Shown here: one piece after another, positions 1 through 54,202 of the stretch
How positions within the stretch are numbered: position 1 is the first letter of the stretch
How the letters are laid out: each line of letters opens with the position of its first letter
Source of the DNA: Oscillospiraceae bacterium
GTDB taxonomy: Bacteria; Bacillota; Clostridia; Oscillospirales; JAAYXM01
DNA: 54,202 nucleotides
Direction: 5' to 3'
Assembly: GCA_017435965.1 (NCBI GenBank)
Contig: JAFSEA010000085.1
Span: 1 to 54,202 of the forward strand
Made by a program: the position numbers and the translations under genes
The notes under the pieces: generated by a model
What the model was told of the DNA's origin: nothing
What the model saw: the letters and a program-made list of their open reading frames with translations, nothing else
Databases searched by the model: none

Positions 1-67
1 GATGTTTCAAGGACTTTTGTGAAAACTATGCGTCTTTTTGAAATTAGGTTCTGCGAAAAAACCGAGA

Positions 68-93
68 CGGAACGACCGGTTGTCGTTCCCTAC
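68..93. repeat. GTAGGG-bordered palindrome, AACGAC core
   Basis: An 8-bp perfect inverted repeat (GGAACGAC at 69-76, GTCGTTCC at 82-89) with a 5-nt loop is followed by CTAC. Read on the minus strand it begins GTAGGG. This border plus a palindromic core matches the architecture of the copies near 49.8, 52.0, 52.5, 53.3 and 54.1 kb, with a different core. It is the only copy I see left of the mobile element. Confidence 0.55.
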
Positions 94-120
94 ATATGTT
101 TCTTCGCTTGTGGTCTCGCA

Positions 121-168
121 CCTTTTTCGACAGTCTGAAGCGGAAAGATTAAATACTTTCCGCTTTTG
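121..168 (+). terminator. 17-mer plus hairpin, terminator-like (copy 1)
   Basis: The 17-mer CCTTTTTCGACAGTCTG (121-137) is followed directly by a 10-bp perfect stem (138-147 with 156-165, 8-nt loop) and a T-rich run. The same 17-mer followed by an unrelated 10-bp hairpin occurs at 1007-1052. It probably ends a transcript from a gene left of the window. Confidence 0.55.
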
Positions 169-204
169 CTTGTGAAAAATTATAAAAATAAATAAAAAAG
201 GTCT

Positions 205-232
205 TTGATTATTCGGAGTTTTGTTGTATAAT
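205..232 (+). promoter_or_regulatory. sigma-A-type promoter for the CofE-like gene
   Basis: TTGATT (205-210), 16-nt spacer, TATAAT (227-232). The predicted start near 239 gives a short leader before the ATG at 266. Confidence 0.6.
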
Positions 233-265
233 ATAAAAATAGAAAAAAACAAAGGGGTTTTAAAA

Positions 266-964
266 ATGGCAGAGCTTTGTGCAAATGAAGGTAAGAGTAC
301 CACTATAAATGTTGATGGTAAGGAATATATGCGCTTGCCCATAAAAACACACGTTGTAACAGCGGAAGATAAAATTCCCGATGTTGCAGAAAAATATGCA
401 AAGGAGCATATGGAGGGCGAGGATATTCTCTTTATATCCGAAAAATGTGTTGCTTGTTCACAGAAGAGAGCAGTACCGCTTTCGGAAATTCATCCGCGCC
501 GTCTTGCAAAATTTCTTTGTAAGTTCGTTTATAAATCACCTTATGGCATAGGTCTCGGAATTCCGGAAACAATGGAAATGGCTCTTCGTGAGTGTGGCAC
601 TCCCCGTATGCTTTTTGCGGCATTCGTAAGTGCAATCGGTAAGCTTTTCCGTCGTCGCGGATGGTTCTATAAGGTTGCAGGTTATCGCGCGGAGTCAATT
701 GACGGTCCCACTCCTTATACTCTTCCGCCTTATAATAAATGCGTTGTTCTCGGCCCGGAGGATCCCGATAAGGTAGCAAGAGAAACTGCAGAAAGAATAG
801 GATTCCGTGTGGTTATCGTCGATGTAAATGATCTTACAGGTAAAATTCTCGGCGCTTCGGATGAAAGCCTTGACCGTGAATTCCTCCCGAGAGTTCTGAA
901 GGATAACCCCCTTGGTCAGAGCGCACAGCAAACTCCTATGGGAATTATCCGCGAGGTAAAATAA
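266..964 (+). CDS. CofE/F420-0:gamma-glutamyl ligase-like protein
   Basis: The 232-residue product resembles the coenzyme F420-0:L-glutamate ligase (CofE) fold family: the N-terminal stretch with RLPIKTHVV and DILFISEK, and the C-terminal VDVNDLTGKILGASD, correspond to conserved CofE-like segments. True CofE adds glutamate to F420 using GTP. No other F420 gene is in this window, and Clostridia of this kind generally do not make F420, so the substrate is probably different and unknown. I chose the ATG at 266 because AAAGGGG lies just upstream; an ATG 45 nt earlier lies at the transcription start and has no ribosome-binding site. The gene appears monocistronic, with a promoter at 205-232 and a terminator-like module at 1007-1052. 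Family assignment is fairly sure, function is not. Confidence 0.7.
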   Translation: MAELCANEGKSTTINVDGKEYMRLPIKTHVVTAEDKIPDVAEKYAKEHMEGEDILFISEKCVACSQKRAVPLSEIHPRRLAKFLCKFVYKSPYGIGLGIPETMEMALRECGTPRMLFAAFVSAIGKLFRRRGWFYKVAGYRAESIDGPTPYTLPPYNKCVVLGPEDPDKVARETAERIGFRVVIVDVNDLTGKILGASDESLDREFLPRVLKDNPLGQSAQQTPMGIIREVK

Positions 965-1006
965 TCTTGGATATATTGATATTCTGACCGGTTGAAAAAT
1001 ACAGTC

Positions 1007-1052
1007 CCTTTTTCGACAGTCTGCAGAACTGCAGTGAGTAAACTGCAGTTCT
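1007..1052 (+). terminator. 17-mer plus hairpin, terminator-like (copy 2)
   Basis: The same 17-mer CCTTTTTCGACAGTCTG (1007-1023) is followed by a 10-bp stem (1025-1034 with 1043-1052) around a CTGCAG core, then TCTTGTTC. It lies 43 nt after the CofE-like stop codon. The stem sequence differs completely from copy 1, so the 17-mer itself is under conservation. Confidence 0.55.
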
Positions 1053-1099
1053 TCTTGTTCAAACGAGCATATAAATTCTTCTTCAAATGAGTATATAAT
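1048..1099. repeat. imperfect tandem duplication upstream of the YgjV-like gene
   Basis: Two adjacent units of about 24-27 nt, each starting TTCTTCTT, containing CAAA-GAG and ending in TATAAA or TATAAT, differ by a 3-nt deletion and a few substitutions. The block looks like a local slippage duplication in the promoter-proximal region. No function is evident. Confidence 0.45.
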
Positions 1100-1103
1100 A
1101 CAG

Positions 1104-1132
1104 TTGATTTTTTCTTCCTCGTGTGGTAACAT
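1104..1132 (+). promoter_or_regulatory. extended -10 promoter for the YgjV-like gene
   Basis: TTGATT (1104-1109), 17-nt spacer, TAACAT (1127-1132) preceded by TGG, a TGn extension. A start near 1139 would give a leader of about 28 nt. Confidence 0.45.
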
Positions 1133-1166
1133 ATTATAGATTGTTCAAAAGCGAGGATGAAATTTA

Positions 1167-1688
1167 ATGGCGGAATACATTTCATATGCGCTGTCGGGCG
1201 CTGCAACCGTGCTTGGCTTAATTGAGCCTTTTAATAAAAAAATGAGTATAATTTTGTTCTTTAGCTTGGTTGGAAATCTGCTTGTAGCTGCAAGCTATGC
1301 GTTTGCAGGAACGGAGGCAATGACAGGTGCGCTTATCTGTGCAGTTGCTTGCGTTGAACTTATAATAAACTTTATTTTGAAGAAAAAAGAAAAAAAGATT
1401 CCTGCCTGGCTTCTTGTTATATATTCGCTTGCGTTTGTTGGTGTAAACCTTATAGGCGGAATAAACGCGTGGTTTGACATTTTGGCGCTTCTTGCTGCAC
1501 TTTGTTTTGTGTTTAGCTACGCACAGCAGAATTCGAAATACTATAGAGTGTTGTTTGTAGTAAATTCGGGATTGTGGATAGTATATGACATATGCGCCGT
1601 ATCCTACGGAAATCTGTTCACTCACATTGCACTTTTTATTGCAACGATAATATCAATAACCATACACGAGAGAAAAAAAGAAGAGTAA
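1167..1688 (+). CDS. YgjV-like multi-pass inner membrane protein
   Basis: The 173-residue, very hydrophobic protein has about six membrane segments (roughly residues 5-22, 27-46, 50-69, 79-98, 103-120, 128-165) and ends in a charged RKKEE tail, fitting the YgjV (Imp-YgjV) family of small bacterial membrane proteins. The biochemical role of that family is not established. The ATG at 1167 has GAGGA about 12 nt upstream. It is transcribed alone, convergent with the ROK repressor gene, and the two share a strong bidirectional hairpin at 1693-1734. Nothing in the sequence points to a substrate. Confidence 0.7.
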   Translation: MAEYISYALSGAATVLGLIEPFNKKMSIILFFSLVGNLLVAASYAFAGTEAMTGALICAVACVELIINFILKKKEKKIPAWLLVIYSLAFVGVNLIGGINAWFDILALLAALCFVFSYAQQNSKYYRVLFVVNSGLWIVYDICAVSYGNLFTHIALFIATIISITIHERKKEE

Positions 1689-1692
1689 TGTA

Positions 1693-1734
1693 TAAAGCAG
1701 AGGAGAGTTTTAACTAAAGCTCTCCTCTGCTTTA
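1693..1734. terminator. bidirectional terminator, 15-bp perfect stem
   Basis: The arms 1693-1707 and 1720-1734 are perfectly complementary with a 12-nt loop. The stem ends are A/T-rich on both sides, so it can terminate both the YgjV-like gene (+) and the ROK gene (-). Confidence 0.85.
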
Positions 1735-1756
1735 TATGTATAGCAACAAATGTTTC

Positions 1757-2986
1757 TTATTTGCTGAAAATGTCATCGAGACACATGATTGTTGCAGCTT
1801 TACGAACGTCCTCATAGTCGCTGACATATAGCTCTATTTGAACTTGATCGGCGTTGTTGAGTGGATGAAAGTATGTTGAGAAGCAATTTTTGAGCGTGGT
1901 CAGAAATTTTTCGCCCAACAGAGCGATATCTCCGCCAATACGGATGCTTCGTATGCTCAGGAGATCCACCGTGCTTCGCAGAACACTGCATAATATATGT
2001 GCATATTCTTCTAAAACAGATATAACTTTTTTATTTTCTGCTTCAAGTGCAAGTGCAATCTTTTTTATTGATTCGACGTTACAGTCCGAGCCAAAGTGCT
2101 CGGAATACTCAAGATCCATACCTGCTTTTTCGTTGAGGTTTCGGAAGAGTGATAGTGTATTGAGCAGTGTTTCTGCACAACCGTGGTTTCCGCATCGACA
2201 TAGCTTGCCGTGATAGTCAACGACAGAGTGTCCAATCTCAACCGGAAAGCAAAAGTTTTTTTTGTTGTCGTTGCTGCTTAAAACAACGCCGGCAAAGATT
2301 GCTTCATCAATGTTTATTGACAACAGGGGCAGGCGCGCTGCCCACTTGTTTGCAAGAAAGGATTGGAAGGCAATTATTGAGCCGTTTGTGCTTATCATTA
2401 TATGAGTGTTCTGTGGGAATTGACGAGCCAGACTTATTACCAAATGCCGGTCCAGAGAATCCTCGACAGAAAAAAATTGGGAAAATAAGAGGCTTCCGCT
2501 AACTGAATCAACAACACCCGGAAAAATAAGGTGAATACCCATAAGAGTGTTGAGGGGAAGTTTTGCGGAGCGCAAAAGACCACGAATGGTCTCGGCGATT
2601 GCGTTTGCTCCGTAATCTGTATTTCTGATTCGCGTGCCAATAATCTTTTTTAAGCAAATATCATAAATTGTGCAGATAAAGGAGCGACCCAAAAGTTCAA
2701 CCGTGGCAACGCAGCCGAATTTATTATTCACTTCCAGCAAGATGGATTTACGTCCGCGCGGTGAGGCGGCAACGAGCTCTGTTTCTATTATCCATTGCTT
2801 TTTTAATAAATCATCGACAAGGTTTGAAACAGATGAAACCGAAAGAGAGCATAGTTTTGACAATTCGACGCGACTGATTGGCATATGGTCGCGTATCAGG
2901 TTGAATATGAGCTTGGTGTTATTTGATTTTATTTCTTGCTGAGATGTGCTGTATTCCTGTTGCTTTACATTGCGTATCTGTATCAT
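1757..2986 (-). CDS. ROK-family transcriptional repressor (NagC/XylR type)
   Basis: The 409-residue protein has an N-terminal winged helix-turn-helix (about residues 25-75, with SRVELSKLCSLSVSSVSNLV as the recognition region) and a ROK sugar-kinase-like domain. The ROK zinc motif is intact: GHSVVDYHGKLCRCGNHGCA, with H253, C263, C265 and C270. Such regulators usually sense a sugar or amino-sugar metabolite and leave their operator on binding. The gene is divergent from the toroid/aminotransferase operon, whose promoter carries a perfect 10-bp palindrome directly after the -10, the obvious operator. A degraded palindrome half (TTGGAATAAA, 2999-3008) overlaps this gene's own leader, suggesting autoregulation. 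The start at 2986 is set by GGAGTAAA at 2991-2998. Confidence 0.9.
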   Translation of the reverse strand: MIQIRNVKQQEYSTSQQEIKSNNTKLIFNLIRDHMPISRVELSKLCSLSVSSVSNLVDDLLKKQWIIETELVAASPRGRKSILLEVNNKFGCVATVELLGRSFICTIYDICLKKIIGTRIRNTDYGANAIAETIRGLLRSAKLPLNTLMGIHLIFPGVVDSVSGSLLFSQFFSVEDSLDRHLVISLARQFPQNTHIMISTNGSIIAFQSFLANKWAARLPLLSINIDEAIFAGVVLSSNDNKKNFCFPVEIGHSVVDYHGKLCRCGNHGCAETLLNTLSLFRNLNEKAGMDLEYSEHFGSDCNVESIKKIALALEAENKKVISVLEEYAHILCSVLRSTVDLLSIRSIRIGGDIALLGEKFLTTLKNCFSTYFHPLNNADQVQIELYVSDYEDVRKAATIMCLDDIFSK

Positions 2987-3029
2987 TTATTTTACTCCTT
3001 GGAATAAATGTGTTTTTTCTGTTTCTTCA

Positions 3030-3059
3030 ATTATACACTATTTAACAAAAAAAGTCCAA
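3030..3059 (-). promoter_or_regulatory. promoter of the ROK repressor gene
   Basis: On the minus strand, TTGGAC (3054-3059) and TATAAT (3030-3035) are separated by 18 nt. A degenerate copy of the downstream operator covers roughly 2986-3008, between this promoter and the start codon. Confidence 0.65.
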
Positions 3060-3091
3060 TTTATTTTTGTCATAATAATAAATTAGATGTA

Positions 3092-3120
3092 TTGACTGCC
3101 TTTTTGGCATATGATATAAT
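3092..3120 (+). promoter_or_regulatory. extended -10 promoter of the toroid/aminotransferase operon
   Basis: TTGACT (3092-3097), 17-nt spacer ending in TGA, then a consensus TATAAT (3115-3120). It is a strong promoter that would need repression. Confidence 0.85.
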
Positions 3121-3123
3121 GCA

Positions 3124-3146
3124 TTTAATCCAAGCGTTGGATTAAA
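3124..3146 (+). promoter_or_regulatory. palindromic operator, probable ROK repressor site
   Basis: TTTAATCCAA (3124-3133) and TTGGATTAAA (3137-3146) form a perfect inverted repeat with a GCG spacer, starting 3 nt after the -10 and covering the transcription start. Its position would block initiation when bound. The flanking divergent ROK gene makes it the likely target. Confidence 0.8.
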
Positions 3147-3165
3147 TAAAAGTGGAGGGATTATA

Positions 3166-4239
3166 ATGTCTGAAAAATATACTTCAAAATGGAGTAAAGC
3201 AGAATTACAGGTTAAGTTCGAGCGTGGTCGTAAGGCTATTGCGGACGGTGTTAAGTTTCAAATGGGTTTCTTGCAGCCTGATGGCGGATATATATGGGAT
3301 GGCTATCGCTGTGATGCATTTCATAAGCAGGCTTACAGCTGGAACTTGGTTGGAGAAAATGAAGCCGCACATCGCTTGTTGAATTGGATTAGGGATAACA
3401 GAATTCGTGAAGACGGTTCTTTGATTTTGGTTCCCACAGCTAAAGAAAAAGGAATGACGATGAATCCGCCACAGAGTCCGGACGATGCGAACATCGACAT
3501 TTATAAACATTGCTGGACAATTCAGGGGGCACATCGATTGGGCCGCTTTGATGTATCATTTCCGATATATAACTTTTTAAAGACCTGTCAGCGCCCATGC
3601 GGAGGTTTCCCGTTGGAAAACTCAATGGATCACAGCAGAGCAATGACAACAGCGTGGGCAGGAGTTACGGCAATATACTTTAATGATTTGGAAATGGCAC
3701 AGAAATGTATGGATTGGTGTTTAGATGTTCAGGAGCAGAACACAGATCCGGAGAAATATTATTTCTCAACAGATGATGCAGGTAAGATAATTACAGATAA
3801 TGGAAATTATATTGATATTCATAAGACAAAACAGTGCTATTGGGAAGTTGGTTTCTCAATGATTCTTGCAAATCGTATGTACCAAATTACGGGTGACAAG
3901 AAGTATCTTGATGCTGTAGGCAAGTGGCTCGATTTTCTTTGGACTTGTGCAGAGGATGTTTGGAGCTATTGGGGAAGTGGAAAGGCTGCTCAGGCAGCGG
4001 CCATGTATTATTCCTTTACGGGTGATGAGAGAGGAATTGATGCTGCTGTAAGCTTTATTGACTTTGTTGTAGAGACACAGGTTAAGGTGGCGGATAAAGA
4101 CGGAAAATATGCAGGCGGACTCTGGTATGACGATGAGCCCGATATTCTTTTGATTTATGTAGACCATGCTGCTTGCTTCTCTGGTTGGGTACTCGACAGC
4201 ATTTCATATATTGAGTCTCGTATGGGATTGTTAAAATAA
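3166..4239 (+). CDS. alpha/alpha-toroid (terpene cyclase-like/six-hairpin fold) protein, unknown reaction
   Basis: The 357-residue protein has no signal peptide and shows repeated helical hairpins with glycine-rich turns: FLQPDGGYIWDG (about 35-46), CQRPCGGFPLENSMDHSRA (about 143-161), the CYWEVGFSMILANR region and YAGGLWYDDEPD near the C-terminus. This pattern fits the alpha/alpha-toroid superfamily, which includes terpene cyclases, glycoside hydrolases of six-hairpin type and sugar epimerases. Conserved Trp, Asp and His residues in these loops suggest an enzyme. I cannot name a family. It is the first gene of a ROK-repressed operon; the class III aminotransferase follows 24 nt later, so the two probably act on one small molecule, perhaps an amino sugar. 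GGAGGG lies 6 nt before the ATG. Confidence 0.6.
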   Translation: MSEKYTSKWSKAELQVKFERGRKAIADGVKFQMGFLQPDGGYIWDGYRCDAFHKQAYSWNLVGENEAAHRLLNWIRDNRIREDGSLILVPTAKEKGMTMNPPQSPDDANIDIYKHCWTIQGAHRLGRFDVSFPIYNFLKTCQRPCGGFPLENSMDHSRAMTTAWAGVTAIYFNDLEMAQKCMDWCLDVQEQNTDPEKYYFSTDDAGKIITDNGNYIDIHKTKQCYWEVGFSMILANRMYQITGDKKYLDAVGKWLDFLWTCAEDVWSYWGSGKAAQAAAMYYSFTGDERGIDAAVSFIDFVVETQVKVADKDGKYAGGLWYDDEPDILLIYVDHAACFSGWVLDSISYIESRMGLLK

Positions 4240-4263
4240 TAAATATAGTTAGGAGAAATGATT

Positions 4264-5709
4264 ATGGGCACAAAAATTCCGCAGGCTATGCAAGCTTGTA
4301 TTCCGGAGAATATGAAGCCGTTCATTCCGGAAACGATTGAAGAATTAAAGAGTTATGCAGTAAACCACATTTGTCCGCACTATATGTCAAATGCGGACCT
4401 TGAACGTGATCCGAAGGTTTATGTTAAGTCGGAAGGCAATTACATATATGATGTGGAAGGTAAAAAATATCTTGATAGCTTTGCTTCTATTTTGACGACA
4501 ATGTGCGGACATAACAACACCGCGATTATTGAAAAGATTAAGGCTCAGTTTGATATTCTTGACTTCTTCCCGAATTTTGGTGATCATTACTGCATTCCGA
4601 TGGTTGCGCTTTCAAAGAAGCTTACTGAGATTGCACCCGAGGGTCTCACATCGTTCTTTTATGTAAATTCAGGTTCTGAAGCAAACGAAACCGCAATTAA
4701 AGCCGCTTGGGCTTACCAACTTGAGAGTGGATTTAAAAATCGCACGAAAATCATCCATCGCCGCGGATCATATCACGGCACAACTGTTGCAGTAACTGCG
4801 GCTTGCGGACTTCCGTGGTTTAATGAAAAATATCCGACAGATTCAAATATGCTGGAAGCTCCGCCGTGTGACTGCGACCATTGCCAATGTGACTGCTCAA
4901 AGTGCTATGGTACTTGCGGCATGCAGTGCCTTAAGGATACAGAAGAACTCATATTAAAAGAGGGACCCGAAACAATAGCAGGCTTTATTATGGACCCGCT
5001 TCCGGGCTCAAATTCGGGATATCCGATTGCTCCGCAGGAATATATGGACGGTATCCGCGCTTTGTGTGATAAGTATGGTATTCTTTTGATTTTTGATGAA
5101 ATTCAGTGCGGCTTCGGTAAGTCAGGCGAATGGTTTGTTGCAAACAACTACAAGGTAACTCCCGATCTTCTCACTACGTCAAAAGCATTAACAAACGGAT
5201 ATGTTCCTTTGGGTGTTGTTATGATGAAGCAAAAGATTTATGACAGATTCCGCACAGGAACAAGTGAGTTCAGAAGCGGATCAACCTTCGGTGGGCATAA
5301 CGTTGCTTGTGCTGCTGCAATTGCAACCATTGATTATATCCAAGAAAACGATCTTATTGCGAAGTCAAAGGCACTTAGTGACCGTATGGCTGCAGGGCTT
5401 GACAAGCTTCAGAAAGAGCATCCGATCATCCTCAGACATAAGCATATGGGAATGATGTTCTCTATTGAGTTGACATCGAAGAAGGGCGAATTTGTCCCGT
5501 TTGAAAATCCAGGTGCTGCAGGGGCTTTTGTCAATGCTTGGTGCTATGAAAAAGAGGGCGCAATTATCCGTAACAACGTATATAACAATCGAGATAACGT
5601 TGTTTACTGTCCTGCACTTACGTTTTCGGAAGAGATGATAGATAAGCTGCTTGATGCTCTTGATAAGGCATTTACTGCTGCTGAAAAGGAATTTGACGTA
5701 AAGGCATAG
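4264..5709 (+). CDS. class III PLP aminotransferase with an eight-cysteine cluster
   Basis: The 481-residue product has class III (ornithine/GABA type) aminotransferase motifs: NSGSEANE (135-142), SYHGTT, the PLP-contacting FDEIQCGFGKSG with D278, and the lysine of TTSKALTNGYVPLG (K307) that forms the Schiff base. Between residues 202 and 222 it carries eight cysteines in 21 residues, starting CDCDHCQCDCSKC. Several class III enzymes have a CxxC pair here, and mammalian GABA transaminase holds an Fe-S cluster through such a pair, but this density is unusual. I chose ATG 4264 because AGGAG at 4251-4255 is 8 nt away; ATG 4258 would be too close. It is second in the ROK-controlled operon. The amino donor and acceptor are unknown. 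Confidence 0.85.
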   Translation: MGTKIPQAMQACIPENMKPFIPETIEELKSYAVNHICPHYMSNADLERDPKVYVKSEGNYIYDVEGKKYLDSFASILTTMCGHNNTAIIEKIKAQFDILDFFPNFGDHYCIPMVALSKKLTEIAPEGLTSFFYVNSGSEANETAIKAAWAYQLESGFKNRTKIIHRRGSYHGTTVAVTAACGLPWFNEKYPTDSNMLEAPPCDCDHCQCDCSKCYGTCGMQCLKDTEELILKEGPETIAGFIMDPLPGSNSGYPIAPQEYMDGIRALCDKYGILLIFDEIQCGFGKSGEWFVANNYKVTPDLLTTSKALTNGYVPLGVVMMKQKIYDRFRTGTSEFRSGSTFGGHNVACAAAIATIDYIQENDLIAKSKALSDRMAAGLDKLQKEHPIILRHKHMGMMFSIELTSKKGEFVPFENPGAAGAFVNAWCYEKEGAIIRNNVYNNRDNVVYCPALTFSEEMIDKLLDALDKAFTAAEKEFDVKA

Positions 5710-5747
5710 GCATAGACTTAGCTTCTAAAAAGTAAATATAAACACAA

Positions 5748-5787
5748 GTACCCTTTCCGAAAATACACGGAAAGGGTACGTTTTTTT
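5748..5787 (+). terminator. rho-independent terminator after the aminotransferase
   Basis: A 12-bp perfect stem (5748-5759 with 5768-5779) and an 8-nt loop are followed by G and seven T residues. Confidence 0.9.
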
Positions 5788-5825
5788 GTTTTATGTAAAG
5801 GTAAAATTTGTTTACAAAAATTGCA

Positions 5826-5854
5826 TTGTATTTTCCTTTAAAAGGTGGTATTAT
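5826..5854 (+). promoter_or_regulatory. putative promoter of the small frameshifted gene
   Basis: TTGTAT (5826-5831), 17-nt spacer, TATTAT (5849-5854), 27 nt before the start codon at 5882. Confidence 0.4.
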
Positions 5855-5881
5855 ATTAAACGGCTACAAGGAGAAAATAAT

Positions 5882-6038
5882 ATGAGCGATAATATTAAAA
5901 AAGAAGAAAAGAAACTCAAAAAGAAGCAAAAAAGAGAAAAGAAAGAAGAAAAAATATATGCATTCCGTTTTCCATTTTCTTGCTCTCGGTGGAAGTGTAC
6001 TTCACTTTATATCGATTTTCGGATATGTCATATTATAA
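5882..6038 (+). pseudogene. small lysine-rich single-TM protein gene with an apparent frameshift
   Basis: ATG 5882 has a good ribosome-binding site (AAGGAG, 5868-5873). The first 24 codons encode a lysine/glutamate-rich segment (MSDNIKKEEKKLKKKQKREK onward). In that frame the rest is nonsense-like, but in the +1 frame the sequence right after an A6 run encodes HSVFHFLALGGSVLHFISIF and stops at TAA 6036-6038. Reading A5 instead of A6 would join the two halves into a ~51-residue basic-tail, single-membrane-helix protein. This could be a real mutation, a sequencing/assembly indel, or a +1 slippage event. The 3' end overlaps the convergent gene by 6 bp. I do not recognise a family. Confidence 0.5.
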
Positions 6039-6446
6039 ATCGGCATCAACGCTCACGTTTGTGATTCCGTTATTTTCAAATTCACGGATATAGGATTCTC
6101 TCCGGGAAACAAGCTCTTCGGGTGGGATTTCCTCTTCTGTCATATCGCGGTGGGCGAGCTCCTCTGCAAGTATTTCAAAAAATACTGCATCCTCATAGTC
6201 CATTATCGCCTCGTGTATTCCGCCTTCGGAAAATGCACGGGAGGGAAGTGTCTCACCATCAACAGTTTCGCAAAGGGTGTTCATATCATATTTTGGGCAT
6301 AGGGAAAAAAGGTAGCTTTCCACCTTGTCAAAATCGGGAATGCGGTCATTTCCACGAGCGGAATTAAGTACCCAGTTTCCTATATATACCATATCTAAAA
6401 GTCTTCTGAATTGTTTTGAAGAAAGTTCTATCTGCACATTTATCAC
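6033..6446 (-). CDS. conserved-looking acidic protein of unknown function
   Basis: This 137-residue soluble protein is strongly acidic, with a mostly helical composition and no signal peptide or membrane segment. It begins MINVQIELSSKQFRRLLDMV and contains an acidic stretch around residues 85-112 (EEEIPPEELV). I do not recognise a family. The stop codon overlaps the small frameshifted gene by a few bases. The start at 6446 is divergent from ddl and is preceded on the minus strand by AAGGTGATAA and, further out, a TATAAT (6475-6480). Codon use looks like the rest of the window, so it is probably a resident gene. Confidence 0.55.
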   Translation of the reverse strand: MINVQIELSSKQFRRLLDMVYIGNWVLNSARGNDRIPDFDKVESYLFSLCPKYDMNTLCETVDGETLPSRAFSEGGIHEAIMDYEDAVFFEILAEELAHRDMTEEEIPPEELVSRRESYIREFENNGITNVSVDADL

Positions 6447-6542
6447 CTTACCTTATTATTTATGATTATACAACATATGCTTTTATTTTTCCACATATAA
6501 ATAATATACAAAAGAAAATTTAACCGTATTGGAGTTGGGACA

Positions 6543-7595
6543 ATGTCAAAGCTTAATCTCGCGGTGCTTTTTGGCGGGGCATCAAGTGAACATGAAATCT
6601 CTCTTATGTCGGCGGCAAGCGTTATCCGTGGACTTAAGAAAGAAAAATACAATATCATAAAGGTCGGCATCACAAAATCCGGAGCCTGGTTTTATCTTCC
6701 CGATACAGAGCCTGATATGATAGAAAAAAACAGGTGGGAAGAAGCATCAAAAAGACCTTGCACAATCTCGGTAAACCGGGAAAGCCGCGGAATAGTTTGC
6801 CTTGATGATGGAGAATTTCTTCCCGTTGATGTTGTTTTCCCTGTGCTTCACGGCGAAAACGGTGAGGATGGCAGAGTGCAAGGTGCGTGTGAGCTTTCGG
6901 GAATCCCTTGTGTGGGACCGGGCTGTGCTTCAAGTGCAATCTGCATGGATAAGTCCATCACAAAGCTTGTTGCCGCCACAACCGGAGTACGTCAGGCAGA
7001 ATATGTGCTTGCAACAAAAGAAAATTTCAGAAACGGCGCAATAATTGATGAAATAGAGAAAAAGCTTACATATCCGGTTTTTGTAAAGCCTGCAGGTACA
7101 GGATCTTCCGTGGGAACTGCGAAAGCAGAAAACAGGGAAAAGCTTCATAAGGCAATAAGTGAAGCTCTTCCTTATGGCGGAAAAGTGCTTGTGGAAGAGT
7201 TTATAAATGCGAGAGAAATCGAAACTGCAGTCCTCGGAAACGCCGAACCTGTTGTTTCCGTCTGCGGAGAGGTAATTCCTTCCCGGGAGTTCTACACATA
7301 TGAATCAAAGTATGTGGATAATACTTCCGTCACTCCCATTCCCGCAGATATTCCGGAAGAGGTTTCGGAAAAAATAAGGGACTTTGCAAAAAAGATATAT
7401 ATTGCGCTTTCTTGTCGGGGACTCTCAAGAGTTGACTTTTTCATAAACAAGGAAAACGGGGAAATCATATTCAATGAGATAAATACTATCCCCGGATTTA
7501 CAAGCATCAGTATGTATGCAAAGTTATTTGCGGCTTGCGGAGTGGAGTTTTCTGAACTTCTTGACAGAATTATAGCCTTTGCAATGGAGGACTGA
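6543..7595 (+). CDS. ddl: D-alanine--D-alanine ligase
   Basis: Joins two D-alanines with ATP to make the dipeptide end of the peptidoglycan stem; cytoplasmic. The 350 residues match the usual Ddl length. The N-terminal LFGGASSEHEISLMSA motif, an ATP-grasp domain with VFVKPAGTGSSVGT (about 175-190), VEEFINAREIETAVLG and the Mg-binding C-terminal VDFF...IIFNEINTIPGFT are all present. The ATG at 6543 follows GGAGTTGGGAC. It starts a wall-precursor group: murI begins 3 nt after its stop, followed by a YwiB-like gene and an S41 protease. Together ddl and murI supply the two D-amino acids of the stem peptide. Confidence 0.95.
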   Translation: MSKLNLAVLFGGASSEHEISLMSAASVIRGLKKEKYNIIKVGITKSGAWFYLPDTEPDMIEKNRWEEASKRPCTISVNRESRGIVCLDDGEFLPVDVVFPVLHGENGEDGRVQGACELSGIPCVGPGCASSAICMDKSITKLVAATTGVRQAEYVLATKENFRNGAIIDEIEKKLTYPVFVKPAGTGSSVGTAKAENREKLHKAISEALPYGGKVLVEEFINAREIETAVLGNAEPVVSVCGEVIPSREFYTYESKYVDNTSVTPIPADIPEEVSEKIRDFAKKIYIALSCRGLSRVDFFINKENGEIIFNEINTIPGFTSISMYAKLFAACGVEFSELLDRIIAFAMED

Positions 7596-7598
7596 GCA

Positions 7599-8399
7599 AT
7601 GGACAATCGCCCTATAGGCGTTTTTGATTCGGGACTGGGCGGACTTACCGCCGTTTCCGAGATTATGAAAATTCTCCCGGACGAAGAAATAGTATATTTT
7701 GGTGATACCGCAAGAGTTCCATATGGCACCCGTGGTACCGATACGATTATGCGTTATGTCCGTGAAGATATAGATTTTCTCAAAAGCTTTGATATAAAGG
7801 CCGTTGTTATGGCTTGTGGTACTGCAAGTTCTGTGTCTCTTCCCTTTATACAGGACGAATATGACATACCCATAATCGGTGTGGTGAGACCTGCCGTGGA
7901 AGCGGCGATTCGTGCGACAAACAACGAAAAGATTGGTATAATAGGAACGAGTGCCACCATAAAGAGCCGTTCTTATGAAAGGGAAATACTCAAAAAACTT
8001 CCGGGCTCGGAGATTCAAACTGCGGCGTGTCCTCTATTTGTTCCTCTTGTAGAGAACGGAAGAACAGATCCTGATGATATTGTGCTTTATACAATGGTGG
8101 AAGAGTATCTCACGCCGATAAAGAAATCAGGTGTAGATACGCTTATTATGGGATGCACACATTATCCCATAATTGAAAGGGCAATAGCAAAATTTATGGG
8201 TGATGAAGTTGCGCTCATCAATCCGGGGCGTGAGGCGGCAAAGTTTTTAAAGGAAAGCGAAAATACAGAAAAAAGAGTGGGCAAAGGAAAATATAGCTTT
8301 TTTGTGTCTGATGACAGGGAAGGTTTTATTGCAAATGCATCAAAATTCCTGGGAGGAAGACTTTCGGGAGAGGTATCACTTGCCCCTATGGAAAGATAA
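7599..8399 (+). CDS. murI: glutamate racemase with Asn-to-Gly change beside the first catalytic Cys
   Basis: Makes D-glutamate for peptidoglycan without a cofactor, using two cysteines as acid/base. The 266-residue protein keeps FDSGLGG (D10, S11), YFGDTARVPYG, IGTSATIKS and the second catalytic GCTHYP (C186, H188). The first cysteine motif, usually ACNTAS, reads ACGTAS (C73, G74, T75); that Asn normally contacts the substrate. The change may be typical of this lineage or may alter activity. The gene starts 3 nt after ddl, so the two are co-transcribed and probably translationally coupled. Confidence 0.93.
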   Translation: MDNRPIGVFDSGLGGLTAVSEIMKILPDEEIVYFGDTARVPYGTRGTDTIMRYVREDIDFLKSFDIKAVVMACGTASSVSLPFIQDEYDIPIIGVVRPAVEAAIRATNNEKIGIIGTSATIKSRSYEREILKKLPGSEIQTAACPLFVPLVENGRTDPDDIVLYTMVEEYLTPIKKSGVDTLIMGCTHYPIIERAIAKFMGDEVALINPGREAAKFLKESENTEKRVGKGKYSFFVSDDREGFIANASKFLGGRLSGEVSLAPMER

Positions 8400-8410
8400 G
8401 GTGGTTTCAA

Positions 8411-8851
8411 ATGAAAAAGGACGTTATAATAACAATACGAGGTCTTCAGAATTTTGAAGATGCGGATAACGACAGCATCGAGCTTGTAACAAGCGGTCGC
8501 TTTTATGAAAAGGGAGGAAGCTATTATGTTTCCTATAAAGAGAGCGAACTCACAGGTCTTGGCGATACTACAACAACCGTTAAGATTGAGGACGACAAGG
8601 TGACGGTGATGCGCTTCGGAGAGCTTCAGACACATATGATTTTTGAAGAGGGACAGAAGCATATATCATACTATGATATGGGATTCGGTGCTTTGACGGT
8701 AGGTGTAAGCACGAAGAGCATAAACAAACAGCTCAGCGAATCCGGCGGAAGTATGAAGATAGATTATGCGATGGAGATAAACAACGCTGTTGCAGGTGAA
8801 AGTGCTCTCTTTATGGATATAAGAGAAACTGCGGCAGACGTTGCAAACTGA
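8411..8851 (+). CDS. DUF1934/YwiB-like beta-barrel protein
   Basis: The 146-residue protein matches the DUF1934 (YwiB) family by length and pattern: MKKDVIITIRGLQ start, a YYVSYKESELTGLGDTTTTVKIE segment (about 37-60), MRFGELQTHMIFEEGQKH and a closing KIDYAMEIN. The family folds as a small lipocalin-like beta barrel of unknown function. It lies 11 nt after murI in the same operon, with AAGGTGG as ribosome-binding site, and slightly precedes the S41 protease, whose start lies 19 nt downstream of the stop. Neighbours suggest a role at the cell surface or in wall metabolism, but that is inference only. Confidence 0.8.
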   Translation: MKKDVIITIRGLQNFEDADNDSIELVTSGRFYEKGGSYYVSYKESELTGLGDTTTTVKIEDDKVTVMRFGELQTHMIFEEGQKHISYYDMGFGALTVGVSTKSINKQLSESGGSMKIDYAMEINNAVAGESALFMDIRETAADVAN

Positions 8852-8870
8852 AAATACGGAGGATAAGAAA

Positions 8871-10358
8871 ATGAAAAGAGGCTTTAAGATAACGGCTCTT
8901 CTCTTGGCGCTCTGTATGATGCTTTCCTGCTTTGCTTTTGCGGAGGAAGTGGATTACGGGGAAAAGCTTGACGAAGCGGTGAAAATATATCGTGAAAACG
9001 GGCTCTATGCCGATGAGGAAACAGATTATGTACGTGAGGCACTTATAGAGATGTTCGAGGAAGATCCCGAGCTTTTCTATGAGCTTGTAAACAGAATTTA
9101 CAGTCGTGAGGACAGATATTCATATTATATGACTCCCGAGGAGTATGAGACAAGCTTTTCGCTGGAGAATACAATGGTTGGTATAGGTATCGTCATATCC
9201 ACATCAGATGATGGATATCCGCTTGTACAGCAGGTTTCAAAAGGTCCTGCAATGACTGAGGGGATTCTTGCGGGAGATAAAATCTGTGAGGTTGACGGAA
9301 ACTCTGTTGCCGGATACCTTCCTGCCGAGCTTGGAACTCTTATCCGCGGAGAGGAAGGAACTACGGTAAATATCAAGGTTATCAGAGGCGAAGAAAAGCT
9401 TGATTTCACCATTAAACGTGCAAAGATTACCGTTTCGGAAGTCACATCCTATAACGTGACGGATGAAATCGGATACATAAAGCTTGACCATTTCAGCGGT
9501 ATAGATGCATTCATTGATTTTATGGTAGCTTATGACGGATTTGAGGAGAGTGGAGTAAACACAATCATCCTCGACCTTCGGGATAACCCCGGCGGACAGC
9601 TCGATTGTCTTATAAATCTTATGGACAACATTATTCCGGAAAAAGAAGTTCCGTATCTTATGACGTGGCAGTCAAAGCCGTTGAGGGTAAATACATTTTA
9701 CTCCGAGGGTTTTGGTTGGGAGTTCAATAAGTTTGTCATTCTTGTAAACAGTAATACCGCTTCGGCATCCGAGATTATGACAGGTGCACTTCAGGACCTT
9801 GGTTATGCAGTTGTTGTAGGTGAGCAGACTCACGGAAAAGGAATGGGTCAGCGCCATATAGTCACAAAGGACGGAGACGAGGCAGTTGTCACGGGGCTTG
9901 AACTCAAGCTTCCCGTGAGCGGAAGATATGACGGCGTGGGAATTACTCCCGATTATGAGGTCAAGATGAAGGTCACACCTTATAAGCTTCCTTACCTCAC
10001 TCCGCTCAAATCAAAGTATGATGCCAGCAAGATAAAAACAGAGAATGTAAAGGCTCTTGAAGAAAGACTTTCGTGCCTCGGATATTTCTATGCAACTCCC
10101 GATGATGAATGGGACGAAAAAACTCTTCGTGCGGTAAATCTTTTCTGCAAGGAGAACGGACTTCCGATGTCAAATTCAATGTGCAAGTGGGATGTAATCG
10201 TGAAGATTGATGAAGCGGCGAAGAATCTTGAACATAAATATGTCGTAGAGGATGCACCGATGGAAAAAGCGATAGAGCTTGCAAAGGAATATGCCGCATC
10301 CGGAAAAAAAGCAGAGCGCGTAGACGGCGACCTTATAGATTTCAGTTCGGGAAGATAG
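8871..10358 (+). CDS. secreted S41 (C-terminal processing) protease with a C-terminal PG-binding-like domain
   Basis: The 495-residue product has a signal peptide (about 1-24), a helical prodomain, a PDZ domain (about 95-175, with VGIGIVIS and GDKICEVDG) and an S41 catalytic domain. The Ser/Lys dyad is in NTASASEIMTGALQD (S298) and THGKGMGQ (K323), at the spacing of 25 residues seen in CtpB/Tsp. After the protease comes a helical segment resembling a peptidoglycan-binding domain (VKALEERLSCLGYF, KTLRAVNLFCKENGLP, about 385-430). I set the start at ATG 8871, after GGAGGATAAG; an upstream in-frame ATG at 8841 would spoil the signal peptide. It closes the ddl-murI group; a probable role is trimming a wall or envelope protein. 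Confidence 0.88.
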   Translation: MKRGFKITALLLALCMMLSCFAFAEEVDYGEKLDEAVKIYRENGLYADEETDYVREALIEMFEEDPELFYELVNRIYSREDRYSYYMTPEEYETSFSLENTMVGIGIVISTSDDGYPLVQQVSKGPAMTEGILAGDKICEVDGNSVAGYLPAELGTLIRGEEGTTVNIKVIRGEEKLDFTIKRAKITVSEVTSYNVTDEIGYIKLDHFSGIDAFIDFMVAYDGFEESGVNTIILDLRDNPGGQLDCLINLMDNIIPEKEVPYLMTWQSKPLRVNTFYSEGFGWEFNKFVILVNSNTASASEIMTGALQDLGYAVVVGEQTHGKGMGQRHIVTKDGDEAVVTGLELKLPVSGRYDGVGITPDYEVKMKVTPYKLPYLTPLKSKYDASKIKTENVKALEERLSCLGYFYATPDDEWDEKTLRAVNLFCKENGLPMSNSMCKWDVIVKIDEAAKNLEHKYVVEDAPMEKAIELAKEYAASGKKAERVDGDLIDFSSGR

Positions 10359-10371
10359 ATAAATAGAGTGG

Positions 10372-10409
10372 AAACAGGAGATGCATATCAATAAATGCAT
10401 CTCCTGTTT
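10372..10409. terminator. bidirectional terminator, 15-bp perfect stem
   Basis: Arms 10372-10386 and 10395-10409 are perfectly complementary with an 8-nt loop, lying between the convergent S41 protease and lipoprotein genes, with T-rich sequence on the + strand side. Confidence 0.85.
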
Positions 10410-10422
10410 GCAGTTTTATTAT

Positions 10423-12093
10423 TTATTTAATTCCGTAGTCTCCTGCGTTTGAATAGAAACGTCTGACGTTTTCTGCAAGGCGTGTTTGCTCGCCGTCTTT
10501 ATAGCGATAGAGAACTTTGTCGGAAACAAAGAGAAGACTTCCGTCATCGAGTCTGAGATAAGCGAAGATGTTATCGCCTATCTTTGTTTCTTCGCCGTTC
10601 TTGTACTGAAGGAGGATATTTCTTTCCTCACCTTTGAAGGTGAGAACCGTGCCGTCTTCATATACGCGGGTAAGGTCTAAATATACATCATCGGTCACGA
10701 TGTCGCATTTTCCGTCTTTATAACGCATAAGTGTTGCGGGCTGTTCTGTGTCGTACTCTCCGTCATCAAGAGTGTTTGTCATAAAGTAGAGTGCATTTTC
10801 GCCTGTGGCATGCTTGAGTGCAAATGGGTCATCTGCGAGAATTGTGCCGGTGGCGGGAGTATCAGGAGTGATTTTGAAGAACTCGAGAACGTCATTGTCA
10901 TCGGCATCTTTGCTTTTGAAAACAAATTCAGAATCGCTCAGGAATTTGCCTTCAAACAGATACTCACCGTAGGTATGTATATCTCCGATGTACTTGCCTT
11001 TGCAGATGGTGCTGAAAACCTTGAAATTTTTGTCGGTATTTTCAGGGTTTTCGGCAGAACCATTATAGAAGAAGTATGTATGGTTTTTTGGATCAATTAT
11101 ATAAGGAGAGGCATCGGAGGTATTGAACGTACTTCTGGTGACATCTATGGTTTTGCTACCGTCAAAATAAGCGGCAGTTCCTCCTGTGGACCAATGATAA
11201 TCTTCGGTATATCTTTCATAGAAGAAGGTATCATCATAAATTTCGGTTATGAGATTGCCGCAATCATCAACGAGAACCTTGGGTTCACTTCCGTTTTCCG
11301 ACATCAGCACGGAATAAGTGTTCATTTCATTATTGTTTGAAATGGGGTAAATGACGATGTCGCGGGTTGTTCCGAAGTGTATGCTAACGTAATTCGGCAC
11401 GTTTTCGCAGATCATCTTTGGAGCAGAGCTTCCGTCTGTGGGGATATGGAATATTGCCATGGGTTTGCTCTCAATATCAGAGTTTCTGCGGAGGAAGTAT
11501 ATGCCATTTGAATTTTTATTTGCACCGATGCGCGAAACATCGTCGGCAAGTTTTGTTGCTTTTCCGTCAAAATAGCTGTAGAGGGTGTCTCCGGTTGTAT
11601 CTTCTGTATTTACAAGGAAGACAAGTCCGTTTTTCACGGGTGTTATGGTATTGAGCCATACATCATTGCAGATAAGAGAGGTGTTCTCTCCCTTTGTATC
11701 GGTTACATATAACGGTGAGCAAGTACTGCTTCCTTCGGTGACGAAATATATGTATTTGCCATCATCGCTGTACCAATAATGCGGACTGTCAAAGGTGTTT
11801 TCTGTGGGATAATAACCCCAGTCAAGAGTGAAAAGACTACGTTCCGTTGTTTCGGAAGCGGGAAGAAGTATTTTCGCTTCTTCTTTTCCGTTAAGATCGG
11901 GAAGATAGCAGAAGTTACCGTCTTCTGTCATAAAGAGAACCGTATCATCCCGGTTGTCGGAAGCCGAAGTTGAGTTTTCGGTGGCGGCTGCTTCGTTTGT
12001 GTTTGACTCTGAATTGTTGTCGGTTCCGCAACCTGAGAGAAGGGAAAGACAAAGTGTGAGTGCCAGAAGTAAAGTAATAATGCGTATTTTCAT
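10423..12093 (-). CDS. beta-propeller-like lipoprotein
   Basis: The 556-residue protein has a type II signal peptide with lipobox LLSGC (C about residue 22) followed by a Ser/Asn/Thr-rich linker. The rest is built of repeated short beta units with Asp/Tyr/Gly-rich turns, such as DDGKYIYFVTEG, KNGLVFLVNTED, SNGIYFLRRN, DDGSLLFVSDKVLYRYKDGE and several YKDGE-type turns, as in DUF5050/TolB-like propellers. It is probably anchored to the outer face of the membrane, as a binding or scaffold protein. I chose ATG 12093 because GGAGGAAC lies just upstream and the signal peptide begins there; the frame is open 29 codons further but without a site. Own promoter at 12152-12180. Specific function unknown. 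Confidence 0.75.
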   Translation of the reverse strand: MKIRIITLLLALTLCLSLLSGCGTDNNSESNTNEAAATENSTSASDNRDDTVLFMTEDGNFCYLPDLNGKEEAKILLPASETTERSLFTLDWGYYPTENTFDSPHYWYSDDGKYIYFVTEGSSTCSPLYVTDTKGENTSLICNDVWLNTITPVKNGLVFLVNTEDTTGDTLYSYFDGKATKLADDVSRIGANKNSNGIYFLRRNSDIESKPMAIFHIPTDGSSAPKMICENVPNYVSIHFGTTRDIVIYPISNNNEMNTYSVLMSENGSEPKVLVDDCGNLITEIYDDTFFYERYTEDYHWSTGGTAAYFDGSKTIDVTRSTFNTSDASPYIIDPKNHTYFFYNGSAENPENTDKNFKVFSTICKGKYIGDIHTYGEYLFEGKFLSDSEFVFKSKDADDNDVLEFFKITPDTPATGTILADDPFALKHATGENALYFMTNTLDDGEYDTEQPATLMRYKDGKCDIVTDDVYLDLTRVYEDGTVLTFKGEERNILLQYKNGEETKIGDNIFAYLRLDDGSLLFVSDKVLYRYKDGEQTRLAENVRRFYSNAGDYGIK

Positions 12094-12151
12094 AAAAAAG
12101 TTCCTCCGTGTGTTACCGCGCAAAATATGCGCATTTAATAAAGTCTTAACA

Positions 12152-12180
12152 ATTTTAGCACCTGCTGTGATGGATGTCAA
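12152..12180 (-). promoter_or_regulatory. promoter of the lipoprotein gene
   Basis: On the minus strand, TTGACA (12175-12180), 17-nt spacer ending in TGC, then TAAAAT (12152-12157): a consensus -35 with an extended -10. Confidence 0.75.
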
Positions 12181-12262
12181 GTCGGTTTTTTCTCAAAAAC
12201 AGAACCTTAAAAAAGCAAAAAAGGCGAAAGAAACAAATTTTGTAAAAAATTTTGAGAAAAAC

Positions 12263-12291
12263 TTGCATTTTTGGTATATATATGCTATACT
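12263..12291 (+). promoter_or_regulatory. promoter of the rimP-nusA-infB operon
   Basis: TTGCAT (12263-12268), 17-nt spacer ending in TGC, then TATACT (12286-12291). A start near 12298 gives a leader of about 70 nt that contains the hairpin at 12317-12344. Confidence 0.65.
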
Positions 12292-12316
12292 AACCATATA
12301 GTAGGTAAGTAAGAAT

Positions 12317-12344
12317 CGAGAGTGGGCGACATCGTCCACTCTCG
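12317..12344 (+). promoter_or_regulatory. leader hairpin before rimP
   Basis: CGAGAGTGG (12317-12325) pairs perfectly with CCACTCTCG (12336-12344), with an inner GAC/GTC pairing around ATC. No T-run follows, so it is not a plain terminator. It sits about 10 nt before the rimP ribosome-binding site and could regulate translation or stabilise the mRNA. Confidence 0.55.
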
Positions 12345-12366
12345 AATTGATGTAGGGGGTGTTTTT

Positions 12367-12822
12367 TTGAACAAGACCAGCGATATCATTACAGCTCTTG
12401 CAACTCCCGTTGCAGAAGAAATGGGACTGTCTATATGGGATGTGGAGTTTGTAAAGGAAGGCGGAGAGAGATACCTCCGTGTGTATATCGACAAGGCGGA
12501 TGGTGTGTCGATAGACGATTGTGAGCGTTTTTCCCGTGCTTTTGATGTAATTCTTGACCGTGAAGATCCCATTGCCGAATCTTATATATTTGAAGTTTCA
12601 AGCGCAGGACTCGAAAGACGGCTTTATCGCCCTTCGGATTTTGAAGCTTATATGGGAAGTGCGGTAACCCTTAAGACCTTTGCTCTTCACAATGGTAAAA
12701 AGGAGTTTGAAGGAATTCTTTCGGGATACAATAACGGAGATGTCACCATTGAGATTGAGGGAGTCTCCGAAACCTTTGACAAGAAAGAAATCGCGACGGT
12801 AAGACTTCGCGTAGAATTTTAA
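12367..12822 (+). CDS. rimP: ribosome maturation factor RimP
   Basis: RimP helps assemble the 30S subunit. The 151-residue product fits: an N-terminal domain with PVAEEMGLSIWDVEFVKEGGERYLRVYID (split over about residues 14-42), the conserved DCERFSRAFDVILD...YIFEVSSAGLERRL segment, and a C-terminal SH3-like barrel (about 85-151). I place the start at a TTG (12367-12369) because AGGGGG (12354-12359) lies 7 nt upstream and the reading frame before it falls in the leader hairpin. It opens the classical nusA operon, with nusA 35 nt downstream. Confidence 0.93.
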   Translation: MNKTSDIITALATPVAEEMGLSIWDVEFVKEGGERYLRVYIDKADGVSIDDCERFSRAFDVILDREDPIAESYIFEVSSAGLERRLYRPSDFEAYMGSAVTLKTFALHNGKKEFEGILSGYNNGDVTIEIEGVSETFDKKEIATVRLRVEF

Positions 12823-12857
12823 ATTACACATATAAATAAGAAAAGAGGAGTTTTGAA

Positions 12858-13913
12858 ATGAACGCAGAATTTTTTGCTGCCATCGAACAGCTCGAAAAAG
12901 AAAAGGGAATTCCACGTGACTATATGCTTGAGAAGGTCGGTCAGGCACTTCTCGCCGCATATAAGCGTGACAATGCGGGCATGGTAGATAATGTATTTGT
13001 TGAGCCCGATGTTGAGAAAAAAGAATTCCGTATGTATGTTAAGAAAAATGTTGTTGAAGCGGTTGAGAATCCGGCAGAGGAAATCGCACTCGATGATGCC
13101 AAGAAGGTTTCAAAGAAGGCATCAATCGGTGATGTGGTAAATATAGACGTTTCAACACGTGACTTTGGAAGAATTGCGGCACAGACTGCAAAGCAGGTTA
13201 TTATTCAGGGCATCCGTGAGGCTGAGCGCGGAGTAGTTTTCCGCGAGTTCACTTCAAAGGAACATGAACTTCTCACAGCTCTTGTTACCCGTACCGACCC
13301 CAGAGGCGGCGGTGCTTCCATTGAGATTATGGGAAATTCAGAGAAGACTGAAGTTTACCTTTCCGCAAAAGAGCAGATTCCGGGTGAAGTCCTCAAGGAA
13401 GGTGACCGCATAAAAATTTATGTGGTTGAAGTAAAGAGAAGTGAAAGAGGACCGCAGATTATAATTTCAAGAACTCATCCCGGTCTTGTCCGCAGACTTT
13501 TTGAAATGGAAGTTCCGGAAATCAGCGACGGTACCGTTGAGATTATGAGCACAGCCCGTGAAGCAGGTTCAAGAACAAAGATCGCTGTATCCACAAACGA
13601 TGAAAATGTTGATCCTATCGGCGCTTGTGTTGGTCCGAGAGGTAACCGTGTTGCAACTATAGTTGAAGAAATCCGCGGAGAGAAGATTGACATAGTAAAA
13701 TACTCCGAGAATGTGGGCGAGTATATTGCAGCAGCTCTTGCTCCGGCAAATGTAATTTCTGTAGATGCAAATGAAGAAGAGCGCACCTGTCGTGTCATTG
13801 TTGAAGATGACCAGCTCTCACTCGCAATCGGTAAGGACGGTCAGAATGCACGCCTTGCTGCAAAGCTTACCGGCTACAAGATTGATATAAAGCCTGCAAG
13901 TAGTGGAATGTAA
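12858..13913 (+). CDS. nusA: transcription termination/antitermination factor NusA
   Basis: NusA binds RNA polymerase and controls pausing, termination and antitermination. The 351-residue length is that of the short Bacillota form lacking the extra C-terminal repeats of enterobacteria. The N-terminal domain (about 1-125), the S1 domain (about 130-200, with GDVVNIDVSTRDFGR just before it and DRIKIYVVEVK inside), and KH1/KH2 (about 225-350, with ISRTHPGLVRRLFEMEVPEI, GACVGPRGNRV and LSLAIGKDGQNARLAAKLTG) can be read in order. GAGGAG precedes the ATG. The downstream ylxR start is 15 nt after the stop. Confidence 0.97.
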   Translation: MNAEFFAAIEQLEKEKGIPRDYMLEKVGQALLAAYKRDNAGMVDNVFVEPDVEKKEFRMYVKKNVVEAVENPAEEIALDDAKKVSKKASIGDVVNIDVSTRDFGRIAAQTAKQVIIQGIREAERGVVFREFTSKEHELLTALVTRTDPRGGGASIEIMGNSEKTEVYLSAKEQIPGEVLKEGDRIKIYVVEVKRSERGPQIIISRTHPGLVRRLFEMEVPEISDGTVEIMSTAREAGSRTKIAVSTNDENVDPIGACVGPRGNRVATIVEEIRGEKIDIVKYSENVGEYIAAALAPANVISVDANEEERTCRVIVEDDQLSLAIGKDGQNARLAAKLTGYKIDIKPASSGM

Positions 13914-13928
13914 GTCAGGTGATACAAA

Positions 13929-14207
13929 GTGAGAGAAAAGAAAATTCCGATGCGTCAATGTGTCGGGTGTCGTGAGATGTTTCCCAAAACGGAACTCATC
14001 CGTGCAGTAAAACCGAAGGACGGCAATGTGGAACTTGATTTTGTGGGAAAGAAGTCAGGACGTGGCGCATACATCTGTAAAAGCAGTGAATGCTTAAAAC
14101 GCGCAAGACGCTCAAAAGCTCTTGAAAGGGCATTTGAATGCTCCATATCATCAGAGGTGTATGATATGCTTGAAAAAAGACTATCGGAGGAAGAAGATGG
14201 AAAATAA
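13929..14207 (+). CDS. ylxR: YlxR-family RNA-binding protein (RNase P modulator family)
   Basis: The 92-residue basic protein has the YlxR signature: PMRQCVGCREMFPKTELIR with two cysteines, and GRGAYICKSSECLKRARRSKALERAF. Members bind RNA; the B. subtilis protein has been reported to modulate RNase P. The start is a GTG at 13929 with a weak AGGTGATAC upstream. The gene overlaps the next one by 11 bp, so translation is coupled. The position between nusA and the L7Ae-like gene is the standard Bacillota order. Confidence 0.92.
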   Translation: MREKKIPMRQCVGCREMFPKTELIRAVKPKDGNVELDFVGKKSGRGAYICKSSECLKRARRSKALERAFECSISSEVYDMLEKRLSEEEDGK

Positions 14208-14583
14208 TTATCTCGGACTTCTCGGTCTTGCAAGACGTGCAGGAATGCTTGCGATAGGCGATGAATCTGCAAGAGTTGCTCTCCAAAGCAAAAAAGCACG
14301 GATGCTTATTATGGCAAGTGATGCATCAGAACGTACAAAAGAAACATTTTCATTTATCTCGGAAAGCATGGATATTCCATATGTAGAGGTGCGTGAGAGT
14401 CGCGAGGAGCTTGGAAATGCATTGGGAAAACGTCCCTGTGCCGCAGTAGCGGTGTGCGATATAGGCTTTTCGGCGGCAATAGTAAAAAAACTTTCCTTGC
14501 AGAATGAAACCGCAAAAGCTTTCTCCGATGAAATAATTTCAAAAGCGGAGAAAGCTGCGGCGAGGAAGAAAAAGAAGAAATAA
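14197..14583 (+). CDS. ylxQ: L7Ae/L30e-family K-turn RNA-binding protein (YlxQ-like)
   Basis: The 128-residue protein matches the small L7Ae/L30e/Gadd45 fold: LLGLARRAGMLAIGDESARVAL (about 6-27), KARMLIMASDASERT, VRESREELGNALGKRPCAAVAVCDIGFSAAI. Members bind kink-turn RNA; YlxQ's exact target is uncertain. The tail is lysine-rich (AARKKKKK). I set the start at ATG 14197, with CGGAGGAAGA upstream inside the end of ylxR. The infB ribosome-binding site lies shortly after the stop. Confidence 0.9.
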   Translation: MENNYLGLLGLARRAGMLAIGDESARVALQSKKARMLIMASDASERTKETFSFISESMDIPYVEVRESREELGNALGKRPCAAVAVCDIGFSAAIVKKLSLQNETAKAFSDEIISKAEKAAARKKKKK

Positions 14584-14622
14584 CCCGGTAAATTTGAAAT
14601 TCAAACGGAGGTGGAGTGCTGT

Positions 14623-16983
14623 ATGAGCAGTGCACAGAAATACAGAGTCCGCGATGTGGCAAAAGATTTTGAGGTAACCGCAAAGGTTATAACCGAGATA
14701 CTTGAAAAGTATGCAACTGCCCCGAAATCCAATATGCAGTCGCTTACAGATGAAGAACTCAATATAATTTTTGATGTCCTTACCTTGAGAAATCAGGTCG
14801 AGAGCTTTGAAAGCCTTATGGCTGAAGTTTATAGCGGCAAGAAGGAAGAAGAGGCTCCGGCAGAAAAGGAAGAGGCAAAAGTAGAGAAAAAGGCAAATGA
14901 AAAGAAGCCTGCAGGAGAGAAAAAGTCTGCCGATAAGCCTAAGAATGGTGAGAAGAAAAAGGCAGAGCCGAAGGAAGAGCCAAAAGAAGAAATGAAGCCA
15001 AAGAAGGGTGTTCAGACCTATGTTATCGACACCCGTGGCGGTTCTGTTGACCTTTCCAAGTACGATGACCGTGTTGATAATCTCGTTCCCGATAAGGTTC
15101 GTGATATCGGTGTACAGAAGCAGAAGATAAAGAAGTCTCCTGATCGCAAGCAACAGAACTACGGCAACAAGCGCCGTCAGGAAGAACAGGAGAAGATGAA
15201 GAAGCTTGAACAGCAGGTTCAGAAGAAGCCTCAGGTCACCGTTATGATTCCCGATGAAATCTCTGTAGGTGAGCTTGCTTCACGTATGAAGAGAACCGGT
15301 GCCGATGTTGTAAAGCAGCTTATAAAGCTTGGCGTTATGGCATCTGTTTCCGATGTTATCGACTACGATACAGCTGCAATCGTTGCACTTGAAATGGGTG
15401 CAAAGGTTGAAAAGGAAGTTATCGTAACAATTGAGGATAAGCTCATTGACGAAAGTGAGGACAAGGCAGAAGACTTAAAGCTCCGCGATCCCGTCGTTGT
15501 TGTTATGGGCCACGTTGACCACGGTAAGACCTCACTTCTCGATGCAGTAAGAAAGACAAATGTTGTTTCAGGTGAAGCCGGCGGTATCACACAGCACATC
15601 GGTGCTTACAGAGTTGATATCAACGGAAGAAAGATTACCTTCCTCGACACACCGGGACACGAAGCATTCACATCAATGCGTGCCCGCGGTGCTCAGATAA
15701 CCGACGTTGCAATCCTTGTTGTTGCGGCAGACGACGGTATTATGCCTCAGACAGTTGAGGCCATAAACCACGCAAAGGCTGCAGATGTTCCGATTGTTGT
15801 AGCTATAAATAAGATGGATGCAGAAGGTGCAAACCCCGACAGAATCAAACAGCAGCTCACCGAGTATGAGCTTGTTGCCGAAGAGTGGGGCGGAAGCACA
15901 ATCGTATGTCCTATTTCCGCAAAGCTCGGTCAGGGTATTGATGACCTTCTCGAAATGGTTATCCTCACCGCCGATATGCTTGAGCTTAAGGCAAATCCCG
16001 ACCGTGCCGCAAAGGGTACTGTCGTTGAAGCAAAGCTTGACCGCGGTCGTGGTCCTGTTGCAACCCTTCTCGTTTCAAACGGAACACTCAACGCAGGTGA
16101 TGTTGTTATCGCAGGAACAAGCGTCGGACGTATCCGTGCAATGACCGATGATAAGGGCAGAAAGATAAAGACTGCAGGTCCTTCCGTTCCGGTTGAGATT
16201 ATCGGTCTTTCCGAAGTTCCCAATGCAGGCGACATCTTCTATGCAGTTGAAGATGAACGTATGGCAAGAGAGCTTGTTGAACAGCGCAAGCAAACAGAAA
16301 AAGACGAGCTTAATAAATCACAGAGCCGCAAGGTATCTCTTGAAGACCTCTTCGATCAGATTCAGCAGGGCGAAATCAAAGAGCTTCCCATCATCGTCAA
16401 GGCAGACGTTAAGGGTTCTGCAGAAGCAGTTAAAGCATCTCTTGAAAAGCTTTCAAACGATGAGGTTCGTGTCCGTGTTATCCACGCAGGTGTCGGTGGA
16501 ATCAACGAGTCCGATATTCTTCTTGCATCGGCATCGAATGCTATCGTTGTCGGATTTAACGTCCGTCCCGATGCAGGTGCCCGTGACAGTGCGGCGGCTT
16601 CAGGAACGGATATCCGCACATATCGCATAATTTATGACTGCATTGAGGAAATCGAGGCAGCTATGAAGGGACTTCTTGCCCCCACCTTCCGCGAGGAGGT
16701 TCTCGGCCACGCCGAAATCCGCCAGACCTTCAAAGTATCGAAGGTCGGAACAATCGCAGGTTGCCGTGTTACAGACGGTAAGATCACAAGAAATGCATCT
16801 GTCCGTGTTGTCCGTGACGGCATTGTGGTATATGACGGTCTCCTTGCTTCCCTCAAGAGATTCAAGGATGATGCAAAGGAAGTTGACTCAGGCTACGAAT
16901 GCGGTCTCAGCATTGAAAACTTCAATGATATCAAGGAAGGCGACGTTGTAGAGGCGTACGCTATGGTAGAAGTAAAGGAATAA
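14623..16983 (+). CDS. infB: translation initiation factor IF-2
   Basis: IF-2 is the GTPase that brings initiator tRNA to the ribosome. The 786-residue protein has an N-terminal IF2-N domain ([13 protein letters not shown]), a lysine/glutamate-rich low-complexity linker (about 70-130), a second IF2-N domain ([16 protein letters not shown]), and the GTPase with [22 protein letters not shown] and NKMD, then beta-barrel and IF-2 C-terminal domains ([20 protein letters not shown] onward). GGAGGT (14607-14612) is 10 nt before ATG 14623; a GTG at 14611 overlaps the ribosome-binding site and is unlikely to be the start. rbfA::nrnA follows 6 nt downstream. Confidence 0.97.
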
Positions 16984-16989
16984 TAAAGT

Positions 16990-18294
16990 ATGGGAAATGT
17001 GAGAATGGGTCGTGTGAACGACGAACTCAGAAATGCACTTTCCGAGCTTATCAGAACGGTTAAAGACCCACGTGTTGACGGACTTGTCAGCATTGTGAGA
17101 GTAGAAACCGCATCGGATCTCGGTAGTGCAAAGGTGTATATAAGTGTGCTGGGAGATGAGAAGAAAACCCGTGACTGCGTCAAGGGTCTCACCTCTGCGG
17201 CAGGCTATCTTCGCCGTGCAGTAGCAGGTAAGCTTCATTTGCGCCATACCCCCACCCTCACCTTCATCGGAGATGATTCCATTGTTTCGGGAACTCATAT
17301 AATGGAGCTTATCGAAAATGTTTCAAAAACCGAGGAAAAGAAAAAGCATCTTGATGTTGAGGGCGTTGCGGAGTTTCTCAAAACCCGTGACAATGTGCTT
17401 ATCCTCACTCATAAAAGTCCTGATGGAGATACTGTGGGAAGTGCGGCCGCCCTTGCGGAAATACTCCGTGCTATGGGTAAAACTGTCTATGTTTTTGCAA
17501 ACCCCGAATTTACAAAAAAGCTTCTCAGATATGTGAAGTCATACCTTGCACCGGAGGGCTTTGTTCCTTCTTGCGTAGTGGCGGTTGACTGTGCAGACAA
17601 AAAGCTTTTCGCAAAGGAAAGCGATGAATATGCAGACAGAGTTGACCTTGCGATTGACCATCATATCACTCACAGGGAATACGCACGCAGAATTTGTGTG
17701 GTTTCCGAGTCTGCTTCCTGCGGCGAGATAATATTTGATATTGCAAAGGTGCTTGGCGTAAAGCTTTCAAAGAAGCTTTGCACCTCGCTGTATGTTGCAA
17801 TTTCCACCGATACGGGAAGATTTCTCCATTCAAATACCACGCCCGAGAGTCATATAAAGGCTGCAGAGCTTATCGCAAAGGGAGTGGACTTTGAAAAAAT
17901 CAACCGTGAGTTCTTTATAGAAAAATCCCGTGCAAGAATTGCACTTGAAGCAGAGCTTCTCGGAAGTATCAATATCTGCTTCGGCGGAAGCGTTGCGATT
18001 ATCAAGCTTTCGGATGAAAGCATAAGACGCGTGAAGGCAACTCAGGATGACCTTGATGGTCTTTCTGCTCTTGCAAGAACACCGAGAGGTGTGTCTCTCG
18101 GCGTATATATCCACGAAAAAGACGGTGCCGCAAAGGTATCTCTTCGCTCGGATGAAAAAGTGAACTCTGCGGAATTCTGTGCATATTTCGGCGGCGGCGG
18201 ACATGACCGTGCCGCAGGCTGCACTATGGATGTTTCTCTTGATGAGGCGGAAGCACTTATAATTTCACGGATTAAAGAGCTTGAATTATTTTAG
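16990..18294 (+). CDS. rbfA-nrnA: fusion of ribosome-binding factor A and DHH nanoRNase/pAp phosphatase (RbfA::NrnA)
   Basis: The first ~115 residues are RbfA (MGRVNDELRNALSELIRTVK, DPRVDGLVSIVRVETASDL, RRAVAGKLHLRHTPTLTFIGD), which matures 16S rRNA in the 30S subunit. After a lysine-rich linker (about 112-122) comes a full NrnA-type DHH phosphoesterase: HKSPDGDTVGS (H141, D145, D147), VAVDCAD (D200), DHH (223-225) and the DHHA1 motif GGGGHDRAAG (401-410). NrnA degrades short oligoribonucleotides and pAp. In most Bacillota the two are separate adjacent genes; here one continuous frame encodes both. It lies between infB and truB. Confidence 0.93.
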   Translation: MGNVRMGRVNDELRNALSELIRTVKDPRVDGLVSIVRVETASDLGSAKVYISVLGDEKKTRDCVKGLTSAAGYLRRAVAGKLHLRHTPTLTFIGDDSIVSGTHIMELIENVSKTEEKKKHLDVEGVAEFLKTRDNVLILTHKSPDGDTVGSAAALAEILRAMGKTVYVFANPEFTKKLLRYVKSYLAPEGFVPSCVVAVDCADKKLFAKESDEYADRVDLAIDHHITHREYARRICVVSESASCGEIIFDIAKVLGVKLSKKLCTSLYVAISTDTGRFLHSNTTPESHIKAAELIAKGVDFEKINREFFIEKSRARIALEAELLGSINICFGGSVAIIKLSDESIRRVKATQDDLDGLSALARTPRGVSLGVYIHEKDGAAKVSLRSDEKVNSAEFCAYFGGGGHDRAAGCTMDVSLDEAEALIISRIKELELF

Positions 18295-18297
18295 ATA

Positions 18298-18328
18298 TTT
18301 GCGGAACGCCATTTCGGTGTTCCGCAAA
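18298..18328 (+). terminator. stem-loop between rbfA::nrnA and truB
   Basis: A 13-bp stem (18298-18310 with 18316-18328, one G-T pair, 5-nt loop) is followed by GTCTGCTTTTAAAG. The T-run is weak, so it may be a partial terminator, attenuator or RNA-processing site within the operon. Confidence 0.6.
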
Positions 18329-18363
18329 GTCTGCTTTTAAAGTTTGTTTCGGAAGGTATGAAA

Positions 18364-19218
18364 ATGAACGGTATAATTATAGTGGACAAGCCTCAAGGAA
18401 TGACCTCCCATGATGTTGTTTCCCGTATGAGAAGGATTCTCGGCACAAGAAGAATAGGACATTCCGGCACCCTTGACCCTCTGGCGACGGGCGTGCTTCC
18501 CATATTTGTGGGACGTGCCACCCGTGCCTGTGAGTTTGCTCTCTGCGATGAAAAGGCATACACGGCGAGATTTCGTCTCGGGATTGTCACCGATACCCAG
18601 GATATAACCGGCGAGGTACTTGAAGAAAGACCTGTGTTGGCAACAAAAGAAGAAGTGTTTTCTGCGGCACATAGCTTTATGGGAGATATTTTACAGACTC
18701 CGCCCATGTTTTCTGCCATAAAGGTTGACGGAACTCCTCTTTATAAACTTGCGAGAGAGGGAAAAACAATAGAGAGAAAAGCAAGAGAAATAAGAATTGA
18801 TTCAATAGATATCCGTCATATAGTCGATGATGAATATGAGATGGATGTTTCCTGTTCAAAGGGTACATATATAAGAACTCTTATTTATGATATTGGCGAA
18901 AAGCTTTCCTGCGGTGCTGTGATGACTGCACTTCGCAGAACAAAATCCGGAGTTTTTGAAATTGAAAATGCAAAGACTCTTGAAGAAATTGAAAATGAAG
19001 CTACATTTCTTCCGGTTGATTTTATGTTCTCGGAATATGATGCCGTAAAGATAGATGCAAAAGGTGAAAAGAAATGTCGCAACGGTGCAGTTGTTCCCTT
19101 TGACGGAGAAGCAGAAAAAACTTACCGTGTCTATTCGGAATCGGGAGAGTTTCTTATGCTTGCGAAGGGCGATGAAAAGGGAAACCTTGTAACGATAAAG
19201 AGTTTTTTTGAGGTATAA
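18364..19218 (+). CDS. truB: tRNA pseudouridine-55 synthase
   Basis: Makes pseudouridine 55 in the T-loop of tRNAs. The 284-residue protein has IIVDKPQGMTSHDVV, the catalytic-Asp motif GHSGTLDPLATGVLPI (about 34-49), the MFSAIKVDGTPLYKLAREG segment and KGTYIRTLIYDIG. I prefer ATG 18364 to the ATG two codons earlier, because GGAAGG (18351-18356) is 7 nt from 18364 but only 1 nt from 18358. ribF follows 3 nt after the stop, a standard pairing. Confidence 0.95.
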   Translation: MNGIIIVDKPQGMTSHDVVSRMRRILGTRRIGHSGTLDPLATGVLPIFVGRATRACEFALCDEKAYTARFRLGIVTDTQDITGEVLEERPVLATKEEVFSAAHSFMGDILQTPPMFSAIKVDGTPLYKLAREGKTIERKAREIRIDSIDIRHIVDDEYEMDVSCSKGTYIRTLIYDIGEKLSCGAVMTALRRTKSGVFEIENAKTLEEIENEATFLPVDFMFSEYDAVKIDAKGEKKCRNGAVVPFDGEAEKTYRVYSESGEFLMLAKGDEKGNLVTIKSFFEV

Positions 19219-19221
19219 TAT

Positions 19222-20142
19222 ATGGCAAAAAAAGTTGTTGCCCTCGGCTTTTTTGACGGGGTGCATATAGGTCACGGCGAATTGCTCAGGAAGACGACGG
19301 AGAGAGCAAAAGTGCTTTCTATGATACCGTCGGTGCTCACATACTCTGTTCACCCCTCGGAGATTCTTTCAAATGAAGCTGTGGGACTCATAAACACAAC
19401 AGAAGAACGTTGTGAAATAATCCGCGACCTCTATGGAATCTCAGATATAACGGTGAAGGAATTCACAAGAGAATATGCATCTCTTTCCTGTGAGAGTTTT
19501 GTGGATGAAATCCTTCTGGGAGAACTCTCTTGCGGTCACGTGGTAGCGGGCTTTGATTTTCGCTTCGGAAAGGGAGGCGCAGGTGATGCCGAAACTCTCC
19601 ACAGGCTTTGTCAGAGTCGGAATATAGGTTGCGATATTGTGAGCAAAGTAGAGCTTGACGGAGATACGGTAAGTTCATCACTCATACGGGAGCTTATTGC
19701 CGTTGGTGATGTGGAGAATGCCGCACGCTTTCTCGGGCATTATCATTGCATAATATCGGAGGTAATGCACGGCGCAAAGCTTGGTGGAAAAATCGGATTT
19801 CCCACAATAAATCAGAGTCTTTCTCTGAAGCTTTGCATACCTAAATACGGAGTGTATGCATCGGTGGTGAAAATAGAGGGAAAAGTCTATACAGGAGTCA
19901 CAAATATCGGCGTGAGACCGACTGTGGCGGAGAAGGAAGAGCCTCGGGCAGAAACTTATATCATCGGTTTTTCGGGAGACCTTTACGGAAAATGCGTGAA
20001 GGTGGAGCTTGTGAAATTTCTAAGGCACGAGGAGAAGTTTTCGTCGGTGGAGATGCTCGGGAAGAGAATTGCCTGTGATGCGGAAGCGGCAAAGAATGAA
20101 ATTGCACAGAATTACAAGAGTATTTTACAGAAAATTCATTGA
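19222..20142 (+). CDS. ribF: bifunctional riboflavin kinase/FAD synthetase
   Basis: Converts riboflavin to FMN and FMN to FAD. The 306-residue product has the N-terminal nucleotidyltransferase domain (GFFDGVHIGHGELLR, about 9-23; DFRFGKGGAGD; VSSSLIRELI) and the C-terminal riboflavin kinase domain (GKIGFPTIN, about 193-201; YGVYASVVKI; GVTNIGVRPTV; FLRHEEKFSSVE). Family members usually read GFPTAN; the Ile here is a mild variation. The gene starts 3 nt after truB. A promoter for the next gene overlaps its last codons. No FMN riboswitch is visible upstream, consistent with its place in a translation operon. Confidence 0.95.
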   Translation: MAKKVVALGFFDGVHIGHGELLRKTTERAKVLSMIPSVLTYSVHPSEILSNEAVGLINTTEERCEIIRDLYGISDITVKEFTREYASLSCESFVDEILLGELSCGHVVAGFDFRFGKGGAGDAETLHRLCQSRNIGCDIVSKVELDGDTVSSSLIRELIAVGDVENAARFLGHYHCIISEVMHGAKLGGKIGFPTINQSLSLKLCIPKYGVYASVVKIEGKVYTGVTNIGVRPTVAEKEEPRAETYIIGFSGDLYGKCVKVELVKFLRHEEKFSSVEMLGKRIACDAEAAKNEIAQNYKSILQKIH

Positions 20143-20167
20143 TTTTACCCATATAATTTGATAGAAT
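20139..20167 (+). promoter_or_regulatory. promoter of the PucR-like gene, overlapping the end of ribF
   Basis: TTGATT (20139-20144), 17-nt spacer, TAGAAT (20162-20167). The resulting leader of about 90 nt contains a 7-bp hairpin (20202-20208 with 20216-20222). Confidence 0.55.
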
Positions 20168-20263
20168 ATATACGGCACAGTATGCACTTTTGCCGAAAAA
20201 ACGCAAAGGACAAGTCTTTGCGGAAAAGTTTTATATAAGCTTTGGTTAAGGATGGATTGAGAT

Positions 20264-21355
20264 ATGGCTTGGAGAATGCTTCAGAATACTATACTTCAGA
20301 TGAAAGAGGCAACAGATCGCACAATCGGAGTTATGAATGTTTCGGGTGAGGTGGTTGCCTGCACGGAACAGTCACTTAAGGGAACGATAAGGGAAAGTGC
20401 TCTTTCTTCCCTTGAGGAAATGATTGGCTCCTATATGGTTCGTGACGGAGATACATATAAGCCCGTTGCAACCCCCGGTGCGAGATTTGAGTATGTGGTC
20501 TTTGTGTCCGGTGAGGATGAGTATGCAAGAAGTCTTTGTGTGATGGCGGCACTTGCCATAGGCAATGCGAAGAAATATTATGATGAAAAGCACGACCGTG
20601 CAACATTCATCAAGAATATAATACTTGACAATATTCTCTCCGGAGACATCTATATGAAGGCAAATGAGCTTCGTATGCCTCTGGACGTTCCCCACATCGT
20701 ATATCTCATCCGCCAGGTTGATCAGCCTGACAATGCGGCTGTGGATGTGGTGGCAAATATGTTCCCCGATAAATCAAGGGACTTTGTTGTCAGCATAAGC
20801 GAAAGTGAGCTTGCACTTATAAGCGAGGTTTCCGGAAACTATGAAACCCGTGATTTTGTAAAGACGGCAGAGAAAATCCGCGACACATTAAATGCGGAGA
20901 TTCTTTCCAAAACTGAAATAGGAATAGGCACGGTAGCCCCCACCCTCAAAGACCTTGCGGTGTCATATAAAGAAGCTCAGTCTGCAATCAACATCGGAAA
21001 GATGTTTGACACAGAGCGTGATGTTATGAGCTATGAGAGCCTTGGAATAGGAAGGCTTATTTATCAGCTTCCAACAACAGTTTGTGAGATGTTCCTCTCC
21101 GAAGTGTTTGAAGACAGCTCCATTGACGGTCTTGATTCGGAAACCCTTATGACAATACAGAAGTTCTTTGAAAACAATCTGAACGTTTCAGAAACATCCA
21201 GAAACCTCTTTGTACACAGAAACACACTTGTTTACCGCCTTGAGAAAATCAAAAAGATAACGGGACTTGACCTTCGTGAGTTTGACCATGCGATAATTTT
21301 CAAGGTTGCCCTTATGGTAAAGAGATATCTGTCAATACAGGGCTCGGCGTTTTAA
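20264..21355 (+). CDS. PucR/CdaR-like transcriptional regulator
   Basis: The 363-residue protein ends in a PucR-type helix-turn-helix (about 300-352: FFENNLNVSETSRNLFVHRNTLVYRLEKI then KKITGLDLREFDHAIIFKVAL), typical of CdaR/PucR activators that sense small metabolites through N-terminal domains. The N-terminal half (IGVMNVSGEVVACTEQ) resembles a sugar-diacid-recognition/PAS-like sensor, with a GGDEF-like middle region (SVSYKEAQSAINIG). The ATG at 20264 follows AAGGATGG. ftsE begins 29 nt after the stop, so this regulator may be co-transcribed with the cell-division genes. The ligand is unknown. Confidence 0.8.
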   Translation: MAWRMLQNTILQMKEATDRTIGVMNVSGEVVACTEQSLKGTIRESALSSLEEMIGSYMVRDGDTYKPVATPGARFEYVVFVSGEDEYARSLCVMAALAIGNAKKYYDEKHDRATFIKNIILDNILSGDIYMKANELRMPLDVPHIVYLIRQVDQPDNAAVDVVANMFPDKSRDFVVSISESELALISEVSGNYETRDFVKTAEKIRDTLNAEILSKTEIGIGTVAPTLKDLAVSYKEAQSAINIGKMFDTERDVMSYESLGIGRLIYQLPTTVCEMFLSEVFEDSSIDGLDSETLMTIQKFFENNLNVSETSRNLFVHRNTLVYRLEKIKKITGLDLREFDHAIIFKVALMVKRYLSIQGSAF

Positions 21356-21384
21356 ATCCGATTTTTTTGAAAGGAATGTGAAAT

Positions 21385-22101
21385 ATGGTCAGACTCCTCG
21401 ATGTATGTAAGGTGTATGAAAACGGAACACCTGCTCTGTCGGGTATAAACCTTAAGATAGATGATGGTGAGTTTGTCTTTCTCGTAGGCTCGTCCGCCTC
21501 GGGAAAGTCCACAATAGTAAAGATACTCACAAGTGAAGTGAGAATGTCCTCGGGAAGAGGAATGGTAAACGGATACAACCTGAACAGAATCAAACGTTCA
21601 AAAGTGCCGGAGCTCCGGAGAACAATAGGCGTTGTGTTTCAGGATTTCCGTCTTATAGATAAAAAAACAATTTATGAAAATGTTGCTTTTGCAATGCGCG
21701 CAGTCGGTTCATCGCCGCGTATGATAAAGAAGAGAGTTCCTTATGTGCTTCAGCTTGTCGGCCTTGACCACAAAATGAACGTTTATCCGAATGAGCTTTC
21801 AGGCGGTGAGAGGCAGAGAGTGGCTGTTGCACGTGCCATTGTAAACAACCCCACTATGATAATCGCAGACGAACCAACGGGTAACCTTGACCCGAAGATG
21901 TCTGTTGAAATAATGAGTCTTCTTGAAAAAATCAATGAGCTCGGAACAACTGTTCTTGTTGTTACTCACGAAAAAGAGCTTGTAAATATGTTCTCAAAAA
22001 GAGTTATTGCAATTGACAGCGGACGTATCATCAGTGACAGAACCGGCGGATATTACCAAAATGACAGGATAGGCGGGCTTCACAGAAATGAAACTTTATA
22101 A
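21385..22101 (+). CDS. ftsE: cell-division ABC transporter ATPase FtsE
   Basis: FtsE with FtsX transmits ATP hydrolysis across the membrane to switch on peptidoglycan hydrolases at the division site. The 238-residue protein has Walker A GSSASGKST (35-43), Q-loop VVFQDFRLID, signature LSGGERQRVAVARAI, Walker B MIIADEPTGNLD and the H-loop VVTHEKE. AAAGGA precedes ATG 21385. It overlaps ftsX by 14 bp, so translation of the two is coupled. Confidence 0.95.
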   Translation: MVRLLDVCKVYENGTPALSGINLKIDDGEFVFLVGSSASGKSTIVKILTSEVRMSSGRGMVNGYNLNRIKRSKVPELRRTIGVVFQDFRLIDKKTIYENVAFAMRAVGSSPRMIKKRVPYVLQLVGLDHKMNVYPNELSGGERQRVAVARAIVNNPTMIIADEPTGNLDPKMSVEIMSLLEKINELGTTVLVVTHEKELVNMFSKRVIAIDSGRIISDRTGGYYQNDRIGGLHRNETL

Positions 22102-23173
22102 TATTACATATTTTTTGCGAGAGGGAGTTACAAGTATATTTTCCCATCGTCTTATGAGCATTGCCGCAATGAGTGTAATTATGGCGTGTCTTCTGCTTAT
22201 GGGAAGCTTCTCTCTTGTCGTTGCAAATATTGAAAATCTTCTCGGTGATATTGAAAAGAAAAATCAGATAGTTGCATATGTAGATGAAAACTGGGAATAT
22301 GAAGCGGGAAATCTCGGCGTTTATGTTCAGGAAACCGAGGAGGTTCCGGAAGAAGTAACTGAAGAAACAGAAGAAATTTCTGAAGAAGTAACGGAGGAGA
22401 CACAGGAAGAAGTAACGGAAGAAATTTTAGAAGAGATATCGGAAGAAATTTCTGCCGGGGAAGTTGATGCAAACAGGGATGAAACTCAGCTCATAAATGC
22501 ACTCGAAGAAAGAATCGGCAAAGAAATACTTAAAATTCAGGGTGTTGATGAGTGCACGGTTACCACAAAAACGCAGGCACTTGAGGAATTTCGCAAGGAT
22601 TTCGGCGAAGAAGGTGAAATTCTCAACGGAATAGAGGAAAGAAACCCACTTCGCCATAGGTTTACCATAACGCTCAAAGATATTGAAAACACCCAGAGTG
22701 TTGCGGATGAGCTGAAAAAAATAGACGGTATCGCAAAAGTTACCGCAAGAAATGACATTGCAGAAAAAATGATGGAAGTAAGCGATGTTACAACTCTTGT
22801 TTGCACCGTGCTTATCCTTATACTTGTCCTTGTTTCTGTATTTATCATATCAAACACAGTAAATATCACAATGTTCAATCGCCGCGAGGAGATTGCCATT
22901 ATGAAGATGATAGGTGCAACCAACAGCTTTGTAAGAATTCCGTTTATTGTTGAAGGTGTTCTTATAGGTCTTGCCGGTGCTACCTTTGCCCTGCTTTTGC
23001 AATGGGCTATTTATGATTATGTAATAGTTGAAGCCCTTTCCACATTGGCGTTTATATCATCCGTGCCATTTGGCGAACTTGTGTGGGATATCGTTAAAAT
23101 GTTCTATGGAGTATCAGCACTTGTCGGCGGACTTGGAAGTGTGATAACTTTGCGTAAATTCCTTAAAGTATAA
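22088..23173 (+). CDS. ftsX: cell-division membrane protein FtsX with an acidic extracellular insert
   Basis: FtsX is the membrane partner of FtsE. The 361 residues exceed the usual ~300. There is one TM helix near the N-terminus (about 24-46) and three near the C-terminus (about 232-252, 280-300 and 332-352), with the MFNRREEIAIMKMIGAT segment typical of FtsX/MacB permeases. In the extracellular domain, residues 81-125 form a Glu/Thr/Val low-complexity stretch of repeats such as EEVTEETEEISEEVTEET, which is encoded by repetitive DNA (22340-22455). The insert is probably a disordered acidic tether. Next gene is an M23 hydrolase, the likely target of FtsEX control. Confidence 0.93.
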   Translation: MKLYNITYFLREGVTSIFSHRLMSIAAMSVIMACLLLMGSFSLVVANIENLLGDIEKKNQIVAYVDENWEYEAGNLGVYVQETEEVPEEVTEETEEISEEVTEETQEEVTEEILEEISEEISAGEVDANRDETQLINALEERIGKEILKIQGVDECTVTTKTQALEEFRKDFGEEGEILNGIEERNPLRHRFTITLKDIENTQSVADELKKIDGIAKVTARNDIAEKMMEVSDVTTLVCTVLILILVLVSVFIISNTVNITMFNRREEIAIMKMIGATNSFVRIPFIVEGVLIGLAGATFALLLQWAIYDYVIVEALSTLAFISSVPFGELVWDIVKMFYGVSALVGGLGSVITLRKFLKV

Positions 23174-23191
23174 AGAAGGAGGGAGTTTGTT

Positions 23192-24490
23192 GTGAAAAAA
23201 AGAACAGTGCGTATAATTTGTGCAGTAATAGCAGGACTTCTTGTATTCACTTTTTTGTTTACATTTATCACGGATATTATAGCAAATACTCCCGGAGCTC
23301 AGGCCGCAGATACTGTGGATGCACTTAATGGTAAGCTTGCAGAGCTTGCCAAAGATAAAGAAGAGATAAAAAAAGAAATTTCTGAGATAGAAAAGAAAAA
23401 AGATTCGGCATCAGCAAAAAAAGCAGCTCTTGATGAACAGATAGATGTAACTCAGCAGGAAATAGATGTGCTGAATCAGCTTATCGAGGTGCTTGATGCC
23501 AATATTTTGGAAAAAGAAGCAGAGCTTGAAGCTGCAATAGAACTCGAAGCTGAGCAGATGGAGAACTTTCTCGTGAGGGTTCGCGTTATGGAAGAAGAAG
23601 GCTCGATTTCAATGCTTGGTATAATTCTTTCTGCGGACAGCTTCACAGATATGCTCACAAGAATAGAGCTTGTTAGTGATATTGTTGAAGGTGACAAAAA
23701 TTTAATGAAAGAGCTTGCGGAAACGCGAGCAAAGATAAACGCAGATAAGCTGGCGCTTGATGAAGATCGTGCAGAACAAGAAAAAAACCGTGCGGAGTTA
23801 GAGGGCAAACGCGCATCTCTCAAACAGCAATACAGCGATGCCAATTCTCTTATCAAGGAACTCAGTGCGGATGCAAAGGAATATGAAAAGAAGTATAATG
23901 AGGCAGAGGCTGCACAGGAAGAAACAAAGGAAGAAATAAAGAAAATTCTTGAAGAGCAGGAACGAAAAAGAAAAGAAGAGGAAGAACGAAAGAGAAAAGA
24001 AGCGGAAGCGAAAAAGAAAAAAGAGGAAGAAGAAAGAAAAAAGAAAGAATCGAGCGATAGCAAGAAAGGGCAGACAAGCTCGACTTATACGGGAGGGACC
24101 TTCCGATGGCCGACCAAGGCAACATATATCACCTCTTATTACGGAAGAAGAAGTGACCCGATAACAAAAAAGAGTGCATTCCACACGGGTATAGATATCG
24201 GTACAAGTCTGGGTAGCGAAATTTATGCCGCAAACAGCGGTACGGTAATCGTTGCGGGATGGTCTCAGAAGGGTTACGGAAACTATGTCGTAATTGATCA
24301 TGGCGGCGGAAAAGCCACATTGTATGCTCATATGCACAAAATTAAAACAACAAAAGGTGCAGAGGTACAGAAGGGCGATGTTATAGGACTTGTAGGTTCT
24401 ACCGGTTATTCCACGGGTCCCCATCTCCACTTTGAAATTCTCATAAACGGAGAACATACAAACCCCATGAATTATTTTAACAAAGCATAA
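23192..24490 (+). CDS. coiled-coil M23 (LytM) peptidoglycan hydrolase, EnvC/PcsB-like architecture
   Basis: The 432-residue product starts with an N-terminal membrane/signal segment (about 8-30), a long coiled coil (about 40-290, ending in a highly charged Lys/Glu/Arg run) and a C-terminal M23 domain. The zinc and catalytic residues are intact: HTGIDIG (H331, D335), the LYAHMH region and GPHLHFEI (H411, H413). In EnvC the same residues are lost, so this protein is probably itself a hydrolase. FtsEX partners in Bacillota are coiled-coil hydrolases (PcsB, CwlO), and adjacency to ftsX supports that. Start is GTG 23192 after GAAGGAGGG. Confidence 0.9.
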   Translation: MKKRTVRIICAVIAGLLVFTFLFTFITDIIANTPGAQAADTVDALNGKLAELAKDKEEIKKEISEIEKKKDSASAKKAALDEQIDVTQQEIDVLNQLIEVLDANILEKEAELEAAIELEAEQMENFLVRVRVMEEEGSISMLGIILSADSFTDMLTRIELVSDIVEGDKNLMKELAETRAKINADKLALDEDRAEQEKNRAELEGKRASLKQQYSDANSLIKELSADAKEYEKKYNEAEAAQEETKEEIKKILEEQERKRKEEEERKRKEAEAKKKKEEEERKKKESSDSKKGQTSSTYTGGTFRWPTKATYITSYYGRRSDPITKKSAFHTGIDIGTSLGSEIYAANSGTVIVAGWSQKGYGNYVVIDHGGGKATLYAHMHKIKTTKGAEVQKGDVIGLVGSTGYSTGPHLHFEILINGEHTNPMNYFNKA

Positions 24491-24506
24491 CTTTCGCTAA
24501 GATCGG

Positions 24507-24526
24507 GGCGGGGAATTTTCCCCGCC
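24507..24526 (+). terminator. GC-rich stem-loop between the M23 hydrolase and ctpA
   Basis: GGCGGGG (24507-24513) pairs with CCCCGCC (24520-24526), extendable by AA/TT inside the loop. No T-run follows and the ctpA ribosome-binding site comes 17 nt later, so it may reduce read-through or stabilise the upstream mRNA. Confidence 0.5.
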
Positions 24527-24556
24527 GCAATGCTTCATAATAAAGGAGAAAGTTTT

Positions 24557-25888
24557 ATGAACAACAACGAAAACAAACCTGCATCAAGGGGAAAGAAAAG
24601 GAGTATAATGACCATTGTTGCACTTATGCTTCTGAGTGCGGCGCTGACTTATTGTATAACCCTCTCTGCCCTTGAAGCGGAATACAATGCAAAGCTCAAC
24701 GGACTTCTTGATATGGAGGAAGAATACAAACTGATAGACGAAGTTCTTACCAATATCGATGACCATTATGTCAAGGATTTTGATGTCCGTGATGTCTTTG
24801 ACGGTGCACGTTACGGTATGGTCGCAAGTCTCGGTGACCGATGGTCATATTATCTGACTCCGGAACAATTTGCTTCGGTGATAGACTCATCCAACAGCAA
24901 GATGGTGGGAATAGGAATAACTGCGGCTTATGACGAGGAGAAAGGAGAAGTGGTTGTTCTTGATGTGTATGAAGGTTCTCCTGCGGAAAATGCAAAAATC
25001 CAGCCGTATGACAGAATAATCACGGTTGACGGAAATAACGTCTCGGATATCGGTTATGATGCGGCGGTAAACAAGATCCGCGGCGACATTGATACTGCCG
25101 TTGCAATAACAATTCGTCGTGAGGGTGTTGAAAACCCGATAAATGTGAATATAACACGCCATGAGGTTGATATTCAGCACGTAAAATCAAAAATACTTGA
25201 CGGAAACATCGGATATATAGAAATCGGAAGCTTTGATGCCAATGTTGATAAAGACGTGCTGGCGGCTCTTGAAAATCTCAAGAAGGCAGAAGTCAAGGGA
25301 ATTATTTTTGATGTAAGAAATAATCCCGGCGGAAGGCTCAATGTGCTTGTGAAAATACTTGATCCGCTGTTGCCCGAGGGAACAATCATCAAAGAAGTGA
25401 ATAAAAAAGGAAAAGAAACCGTTTATACTTCAGATGCGGAAGCACTTGATATACCTATGGTAGTGCTTGCAAACGAATATTCAATAAGTGCCGCAGAGTT
25501 CTTTGCCGCGGCTCTTCAGGAAGCGGAGAAGGCAACCGTTATAGGAACTCCCACCACAGGCAAGGGAGTTGCACAGCAGCATATTCCGCTTTCCGACGGC
25601 TCGGGACTTGTTATTTCGGTGTCCAGATATTACACGGGAAAAGGTCGCAATCTTGATGAAACTCACGGAATCATCCCCGATATTGAAGTGAAACTTACCG
25701 AGGAGGAAAGCAAGAAATTTTATCTCCTTGAAGAATCTGAAGACAGGCAGCTTCAGACGGCGATAGGTGAGATAAACAAAATGACGGGAGAAGCAAACAC
25801 CGCGGAATCACAGCAGGCAGAAGGTGAAAATGCAGATCCTGCCGAGCAGACTTCCACTGAAGAAAACACAACTGCGGTAACCCAATAA
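24557..25888 (+). CDS. ctpA: membrane-anchored S41 C-terminal processing protease
   Basis: The 443-residue protein has a TM anchor (about 16-35), a PDZ domain (about 108-190, VGIGITAAYD, PYDRIITVDGNNV) and the S41 core with Ser/Lys dyad SISAAEFF (S311) and TTGKGVAQQ (K336), 25 residues apart as in CtpB. The C-terminus is Glu/Thr/Gln-rich and disordered. It is the last gene of the ftsEX-M23 cluster and could process the hydrolase or another division protein. I chose ATG 24557 because AAAGGAG (24541-24547 region) lies just before it. Confidence 0.9.
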   Translation: MNNNENKPASRGKKRSIMTIVALMLLSAALTYCITLSALEAEYNAKLNGLLDMEEEYKLIDEVLTNIDDHYVKDFDVRDVFDGARYGMVASLGDRWSYYLTPEQFASVIDSSNSKMVGIGITAAYDEEKGEVVVLDVYEGSPAENAKIQPYDRIITVDGNNVSDIGYDAAVNKIRGDIDTAVAITIRREGVENPINVNITRHEVDIQHVKSKILDGNIGYIEIGSFDANVDKDVLAALENLKKAEVKGIIFDVRNNPGGRLNVLVKILDPLLPEGTIIKEVNKKGKETVYTSDAEALDIPMVVLANEYSISAAEFFAAALQEAEKATVIGTPTTGKGVAQQHIPLSDGSGLVISVSRYYTGKGRNLDETHGIIPDIEVKLTEEESKKFYLLEESEDRQLQTAIGEINKMTGEANTAESQQAEGENADPAEQTSTEENTTAVTQ

Positions 25889-25892
25889 AAGC

Positions 25893-25927
25893 AAAAATCG
25901 GACAGATTTGGTTCTGTCCGATTTTTT
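25893..25927 (+). terminator. rho-independent terminator after ctpA
   Basis: A 14-bp stem (25893-25906 with 25913-25926), 6-nt loop and a run of six T residues. Confidence 0.92.
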
Positions 25928-26010
25928 GCAGGCAGAAAAGTGATAAAAGTGTAATATGGCAAGAAAAAGAAAATATATTGTATTATCAACTTTCTGATTG
26001 GAGAATGCTC

Positions 26011-26691
26011 TTGAAAATAGGAATAATATCTGCATCGGAGAAGAACAAAAAAACGCAAATCGAGAAAATATGTGATTTTGGCGCGGTGGAATTATATCGG
26101 CTCGATGTATGTCTTAAGCGGAAAGGAACGCTGTCAAAACGAATTATAAAGCATCTTGTAAAAACGCTTGAGGAACAAGGGATAACCATATGCGTTGCAG
26201 ATAAAGAATTTTCGGTGATTTCGGGATATGGGATAACAGTTGTGTGTGACGGACGTGATGTTGTTTTGCAGAGAGCAGGTCAGGCCGCAATGCTTTTTGC
26301 AGAACGAAATGGCATTGATGCGGATTTTCTGATTGACGGAGGAAGCTTTAATAATGTTTGCTTGACATCACTTTTTCTCCTTCGGGAAAAGCGGAGAATA
26401 TATATAAAAAATGCGGCGTTTTATGAAATTTCGGAGGAGATTTTTCACGAAACGGGAGCTGTGGTGGGCTGCGATGAGCCGGAAAAAATCATTAGAATTT
26501 CGATGAACAGTAGTGAGCAATTTATAAGCTCCGGGAAGCTGTTTGCGAGCTTATGTGACTTTAGAGTTGTGGCAGAAGAACTTGATTTCGGGTGGCTTTC
26601 CGAGGAAAACAAAAGGGCACTTGTTTCAATTCTCGAAAAAAGCGGATTTTTGGAGAAAAAACGTGTAAAAATAGAGTATTTTTTAAAATAA
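26011..26691 (+). CDS. protein of unknown function (Rossmann-like pattern)
   Basis: I do not recognise this 226-residue soluble protein. It starts LKIGIISASEKNKK, alternates short hydrophobic strands with helices (ITICVADKEFSVISGYGITVV, ADFLIDGGSF) and ends VKIEYFLK. It has no signal peptide or TM segment. The start is uncertain: GGAG (26000-26003) is 7 nt before a TTG at 26011 and only 1 nt before an ATG at 26005 in the same frame. It lies between the ctpA terminator and the greA promoter and therefore seems monocistronic. The codon use resembles its neighbours. Confidence 0.6.
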   Translation: MKIGIISASEKNKKTQIEKICDFGAVELYRLDVCLKRKGTLSKRIIKHLVKTLEEQGITICVADKEFSVISGYGITVVCDGRDVVLQRAGQAAMLFAERNGIDADFLIDGGSFNNVCLTSLFLLREKRRIYIKNAAFYEISEEIFHETGAVVGCDEPEKIIRISMNSSEQFISSGKLFASLCDFRVVAEELDFGWLSEENKRALVSILEKSGFLEKKRVKIEYFLK

Positions 26692-26716
26692 AATTATGAA
26701 TTCATAAAATTTTTAC

Positions 26717-26745
26717 TTGACATTTGGTGACAATATCACTATAAT
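26717..26745 (+). promoter_or_regulatory. perfect-consensus promoter of greA-lysS
   Basis: TTGACA (26717-26722), 17-nt spacer, TATAAT (26740-26745). Both hexamers match the consensus exactly. The leader before greA is about 78 nt, rich in A/T. Confidence 0.9.
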
Positions 26746-26829
26746 ATGATAGATTGCAAATGCGATTTTCATATATATAGTAGAAAAATTATTTCGCTTA
26801 ATAATAAAAGGAAAATGAGGGTGTAAGAA

Positions 26830-27300
26830 ATGGCTAAAACTTTTAAGATGACAAAAGAAAGATATGATGAGCTCTGTCAGGAACTCGATTATATCAAAAA
26901 TGTCCGCGAGAAAGAAGTTGCAGAGCTGATAAAAGAAGCTCGTTCTTTTGGAGACCTTTCCGAGAATGCCGAGTATGATGAGGCAAAGAATGAGCAGGGC
27001 AAGCTCTTTTCAAGAAAAGCAGAAGTTGAGAATATCATCGCAAATGCAGAGATTATTGAGATGTCCGAGGATTCCGATGAAATAAGAACAGGCTCCAAAG
27101 TTATCGTCTGTGATGTTTCCGATGGCTCGGAAGAGGAATATTGGATTGTAGGCTCTCAGGAGGCTGACCCGTATAAAGGCAGAATCTCCGATGAATCACC
27201 TTTCGGTCGTGCACTTCTCGGCAAGAAGGTTGATGAGATTGTGAGCGTGGAAGCTCCCTGCGGAGCAATCGAATATAAGATTGTCGAAATAGGAAAGTAA
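26830..27300 (+). CDS. greA: transcript cleavage factor GreA
   Basis: Rescues backtracked RNA polymerase by stimulating transcript cleavage through its secondary channel. The 156 residues give the N-terminal coiled coil with the acidic tip (EKEVAELIKEARSFGDLSENAEYDEAKNEQGK in sections, about 23-55; D and E at the tip loop) and the FKBP-like C-terminal domain (WIVGSQEADPYKGRISDESPFGRALLGKKVDEIV, about 98-132). It begins after GAGGGTGTAAGA and is followed 63 nt later by lysS, with a small hairpin (27310-27335) between. Confidence 0.96.
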   Translation: MAKTFKMTKERYDELCQELDYIKNVREKEVAELIKEARSFGDLSENAEYDEAKNEQGKLFSRKAEVENIIANAEIIEMSEDSDEIRTGSKVIVCDVSDGSEEEYWIVGSQEADPYKGRISDESPFGRALLGKKVDEIVSVEAPCGAIEYKIVEIGK

Positions 27301-27363
27301 GAAACTTCCGGGCGGGTACAAAATGTACTTCGCCCTTGTATATTAAAAATGGAGGAACCCAAA

Positions 27364-28863
27364 ATGGCAAACGAAGAAACAAGAGTAAATGAAGCACCCG
27401 TTGAAGATTTAAGTGAGATACTCCGTGTCCGCCGCGAAAAGTTTGCAAAACTTGTGGAGGATGGAGAAAATCCCTTTGAAGTAGTTAAGTATGACCAGAC
27501 TCATCATTCAACGGATATTGTTGATAATTTTGAAGAGCTTGAAGGCAAAGAAGTCAGCATCGCAGGTCGTCTTATGAGCCGCCGCGGAATGGGCAAGGCT
27601 TCTTTCTGTGATGTGCAGGATTTAAAGGGCAAGATTCAGATTTATGTCCGCATAAATGATATCGGTGAGGAAAATTTTGCAAAGTTCCGCAAATATGATA
27701 TCGGTGATATCGTCGGTGCAAAGGATACTGTGTTCCGCACAAGAATGGGTGAGATTTCAGTTCATGTAACAGAGCTTTCCCTCCTTTCAAAGTCACTCAA
27801 ACCCCTGCCTGAGAAATATCACGGTCTCACAAACACAGATATCCGTTATCGTCAGAGATATGTTGACCTCATTATGAACCCTGAGGTAAAGGATACTTTC
27901 GTTAAGCGTTCAAAGATCATAAGCTCCATCCGCCGTTTCCTCGATGGTCAGGGCTTTATGGAAGTTGAGACTCCGATGCTTGTTGCAAACGCAGGCGGTG
28001 CTGCAGCACGTCCTTTTGAAACACACTTCAATGCTCTTGATGAAGATTTTAAGCTCCGTATTTCTCTTGAGCTTTACTTAAAGCGTCTCATCGTAGGTGG
28101 TCTTGAAAGGGTTTATGAAATCGGCAGAGTTTTCAGAAACGAAGGCCTTGATACACGTCACAATCCCGAGTTCACTCTTATGGAGCTCTATCAGGCATAC
28201 ACCGATTACCACGGTATGATGGACCTCACCGAGAATATGTTCCGCCACGTTGCAAACGAAGTTCTCGGCACAACAAAGATTTCCTATAACGGAATCGAAA
28301 TGGATCTCGGAAAGCCTTTTGAGAGAATCACAATGGTTGATGCCGTCAAGAAGTATTCCGGCGTTGACTTCAATGAGATAAAGACAACGGAAGAAGCAAA
28401 GGCTATTGCAAAGGAAAAGCACGTTGAGTTTGAAGACCGCCATAAGAAGGGCGATATCTTAAATCTCTTCTTCGAGGAATTTGTTGAAGAACACCTCATT
28501 CAGCCTACCTTTGTTATGGATCATCCCATCGAGATTTCTCCGCTTACAAAGAAAAAGCCGGAGGATCCCAACTACGTTGAGCGTTTTGAATTCTTTATGA
28601 ACGGTTGGGAAATGGCAAATGCATATTCCGAGCTTAATGATCCCATTGATCAGCGTGAAAGATTCAAGGATCAGGAAGAACAGCTTTCAAAGGGCAATGA
28701 TGAAGCAAACACAACAGACGAAGACTTCCTCAATGCACTTGAAATCGGTATGCCTCCCACAGGTGGTATCGGCTATGGTATCGACCGTATGACAATGCTC
28801 TTTACCGACAGCCAGGCAATCCGCGATGTTCTCCTCTTCCCCACAATGAAGACATTGGATTAG
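27364..28863 (+). CDS. lysS: lysyl-tRNA synthetase, class II
   Basis: Charges tRNA-Lys. The 499-residue protein has the N-terminal OB-fold anticodon-binding domain (about 60-170, VSIAGRLMSRRGMGKASFCD) and the class II core: motif 1 in the FLDGQGFMEVETPML segment, motif 2 YEIGRVFRNEGLDTRHNPEF (about 258-277), and motif 3 GMPPTGGIGYGIDRMTMLF (about 463-481). ATG 27364 follows GGAGGA (27352-27357) at 6 nt; an ATG 15 nt upstream overlaps that site. greA-lysS adjacency is common in Bacillota. A strong terminator follows. Confidence 0.97.
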   Translation: MANEETRVNEAPVEDLSEILRVRREKFAKLVEDGENPFEVVKYDQTHHSTDIVDNFEELEGKEVSIAGRLMSRRGMGKASFCDVQDLKGKIQIYVRINDIGEENFAKFRKYDIGDIVGAKDTVFRTRMGEISVHVTELSLLSKSLKPLPEKYHGLTNTDIRYRQRYVDLIMNPEVKDTFVKRSKIISSIRRFLDGQGFMEVETPMLVANAGGAAARPFETHFNALDEDFKLRISLELYLKRLIVGGLERVYEIGRVFRNEGLDTRHNPEFTLMELYQAYTDYHGMMDLTENMFRHVANEVLGTTKISYNGIEMDLGKPFERITMVDAVKKYSGVDFNEIKTTEEAKAIAKEKHVEFEDRHKKGDILNLFFEEFVEEHLIQPTFVMDHPIEISPLTKKKPEDPNYVERFEFFMNGWEMANAYSELNDPIDQRERFKDQEEQLSKGNDEANTTDEDFLNALEIGMPPTGGIGYGIDRMTMLFTDSQAIRDVLLFPTMKTLD

Positions 28864-28867
28864 TTTT

Positions 28868-28906
28868 AAAACAGACCGAGAACTTGTTTTTTTCGGTCTG
28901 TTTTTT
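28868..28906 (+). terminator. rho-independent terminator after lysS
   Basis: A 12-bp stem (28868-28879 with 28893-28904) with a 13-nt loop is continued by T residues. Confidence 0.9.
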
Positions 28907-29008
28907 CTGTACCGCCGAGAAATGAATTAAAAAGCAGTAAATCCTTGATATCAAGCCGAAAATTGCTGAAAAAAGATGAAAATTTAAATTAAAATTTACA
29001 ATATAATA

Positions 29009-29037
29009 TTGAACAAGGAAAAGTGTTGTGCTATAAT
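29009..29037 (+). promoter_or_regulatory. extended -10 promoter upstream of the potassium-uptake block
   Basis: TTGAAC (29009-29014), 17-nt spacer ending in TGC, then TATAAT (29032-29037). Confidence 0.75.
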
Positions 29038-29078
29038 GGACAATGCTTTATTGTTTCTTTTTTTGAAAGGAGATAAAA

Positions 29079-29807
29079 ATGAACAACGGAAAACTGCTCA
29101 GAAAGACAAGCCGTGATAACCGCGAAGTCTTTGCTGTGTTTAAAAAAGGCGGTCCTATGGAAGGTGCTACCTTTGGTGAAAAGTTTAGTTGGTGGATGAA
29201 AAATGTATTTGTTCCGCACCTTGCTTTTAAAACAGTTATGGTGATAATTGTAGCAATACTTGCTGTGTGGCTTATCTCCGATATTATAAGCGATGATACA
29301 AATGAACTTGACTACATTCTCGGCGGCTCGATGTTTGCAGATACTGAACAGATGAACGGACTTTCCGCCTATATGAAAGATGTTCTGGGAGAGCGTGACA
29401 ACAAGGAGTTCAAGGTCGGGCATCAGATGCTATGTACAAGGAGCACAGACAGTGCTGCGGATAATACTATGAGTGCGGACGATTTTGCCACGGCAAACAG
29501 TCAGAAAATAGAAATAACATTGGCTGATGATGAAATTCTTCTTTACTTCCTTGACAAGAAATATGCCGAGTCCTTTGCGGGAATGGGGGCATTTTTAAAG
29601 CTTTCTGAAATCGGAATAGAGAGTGAAAACGAGTATTATGTCCGGGTTGACGAGACCCGTATTTTCAAGGAGCTCGGAATATCCGACAAAGACGGAATAT
29701 ATGCGGCGATAAAGATGAAGAACAAAGCACGTTCTGAAGATGAGCGCATACTTGCAAAATATGAAAGAGCAGGAAAGGTGCTTTCTGCGATTGTAGCAGG
29801 GAGATGA
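29079..29807 (+). CDS. single-pass membrane protein of unknown function, first gene of the ktr operon
   Basis: The 242-residue protein has a basic cytoplasmic N-terminus (about 1-45), one TM helix (about 51-68, TVMVIIVAILAVWLISD) and an acidic extracytoplasmic domain of ~170 residues. It carries no motif I recognise; the extracytoplasmic domain is rich in Asp/Glu/Lys with short strands (KIEITLADDEILLYFLDKK). The own promoter (29009-29037) and the 7-nt gap to the TrkH/KtrB-like gene suggest it is part of the same transcription unit; it could be an accessory or regulatory subunit of the transporter, but this is inference from position alone. Confidence 0.6.
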   Translation: MNNGKLLRKTSRDNREVFAVFKKGGPMEGATFGEKFSWWMKNVFVPHLAFKTVMVIIVAILAVWLISDIISDDTNELDYILGGSMFADTEQMNGLSAYMKDVLGERDNKEFKVGHQMLCTRSTDSAADNTMSADDFATANSQKIEITLADDEILLYFLDKKYAESFAGMGAFLKLSEIGIESENEYYVRVDETRIFKELGISDKDGIYAAIKMKNKARSEDERILAKYERAGKVLSAIVAGR

Positions 29808-29814
29808 TTTTTAA

Positions 29815-31182
29815 GTGGGGATTTCAAAATCTTTACAAGATAATGCTTATCGGAGAATAAGCCCGACAAAGATAATTTTAGGCGGTTTTCTTGTAATCAT
29901 CCTGATAGGTGCACTTCTTCTTATGTTACCTGCGGCTTCGGCAACAGGAAAAACAACTGATTTTCTTTCTTGCATGTTTACTGCCACAAGTGCAACCTGT
30001 GTTACGGGACTTACGGTTTTTGATACGTTATCCCACTGGTCGGGATTCGGGCATATTGTCATATTGCTTCTCATTCAATGCGGCGGTCTTGGATTTATGG
30101 TGTTTGCCGCCTTGTTTTCCCTTGTGATACACCGAAGAATTTCGCTTCGGGAAAGGCTTATTATGACCCAGCTTTTCTCTGTGGATGAGCTTTCGGGAAT
30201 TGTGAGACTCACAAAACATATTCTCTCAAGAACATTGGTTATTGAAGGTGCAGGAGCACTTCTTCTTGCGATAAGATTCATTCCGGATTACGGATTCGGA
30301 AGCGGACTTTTCAAAAGCGTTTTTCATTCGGTTTCAGCTTTCTGTAATGCGGGCTTTGACATTCTCGGCGTAGGCGCCGGAGATATAGGAAGTATAAGCA
30401 AATATGCAACGGACCCTCTCGTATGTCTTACACTTGTTTCGCTTATGGTAGTCGGAGGGCTTGGTTTTCTTGTATGGGAAAATGTCTTGAGAGCAAAAAA
30501 GATCAGGCGGTTTTCTTTCCATACAAAGCTTGTTCTTATAATGACTGCGTCACTTCTCCTTTTTGGAACGGTTATGTTCTTTGTATTTGAGTATTCAAAC
30601 GCTGCAACAATCGGAAGGATGAGCTTCGGAGAAAAGCTTATTGCCTCCCTCTTCCAATCTTCAACCACAAGAACTGCGGGATTCTATTCGTTTTCTCAGG
30701 GAGATATGACAGTACAGTCAAAGCTGTTGTCTTGTTTCCTTATGCTTATCGGAGGATCACCCGGTTCAACGGCAGGAGGAATAAAAACAGTTACCTTTGC
30801 GGTGCTTGTCCTCACTGCGGTTTCTGTTATGCGCGGAAAAAACGAGATTTCGGCAATGGGAAGAAAAATATCTTATTACACAGTATTTAAGGCAATTGCA
30901 GTTATGATGGTCGGTATGTTTCTTGCGGCGGTCGGTGGCGTAATAATATGTCAGACCAATGGGACACCGGCGGTAGATTCTTTGTTTGAAGCTGTTTCTG
31001 CTTTTTCAACAACGGGACTTTCGTGCGGAATAACGGCAGAGCTTAATTCTTTATCGCAGATTGTGCTTATATTGCTGATGTATTTCGGAAGAGTGGGACT
31101 TCTCACACTCAGCATCGGACTTTTGGCACCGCGGAAGCCTTCAAAAATAAGTTATCCGGAAGGCAAGATAATAATAGGATAG
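29815..31182 (+). CDS. ktrB: TrkH/KtrB-family potassium uptake membrane subunit
   Basis: Forms the K+ channel-like pore in the membrane. The 455-residue protein has ten or so TM segments and all four P-loop filters of the family, each with its conserved Gly: SATCVTGLTVFD, FCNAGFD, TTRTAGF and STTGLSCG. The GTG at 29815 is chosen from the spacing to GGGAGATG (29800-29807), which ends the preceding gene. The next gene encodes the RCK subunit, whose start lies 9 nt after the stop, giving a KtrAB-type system. Confidence 0.93.
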   Translation: MGISKSLQDNAYRRISPTKIILGGFLVIILIGALLLMLPAASATGKTTDFLSCMFTATSATCVTGLTVFDTLSHWSGFGHIVILLLIQCGGLGFMVFAALFSLVIHRRISLRERLIMTQLFSVDELSGIVRLTKHILSRTLVIEGAGALLLAIRFIPDYGFGSGLFKSVFHSVSAFCNAGFDILGVGAGDIGSISKYATDPLVCLTLVSLMVVGGLGFLVWENVLRAKKIRRFSFHTKLVLIMTASLLLFGTVMFFVFEYSNAATIGRMSFGEKLIASLFQSSTTRTAGFYSFSQGDMTVQSKLLSCFLMLIGGSPGSTAGGIKTVTFAVLVLTAVSVMRGKNEISAMGRKISYYTVFKAIAVMMVGMFLAAVGGVIICQTNGTPAVDSLFEAVSAFSTTGLSCGITAELNSLSQIVLILLMYFGRVGLLTLSIGLLAPRKPSKISYPEGKIIIG

Positions 31183-31191
31183 GTGATAATT

Positions 31192-31848
31192 ATGGATTCT
31201 TTCCTTGTGATAGGTATGGGCAGATTCGGAAGCTCTTTGGCAACAGAACTTTCAAATCTCGGACACGATGTCCTGATAGTTGACAGAAATGAAGAAAGGG
31301 TTTCTGCTGTTGCGGACTATGTTACCCATGCAGTAATAGGTGACGCAAGAGATGAAAATGTAATTCGCTCTCTTGGTGTTTCAAATTTTGACGTTGCGGT
31401 TGTCGCGACAGCGGGGAGCATTGAGGATAGTGTGCTTGTAACAATTATGCTCAAAGAGTTGGGGGTAAAGAAGGTTGTTGCAAAGGTGCAGAATCTGCTT
31501 CATATGAAGGTTTTGCAACGAGTGGGTGCTGATATGACGGTGTTTCCCGAAAGTGATATGGGAAAGCGTCTTGCCCAGCAGCTTTCTGCAAATAATATCA
31601 TAGATTTCATAGAACTTTCGGAAGAACACAGTATAGTGGAGCTTGAAGTTCCGGAAAACTGGACAGGAAAGACCTTGGGTGAGCTCAATATACGGGCGAC
31701 TTATGGTATAAACGTAATTGCTGCAAGAAATGCAGACGGGAGCGATCTTGTAATCTCTCCTACGGCAGAATATAAGATAAAGAGCGATTATATACTTATA
31801 GTTCTTGGGAGAAACAACGATATCAAGAATATAAAGGGGAAAGTATGA
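31192..31848 (+). CDS. ktrA: KtrA/TrkA-type RCK regulatory subunit
   Basis: The cytoplasmic RCK subunit gates the KtrB channel through nucleotide binding. The 218-residue length is that of KtrA. The Rossmann GMGRFGSSLA motif (about 8-17), the DARDENVIRSLG segment and a C-terminal TrkA-C domain (about 135-215, IVELEVPENWTGKTLGELNIR, LIVLG) are clear. ATG 31192 is preferred over an upstream GTG because AGGATAGG lies 8 nt away. It ends 4 bp inside the next gene (ATGA overlap), a coupled junction. Confidence 0.92.
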   Translation: MDSFLVIGMGRFGSSLATELSNLGHDVLIVDRNEERVSAVADYVTHAVIGDARDENVIRSLGVSNFDVAVVATAGSIEDSVLVTIMLKELGVKKVVAKVQNLLHMKVLQRVGADMTVFPESDMGKRLAQQLSANNIIDFIELSEEHSIVELEVPENWTGKTLGELNIRATYGINVIAARNADGSDLVISPTAEYKIKSDYILIVLGRNNDIKNIKGKV

Positions 31849-32597
31849 CGGAAAGAATAACGAGCAGACAAAATAAAACAATCAAATATGTGCGTGCGCT
31901 TTCCGGTGACAAGGCGTTGAGACAGGAAAAGAAGGAGTTTGTCTGTGACGGAGATAAGCTTCTCTTTGAAGCGATTTCCGAAAAGGCAGATATACGCATG
32001 GTACTTGTGAGTGAAGAGTATGCAGAAAAGCTTCCGCATATAGACGGGGCAGATATTTATGTTACAACCCGTGATATTTTAGATAGCGTGACCACCCTCA
32101 AAAATGCGCAGAATGTCATATTTGTGTGTGGTATGAAAAGGACGGAGACCGAGGAAATTAAAAAGGCGATTTTGCTTGACCGTCTTCAGGATACGGGAAA
32201 TATCGGAACGATAATCCGAACGGCGGACGCTTTCGGGATAGATGCTGTTTTTGAAGATGGCTCGGCAGATGTATATAACCCCAAAACGATAAGGTCGGCT
32301 ATGGGATCGGTGTTTCGCATCCCTGTAATATCCGAAAGCTTTGAAGTTTTGATTCCTCGCCTTCGGAGTGAGGGCATCAAGGTGTATGCATCGGAACTAT
32401 ATGGAGAAGTAAAAGAAATTTCGGAATGTAACTTTGAAAAAGCGGCAGTAGTTATAGGCAATGAAGGAAACGGTGTACGCCGTGAGGTGTCGGAGCTCTG
32501 TGACGGAAGCGTTATAATCCCTATGCACGGTGGTGCGGAGTCTCTCAATGCCTCCGTTGCAGCATCGGTGTTTATGTATGAAATGAGCAGAAAGTGA
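31845..32597 (+). CDS. SpoU/TrmH-family 2'-O-methyltransferase, RlmB-like
   Basis: Transfers methyl from SAM to a ribose 2'-OH in rRNA or tRNA; target uncertain. The 250-residue protein has an N-terminal substrate-binding domain (ITSRQNKTIKYVRALSG, about 4-20) and the SPOUT knot with LDRLQDTGNIGTIIRTADAF, VVIGNEGNGV and IPMHGGAESLNASVAASVF. The start overlaps ktrA by 4 bp. The gene is followed 10 nt later by dprA. Close relatives include RlmB and YsgA; I cannot choose. Confidence 0.9.
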   Translation: MTERITSRQNKTIKYVRALSGDKALRQEKKEFVCDGDKLLFEAISEKADIRMVLVSEEYAEKLPHIDGADIYVTTRDILDSVTTLKNAQNVIFVCGMKRTETEEIKKAILLDRLQDTGNIGTIIRTADAFGIDAVFEDGSADVYNPKTIRSAMGSVFRIPVISESFEVLIPRLRSEGIKVYASELYGEVKEISECNFEKAAVVIGNEGNGVRREVSELCDGSVIIPMHGGAESLNASVAASVFMYEMSRK

Positions 32598-32607
32598 GGC
32601 GAGACAG

Positions 32608-33777
32608 GTGCGGAAGGAATTACTCTGGATATGGCTTTCGGAGGTATTTTATAAGGGAAGCCCAAAAACGAAAGCAGCAGTAGATTCGCTGGGTACAATA
32701 GATGAACTGTATGCGGCAAAGAGAGAACTTCTTGCACAAATCCCCGGCTTCTGTGAAAGTGACATAAAAAAGCTTGAAGATAAGAGCATTGAAAAGGCAG
32801 AAAAAATTTTTTCCGATTGTATGAAAAAGGGGATAAGAATAATAACCCCCCACAACCCGGAGTATCCGATGCGCTTGTGGCAGATACCAAATCCTCCGGT
32901 TGTTTTATATGCAAAAGGAGGGCTTCTTGATATAGATAATGAACTTACAATAGCGATTGTAGGCACACGAAATGCATCTGAAAATGGCAGAGGATCGGCA
33001 GAAAGGATAGCTTATGACCTTGCAAGGCATGGCGCGGTGATAGTATCGGGACTTGCAAAGGGCATAGATACGGTTGCAGCTTCTGCAGTAATTCGCGCAA
33101 GAGGAAAAACGGTTGCGGTTTTTGGTTGTGGTGTGGATGTAATTTACCCTGCAGAGAATAAATCCCTTGCACGAAAGGTTGAGGAAATAGGCACGCTTCT
33201 TTCGGAATATCCGCCGGGAACAAGACCGTTACCAAAGTTCTTTCCGATGCGGAACAGAATCATAAGCGGACTCAGTCTCGGAACTATTGTTGCGGAGGCT
33301 CCGGAGAAAAGCGGAGCACTCATAACTGCAAGGTATGCGCTTGAACAGAATCGTGATGTGTTTGCTGTGCCGTCCGGTATTTTTGAGAAGCTGGCAGAAG
33401 GAACAAACAATCTGATAAAAGCAGGTGCAATACCTGTTACATCGGCAGGGGATGTCCTTGCGGAATATGCGGCAACTCACGGCGAAAAGATAAAGTTTTC
33501 ATCTTCGCCCGTGCGTGAAGAAATAAAAGAACCTGTGCAGCAGAGCACACCGCCAAAAATCATGGAAGAGCCTCCCCGAAAGGTGAGAAACTTTGATAAT
33601 CTTGCGGAAAATGAAAGGAAAGTAATGGAAGCGTTGGACGCAGGGGCCGAAACCGTTGACGGAATTGTGCAAAAAAGCGGTCTTGCAGTACCGCAGATAC
33701 AGTCTGCATTGACACTTCTTGAAATACGGGGATGCATAAAGCGAAACCCCGGCAATAGATTCAGAATAAAAGACTAA
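32608..33777 (+). CDS. dprA: DNA-processing protein DprA
   Basis: Loads RecA on incoming single-stranded DNA in natural transformation. The 389-residue protein has a SAM-like N-terminus with KTKAAVDSLGTIDELYAA, the Rossmann domain (about 105-295) with IAIVGTRNAS, GLAKGIDTVAASAVI, VFGCGVDVIYPAEN and FFPMRNRIISGLS, and a winged-helix C-terminal domain (about 320-389). It starts at GTG 32608. dprA-topA-trmFO adjacency is standard in Bacillota; no other competence gene is in the window. Confidence 0.95.
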   Translation: MRKELLWIWLSEVFYKGSPKTKAAVDSLGTIDELYAAKRELLAQIPGFCESDIKKLEDKSIEKAEKIFSDCMKKGIRIITPHNPEYPMRLWQIPNPPVVLYAKGGLLDIDNELTIAIVGTRNASENGRGSAERIAYDLARHGAVIVSGLAKGIDTVAASAVIRARGKTVAVFGCGVDVIYPAENKSLARKVEEIGTLLSEYPPGTRPLPKFFPMRNRIISGLSLGTIVAEAPEKSGALITARYALEQNRDVFAVPSGIFEKLAEGTNNLIKAGAIPVTSAGDVLAEYAATHGEKIKFSSSPVREEIKEPVQQSTPPKIMEEPPRKVRNFDNLAENERKVMEALDAGAETVDGIVQKSGLAVPQIQSALTLLEIRGCIKRNPGNRFRIKD

Positions 33778-33798
33778 TCGAAACGGAGCAGAACATAT

Positions 33799-36006
33799 AT
33801 GTCATATCTTGTAATAGTGGAGTCTCCCACAAAGGTAAAAACAATCGGAAAGCATCTTGGAAGCAAATATAAGGTAAAGGCTTCTATGGGACATTTGCGT
33901 GATCTTCCAAAGAGCAATATCGGAATTGATTTTGACAACAATTTTGAGCCTAAATACCTTGCTATAAGAGGAAAGAGTGCACTCATCCGCGAACTTCGCA
34001 CCCTTGCAGAGGAAAGCGATGCAATATATCTTGCAACTGACCCTGACCGTGAAGGTGAGGCTATTTCCTGGCACTTAAAAGAGCTTCTTGAGCTTGATGA
34101 TAAGAAAACAAAGCGCGTTACATTCAACGAAATCACAAAGAATGCAATCCTTGAGGGAATAAAGAATCCCCGTGATATAGATGAAAATCTTGTAAACGCA
34201 CAGCAGGCGAGAAGACTTCTCGACAGAATAGTGGGCTATAAGCTCTCTCCTCTTCTCTGGAAGAAAGTGCGTTACGGTCTTTCTGCAGGTCGTGTGCAGT
34301 CTGTTGCAACAAGACTTGTAATTGACAGGGAAAACGAAATCCGTGAGTTTGTTCCCCGTGAGTTCTGGACCATTGATGCGGATTTTTCAAGAATTGCACC
34401 CAATGTGGGAAGCTTTTCCGCGAAGTTCCACGGAACGAAAAAGAAAAAGATAGAGCCTGCAAATGCCGAGGAAACAGATAAGATTATAAATGCAATAAAG
34501 GATGCTGAGTTTTCCGTGAAGAGCATAAAGCGTGGACAGAAGAAGCGTTCTCCCGTTCCGCCCTTTATAACCTCAACACTTCAGCAGGAGGCATCCCGTC
34601 GATTTGGTATGTCACCGGCACGTACAATGACCATTGCACAGCAGCTTTATGAAGGTATTGAGATTGACGGAGTGGGTTCAACCGGTCTTATAACCTATAT
34701 GAGAACCGACTCTCTCCGCCTTGCAGATGAGGCGATTTACTCAGTTCGCAATTATATTACAGAGACCTACGGTGAAGGTTTCCTTCCGGAAACACGTCGC
34801 GTTTACAAAACGAAGAAGAGTGCACAGGATGCTCACGAAGCCATCCGTCCTTCGGACGTATACCTCACTCCCGAAAGGATCAAGAAGAATCTCACCCCCG
34901 ATCAATATAAGCTTTACCGCATAATATGGTCGAGGTTCGTTGCTTGTCAGATGGAAAGCGCAGTATATGACACAATGAGCGTTGACATCGGTGCAAACGA
35001 ATATATTTTCCGTGCCACAAGCTCACGGATCGCCTTCCGCGGATACACCGCAGTATATTCCGATATGGCGGCAGAAATCGAAGAGCAGGAAGCTAACATT
35101 CTTCCTGACCTTATTGAAGGAGAAAAGCTTGTTTTTGAGGGACAGAAGAGCGAGCAGCACTTCACTCTCCCTCCGGCGCGTTACACAGACGGAAGTCTTA
35201 TCAAGGCAATGGAGGAAATGGGAGTCGGAAGACCGAGTACCTATGCACCCACTATTTCCACAATTCTTGACCGTGAATATGTAGTCAAAGAAGGCAAGAG
35301 CTTAAAACCCACGGCTCTCGGTGAAGTCGTCAACGGTCTTATGGTAGAGCAGTTCTCCGACATTGTTGATACAGAGTTTACTGCACATATGGAAGAAACT
35401 CTTGATGATGTCGAAGCGGGAAAGGTTGATTGGAAGAAAACCCTTTCTGATTTCTATGGTCCTTTTGCATCAGAGCTTGAAGCTGCAGAAGTTGCGCTTG
35501 AAGGAAAACGCCTTAAGGTGCCGGATGAGGTAACAGATATTGTTTGTGACCTTTGCGGAAGAAATATGGTGGTAAAATCGGGAAGATTCGGTAAATTCCT
35601 TGCTTGCCCCGGTTTCCCCGAGTGCAAGAACACCATGGCGATAGTTGAAAAAACTCCCGGTGAGTGTCCCACCTGCGGAGGGCAGATTCTTAAGAAGAAA
35701 TCCAAAAACGGATATTGGTATTATGGTTGTGAAAAGTTCCCTGAATGTACTTTTATGACATGGGATGTTCCTCAGGCAGAGAAGTGTGAAGTCTGCGGAA
35801 AGACTCTCTACAAGCGTTCGGGACGTGGTTCAAAGAAGCTGTTCTGTGCAAATCCTGAGTGTGAAAAGTATGAGCCTCAGGAAGAGAGGAAGACCACAAA
35901 GAAGACAACGAAAAAAACAACAAAGAAAACTGCCGCAAAGAAGATAACGAAAAAGAAGACTGCGGCAAAGTCAAAGAAGACTACGGAGAAGAAAAAGAGT
36001 GAGTAA
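33799..36006 (+). CDS. topA: DNA topoisomerase I (type IA)
   Basis: Relaxes negative supercoils by cutting one strand. The 735-residue protein has the Toprim domain (MSYLVIVESPTKVKTIGK; ATDPDREGEAISWHL), the nucleophilic Tyr in TGLITYMRTDSLR, three C-terminal zinc ribbons (CDLCGRNMVV...CPGFPEC, CPTCGG...CEKFPEC, CEVCGK...CANPEC, about 575-690) and a disordered KTTKKTTKK-type tail. ATG 33799 is the natural start. The gene overlaps trmFO by 8 bp. Confidence 0.96.
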   Translation: MSYLVIVESPTKVKTIGKHLGSKYKVKASMGHLRDLPKSNIGIDFDNNFEPKYLAIRGKSALIRELRTLAEESDAIYLATDPDREGEAISWHLKELLELDDKKTKRVTFNEITKNAILEGIKNPRDIDENLVNAQQARRLLDRIVGYKLSPLLWKKVRYGLSAGRVQSVATRLVIDRENEIREFVPREFWTIDADFSRIAPNVGSFSAKFHGTKKKKIEPANAEETDKIINAIKDAEFSVKSIKRGQKKRSPVPPFITSTLQQEASRRFGMSPARTMTIAQQLYEGIEIDGVGSTGLITYMRTDSLRLADEAIYSVRNYITETYGEGFLPETRRVYKTKKSAQDAHEAIRPSDVYLTPERIKKNLTPDQYKLYRIIWSRFVACQMESAVYDTMSVDIGANEYIFRATSSRIAFRGYTAVYSDMAAEIEEQEANILPDLIEGEKLVFEGQKSEQHFTLPPARYTDGSLIKAMEEMGVGRPSTYAPTISTILDREYVVKEGKSLKPTALGEVVNGLMVEQFSDIVDTEFTAHMEETLDDVEAGKVDWKKTLSDFYGPFASELEAAEVALEGKRLKVPDEVTDIVCDLCGRNMVVKSGRFGKFLACPGFPECKNTMAIVEKTPGECPTCGGQILKKKSKNGYWYYGCEKFPECTFMTWDVPQAEKCEVCGKTLYKRSGRGSKKLFCANPECEKYEPQEERKTTKKTTKKTTKKTAAKKITKKKTAAKSKKTTEKKKSE

Positions 36007-37315
36007 AGCTATTGTCTGCGGTGCGGGACTTGCAGGCTGTGAGGCGGCATATCAGCTCGCCGAACGGGGGATTTCCGTAACGCTTTTTGAAATGAAACCC
36101 CAAAAGAAGACACCTGCACACAAGTCGGAAAGCTTCGGAGAGCTTGTATGTTCAAATTCTCTACGTGCGGCAGGAGTTGAAAATGCAGTAGGACTTCTCA
36201 AAGAGGAAATGCGAAGATTTGGCTCTCTTATAATGCAGGCGGCAGATGCAAATCGTGTTGAAGCAGGCGGTGCTCTTGCTGTTGACCGTGAGCGTTTCTC
36301 GGCATATATAACAGATAAGATAAGGGCTCATCCCAATATAACGGTGGTGGAAAAGGAAGTCAGAACCCTTCCCAAGGAGAGACCGCTTATTGTGGCAACG
36401 GGACCTCTTACTTCTGATTCTCTTGCGGCATCGCTTCAAGAGTATTTCGGAAATGATGCGTTTCTCGGATTCTTTGATGCGGCAGCCCCCATCGTCACTT
36501 TTGAGAGCATTGATATGTCGAAGGCATATTTTAAATCAAGATATGATAAAGGAAGCGCCGATTACATCAACTGCCCCATGTCGGAGAGTGAATACAGAGC
36601 ATTTCTTGATGCTCTTGTGACTGCGGAAGAGGCTGAAATTCACGGTTTTGAGGATGCAAGGGTATTTGAAGGCTGTATGCCTGTTGAGGTTATGGGAAGA
36701 CGTGGTTTTGATACATTGCGTTATGGGCCGCTTAAACCCGTGGGACTTCGTGACCCAAAAACAGGACAGACACCTTTTGCTGTTGTTCAGCTTCGGAAGG
36801 ATAACCGTGAGGGTACGTTATACAACATAGTCGGTTTTCAGACACATCTGAAGTTTGGCGAGCAGAAGCGTGTTTTTTCTCTCATTCCCGGTCTTGAGAA
36901 TGCGGAGTTTGTGAGATATGGCGTGATGCATCGCAACACATATATAAAGTCACCAGGAATTCTTAATCCCGATTATTCCGTAAAGGGAGACGAAAATCTC
37001 TATTTTGCCGGGCAGATGACGGGTGTTGAAGGATATGTGGAATCGGCGGCATCGGGACTTGTGGCAGGACTTTCCCTTGCCTGCAAGCTGAATGGTCTAA
37101 AAGTACCGTCCTTTCCGCAGATTACGGCGCTTGGTGCATTGGGAATATATGTAAGCTCAGGTTCTGTCGGTGATTTTCAGCCGATGAACATAAATTTCGG
37201 AATAATTCCTCCGCTTGAAGAGAGAATAAAGCTTAAAAAGGAAAAGGGTGCGGCACTTGCAAGACGTTCCCTTGACTATATAGACAGTATAGTAAATGAG
37301 TTGGGAGAAAAGTAA
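35999..37315 (+). CDS. trmFO: folate-dependent tRNA (uracil-54) methyltransferase TrmFO
   Basis: Methylates U54 of tRNA using methylenetetrahydrofolate and FAD. The 438-residue flavoprotein has the FAD-binding VCGAGLAGCEAAYQLAERG motif, LFEMKPQKKTPAHKSESFGELVCSNSLR, and the C-terminal LYFAGQMTGVEGYVESAASGL and NINFGIIPPL segments. The start is GTG 35999, inside the tail of topA. plsX begins in the stop codon (TAATG), so translation is coupled on both sides. Confidence 0.95.
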   Translation: MSKAIVCGAGLAGCEAAYQLAERGISVTLFEMKPQKKTPAHKSESFGELVCSNSLRAAGVENAVGLLKEEMRRFGSLIMQAADANRVEAGGALAVDRERFSAYITDKIRAHPNITVVEKEVRTLPKERPLIVATGPLTSDSLAASLQEYFGNDAFLGFFDAAAPIVTFESIDMSKAYFKSRYDKGSADYINCPMSESEYRAFLDALVTAEEAEIHGFEDARVFEGCMPVEVMGRRGFDTLRYGPLKPVGLRDPKTGQTPFAVVQLRKDNREGTLYNIVGFQTHLKFGEQKRVFSLIPGLENAEFVRYGVMHRNTYIKSPGILNPDYSVKGDENLYFAGQMTGVEGYVESAASGLVAGLSLACKLNGLKVPSFPQITALGALGIYVSSGSVGDFQPMNINFGIIPPLEERIKLKKEKGAALARRSLDYIDSIVNELGEK

Positions 37316-38340
37316 TGAGAATAATACTTGATACTATGGGCGGAGACAAAGGCTCCGCAGAATTTGTTAAGGGTGCTCTCCTTGCAATGGAAGAACTTGA
37401 TGTTGATATAGTTCTTGTAGGAGATGAGAAGGAAATTTCCGAGTGTCTCAAGAAGGAAGACCCCAATAACATATACACGAAGAATATATCGGTGGTGAAC
37501 GCTTCCGAGGTTGTGGATATGAACGATGACCCTCTTCGCGTTATGAAAGAAAAACCCGATTCCTCTATGACTGTGGCATTGAAGCTTTTGAGTGAAGGTC
37601 GCGGTGATGCGTTGGTTTCGTCGGGAAATACAGGTGCACTTCTCACCCAGGCCACCCTTATTGTAAAGCGTATAAAGGGAATCCGTCGTGCGGCTCTTGC
37701 ACCGGTAATTCCCACGGCAAAGGGTCCTGCACTTCTTATAGACAGCGGAGCAAACGCAGAGTGCACAACAGAGTATCTCTATCAGTTCGCGCTTATGGGC
37801 TCTTACTATGCCAAAAATGCAATGGGCATGAAAGAACCGAGAGTTGCGCTTTTGAATAACGGTGTTGAGGAACATAAGGGCGACGAGCTTCGCCGTGAAA
37901 CATACAAGCTCTTAAAAGAAGCGGACGAGAATGGTCTTATCAACTTTATCGGAAACATTGAGGGCCGTGACGTACCCCTTGGTGGTGCCGATGTTATTGT
38001 TGCCGATGGTTTTTCAGGCAATGTTCTTTTGAAGACCATTGAAGGTACTGCCGCATTCTTTGTAAAGGAAATAAAGAATATATTCACATCGTCAACAAAA
38101 GGCAAATTTGCTGGACTTATGGTAAAAAGCAAAATTGGAGAACTTAAGAAAAAAATCGACCATAACACCGCCGGAGGAGCACCGCTTCTCGGCGTGAGAA
38201 AGCCTGTTATGAAGGCTCACGGTTCGGCGGGATATCAGTCTGTTTACAGCTGTATTGTGCAGATTATTGATTACATAGACTCGGGCATAACCATAAAGAT
38301 CGGTAAAAGTCTTGGGGAAGGAAACGAGGAAAATGAGTAA
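37315..38340 (+). CDS. plsX: phosphate acyltransferase PlsX
   Basis: Makes acyl-phosphate from acyl-ACP for phospholipid synthesis. The 341-residue protein has MRIILDTMGGDKGSAEFVKGAL at its start, SSGNTGALLTQATLIVKRIKGIRRAALAP, LIDSGANAEC and the C-terminal AHGSAGYQSVYSCI segment. In many Bacillota plsX is followed by acpP before rnc; here rnc begins inside the end of plsX (8-bp overlap) with no acpP between. The start codon shares a base with the trmFO stop. Confidence 0.95.
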   Translation: MRIILDTMGGDKGSAEFVKGALLAMEELDVDIVLVGDEKEISECLKKEDPNNIYTKNISVVNASEVVDMNDDPLRVMKEKPDSSMTVALKLLSEGRGDALVSSGNTGALLTQATLIVKRIKGIRRAALAPVIPTAKGPALLIDSGANAECTTEYLYQFALMGSYYAKNAMGMKEPRVALLNNGVEEHKGDELRRETYKLLKEADENGLINFIGNIEGRDVPLGGADVIVADGFSGNVLLKTIEGTAAFFVKEIKNIFTSSTKGKFAGLMVKSKIGELKKKIDHNTAGGAPLLGVRKPVMKAHGSAGYQSVYSCIVQIIDYIDSGITIKIGKSLGEGNEENE

Positions 38341-39034
38341 AGCGCTTGATGAAAAGCTTATATCACTTCAAAAAAGAATAGGATATACCTTCAAGAATGC
38401 CAATCTTTTAGAACGTGCGATGACACATAGTTCATATGCCAACGAAAACCGGGCAGACGGAGTGCTTGATAATGAGCGTCTTGAATTTCTCGGTGACTCC
38501 GTGCTCGGTATGAATACGGCTCTCCACCTCTTTAAAAAATATCCCGATGAGCCGGAGGGTGAGCTTACAAAAATGCGCTCCTCTCTTGTTTGTACAGGCT
38601 CTCTTGCTGAGAGGGCAAAAGCGATAAATCTCGGCGATATGCTCCGTCTGGGTCACGGTGAGGAAAGCGGTGGGGGAAGAAATCGTGCTTCCATTCTTGC
38701 TGATGCATTTGAAGCTCTTATCGGTGCGATCTATCTTGATTCGGGAGAGGAAAGTGCGAGAAAATTCATTAAAAAGTTTGTTTTTGAAGCTGAAAAGGGC
38801 GGAGAATGGAGCGTTACGGATTATAAGACGACACTTCAGGAAATCGTGCAGAAAAATCGCGGAGAGAAGCTTTCTTATAAGATGCTTGAATCAAACGGCC
38901 CCGATCACGAAAGAAGCTTTACGGTGCAGGTGCTTATAAACAGCAACCCCATAGGCGAGGGCTATGGTCATAGTAAAAAAGAAGCCGAGCAGATGGCGGC
39001 AAGAGAAGCTCTTAAGCTTATGGGTATGGAATGA
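38333..39034 (+). CDS. rnc: ribonuclease III
   Basis: Cuts double-stranded RNA for rRNA and mRNA processing. The 233-residue protein has the RNase III signature NERLEFLGDSVLG (about 45-57), DAFEALIGAIYLD (about 121-133) and the double-stranded RNA-binding domain (about 155-233, YKTTLQEIVQKN, GYGHSKKEAEQMAAREAL). ATG 38333 is chosen because the protein begins there and GAGGA lies upstream in plsX. The radical SAM gene overlaps by 4 bp downstream. The usual smc/ftsY partners are not here. Confidence 0.95.
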   Translation: MSKALDEKLISLQKRIGYTFKNANLLERAMTHSSYANENRADGVLDNERLEFLGDSVLGMNTALHLFKKYPDEPEGELTKMRSSLVCTGSLAERAKAINLGDMLRLGHGEESGGGRNRASILADAFEALIGAIYLDSGEESARKFIKKFVFEAEKGGEWSVTDYKTTLQEIVQKNRGEKLSYKMLESNGPDHERSFTVQVLINSNPIGEGYGHSKKEAEQMAAREALKLMGME

Positions 39035-40047
39035 TGTCGTCAATAATTCCCATATTCATCCCTCATCTCGGTTGCCCCCACGATTGCGTTTTCTGCAATC
39101 AGAAAAAAATAGCGGGAAAAACTTCTGCACCGGATGGTGAGACGGTAGCCCACACTATTTCGGAGGCACTTGACAAGCTTTCGGGAGAAGTTCCCGAAGT
39201 TGCTTTCTATGGCGGAAGCTTTACTGCTATTGAGCGAACTCTTATGATTGAGTATTTAGAGGCGACGAAGCCGTTTCTTGATACCGGAAAAATCTCGGGA
39301 TTGAGACTTTCCACCCGTCCCGACAGCATTGACGGAGAAGTGCTCTCGATTCTCAAAGAATATGGCGTGAACACAATTGAGCTTGGTGCACAGTCTATGG
39401 ATGAAAATGTACTTAAAGCCTCGGGCAGAGGGCATACTGCAGAGAATGTCCGATGTGCATCACGACTCATAAAGGAAGAGGGATTCTCTCTTATTCTGCA
39501 GATGATGACCCATCTTCCGCAATCGGACAAAGAAAAGGACATTTATACCGCAAAAGAGATTGCAAAGCTTTCTCCCGATGGTGTGCGAGTTTACCCCACG
39601 GTAGTTGTGAGAGATACATATCTTGAGGAAATGACGAAAGAGGGAAGGTACATCCCTTGCACGCCGGAAGAGGCGGCAGACCGTGGTGGGGAGATATTGG
39701 CTGTATTTCGGAACAGCGGAATCCCGGTTATAAGATTCGGACTGAATCCGACTGATGATTTGTCAGCCGGAGAAGCTGTTTCGGGGGCGTATCATCCAGC
39801 TCTCGGTGAGATGGCTATGTCTGCATATTATCTGTCTCTTTGTGAAAAGGAGATAGAAAAGACTGAAAATAGCGGCGATGCAATAGAAATAAGGGTACAT
39901 CCGAGAAGAATTTCCGTGATGTCGGGACAGAAGAAACGAAACAAAGACATCCTTTCGGAAAAGTATGGGTTCTGCAAAGTTGTGATTTTGGGAGATTCTG
40001 ATATTCCGGAAGATAAAGTGTCGGTAAGAATATATAAAAAAGCTTGA
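39031..40047 (+). CDS. Elp3-like radical SAM protein without the acetyltransferase domain
   Basis: The 338-residue protein has the radical SAM cluster motif CPHDCVFC (CX3CX2C, about 15-22), followed by the Elp3-type segments VAFYGGSFTAIE, LSTRPDSI and VNTIELGAQSMDENVLKASGRGHT. It is the bacterial short form of the Elp3/HemN-like group and lacks the C-terminal GNAT domain of true Elp3. Neighbourhood with rnc is common in Clostridia. It probably modifies tRNA or another RNA, but the reaction of the short forms is not settled. It overlaps rnc by 4 bp. Confidence 0.85.
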   Translation: MMSSIIPIFIPHLGCPHDCVFCNQKKIAGKTSAPDGETVAHTISEALDKLSGEVPEVAFYGGSFTAIERTLMIEYLEATKPFLDTGKISGLRLSTRPDSIDGEVLSILKEYGVNTIELGAQSMDENVLKASGRGHTAENVRCASRLIKEEGFSLILQMMTHLPQSDKEKDIYTAKEIAKLSPDGVRVYPTVVVRDTYLEEMTKEGRYIPCTPEEAADRGGEILAVFRNSGIPVIRFGLNPTDDLSAGEAVSGAYHPALGEMAMSAYYLSLCEKEIEKTENSGDAIEIRVHPRRISVMSGQKKRNKDILSEKYGFCKVVILGDSDIPEDKVSVRIYKKA

Positions 40048-40072
40048 AATTCAAGTGAAATCGTGTTATTAT
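40044..40072 (+). promoter_or_regulatory. promoter of glnA-asnA
   Basis: TTGAAA (40044-40049), 17-nt spacer ending in TGT, then TATTAT (40067-40072). It lies right at the end of the radical SAM gene. No GlnR-type palindrome is evident. Confidence 0.65.
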
Positions 40073-40107
40073 TATAGAATATTCGGGAAAGTATATGGAG
40101 GAAGAAA

Positions 40108-41436
40108 ATGAGCTATACACGTGAGGACATAGAGAGAATTGTTGCTGAAGAGGATATAAAGTTTATTCGTCTTCAGTTTACCGATATTTTCGGCTCAATG
40201 AAGAATATCTCCATAACAACCCGACAGCTTTCGCGTGCACTTGATAATAAGTGTATGTTCGACGGCTCTTCCATTGAGGGCTTTGTCCGTGTTGAGGAAT
40301 CGGATATGTATCTCCATCCCGACCTCAATTCCTTTGCAATCCTTCCCTGGATAAAAGAGGGCGGAAAGGTTGCACGTCTTATCTGCGATGTTTACGACAC
40401 AAACGGAAATCCGTTTATGGGTGACCCCAGATGTGTGCTCAAGCGTGTGCTTGCAGAAGCTGCAGAGCTTGGATATACTGTGAATATCGGCCCCGAAGCA
40501 GAGTTTTTCCTTTTTAAAACTGATGAGGAAGGTAACCCAACCACAATCAGAAACGACAAGGCAGGTTATTTCGATCTCGGCCCTGTCGATACCGATGAGG
40601 CTGTACGCCGTGAGATGTGCAAATATCTTGAAGAAATGGGCTTTGAGATTGAAGCATCACACCACGAAAACGCAGACAGTCAGCACGAGATTGATTTCAA
40701 GTACGGCGAAGCACTTACAACTGCCGATAATATAATCACATTCAAGCTTCTTGTAAAGACTATTGCCCATAAAAACGGTCTTCACGCTACCTTTATGCCG
40801 AAGCCCATCTATGGCATATGCGGCTCGGGTATGCATATAAATATATCACTCAGCAAAAACGGTAAAAACACATTCTATGATAGCTCCGATGAACTGGGAC
40901 TCAGTAGTGAGGCATATTGCTTTATGGCAGGTGTTCTCGAACATGCCCGTGGTATGTGTGCAGTCACAAACCCCATAGTAAATTCCTACAAGCGGCTCGT
41001 GCCGGGTTATGAAGCACCTATTTATATTGCATGGTCAGGTAAAAACAGAAGCCCCCTTATCCGTGTTCCCAGCGCAAAAGGCGAAGGCACACGCATAGAG
41101 ATAAGAAACCCTGATCCTGCGGCAAATCCTTATCTTGCATTTGCGGCAGTCCTTGCGGCAGGTCTTGACGGAATAAAGAAGAATATGACTCCTCCGCCAA
41201 GCGTTGAATCGAACATTTTCGAAATGTCCAGAAAAGAACTGCGTGAGGCTAACATAAAGGCACTTCCCACAAATCTCTTTGAAGCAATTGAAGAGTTTGA
41301 GGCTGATGAGCTTCTTATGAACACAATCGGTGGTCATATCGCACCGAAGTATATAGAGGCAAAACGCCGTGAGTGGAGAGAATATATCACCACCGTTCAC
41401 GAGTGGGAAGTCAACAGATACCTCATTAAATACTGA
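40108..41436 (+). CDS. glnA: glutamine synthetase, type I
   Basis: Makes glutamine from glutamate, ammonia and ATP. The 442-residue length is that of the GSI-alpha form of Bacillota, without the adenylylation site insert of GSI-beta. FDGSSIEGF (about 51-59), GPEAEFFLF (about 131-139), [38 protein letters not shown] and [19 protein letters not shown] are all present. GGAGG precedes ATG. asnA begins 13 nt after the stop, giving an ammonia-assimilation operon. Confidence 0.97.
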
Positions 41437-41449
41437 GAGGAAACCCTGA

Positions 41450-42460
41450 ATGAAAGAACGTCTTATATTGCCCTCGGGCTATAACAGAAAAATGTCTATC
41501 CGTGAAACAGAACGCGGAGTCAAAATGATAAAGGATATGTTTGAGTCCCGTCTTGCAAAGGCACTCAATCTTGAACGTGTCAGCGCACCGCTTTTTGTAA
41601 AAAGCGGCATGGGTCTTAACGATAACCTCAACGGAATAGAACGTCCTGTTGCCTTTGACCTTCTTGAACAGCCGGGAAATGTGTATGAAATAGTCCATTC
41701 CCTTGCAAAGTGGAAGAGAATGGCACTTCGTGACTACGGCTTTGAGATAGGCGAAGGCTTGTATACGGATATGAATGCTATTCGCCGTGACGAAATGACA
41801 GACAACCTCCACTCCATATACGTTGATCAATGGGATTGGGAGCTTGTTATAAGCCGCGAGGATAGAAAAACTGAATTTTTGTATGACATTGTGCGTAAAA
41901 TATACGCAGTAGTCCGCGATGCAGAGCGTGAAGTTTCCGAAACCTTCGGCGTTGAGGCAAAGCTTCCCGATGAAATCACTTTTGTTACCACTCACGAGCT
42001 CGAGGATATGTATCCCACTCTTACCGGTAAGGAAAGAGAAAAGGAAATTTCCAAAAAACACGGTGCAGTCTTTATTGCACAGATAGGCGGAAAGCTTAAA
42101 TCCGGCGGAAAGCACGATGGCAGAGCTCCCGACTATGATGACTGGACACTTAACGGTGACATTGTTCTTTACTTCCCACTTCTTGATTGTCCCTTTGAAA
42201 TTTCTTCAATGGGCATAAGAGTAGATGAAGAGGCACTTCTGAGTCAGCTTCGTGAAGAGGGCTGTGAAGACAGACTTGAGCTTCCTTTCCAGAAGGCTCT
42301 CATAAACGGTGAGCTTCCTTATACAATCGGTGGCGGCATCGGTCAGTCACGTCTTTGTATGTTTATGCTGAACTGTGCCCATATCGGCGAAGTTCAGTCC
42401 TCCGTATGGCCCAAGGCAGATGTTGAAATCTGCAAGGAACACGGAATAAAGCTTTTGTAA
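41450..42460 (+). CDS. asnA: aspartate--ammonia ligase
   Basis: Makes asparagine from aspartate and free ammonia with ATP. The 336-residue protein matches AsnA, which has a class II synthetase-like fold: ETERGVKMIKDMFESRLAKALNLERVSAPLFV, GLNDNLNGIERPVAFDL, LHSIYVDQWDWE and the C-terminal PYTIGGGIGQSRLCMFML. AGAGGAAACC lies before the ATG at 41450. Pairing with glnA suggests both respond to ammonia supply. Confidence 0.96.
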   Translation: MKERLILPSGYNRKMSIRETERGVKMIKDMFESRLAKALNLERVSAPLFVKSGMGLNDNLNGIERPVAFDLLEQPGNVYEIVHSLAKWKRMALRDYGFEIGEGLYTDMNAIRRDEMTDNLHSIYVDQWDWELVISREDRKTEFLYDIVRKIYAVVRDAEREVSETFGVEAKLPDEITFVTTHELEDMYPTLTGKEREKEISKKHGAVFIAQIGGKLKSGGKHDGRAPDYDDWTLNGDIVLYFPLLDCPFEISSMGIRVDEEALLSQLREEGCEDRLELPFQKALINGELPYTIGGGIGQSRLCMFMLNCAHIGEVQSSVWPKADVEICKEHGIKLL

Positions 42461-42481
42461 TAAATGAGTTTATATAATGTG

Positions 42482-42784
42482 TTTTGACCCATCGCAAGAC
42501 CGCACTAACCGGGGAGTTAGCGGTGCCCTGTACCTGCAATCCGCTATAGCAGGGGCGAATTCCCGTTTTGAGGCAGTAGTCGGTGTGGCTGGGTTATATA
42601 TGCAATGTTGAGAGGTCGGTCCTGCGCAATGAAGCGCTGTGAACCATGTCAGGCGGGGAACCGAGCAGCATTAAGCGGTCAGCTTTGTGTGCCGCGGGTC
42701 TGCCGGCTTTGAGTTGTATATATAAATTCCGCACATTCGATTGCTGTCGAGGAATGGGTGTGCGGTCGTGCGATGGGTCAAAAT
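42482..42784 (+). ncRNA. ffs: signal recognition particle RNA, large bacterial form
   Basis: RNA core of SRP, binding Ffh. The domain IV hairpin that binds Ffh is clear at 42648-42669 (GTCAGGCGGGGAACCGAGCAGC in sections; GGAA-type loop). The 5' end TTTTGACCCATCGC (42482-42495) pairs with GCGATGGGTCAAA (42770-42782), and GACCGCAC (42498-42505) with GTGCGGTC (42760-42767), closing a ~300-nt rod with an Alu-like 5' domain, as in Bacillota and archaea. TATAAT at 42473-42478 is placed correctly for a start near 42485, though no good -35 is visible. The SRP RNA-dnaX order matches B. subtilis. Confidence 0.93.
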
Positions 42785-42804
42785 GATAAGACAGAGGTAG
42801 TTTA

Positions 42805-44427
42805 ATGTATCAGGCATTGTATAGAAAATGGCGTCCCCAGAGCTTTGCTGATGTTGTCGGTCAGTCAGCTGTTACCGATACTCTTGCAAAGCAGGTGGAA
42901 ACGTCTCATACATCCCATGCATACCTGTTCTCCGGATCTCGCGGAACGGGAAAGACTACCTGTGCAAAAATTCTTTCAAAGGCAATCAACTGCGAAAACC
43001 CTTTTCACGGAAACCCCTGCAATCAATGCCCATCCTGTCTTGGCATAACAAGCGGAGAGATAATGGATGTTGTGGAGATAGATGCGGCATCAAATAATGG
43101 TGTTGATTATGTCCGTGATCTCCGTGATGAGGCGGTTTATTCGCCTGCAAACGTCAAAAAACGTGTTTATATAATCGACGAGGTTCACATGTTCTCCAAT
43201 GCGGCTTTCAATGCCCTTCTGAAGATTATGGAAGAGCCCCCCGAGCACGTTGTGTTTATTCTCGCAACAACGGAGCTTCATAAAGTTCCTGCAACCGTTG
43301 CTTCCCGTTGTCAGAGATTTATATTTAAAAGAATACCCTTTTCCGCAATAGCGGAAAGACTCAAGTTTATCTCACGGAGTGAAGGGTGTGAGCTTTCGGA
43401 TGCGGCGGCAAATTACATAGCATCCCTTTCCGATGGTGCAATGCGTGATGCCCTTTCTCTTCTTGACCAATGCGTGTCGGTCGGAAACGGAAATGTCTCC
43501 GATGAGATTGTTGAAACAGTAGTGGGGCTTGCGGGAAGACGGCAGACCTTTGAAATGGCACTTGCCATTGCAGACCGTGACCTTGGAAAAACACTCACTT
43601 TCTTAAATGATATATATACCGGCGGAAAGAATATTACATCGGTTTTGGGAGAGCTTTCGGAAATTTTCAGGGATGCTCTTATCCTGAAAACTGCAGAAGG
43701 AGCAAACCTCCCGAGACTCAGCGCAAGGTATACGGATGGAGAACTTTCCGATATCGCATCAAAGTTTGACAGTATGCGGCTTTGTAATGCCGTTGATACA
43801 TTGCAGAATGCAACAAGTGCCATTGCATCAAGCTCAAATAAGCGAATTGATGCAGAGCTTTGTTGCGTGAGACTGTGCGAAGGTGCAGAGGCATCCGATG
43901 TAACTTCTCTTGTGTCGAGAATATCAGAGCTTGAAGAAAAACTTAAAAACGGAAGCTTTGTCACAAGTGCACCAGTATCTTCTCCGGCACCTGTGAAAGC
44001 GGCACAGCCTGCTTATGAAAGTGCTCCGATACCTCCAAAAGCACCGGAGACGAGAGAAACAGCACCTCAGCCGCAGACAGCTTCTAAAACGCAGAATTCT
44101 GCGCCAACGGGCGATGCGGGACAAATCTGGAGTCGTATCCTCGGTGCGGCAAAATCAAAGCTTTCTCCCGGTGTTGCACCCCTTTTTGGAAGTGTTTCAG
44201 CAACTCTTGAGGGGAATAAGCTGTCTCTTTCAAGTGGTAACCCCTTTGTGTTGCAGATGCTGACCCGAAGCGAAAATCTTGAGATTCTTCGGGGCGCGGC
44301 AAATGAAGTTGCTCCGGGTATCATTATCTCGGCAGGTAAAACCGTTGAAGCTCCGAAGGCTGAAAGTAGCGGAATAGATGAGCTTATACAGGACATAGGT
44401 GATTTTGAAGGACTTACAATAAAATAA
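42805..44427 (+). CDS. dnaX: DNA polymerase III subunit gamma/tau
   Basis: Clamp-loader ATPase of the replisome. The 540-residue protein has Walker [10 protein letters not shown] (about 45-53), the zinc module [16 protein letters not shown] (about 64-79), DEVHMFS, SRC-type sensor [18 protein letters not shown], and a Pro/Ala/Gln-rich linker (about 390-440) before the tau C-terminal domain. I saw no A-run slippery site of E. coli type. AAGACAGAGGTAG lies upstream of ATG 42805, which directly follows the SRP RNA. Confidence 0.95.
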
Positions 44428-44456
44428 CAAACTACAATAAAAGGAGTGTCATTAAA

Positions 44457-44792
44457 ATGGCAAGAGGTGGATTCCCCGGCGGAATGAATATGGGAAATAT
44501 GATGAAGCAGGCTCAGAAGATGCAGCAGGATATGCTTCGTGTTCAGGCAGAGCTTGAAGAGGCGGAATATACTGCAAGTGCAGGTGGCGGCGTTGTTGAA
44601 GCAACAGTAACGGGTAAGAACCGTGTTGTAGGCATCAAGATTCAGCCCGAGGCAGTTGACCCCGATGATGTTGAGATGCTTGAAGACCTCATTGTTGCGG
44701 CTATCAGCGAGGCAATGAATCAGGCTGAGGCTGATGCGGCAGAGAAGATGAAGAAGGTTACAGGTGGAATGAACCTTCCGGGAATGTTTTAA
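44457..44792 (+). CDS. ybaB: YbaB/EbfC nucleoid-associated DNA-binding protein
   Basis: Small dimeric DNA-binding protein, 111 residues, encoded between dnaX and recR in nearly all Bacillota. [12 protein letters not shown]-like segment [21 protein letters not shown] (split about 12-32), the [11 protein letters not shown] strand pair and [24 protein letters not shown] helix fit the family. The N-terminus is Gly/Met-rich. AAAGGAG lies 10 nt before the ATG. Confidence 0.95.
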
Positions 44793-44838
44793 TATAAAAG
44801 CTTGAAGCTGATTATATTTATCTGATCGGAGGCACAAG

Positions 44839-45441
44839 ATGCGTTTTTTTACTGCACCCGTTGAAAACTTGATAGAGCAGTTTCAGAAATTGCCGGGTAT
44901 CGGTAGAAAAACGGCACAACGTCTTGCTTTCTTTGTGCTTTCTCTTCCGGAAGCGGAGGCGGAAGGTTTTGCAAATGCAATTATAAATGCAAAGAAAACA
45001 GTGAAGTTTTGCAGTGTGTGTCAGAATATGACAGACGGTGAGCTTTGCGATATCTGCGCTGACGAAGCCCGTGATAAAACAACGGTATGTGTGGTTTCTG
45101 ATCCCAAAGATGTTGCAGCGATTGAAAAGACCCGTGAGTATGCAGGACTTTATCATGTGCTTCACGGATGCATTTCTCCGATGAATGGAATAGGCCCCGA
45201 TGATGTGCGTATCAAGGAGCTTATAACAAGGGTTGCAAAGGGAGAGATTCAAGAAGTTATTATGGCAACAAATCCCGATACCGAGGGTGAGGCAACTGCT
45301 ATGTATATCTGCAGACTTCTCAAACCCTTTGGGGTGAGAACTTCCCGTCTCGCATACGGAATCCCCGTGGGCGGACACCTCGAATTTGCAGACGAAATGA
45401 CTCTTACACGTGCAATTGAAGGACGCAGAATTATGGATTAA
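44839..45441 (+). CDS. recR: recombination mediator RecR
   Basis: Works with RecO (and RecF) to load RecA on gaps. The 200-residue protein has the helix-hairpin-helix KLPGIGRKTAQRLAFFVL (about 15-32), the zinc finger CSVCQNMTDGELCDIC (about 58-73), the Toprim domain VCVVSDPKDVAAIEKT (about 82-97) and the C-terminal Walker-B-like segment. It follows ybaB by 46 nt. It is the last core gene before tRNA-Leu and the mobile element. Confidence 0.95.
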   Translation: MRFFTAPVENLIEQFQKLPGIGRKTAQRLAFFVLSLPEAEAEGFANAIINAKKTVKFCSVCQNMTDGELCDICADEARDKTTVCVVSDPKDVAAIEKTREYAGLYHVLHGCISPMNGIGPDDVRIKELITRVAKGEIQEVIMATNPDTEGEATAMYICRLLKPFGVRTSRLAYGIPVGGHLEFADEMTLTRAIEGRRIMD

Positions 45442-45445
45442 AAAA

Positions 45446-45470
45446 TAAACAATGCATTTTGCATTGTTTA
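45446..45470 (+). terminator. hairpin between recR and tRNA-Leu
   Basis: An 11-bp perfect stem (45446-45456 with 45460-45470) and 3-nt loop lie 5 nt after the recR stop and 5 nt before the tRNA. There is no T-run; it may separate recR mRNA from the tRNA or act in tRNA 5' processing. Confidence 0.5.
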
Positions 45471-45475
45471 CATAT

Positions 45476-45558
45476 GCGGGCGTGGTGGAATGGCAGACAC
45501 GTTGGTCTTAGGAGCCAATGTCTTCGACGTGTGGGTTCAAGTCCCACCGCCCGCACCA
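45476..45558 (+). tRNA. tRNA-Leu(UAG), CCA encoded
   Basis: Acceptor arms GCGGGCG (45476-45482) and CGCCCGC (45548-45554), discriminator A, encoded CCA (45556-45558), anticodon loop CTTAGGA (45507-45513) with anticodon TAG (45509-45511), a class II long variable arm and a GTTCAAG T-loop. The integrated element begins directly downstream; the integrase gene points toward it, so its 3' end is the probable attachment site. Confidence 0.97.
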
Positions 45559-45564
45559 GAGAAG

Positions 45565-45607
45565 AAACCGCTTGGGTGTTGATTTTTTCAGCATTCAAGC
45601 GGTTTTT
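45565..45607 (+). terminator. terminator of tRNA-Leu, at the element's left edge
   Basis: AAACCGCTTG (45565-45574) pairs with CAAGCGGTTT (45596-45605), extended inward by a wobble-rich stem around a T6 loop, followed by TTT. It lies right after the CCA end, so it could be element-borne or host sequence restored by integration. Confidence 0.8.
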
Positions 45608-45651
45608 ATGCGTTCTGGTGGAATTCTATATAGTTCTGAATAGTACCGAAA

Positions 45652-46695
45652 TTAACTATAGAAAGTAGTCAAAAAGTAGTCAGAGAGTTTGCGCGCCGAT
45701 TCTTCGCGTTTACGGTCGGAGAGATGGGTATAAATGTTAAGTGTGGTGTTTATGTCGGCGTGGCCGAGCCACACTTGTGCTGTCTTAACATCGATTCCGG
45801 CATCGAAGAGAATTGTGGCATAAGAATGGCGAAGCTCGTGAGGGGTGCAGGAGATTCCAATTTGTTTTTTGTATCGATTCCACATTTTGGTGATGTGGGA
45901 ATCTCCGAAGAGCTTGCCCTTCTCGTTAAGAAAGATATACTCCTGCGTCATGAACGGAGAGAGGAGGGCGATGAGCTTGTCTGTAATCGGAATAGTCCGG
46001 ATGCCGGCCTCCGTCTTAGGACTTGGCTTTATGCGAGGTGCGCTGTTGATCCATTCTACGGTTTTATTTATTGAGAGTGTTTTATTCTCAATATCGATGT
46101 CTTGCGGGGTCAGAGCGAGAGCCTCACCTCGTCTGCATCCGGTTGTCAGATAAGTGTAAGCGAGAATGCCGATGAGAGAATCTGTTGATGCGCAGATCTT
46201 CTGTTCATCTTCCTTGGATGCACTTTGACGCTTCGTTGAAGACAGATTCTTCGGAAGACTTACATCGGAGCAGGGACTATATTCAATGTCCTGGTTGATT
46301 TTTGCGTGCCTGAAGATGAGGCGAAGGACGGAGAGACGGTTCTTGACTGTCTTCTTGGAATAGCCTTTCTCTTCAAGGTCATCGAGATAGGCGAGCACAT
46401 GAGCCGGCTTAATCTCGGAGATCTTCCAACCTGAGAAGTAAGCGACTGCTGCATCATAACAAGGTTTATAACCTTTTGCCGTATTACTCTGGATCTTGCG
46501 GTTTGAGTCCATCCACCGTTCAGCGACGGCCTCAAAGAGAAGAGAATCTTCGGATTCCCGGCGGAGGTTAAGCATCTGAGAATTAAAATCCTGAATGGCA
46601 GCTTTTTCGGTTTTTGCGGAACTGTAGAGGAGCTTGCTCTTTCCGCTTGGAAGAGTTATTCGCTTTTGCCATCTGCCGTCGGGACGTTTTTTCAT
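45652..46695 (-). CDS. int: tyrosine-recombinase integrase
   Basis: Integrates and excises the element at tRNA-Leu. The 347-residue protein has an N-terminal arm-binding domain (KKRPDGRWQKRITLPSGKSK), a SAM-like core-binding domain (about 52-150) and the catalytic domain with R188 (TTGCRRGE), K227, H286 and R289 (TPHELRH), H312 (WLGH) and Tyr322 (NIYTH). The start at 46695 has AAAGGAG 10 nt upstream; the frame is open to an ATG at 46761, which also has AAGGAGAACC but at 14 nt. It is last in the leftward repressor operon, and a candidate antisense RNA is encoded opposite its leader. Confidence 0.95.
   Translation of the reverse strand: MKKRPDGRWQKRITLPSGKSKLLYSSAKTEKAAIQDFNSQMLNLRRESEDSLLFEAVAERWMDSNRKIQSNTAKGYKPCYDAAVAYFSGWKISEIKPAHVLAYLDDLEEKGYSKKTVKNRLSVLRLIFRHAKINQDIEYSPCSDVSLPKNLSSTKRQSASKEDEQKICASTDSLIGILAYTYLTTGCRRGEALALTPQDIDIENKTLSINKTVEWINSAPRIKPSPKTEAGIRTIPITDKLIALLSPFMTQEYIFLNEKGKLFGDSHITKMWNRYKKQIGISCTPHELRHSYATILFDAGIDVKTAQVWLGHADINTTLNIYTHLSDRKREESARKLSDYFLTTFYS
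45662..45681 (+). repeat. tandem AGTAGTCA repeats at the integrase 3' end
   Basis: AAAGTAGTCA occurs twice in a row with AA between, within the last codons of int (encoding the TTFYS end). Such short direct repeats close to a tRNA attachment site can be arm-type integrase binding sites, but coding constraint is an equal explanation. Confidence 0.35.
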
Positions 46696-46719
46696 TTTTA
46701 AGGTTCTCCTTTCTTGGGG

Positions 46720-46749
46720 TTGACAAAAAATGCGGAAGCGGGTTATAAT
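46720..46749 (+). promoter_or_regulatory. perfect promoter pointing away from int, for the antisense RNA
   Basis: TTGACA (46720-46725), 18-nt spacer, TATAAT (46744-46749). Both hexamers are exact, on the strand opposite int and the membrane-protein genes. No protein gene starts downstream of it within 2 kb on this strand. Confidence 0.8.
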
Positions 46750-46755
46750 GTCCGC

Positions 46756-46856
46756 GTTCATTTATTTTAGCGGTTCTCCTTGATTGTCGCATAAGGTTTG
46801 GCGATTTCCTTATGCGAGAGACAGCTCTGCTTCGGCAGGGCTGTTTCTTTTTTATT
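46756..46856 (+). ncRNA. candidate ~100-nt antisense/regulatory RNA opposite the integrase leader
   Basis: From the promoter at 46720-46749, a transcript would have an unpaired 5' region containing GGTTCTCCTT (46772-46781), a 10-bp perfect hairpin (46787-46796 with 46808-46817) and a classic terminator: a 10-bp stem with UUCG loop (46821-46844) and T-rich tract (46845-46856). GGTTCTCCTT is complementary to AAGGAGAACC, the ribosome-binding site of int (46702-46711), and is also exactly antisense to a second copy of that site before ATG 46761. On the opposite strand neither hairpin is followed by T residues, so they do not serve the leftward genes. Never seen named by me; experimental proof is missing. 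Confidence 0.6.
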
Positions 46857-47265
46857 TGTCGGGGTCGAGGTTGTTTTTGAAACATCTTACAGCAAGGACA
46901 GATGCGAAGACAAGTTCGATAACGGTCATAATGACAGAGGATAGTGAGGTTGAACAGAGAAGAGCCCATACATCCCAAATCATTATAGCGAGGGTAAAAA
47001 CAAACAAAGAGATTCTCCCGGAGAAACGGAGGGCGACAGACAGAAGGAACAAGTTTGTCAAATAACAACGTAACGCACAGAGGGTGTAAGGCAAGAAATC
47101 GAAGAATCCCTGAGTGATTTGGTTGTACCAAGAAAACAGCATTGAATAAAAAGGAACTTCGGCGAGATAAGCAAATAAAACGAGAACCAACCAGTGAGCA
47201 ATTATCACTCCAAAGAAGATAAGAGCATAAAGCAAGAACTTGCCGATACCTTTAAGTGCAAACAT
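46852..47265 (-). CDS. small multi-pass membrane protein, lysogeny cassette gene 1 (nearest int)
   Basis: The 137-residue protein has about four TM segments (roughly 5-32, 45-62, 72-94, 98-125) and a charged end (KNNLDPDK). It matches no family I know. Start ATG 47265 follows AAAGGAGTTGTTTTT, a leader nearly identical to that of the next upstream gene. It is fourth in the leftward operon after the CI-like repressor and ends inside the terminator of the antisense RNA. Co-expression with the repressor suggests a prophage-state function such as superinfection exclusion; this is inference. Confidence 0.6.
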   Translation of the reverse strand: MFALKGIGKFLLYALIFFGVIIAHWLVLVLFAYLAEVPFYSMLFSWYNQITQGFFDFLPYTLCALRCYLTNLFLLSVALRFSGRISLFVFTLAIMIWDVWALLCSTSLSSVIMTVIELVFASVLAVRCFKNNLDPDK

Positions 47266-47321
47266 AAAAACAACTCCTTTTATAATGCGTTCATGAAATA
47301 GATTGCTTTGATAGTAATCAT
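47263..47321 (-). repeat. duplicated gene junction with a phantom 13-codon frame
   Basis: CAAACATAAAAACA(A/T)CTCCTTTTATAATGC occurs here (47259-47288) and at 47803-47832 with one mismatch over 30 nt. At 47807 it is a real junction, the stop end of gene 3. Here the same DNA lies between gene 2's stop and gene 1's start, and still encodes a peptide ending MNAL-stop (frame from ATG 47321 back to TAA 47280, MITIKAIYFMNAL), like gene 3's YILNAL end. This looks like a scar of gene-cassette exchange. Confidence 0.55.
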
Positions 47322-47809
47322 TCATTTGTTTCTACATTTTTCGTTAAATCTTCATTTTCGATTGATTCTTTTGTTACAGAAAAACGATAATTCTTTATTT
47401 TAAATTCAATGGGGAATTGTGTTTGTAATAGTTCATGGATTATGTGACGGTCTTCGATAAAACGCAAAAGAACAAAAAAAGATGAAACAACTGCAAAACC
47501 AGAATATAATAACAAAGAACCTGTGAAAATTGTTGAAAAGTCAAAATGATAGGAAAAAATGTACGCACATATAGACATGACAATAGTGTGCGCTATAAAA
47601 GCTACACGAATTGAAAATTTATCTGTCAACCAAGAAATTAAAGCAAGGACTAAAAGGGGAGAAAGATAAAGAAAATTGAAGAAGTCGCCGAATAGAAATG
47701 ATAAAAAGGATGAGAGGAGAAAGAGAGATGTTACCAAGCAAGAAAGAAAAAGTGCTTGAAGCGTGTATGTAAAAATTCTTTTCATAACTTTAAAAACAGT
47801 TTCAAACAT
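47318..47809 (-). CDS. small multi-pass membrane protein, lysogeny cassette gene 2
   Basis: The 163-residue protein has about four to five TM segments in its first 115 residues (MKRIFTYTLQALFLSCLVTSLFLLSS, LSPLLVLALISWL, VAFIAHTIVMSICAYIF, IFTGSLLLYSGFAVVSSFFVLLRF) and a charged cytoplasmic tail of ~45 residues (EDRHIIHELLQTQ..., ENEDLTKNVETNE). I recognise no family. Its leader AAAAGGAGATGTTTTT repeats that of gene 1. Base composition is visibly A/T-rich relative to the core genome, suggesting recent acquisition. Confidence 0.6.
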   Translation of the reverse strand: MFETVFKVMKRIFTYTLQALFLSCLVTSLFLLSSFLSFLFGDFFNFLYLSPLLVLALISWLTDKFSIRVAFIAHTIVMSICAYIFSYHFDFSTIFTGSLLLYSGFAVVSSFFVLLRFIEDRHIIHELLQTQFPIEFKIKNYRFSVTKESIENEDLTKNVETNE

Positions 47810-47823
47810 AAAAACATCTCCTT

Positions 47824-48216
47824 TTATAATGCATTTAAAATATAAAAAACGGCGATGGCGATGTTTGCAAGAATGCCAATCTCTGCGATTACAGTGAACG
47901 TAATATCATAAGCAAAAAGCCGATCGTAATTCTCGTAATCTTCTTTTTTAAAAATTTTGAATATGATTGAAGCAATAATGCTGTTCAAAGCAAAATTAGC
48001 GATGATGGTACACGGAATAAAAAGAAGAGCCAACCAGAAAGAAGCGGTTATAGCAAAATGGATAATAAATGCCAATAATGATAAAAGATTAAGAAAGGAA
48101 AAGATGCTGATAATTTTCTTCATCGTTCTGCTTGAACCGGTAAAATGGTCAGCGGCATAATGTTGTACAGACATAAAAAAGCTGAAGAAAATAAATAAAA
48201 AGAAATAAAGATACAT
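47824..48216 (-). CDS. small multi-pass membrane protein, lysogeny cassette gene 3 (next to the repressor)
   Basis: The 130-residue protein has four TM segments (about 1-15, 35-57, 60-88, 105-128), with a short charged loop FKKEDYENYDRLFAYD between the last two. No recognised family. Start 48216 follows AAAGGAGTTGTTTTT and lies 21 nt after the repressor stop, so it is almost certainly transcribed with the repressor from the lysogenic promoter. Its C-terminal codons YILNAL are part of the duplicated junction found again before gene 1. Confidence 0.6.
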   Translation of the reverse strand: MYLYFFLFIFFSFFMSVQHYAADHFTGSSRTMKKIISIFSFLNLLSLLAFIIHFAITASFWLALLFIPCTIIANFALNSIIASIIFKIFKKEDYENYDRLFAYDITFTVIAEIGILANIAIAVFYILNAL

Positions 48217-48237
48217 AAAAACAACTCCTTTGATGAT

Positions 48238-48846
48238 TTAAAACTTGGCGCGGAGTTCTACTACGCGGCCGAGGATGCGGATGGGTTTTGACTCAATTTC
48301 TTCAGGTGTGAAGAACATCGGGGAATGCGCAGGGTTCAGAGAGACCAGGCTGATTCCGTTTTCGTGTTTAACAAATTTCTTGCAGGTTGCGTCATCGCCA
48401 TTGACAAGAACGATTGCAATCTGGCCGCTTTCAACGTCTGATTGCTGACGGACTATAACAACATCACCTTCGCTTATTTTTGGCTCCATGCTATTGCCGT
48501 GGATGCGGAGAGCGAAGAACTCACCGGTGCGCGACATATCTTCAGATATTTCCTCGTAGTCGAGAATGTTTTCAACTGCAGAGATTGGAATTCCTGCGGC
48601 GACGTTCCCGAGTACGGGGATTTTTTTTGCTTTTGGAGAAGGTGCGACATCTTCAGAGTTACCAAGGAGATAATCAACAGAGACGTTGAAGTAAATTGCA
48701 AGCTTGGAAATTGTCTCAAAGTTAGGTTCCCTTATTCCGCTTTCCCAGTTTCCGACAGTTCCTTGGGAAATACCAAAATCTGAAGCTAATTTGCTTTGGG
48801 ATACGCCTTTGACTTCACGAAGTTTTTTTAATTGTATTCTAAACAT
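48238..48846 (-). CDS. CI-like repressor with S24 autocleavage domain
   Basis: Keeps the element silent. The 202-residue protein has an XRE helix-turn-helix (about 7-60, SQSKLASDFGISQGTVGNWESG) and a LexA/CI-type S24 peptidase domain: cleavage site Ala-Gly (VAAG, 82-85), Ser119 (GNSMEP) and Lys156 (ATCKK). Such repressors cut themselves in the presence of RecA filaments, so DNA damage would induce the element. The start at 48846 lies only 22 nt from the -10 of its promoter and overlaps operator O1. It heads the leftward operon with the three membrane genes and int. Confidence 0.95.
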   Translation of the reverse strand: MFRIQLKKLREVKGVSQSKLASDFGISQGTVGNWESGIREPNFETISKLAIYFNVSVDYLLGNSEDVAPSPKAKKIPVLGNVAAGIPISAVENILDYEEISEDMSRTGEFFALRIHGNSMEPKISEGDVVIVRQQSDVESGQIAIVLVNGDDATCKKFVKHENGISLVSLNPAHSPMFFTPEEIESKPIRILGRVVELRAKF

Positions 48847-48867
48847 AATATCACTCCTTGTGATATT
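48847..48867. promoter_or_regulatory. operator O1 of the CI-like repressor
   Basis: AATATCAC (48847-48854) and GTGATATT (48860-48867) form a perfect palindrome with spacer TCCTT, at the start of the repressor gene. Related half-sites ATATCAC occur at 48871-48877 and 48922-48928, and GTGATAT at 48956-48962 and GTGATAA at 48977-48983, spreading over both promoters. Confidence 0.85.
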
Positions 48868-48896
48868 AACATATCACAAAAGGCAATAACTGACAA
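48868..48896 (-). promoter_or_regulatory. repressor (lysogenic) promoter
   Basis: On the minus strand, TTGTCA (48891-48896), 17-nt spacer ending TGA, TATGTT (48868-48873). An ATATCAC half-site overlaps the -10, which fits autoregulation. Confidence 0.65.
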
Positions 48897-48936
48897 TAGG
48901 AAAGAGGCAAAATATAAAAAAATATCACTAAATGTG

Positions 48937-48965
48937 TTGACAACCAGAAGTGGGTGTGATATATT
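48937..48965 (+). promoter_or_regulatory. rightward early promoter (PR-like)
   Basis: TTGACA (48937-48942), 17-nt spacer ending TGA, TATATT (48960-48965). Half-sites ATATCAC (48922-48928) and GTGATAT (48956-48962) flank or overlap it, so the repressor would block it. Confidence 0.8.
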
Positions 48966-48999
48966 AAACACAGTTAGTGATAATTGTGGAGGTGAAAGA

Positions 49000-49218
49000 A
49001 TGAGAGACTGGCTGAAAAAATTAAGAGAAAAAAATGAATTTTCTCAAGAGGACATGGCTGAAAAACTCGGTGTAGTTCAAGGGTATTATTCAATGATCGA
49101 AAACGGAGAGAGGCAAAAGAAACTTGATTTGTCGATTGCGATTAAGCTTTCTGAGATACTCGGAGTAAGTGTTGAGTACATAGTTGAGCAGGAAAAACGA
49201 AAGGAGGAAGCTGTATGA
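49000..49218 (+). CDS. Cro-like XRE-family DNA-binding protein
   Basis: The 72-residue protein is one helix-turn-helix domain (about 5-60, LREKNEFSQEDMAEKLGVVQGYYSMIENGERQ in sections), then a charged tail. It is the first gene of the rightward operon, opposite the CI-like repressor, as Cro is in lambdoid phages. The start at 49000 follows GGAGGTGAAAGA; the frame is open upstream but covers the promoters. The next gene begins in its stop codon (ATGA). Confidence 0.88.
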   Translation: MRDWLKKLREKNEFSQEDMAEKLGVVQGYYSMIENGERQKKLDLSIAIKLSEILGVSVEYIVEQEKRKEEAV

Positions 49219-49397
49219 CGAATTATGAAAAGATGCTGCAGGAGATGACACCGGAGAAGATGGCGTTCTCAATGATGTGCCCTTATGACGGACAGGAAGT
49301 GCTTCCGTGCCTTGAGAACCATTCACTGCGAGGGCACTGTATGGAATGTTGCATGGATTGGCTTGGGAAGGAGGTTGAGGAAGATGCCGAGATGTAG
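49215..49397 (+). CDS. small Cys/His protein, possible zinc knuckle
   Basis: The 60-residue protein (MTNYEKMLQEMTPEKMAFSM start) contains the cysteines CP...LPC...HSLRGHCMECC, a pattern compatible with one zinc site. Many Firmicutes phages carry very small proteins of this kind in the early region; their function is unknown. The start overlaps cro by 4 bp and AAGGAGGAAG precedes it. The next gene starts 14 bp before its stop. Confidence 0.65.
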   Translation: MTNYEKMLQEMTPEKMAFSMMCPYDGQEVLPCLENHSLRGHCMECCMDWLGKEVEEDAEM

Positions 49398-49758
49398 CAT
49401 TTGTGGTAAGGCGGTCAGAGCAGGGGAGGTCGCTCACTCTGATTGCCGAAAAAAGTGGGAAGCGGAGATTCGCGAGGAGATTGAAAGGGAGCTTGAAAGC
49501 AGAGCTGCGACTATCCGAGAACGGGAGAGGAAGCTTTCCGAGAGAGAAGAGAAGCTTCAGAAGCGGGAGGAGAACGTTCTGGACCGTGAGGAGGAGCTTG
49601 ATATCCGAGAAGAGGCGGCAGAGATTCAGTCGCAACTGTTTAAGGAGCTTTTAGAAGAGGCGAGAACACAGCTGCAGAGGGCACGGTGGTTTTTATTCTT
49701 CAACATGGGGATGGCTGCCGGTTGGGTCTGTTGGAATCTTATTAAGATTGTAGCGTGA
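49384..49758 (+). CDS. zinc finger-coiled coil-TM protein
   Basis: The 124-residue protein has three parts: an N-terminal CSICGKAVRAGEVAHSDC zinc motif (C4, C7, H/C18-21), an uninterrupted charged coiled coil (about 22-95, built of RERERKLSEREEKLQKREE-type heptads) and a C-terminal TM helix (about 100-121, WFLFFNMGMAAGWVCWNLI). The layout suggests a membrane-tethered rod facing the cytoplasm with a zinc head. I do not know a named family. Start 49384 follows AAGGAGG. Lies third in the early operon. Confidence 0.65.
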   Translation: MPRCSICGKAVRAGEVAHSDCRKKWEAEIREEIERELESRAATIRERERKLSEREEKLQKREENVLDREEELDIREEAAEIQSQLFKELLEEARTQLQRARWFLFFNMGMAAGWVCWNLIKIVA

Positions 49759-49768
49759 TTCCGGAAAC

Positions 49769-49794
49769 GGCGTGCCGGGGGCGGCACGCCCTAC
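49769..49794. repeat. GTAGGG-bordered palindrome, GCGTGCC core (copy 2)
   Basis: GGCGTGCC (49769-49776) pairs with GGCACGCC (49783-49790), then CTAC. It sits between the coiled-coil gene and the HTH gene, just before the latter's ribosome-binding site. Confidence 0.75.
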
Positions 49795-49810
49795 GAAAGG
49801 AGGAAAGAAA

Positions 49811-49996
49811 ATGTCGAGAGAGAAGCCATATTACCGTGAGGTTGTTGCGGACATCATGGAGCGGACAGGAAAGACGATACTTGGGGTTAATGACCTGCGG
49901 AAGTATCTCGGGGTCGGCCATAACAAGGCGGTAAGTTATTTGGAGAAGGGCGAGACGAAGATTACGGTATATCAGCTTGCCCGGAAGCTTATATGA
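49811..49996 (+). CDS. small helix-turn-helix protein, excisionase-like
   Basis: The 61-residue protein has an HTH pattern (GVNDLRKYLGVGHNKAVSYLEKG, about 27-49) resembling the winged excisionase/MerR-like group used by mobile elements. It could be the excision factor for the integrase, although the link is only by type and location. Start 49811 follows AAAGGAGG, which lies immediately after a palindromic repeat. The end overlaps nothing; next gene begins 17 nt later. Confidence 0.6.
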   Translation: MSREKPYYREVVADIMERTGKTILGVNDLRKYLGVGHNKAVSYLEKGETKITVYQLARKLI

Positions 49997-50013
49997 GAGG
50001 GAGGTGGAAGAAA

Positions 50014-50370
50014 ATGAATGCATTTAAATTGTTTGATGAGCAGATGGAAAAATTCAATGGAATGCTTGCTGAGAATGGACTTGTTGGAGATTTCTGCGCG
50101 GAGAAATATCCGATTGAGGTTGAGGTCAAGCGAAATGCAGTGGCAGCGGGGCAGATGAGAATGTTTGACAATGAATCGGAACAGACGATATATAGAGAGA
50201 CGAGAATTGTCTTAACATTTCCTGTTGGAGCGGTCGGAGTTCACTTTGTCGGAAAGATAGCAATTTCCGAAAAAACACTTAACAAAATCAAGTCACAGGC
50301 GAAGAAACTTCACGACTTATATCTGCAGGGGCTTTTTGCAACGTTGAAGGCTGATGAGGAACAGGAATAG
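50014..50370 (+). CDS. early-region protein of unknown function
   Basis: The 118-residue soluble protein (MNAFKLFDEQMEKFNGMLAE start) is mixed alpha/beta, with strands TRIVLTFPVGAVGVHFVGKIAIS and a helical C-terminus ending in KADEEQE. I recognise no family. Start 50014 follows GGGAGGTGGAAG. It lies in the rightward early operon. No catalytic or metal motif is visible. Confidence 0.55.
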   Translation: MNAFKLFDEQMEKFNGMLAENGLVGDFCAEKYPIEVEVKRNAVAAGQMRMFDNESEQTIYRETRIVLTFPVGAVGVHFVGKIAISEKTLNKIKSQAKKLHDLYLQGLFATLKADEEQE

Positions 50371-50470
50371 AAAAAGCGACTGACCCGGGTGGAGCCGGAA
50401 TCAGCCGCAAAGGAAATAAATGCAGATTTATTTTAGCATAAAAGCGAAAATAAATCAAGAAAGGGAAAAA

Positions 50471-50689
50471 ATGATACGAAAAGTTAATGTAAACCTCTGC
50501 AGGAAGTGTATATTCCGGGCGAGGAAGAGTGCGTTCCAGGTGCATCATTGCGATTATGCGAGCATTGAGAAGGAATGCCGGAAGGATCCGCCGGGGATGT
50601 GCAGTAAATACAGAGAAGATAAGAAGAGAACAGGGAGGAATTCTGATGGCGATACCGAGACCAAAGAAGAAGAATTACAAAGACTGTGA
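50471..50689 (+). CDS. small four-cysteine protein
   Basis: The 72-residue basic protein has four cysteines spaced as CRKC...HHC...C...C (residues about 9, 12, 24, 33 and 41), compatible with a zinc site, then a charged tail. Its last 44 bp overlap the next gene. Start 50471 follows AAGGGAA. Function unknown; it belongs to the group of small Cys-rich early proteins. Confidence 0.55.
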   Translation: MIRKVNVNLCRKCIFRARKSAFQVHHCDYASIEKECRKDPPGMCSKYREDKKRTGRNSDGDTETKEEELQRL

Positions 50690-50828
50690 GTTCTGTAAGA
50701 TTAGTCCGTGCATGTATGTGGCGACGGGTGAGGTTGAATATGGGACGTTTTGCCGGAATTACATAGCGGATGCGAAGAAGATAAAAAATGACCGGGACGT
50801 GAAGAGAACAAAGTTTGTTGTGAATTGA
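50646..50828 (+). CDS. small Cys-rich protein
   Basis: The 60-residue protein begins MAIPRPKKKNYKDCEFC and has CEFC...PC...FC, four cysteines in 33 residues, followed by a basic tail. It probably binds one zinc ion. It overlaps the preceding gene in another frame, has its own GGGAGGAA, and is followed 11 nt later by the 39-residue membrane peptide gene. No family recognised. Confidence 0.55.
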   Translation: MAIPRPKKKNYKDCEFCKISPCMYVATGEVEYGTFCRNYIADAKKIKNDRDVKRTKFVVN

Positions 50829-50839
50829 GGGAAGAAGTA

Positions 50840-50959
50840 ATGAGAGAAGCGATAATGTTGACGATTGTAATAGCAACAGCGTGTGTAGCGGAATGTATTC
50901 CGCTACTTTTGACAGGAACAGTAGCAACGGCAATAGTTGCATTAGGAGGTAATGGATGA
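50840..50959 (+). CDS. 39-residue single-TM peptide
   Basis: An ATG at 50840 with AGGGAAGAAG upstream opens a 39-codon frame that encodes an almost wholly hydrophobic peptide: MREAIMLTIVIATACVAECI, then PLLLTGTVATAIVALGGNG. It overlaps the ssb start by 4 bp, the normal coupled junction in this operon, which supports that it is translated. The role is unknown; small hydrophobic phage peptides can act as inhibitors or membrane anchors. Confidence 0.55.
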   Translation: MREAIMLTIVIATACVAECIPLLLTGTVATAIVALGGNG

Positions 50960-51369
50960 TGCTGAACAAAGTTATTCTGATGGGGCGGCTCACGAAGGAT
51001 CCGGAGCTTCGGCACACGCAGTCGGGGCTTCCGGTGGTGTCATTTTCCCTTGCGGTTGACCGAGGTTTTAAGGCTGACGGTCAGAGCGTGGATTTTATAA
51101 ATATTGTGGCCTGGAGGAACACGGCGGAGTTTGTTGCGAAGTGGTTCTCGAAGGGGCAGCTTGTGGCGGTGAGCGGACGGCTGCAGGCGAGAACCTACAA
51201 GGACCGGGAAGGAAGCAGCAGAGTTATTACGGAAGTGGTTGCCGACGAGGTTTATTTTGCGGAGAAGAAGAGAGAAGCTGTAGGAATCGGATTTGACGAG
51301 ACGGAGCCGGCTTTGCCTGCAGGGGAATTTGAGGCGATTTACGGCGAGGATGGAGAATTGCCGTTTTGA
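50956..51369 (+). CDS. ssb: single-stranded DNA-binding protein
   Basis: The 137-residue protein is a typical bacterial/phage SSB: OB-fold MLNKVILMGRLTKDPELRHT, LAVDRGFK, DFINIVAWRNTAEFVAKWFSKGQLVAVSGRLQ, and an acidic C-terminal tip ending DGELPF, which recruits partners. It is shorter than host SSB and encoded by the element; it would support its own replication together with the HUH initiator. AGGAGG lies 6 nt before the first ATG (50956) and a second in-frame ATG follows. Confidence 0.95.
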   Translation: MMLNKVILMGRLTKDPELRHTQSGLPVVSFSLAVDRGFKADGQSVDFINIVAWRNTAEFVAKWFSKGQLVAVSGRLQARTYKDREGSSRVITEVVADEVYFAEKKREAVGIGFDETEPALPAGEFEAIYGEDGELPF

Positions 51370-51381
51370 GGAGGATGAAGG

Positions 51382-51693
51382 ATGAAAATCAACATTTACA
51401 TAAAAGAACCGGGAAAGGAGCTCCGGAGGATAGAGATTGAGAATACGCTTGAAAGCCTGCAGGAGCTTGTGGGCGGATATATTGAGGCGGTGACGGTAGC
51501 TTCGGATATGGCCATAATCTGCAATGAGGAAGGAAGGCTTTTAGGACTTCCTTATAACTGCGAGATTTTAGGAGAAGCGTTTGTCGGGCCAATTCTTTTT
51601 GTTGGAGTTTCCGGAGAGGATTTTGCGGACGCGCAGGCAAAGCTTGGAACGATGAAATGGTTATTTCCGGGGATGTTCGGGAAGGAAGGGTGA
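51382..51693 (+). CDS. DUF3846-type protein
   Basis: The 103-residue protein resembles DUF3846: KEPGKELRRIEIENTLESLQELVGGYIEAV, AIICNEEGRLLGLPYN, GPILFVGV. The family is found on plasmids, phages and ICEs of Firmicutes; its role is not known. It lies 12 nt after ssb. No extra domain. Confidence 0.75.
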   Translation: MKINIYIKEPGKELRRIEIENTLESLQELVGGYIEAVTVASDMAIICNEEGRLLGLPYNCEILGEAFVGPILFVGVSGEDFADAQAKLGTMKWLFPGMFGKEG

Positions 51694-51699
51694 GAAAAG

Positions 51700-51906
51700 T
51701 TGGAAATAAAAACTGAGGTTAATCTGCTTTGTCCGAAGGGGTTCTATTGCAGGCGAGGAGAAAGAGGATGCATAAGGATTGGTGAGGACCACAAAGTGCC
51801 TTATTGCGAAGTCTTCCGATGGGCGCTAAAAAAAGACAGCAAGGGGAACATAATCAAGTGCGAACAATGCTTACTGGAGGAGAGGAAAGCAAGAATTAAA
51901 GAATAG
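51700..51906 (+). CDS. small Cys-rich protein starting at TTG
   Basis: The 68-residue protein has CPKGFYC...GCIRIG...YCEVF...CEQC, six cysteines, likely one or two zinc sites. Start is a TTG at 51700 after GGAAGGGTGAG. It sits between DUF3846 and the acetyltransferase-like gene. No known family; one more of the small Cys-rich early proteins. Confidence 0.5.
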   Translation: MEIKTEVNLLCPKGFYCRRGERGCIRIGEDHKVPYCEVFRWALKKDSKGNIIKCEQCLLEERKARIKE

Positions 51907-51915
51907 GAGAGAAAA

Positions 51916-52443
51916 ATGATGCGTGAGAGATTGATTGAGTTGTTGGAGAATGCGCCGAGGATTGCATTTTCAAGGGACGAGAGTGCGGAGATTGCCAATT
52001 ATCTTATTGAGAATGGTGTGATTGTGGGTGGCGGAGGAAACGGCGTGCCGGGGGCGGCACGCCCTACGGATATGGGAGTGAGATTATATCTGGAGTTCAG
52101 AGCTGAACTTGACAAGATATGTGTTCCTGCCATAGTCCGGACGCTGGATTTTATTGAGCACATCAAGCATGAAGGACAGATAGTGGGATTCATCGGTGGA
52201 AATTCCGGATACATTGATTCGCTCTATGTTATGCCGAGACACAGACGGAAAGGACTTGCAAAGCGTGCGGCGCTTGACTGGTATCGGAAGTATGCAAGGC
52301 CGTATGAGAATGTGAGGTTGCATATAATCACGGACAATGCTCCGGCGCAGGCGTTCTGGAGAAGTATTTTTGAACTTCACAAGATTGGCGGCGACGAAGT
52401 TGACGAGCTTTATGAGATTATAAGGGAAAAGGAAGGTGAGTGA
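51916..52443 (+). CDS. chimeric protein: phage-type N-terminus, palindrome-encoded linker, GNAT acetyltransferase
   Basis: The 175-residue product has an N-terminal ~36 residues (MRERLIELLENAPRIAFSRD to LIENGVIV) that resemble small Firmicutes phage proteins, then a linker GNGVPGAARPTD encoded by an inserted GTAGGG palindrome (52042-52067), then a GNAT acetyltransferase domain (about 90-165; YIDSLYVMPRHRRKGLAKRAALDWYRK gives the acetyl-CoA-binding RxxGxA loop). The palindrome keeps the frame open. The target of acetylation is unknown. It may block or mark a host protein. Start 51916 follows GGAGAG. Confidence 0.7.
   Translation: MMRERLIELLENAPRIAFSRDESAEIANYLIENGVIVGGGGNGVPGAARPTDMGVRLYLEFRAELDKICVPAIVRTLDFIEHIKHEGQIVGFIGGNSGYIDSLYVMPRHRRKGLAKRAALDWYRKYARPYENVRLHIITDNAPAQAFWRSIFELHKIGGDEVDELYEIIREKEGE
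52042..52067. repeat. GTAGGG-bordered palindrome inside a reading frame (copy 3)
   Basis: GGCGTGCC (52042-52049) with GGCACGCC (52056-52063), then CTAC. It shares GGAAAC just upstream with copy 2 at 49769, so the flank was carried along. It lies in frame in the acetyltransferase gene. Confidence 0.75.
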
Positions 52444-52501
52444 GTTGTTGCGTTTTTTGCAACAGCTCAGATGTCAACCTGTCGGGAATTTTGACGGGTT
52501 G
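52442..52501 (+). other. two hairpins after the acetyltransferase
   Basis: GAGTTGTTGC (52442-52451) pairs with GCAACAGCTC (52459-52468) with one G-T, loop T-rich; and CAACCTGTC (52475-52483) pairs with GACGGGTTG (52493-52501). The first overlaps the stop codon. Neither has a clear T-run after the stem; they may be partial terminators. Confidence 0.5.
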
Positions 52502-52520
52502 GAAAACGGACGGATGAAGC

Positions 52521-52561
52521 GGCGTGCCGGGGGGCGGCACGCCCTACAAAACGTAGGGGCG
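52521..52561. repeat. GTAGGG-bordered palindrome (copy 4) with adjoining half copy
   Basis: GGCGTGCC and GGCACGCC arms (52521-52543) end in CTACA at 52544-52548; 4 nt later ACGTAGGGGCG (52551-52561) is the border of a second, truncated element in reverse. This is the only place where a whole and a partial copy abut, as if one had been cut. Confidence 0.65.
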
Positions 52562-52593
52562 AAATGTGAGGAAACTATAAAGAGAGGTTGAAG

Positions 52594-53028
52594 ATGGAGA
52601 ACATAGATATAGAGCGAGCGATTGAGGAGATTTTGAGTCTTTCGGAGAAGCGGGAGGCACCTATGTGTGCGACCGAGGAGAAGGAAAGACACATGGCCTC
52701 TGCCCTACGAGCCGAAGGCGGAAACGAGAACAAAGGCAAGTCTCGAAGAGGACGAAAAAAGGTTGGGAATATTCCAATCTGGGCGATCTCGGATGAGCCG
52801 GCATCGAAGCGGAGAACGCTTGCTCTTATTTCTATGTGCATCAAGGATGATCCTCGGCAGAGTTTGTCTGCTCTTGCGGAGAGAGTATCGGAGCTTAAGC
52901 AGAGACCGTATGGAGAGTGCCTTGCTGTTCTTCGAGAGCTCCGGAAGAAGGGTGAGCTCGGGTATTACAGTGAATCCCTGATGTTGGTCCAATGGACTCC
53001 CGGACGAAGAAAAAGGAAGGGGAAATAA
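52594..53028 (+). CDS. early-region protein with basic linker and helical C-terminus, unknown function
   Basis: The 144-residue protein has an acidic helical N-terminus (MENIDIERAIEEILSLSEKR), a lysine/arginine-rich linker (KGKSRRGRKKVGN, about 47-60) and a C-terminal helical segment (about 75-130, ASKRRTLALISMCIKDDPRQ, LSALAERVSELKQRPYGECLAVLRELRKKG) that looks like a winged helix. A DNA-binding role is plausible. ATG 52594 follows AGAGAGG at 6 nt; a TTG 6 nt earlier is possible. No family recognised. Confidence 0.6.
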   Translation: MENIDIERAIEEILSLSEKREAPMCATEEKERHMASALRAEGGNENKGKSRRGRKKVGNIPIWAISDEPASKRRTLALISMCIKDDPRQSLSALAERVSELKQRPYGECLAVLRELRKKGELGYYSESLMLVQWTPGRRKRKGK

Positions 53029-53029
53029 T

Positions 53030-53272
53030 ATGGAGAAATATTATTTCCTTCTGGGCGTGGAGAGGGAAGGATTTGAGATTCGGGCGAAAGACGGAAAAAG
53101 GAAAGCGAAATGGAGGGTCTATCTGATGGAGCTTGATAAGGCGATTTGTTTACTTACGGAAGAATATGAAAAGGCGAAGAAGCTTGAGTATGTCAGCAAT
53201 CCTCTTGCCTTCGCATTGTATAGAGTATGGAAGAAGGCAGACACGGAACGGCCGGAGAACAGGGAAAGGTGA
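53030..53272 (+). CDS. small protein of unknown function upstream of rep
   Basis: The 80-residue basic protein (MEKYYFLLGVEREGFEIRAK start) is mixed alpha/beta with a long helix near residues 30-50 and a Arg/Glu-rich end. It starts 1 nt after the preceding stop codon. No recognised family. Nothing else can be said of it. Confidence 0.5.
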   Translation: MEKYYFLLGVEREGFEIRAKDGKRKAKWRVYLMELDKAICLLTEEYEKAKKLEYVSNPLAFALYRVWKKADTERPENRER

Positions 53273-53278
53273 GAAGAC

Positions 53279-53350
53279 GGGCGGAGTAGAACCCCGCCCC
53301 TACGAGGATAACAAACGGACGACTGTAGGGGAGGGGCTCTGCTCCTCCCG
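53279..53350. repeat. two different GTAGGG palindromes before rep (copies 5 and 6)
   Basis: GGGCGGAGTAGAACCCCGCC plus CCTAC (53279-53303) and, inverted, GTAGGGGAGGGGCTCTGCTC plus CTCCCG (53325-53350), head to head about 21 nt apart. The two cores recur in reverse order at 54120-54194, behind rep. A further GGCGTGCC half lies at 53363-53370. Confidence 0.75.
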
Positions 53351-53404
53351 GGATATGGGGGCGGCGTGCCATATGGAGAAATGACGCGACGGAGGTGAGA
53401 TAGA

Positions 53405-54181
53405 ATGAAGAGAGTGAAGCGGGCGGTTTTTGCCGGGGCTGTTTGCGAACAGATTGTTTATAATGTTGCGGACAATTTGAGAGAAATTAAGAAATCGAAG
53501 CCGAAGCCGAGGTTCCGGACTGACGAAGAGCGCGAGAGGCACAAGACGGAGATTGCGCGGAGACATCATGCGCTTATCTTTAATAATACCTTCAGAGCAG
53601 GAAGCTCTCTTTATTCTACGCTCACCTTCGATGATGAGCACGAAGTACATACATTTCCCGAAGCGCGAAGAGTTCGCGATGCATTTATTAGAAGACTGCG
53701 CAGACGTTTCCCGGATGCGCAGATTATGATATATATGGGACGAGGCAAATCTACCGAGAGAATACATTTTCATATGGTTTCGGAAGGGCTTCCTGAAGAG
53801 GTCATACATAAACAATGGACGTGCGGCGGAACAGGGCGCATTGTGAAGCTCCGAGAGCATAACAAATATAATGGGGTGGACTACGGTGCGGATTTTACCG
53901 GTCTTGCGAATTATCTATTTAATCACTGGACGGCAGAACAGGGCGGACATCGGTATTATCGCACGCGGAACATTGAAGAGCCGAAGAAGGAAAGAGTTAC
54001 GCTTATAAGGCGAGATTACAGCGTGGACAAGCCTCCGCGAGCACCGAAGGGATATAAGCTCGTTGAGAGCGAATGCAATGAATTCGGGTATTTGTATTTT
54101 AAATATGTGAAGGTGCCTTGTAGGGGAGGGGCTCTGCTCCTCCCGGAATGTGAGAGAAGGACAAAGAAGCGGGTGGAGTAG
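53405..54181 (+). CDS. rep: HUH-superfamily replication initiator-like protein
   Basis: The 258-residue protein has the layout of a rolling-circle Rep: a basic N-terminus, motif 1 LYSTLTFDDE (about 69-78), motif 2 RIHFHMV with the HUH histidines (121 and 123) and a candidate catalytic Tyr in LANYLFNHW (Y170). Such proteins nick the origin strand and attach to its 5' end. With the SSB, it suggests that the element replicates after excision. Start 53405 follows GGAGGTGAG. The last ~20 residues, CRGGALLLPECERR, and the stop codon TAG are read from two inserted palindromes, so the natural C-terminus may have been different. Confidence 0.75.
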   Translation: MKRVKRAVFAGAVCEQIVYNVADNLREIKKSKPKPRFRTDEERERHKTEIARRHHALIFNNTFRAGSSLYSTLTFDDEHEVHTFPEARRVRDAFIRRLRRRFPDAQIMIYMGRGKSTERIHFHMVSEGLPEEVIHKQWTCGGTGRIVKLREHNKYNGVDYGADFTGLANYLFNHWTAEQGGHRYYRTRNIEEPKKERVTLIRRDYSVDKPPRAPKGYKLVESECNEFGYLYFKYVKVPCRGGALLLPECERRTKKRVE

Positions 54182-54194
54182 AACCCCGCCCCTA
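54120..54194. repeat. two GTAGGG palindromes at the 3' end of rep (copies 7 and 8)
   Basis: GTAGGGGAGGGGCTCTGCTC plus CTCCCG (54120-54145) and GGGTGGAGTAGAACCCCGCC plus CCTAC (54171-54194). Same two cores as before rep but in swapped order. The first is translated in rep; the second supplies its TAG stop codon. Sequence continues beyond the window. Confidence 0.75.
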
Positions 54195-54202
54195 CGTGGG
54201 AC

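Follow-up and report, generated by a model that had tools for sequence, protein, structure and literature searches.

The stretch of DNA analysed here, hereafter the window, comprises 54,202 nt and contains a prophage that begins beside a tRNA-Leu gene (45476–45558, plus strand), directly downstream of recR; the contig ends at 54202, within the prophage. The tRNA-Leu gene, the likely attachment site, adjoins the gene for a tyrosine integrase (int, 45652–46761, minus strand, assigned by profile match), the real start of which is probably at 46698 (MKKRPDGRW...). The other half of the attachment site was not found; a second match to the tRNA 3′ end corresponds to another tRNA-Leu. The gene order on the minus strand is CI, M3, M2, M1 and the integrase. 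The CI-type repressor (48238–48846) carries HTH_3 and Peptidase_S24 domains and is presumably the first gene of the lysogenic transcript, and a Cro-like HTH gene lies divergent from it on the plus strand. M3 (47824–48216), M2 (47318–47809), and M1 (46852–47265) encode orphan proteins of 130, 163, and 137 residues, respectively, exactly the positions and lengths given by an earlier sequence-only reading of this DNA; an alternative M1 start, an ATG at 47325, would yield 157 residues. For the integrase, similar AAGGAGAACC leaders (repeat D6) are seen ahead of each of two possible starts, 46761 and 46698, and a divergent plus-strand promoter sits between the two.

The gap between the CI stop codon and the M3 start is 21 nt (48217–48237), and no terminator-like site was found on the minus strand from CI to the end of M1. 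M3, M2, and M1 are each preceded by the leader AAAGGAG(T/A)TGTTTTTATG (48214–48231, 47807–47824, and 47263–47280, respectively), of which no further copy was found in the 2.65-Mb genome. The leaders are part of a 25-nt minus-strand repeat with 92–100% identity: relative to the reference copy before M1 (47262–47286), the copies before M2 (47806–47830) and M3 (48213–48237) are 96% and 92% identical, respectively, and the M2/M1 pair extends to 42 nt at 86%. A promoter-like site that could serve CI and the cassette was assigned by its consensus match at 48868–48896 (minus strand, TTGTCA-17-TATGTT), and an operator-like palindrome, TGTGATAT-TAAC-ATATCACA (48859–48878), was read from the sequence between CI and the Cro-like gene. 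Given this anatomy, namely CI, the 21-nt gap, the cassette's own ribosome sites, and the lack of a minus-strand terminator, expression of M1–M3 in the lysogen is to be expected, and M3–M2–M1 are most probably lysogen-expressed cargo. The sequence-only reading had described the gap, the near-identical leaders, and the missing terminator in the same way, and had proposed expression with the repressor, which the anatomy leads us to expect as well.

The membrane nature that had been attributed to the three proteins agrees with Kyte-Doolittle analysis, which predicted three membrane segments for M3 and four each for M2 and M1; M2 also has a polar C-terminal tail of ~35 residues. The cassette had been described as A/T-rich, which holds for M2 and M3, the two genes with the lowest GC content in the window (30% and 32%, respectively), but not for M1, whose GC content (41%) is only slightly low. 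In 2000 shuffled versions of the region, none contained more than one open reading frame of at least 130 residues on the coding strand.

As had been stated before, M1–M3 belong to no known family: searches of Pfam, NCBIfam, PADLOC, and PHROGs returned chance-level matches only, and no homology to the superinfection exclusion proteins Sie2009, Ltp, and SieA was detected in Pfam, PHROGs, PADLOC, or phages. A pattern search of IMG/VR gave no match, tblastn against phages gave nothing except one 0.7 match, and comparison with PDB sequences gave nothing of note. M2 had no match in plasmids, and M3 had none in an exact-peptide scan of 85,000 species, a method that reaches close relatives only. In genomes of the same order, no credible relative was found for M1 (245 genomes), M2 (197), or M3 (245); the best matches (E ~5e-4 to 1e-2) were judged to be chance, as they covered partial hydrophobic stretches and often contained stops or belonged to far longer frames. 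Common ancestry of the three proteins, which the leaders had suggested, was rejected, since the M1/M2 and M3/M2 comparisons show no protein similarity. The proposed structure prediction and remote-homology search thus yielded no homologues: the single-sequence model of M3 was usable (pLDDT 82, three long helices) and had no matches in a fold search, and the model of M2 was poor. These results indicate that the function of M1–M3, for which no family or relative was found, cannot be read from homology.

Loci were gathered around relatives of the repressor and the integrase and from IMG/VR, and the content between CI and a same-strand integrase, the arrangement in which the cassette lies in the window, was listed; gene calls, membrane-segment counts, and the integrase profile were obtained with our own simple scripts. 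The contents of the 31 CI–int slots were all different, and the gap ranged from 57 nt to ~2.9 kb. Sister phages with a related CI (50–58% identical) hold other genes in the slot. The L113 slot contains PD-Lambda-1 (E = 1.4e-165), a DUF4041 membrane-anchored protein with a validated anti-phage role (PMC9519451), and that of Faecalibacterium phage Aster a SoFic-like Fic protein (E = 8.7e-30). Mrr-type nucleases (Mrr_cat) were found in the slots of L026, L105, and L148, an RNase_T and HSDR_N pair in L107, and lipoproteins in L026, L075, L178, and L200. Membrane proteins of 176 and 227 residues (GC 30–32%) occupy the slot of L073, and further membrane-protein sets those of L044, L137, L168, L178, and L205. 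Several slot genes have no defence link (zinc-ribbon proteins, HTH genes, and unknowns). Outside the 31, the second prophage of the same genome (L069) carries Fic between a short HTH gene and int. PD-Lambda-1 and the Fic, Mrr-type, RNase_T, and HSDR_N proteins are counted here as known or candidate anti-phage genes. In L068 (7787–9236, minus strand), tandem repressor-like HTH genes with 3′ halves 85–90% identical lie ahead of the integrase.

A membrane segment was predicted for 32 of 54 slot proteins versus 85 of 371 neighbouring genes (p = 1.4e-7), and the enrichment persisted without the genes of the window (29/51, p = 1.4e-6). Slot genes were also lower in GC than the neighbouring genes (p = 2e-13). 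Related elements do carry differing cassettes in this position, with membrane proteins over-represented. The locus type itself is not new, since such a slot has been published for lactococcal phages (PMC7693887) and an antiviral defence hotspot between cI and the integrase has been published for P2-like phages of Vibrionaceae (Rousset et al., 2022; PMC9122126). M1–M3 are most probably exchangeable prophage cargo of an accessory slot whose type is already known, and what is new is the orphan load itself.

Fragments of the CI 3′ end occur in the slots of three relatives. A 102-nt repeat of L073 (94%; 8661–8762 and 9307–9408), made up of the terminal ~80 nt of CI and the leader, recurs between cargo genes 1 and 2. 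L137 has 40 residues of the CI C-terminus (72.5%) separating cargo genes (ORF 4183–4446), and L026 has 39 nt of CI 3′ sequence (79%) after its first cargo gene (7700–7738). The 5′ end or the middle of CI, used as controls, gave no such matches in these loci. The repeats in L068 mentioned above comprise entire tandem HTH genes and are a distinct case. These results suggest that cargo accretes behind CI by recombination; in the simplest reading, new cargo would arrive directly behind CI via a crossover, and the former CI end would stay as a scar. In the window, the repeats are no longer than the leader, and a clear CI 3′ scar is absent. Its M3/M2 junction, including the leader repeat before M2, aligns with the CI stop region (TTTTAAAT...AAAGGAGxTGTTTTTATG) with a score above 200 of 200 shuffles. 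The three near-identical leaders may be traces of the same stacking, in which case M3, M2, and M1 would each formerly have lain directly behind CI.

The sequence-only reading had mentioned neither the tRNA-Leu gene beside the integrase nor two plus-strand features that lie immediately beyond the end of M1, a promoter and a structured RNA. The predicted sigma-70 promoter (46720–46749, plus strand) is divergent from the integrase and matches the consensus at 12 of 12 positions (TTGACA-18-TATAAT). It precedes a presumed small RNA (46756–46855, plus strand, with a deduced start) of two hairpins, the second of which is a strong terminator (stem 46816–46849) whose end coincides with the M1 stop codon (z = −5.6). 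In the collected loci, a strong opposite-strand terminator was found ahead of 13 of 32 integrases, compared with 34 of 888 other genes (p = 5e-10), and a promoter and terminator at a fitting distance ahead of 9 of 32 and 13 of 888, respectively (p = 8e-9). A terminator pattern derived from part of the members (GGTGTTGGTxGCrCC followed by a T-run) was present at 61 IMG/VR loci, in 36 of which a tyrosine integrase on the opposite strand was the nearest gene in front, mostly 75–230 nt away, whereas a control terminator pattern gave 8 matches, none of them by an integrase.

The RNA equivalents are found in L069, L071, L073, L078, L111, L113, L114, L133, L141, L155, L072, and L143 and in 36 of the loci L156–L216, and they adjoin differing cargo (Fic, PD-Lambda-1, Zn-ribbon, and others), with the terminator located where the last cargo gene ends. 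The group was characterized on 38 distinct members with RNAs of 61–129 nt, which are partly interdependent and include a viral subset chosen by its loop. The promoter spacer is 17 nt in 34 of the 38, with a scoring that favours 17 in ties, and the mean fold z is about −5 against mononucleotide shuffles, terminator included. An inverted repeat between the −10 region of the promoter and the 5′ part of the RNA was detected in 21 of the 38 (p < 0.05; e.g., L143, L211, L202, and L072) and could represent a hairpin of the int leader or a protein site; the 5′ hairpin of the RNA is too variable to be aligned across members. The window shows the layout of the group, namely a promoter immediately before a tyrosine integrase and pointing away from it, and an RNA of about 60–115 nt with a terminator. 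Its RNA differs in having a UUCG loop instead of GUUGGUxGC and a spacer of 18 nt, and in lacking a significant inverted repeat with the −10 region, and is therefore regarded as a positional equivalent rather than as proven kin. Rfam 15 gave no match at the RNA element in the window or its relatives, and no description of an int-divergent RNA was found in the part of the literature that was covered. The Rfam RNAs Gut-1 and FuFi-1, whose function is not known, occur near integrase loci in L141 (6478–6552), L168 (5572–5778), and L178 (7436–7684), all on the plus strand.

The RNA is complementary to the int leader of a transcript reading through from CI and the cargo, and would thereby probably keep int silent in the lysogen. 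The promoter and structured RNA at the slot end point away from int and would probably hold it off while CI and the cargo are on. It is also possible that the RNA acts in the opposite way, by freeing an int start that a leader hairpin would otherwise occlude. RNA-level control of recombinase genes by antisense or leader RNA is familiar from lambda int retroregulation and IS10 RNA-OUT. The control proposed for 46756–46855 resembles these systems in acting on an integrase or transposase gene, and differs from them in that the RNA is divergent from the int start, has its own predicted promoter and terminator, and recurs at many int loci. As a tentative proposal, somewhat more apt to fail than to hold, the slot boundary may represent an undescribed and widespread class of antisense small RNA, divergent from the int start in temperate phages, which would act on the long lysogenic transcript to silence or gate int. 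Genes lodged between the CI 3′ end and the RNA terminator could then be expressed along with CI but without integrase, and M1–M3 would be one such load.

The slot resembles the Vibrionaceae hotspot in being a variable cI–int interval in which related phages carry different defence systems, whereas here the phage group is another one, CI is of the S24 type, the load is three orphan membrane proteins, and the borders are defined by the CI 3′ end and the divergent RNA. Sie2009, SieF7/2AB, and Ltp are exclusion genes of lactococcal and streptococcal lysogeny modules with membrane-bound products that are expressed from the prophage (PMC7693887, PMC3952083). M1–M3 share with them the small, here predicted, membrane products and the location in the lysogeny module, where the Sie genes also lie between repressor and integrase. 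They have no sequence relation to these proteins, which are anchored by one helix or a lipid, with an exposed domain in the Sie2009 and Ltp types, whereas M1–M3 are predicted to cross the membrane three or four times, with M1 and M3 almost wholly membrane-embedded. SieA of P22 is a three-helix inner-membrane exclusion protein of 162–164 residues (PMC10883804), which M2 resembles in size and in its predicted polytopic inner-membrane type; unlike M2, however, it lies at another genome position and suffices alone in P22, and no homology was detected.

M3–M2–M1 would thus be cargo of a prophage integrated beside the tRNA-Leu gene, and since the slot of sister prophages holds recognised anti-phage genes, M1–M3 are plausible immunity genes. 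By association, we consider the leading function to be an immunity that protects the lysogen from other phages and acts at the cytoplasmic membrane, with slightly better than an even chance of being correct. The route could be a disturbance of DNA entry, as with Sie2009, Ltp, and SieA, or a membrane-acting abortive system. The sequence-only reading had proposed exclusion proteins that block DNA entry; such a block may be one form of immunity among others, and analogy is what speaks for it, with no homology or fold match. In lactococcal phages, genes between integrase and repressor confer superinfection exclusion, but three equivalently placed genes of phage Dub35A provided no resistance (PMC7693887), a precedent that, together with the missing matches and the slot genes without a defence link, stands against immunity. 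Those same slot genes are compatible with a lysogenic conversion unrelated to phages, in which the slot merely tolerates lysogen-expressed genes and M1–M3 alter the envelope or physiology (bacteriocin immunity, small-molecule export, or surface change). Small polytopic membrane proteins would suit transport or immunity-protein roles, but M1–M3 match no transporter or bacteriocin-immunity family and the slot often holds known or candidate anti-phage genes, which makes this explanation rather unlikely. Short-lived orphan cargo, that is, A/T-rich DNA recently caught behind CI and expressed yet neutral, with little or no function, would account for the absence of relatives in ~200–250 genomes of the order and for the low GC, T-rich DNA readily yielding hydrophobic frames. 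Against it stand the three uninterrupted frames in a row, each with a proper ribosome site and a conserved leader, and the occurrence of two or more such frames in 0 of 2000 shuffles; we regard it as unlikely.

The strong promoter and structured RNA that converge on M1, together with the hydrophobicity of the proteins, could instead point to a membrane-acting toxin set under the plus-strand RNA or to a holin-like lysis set. The type I toxin-antitoxin form is rejected because the RNA equivalents track int across different cargo and not a toxin gene. Usual type I toxins are moreover smaller than the 130–163 residues of M1–M3. No holin family was matched, and the genes lie in the lysogeny module, not in a late lysis module; a toxin or lysis set is thus very improbable. 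A role as accessories of the lysogeny switch, in which the membrane proteins would tune CI or the integrase, for example as a membrane-held sensor, would fit the predicted co-transcription with CI and the position before int. The sister phages with a related CI carry other genes there, however, which indicates that M1–M3 are dispensable for the switch and leaves this role with hardly any likelihood.

Overall, short membrane proteins in repressor–integrase slots constitute a large and barely annotated pool of candidate prophage immunity genes, which homology-based defence finders miss, and the M3–M2–M1 locus offers a clean three-gene unit for testing. The borders of the slot, the CI 3′ end and the terminator of the divergent RNA, allow cargo to be mined from genomes independently of homology. 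What was not expected is the presumed antisense RNA that bounds the slot, and its class is apparently undescribed. If this RNA does gate int, this would explain how an operon that continues into int can take up lysogen-expressed cargo.
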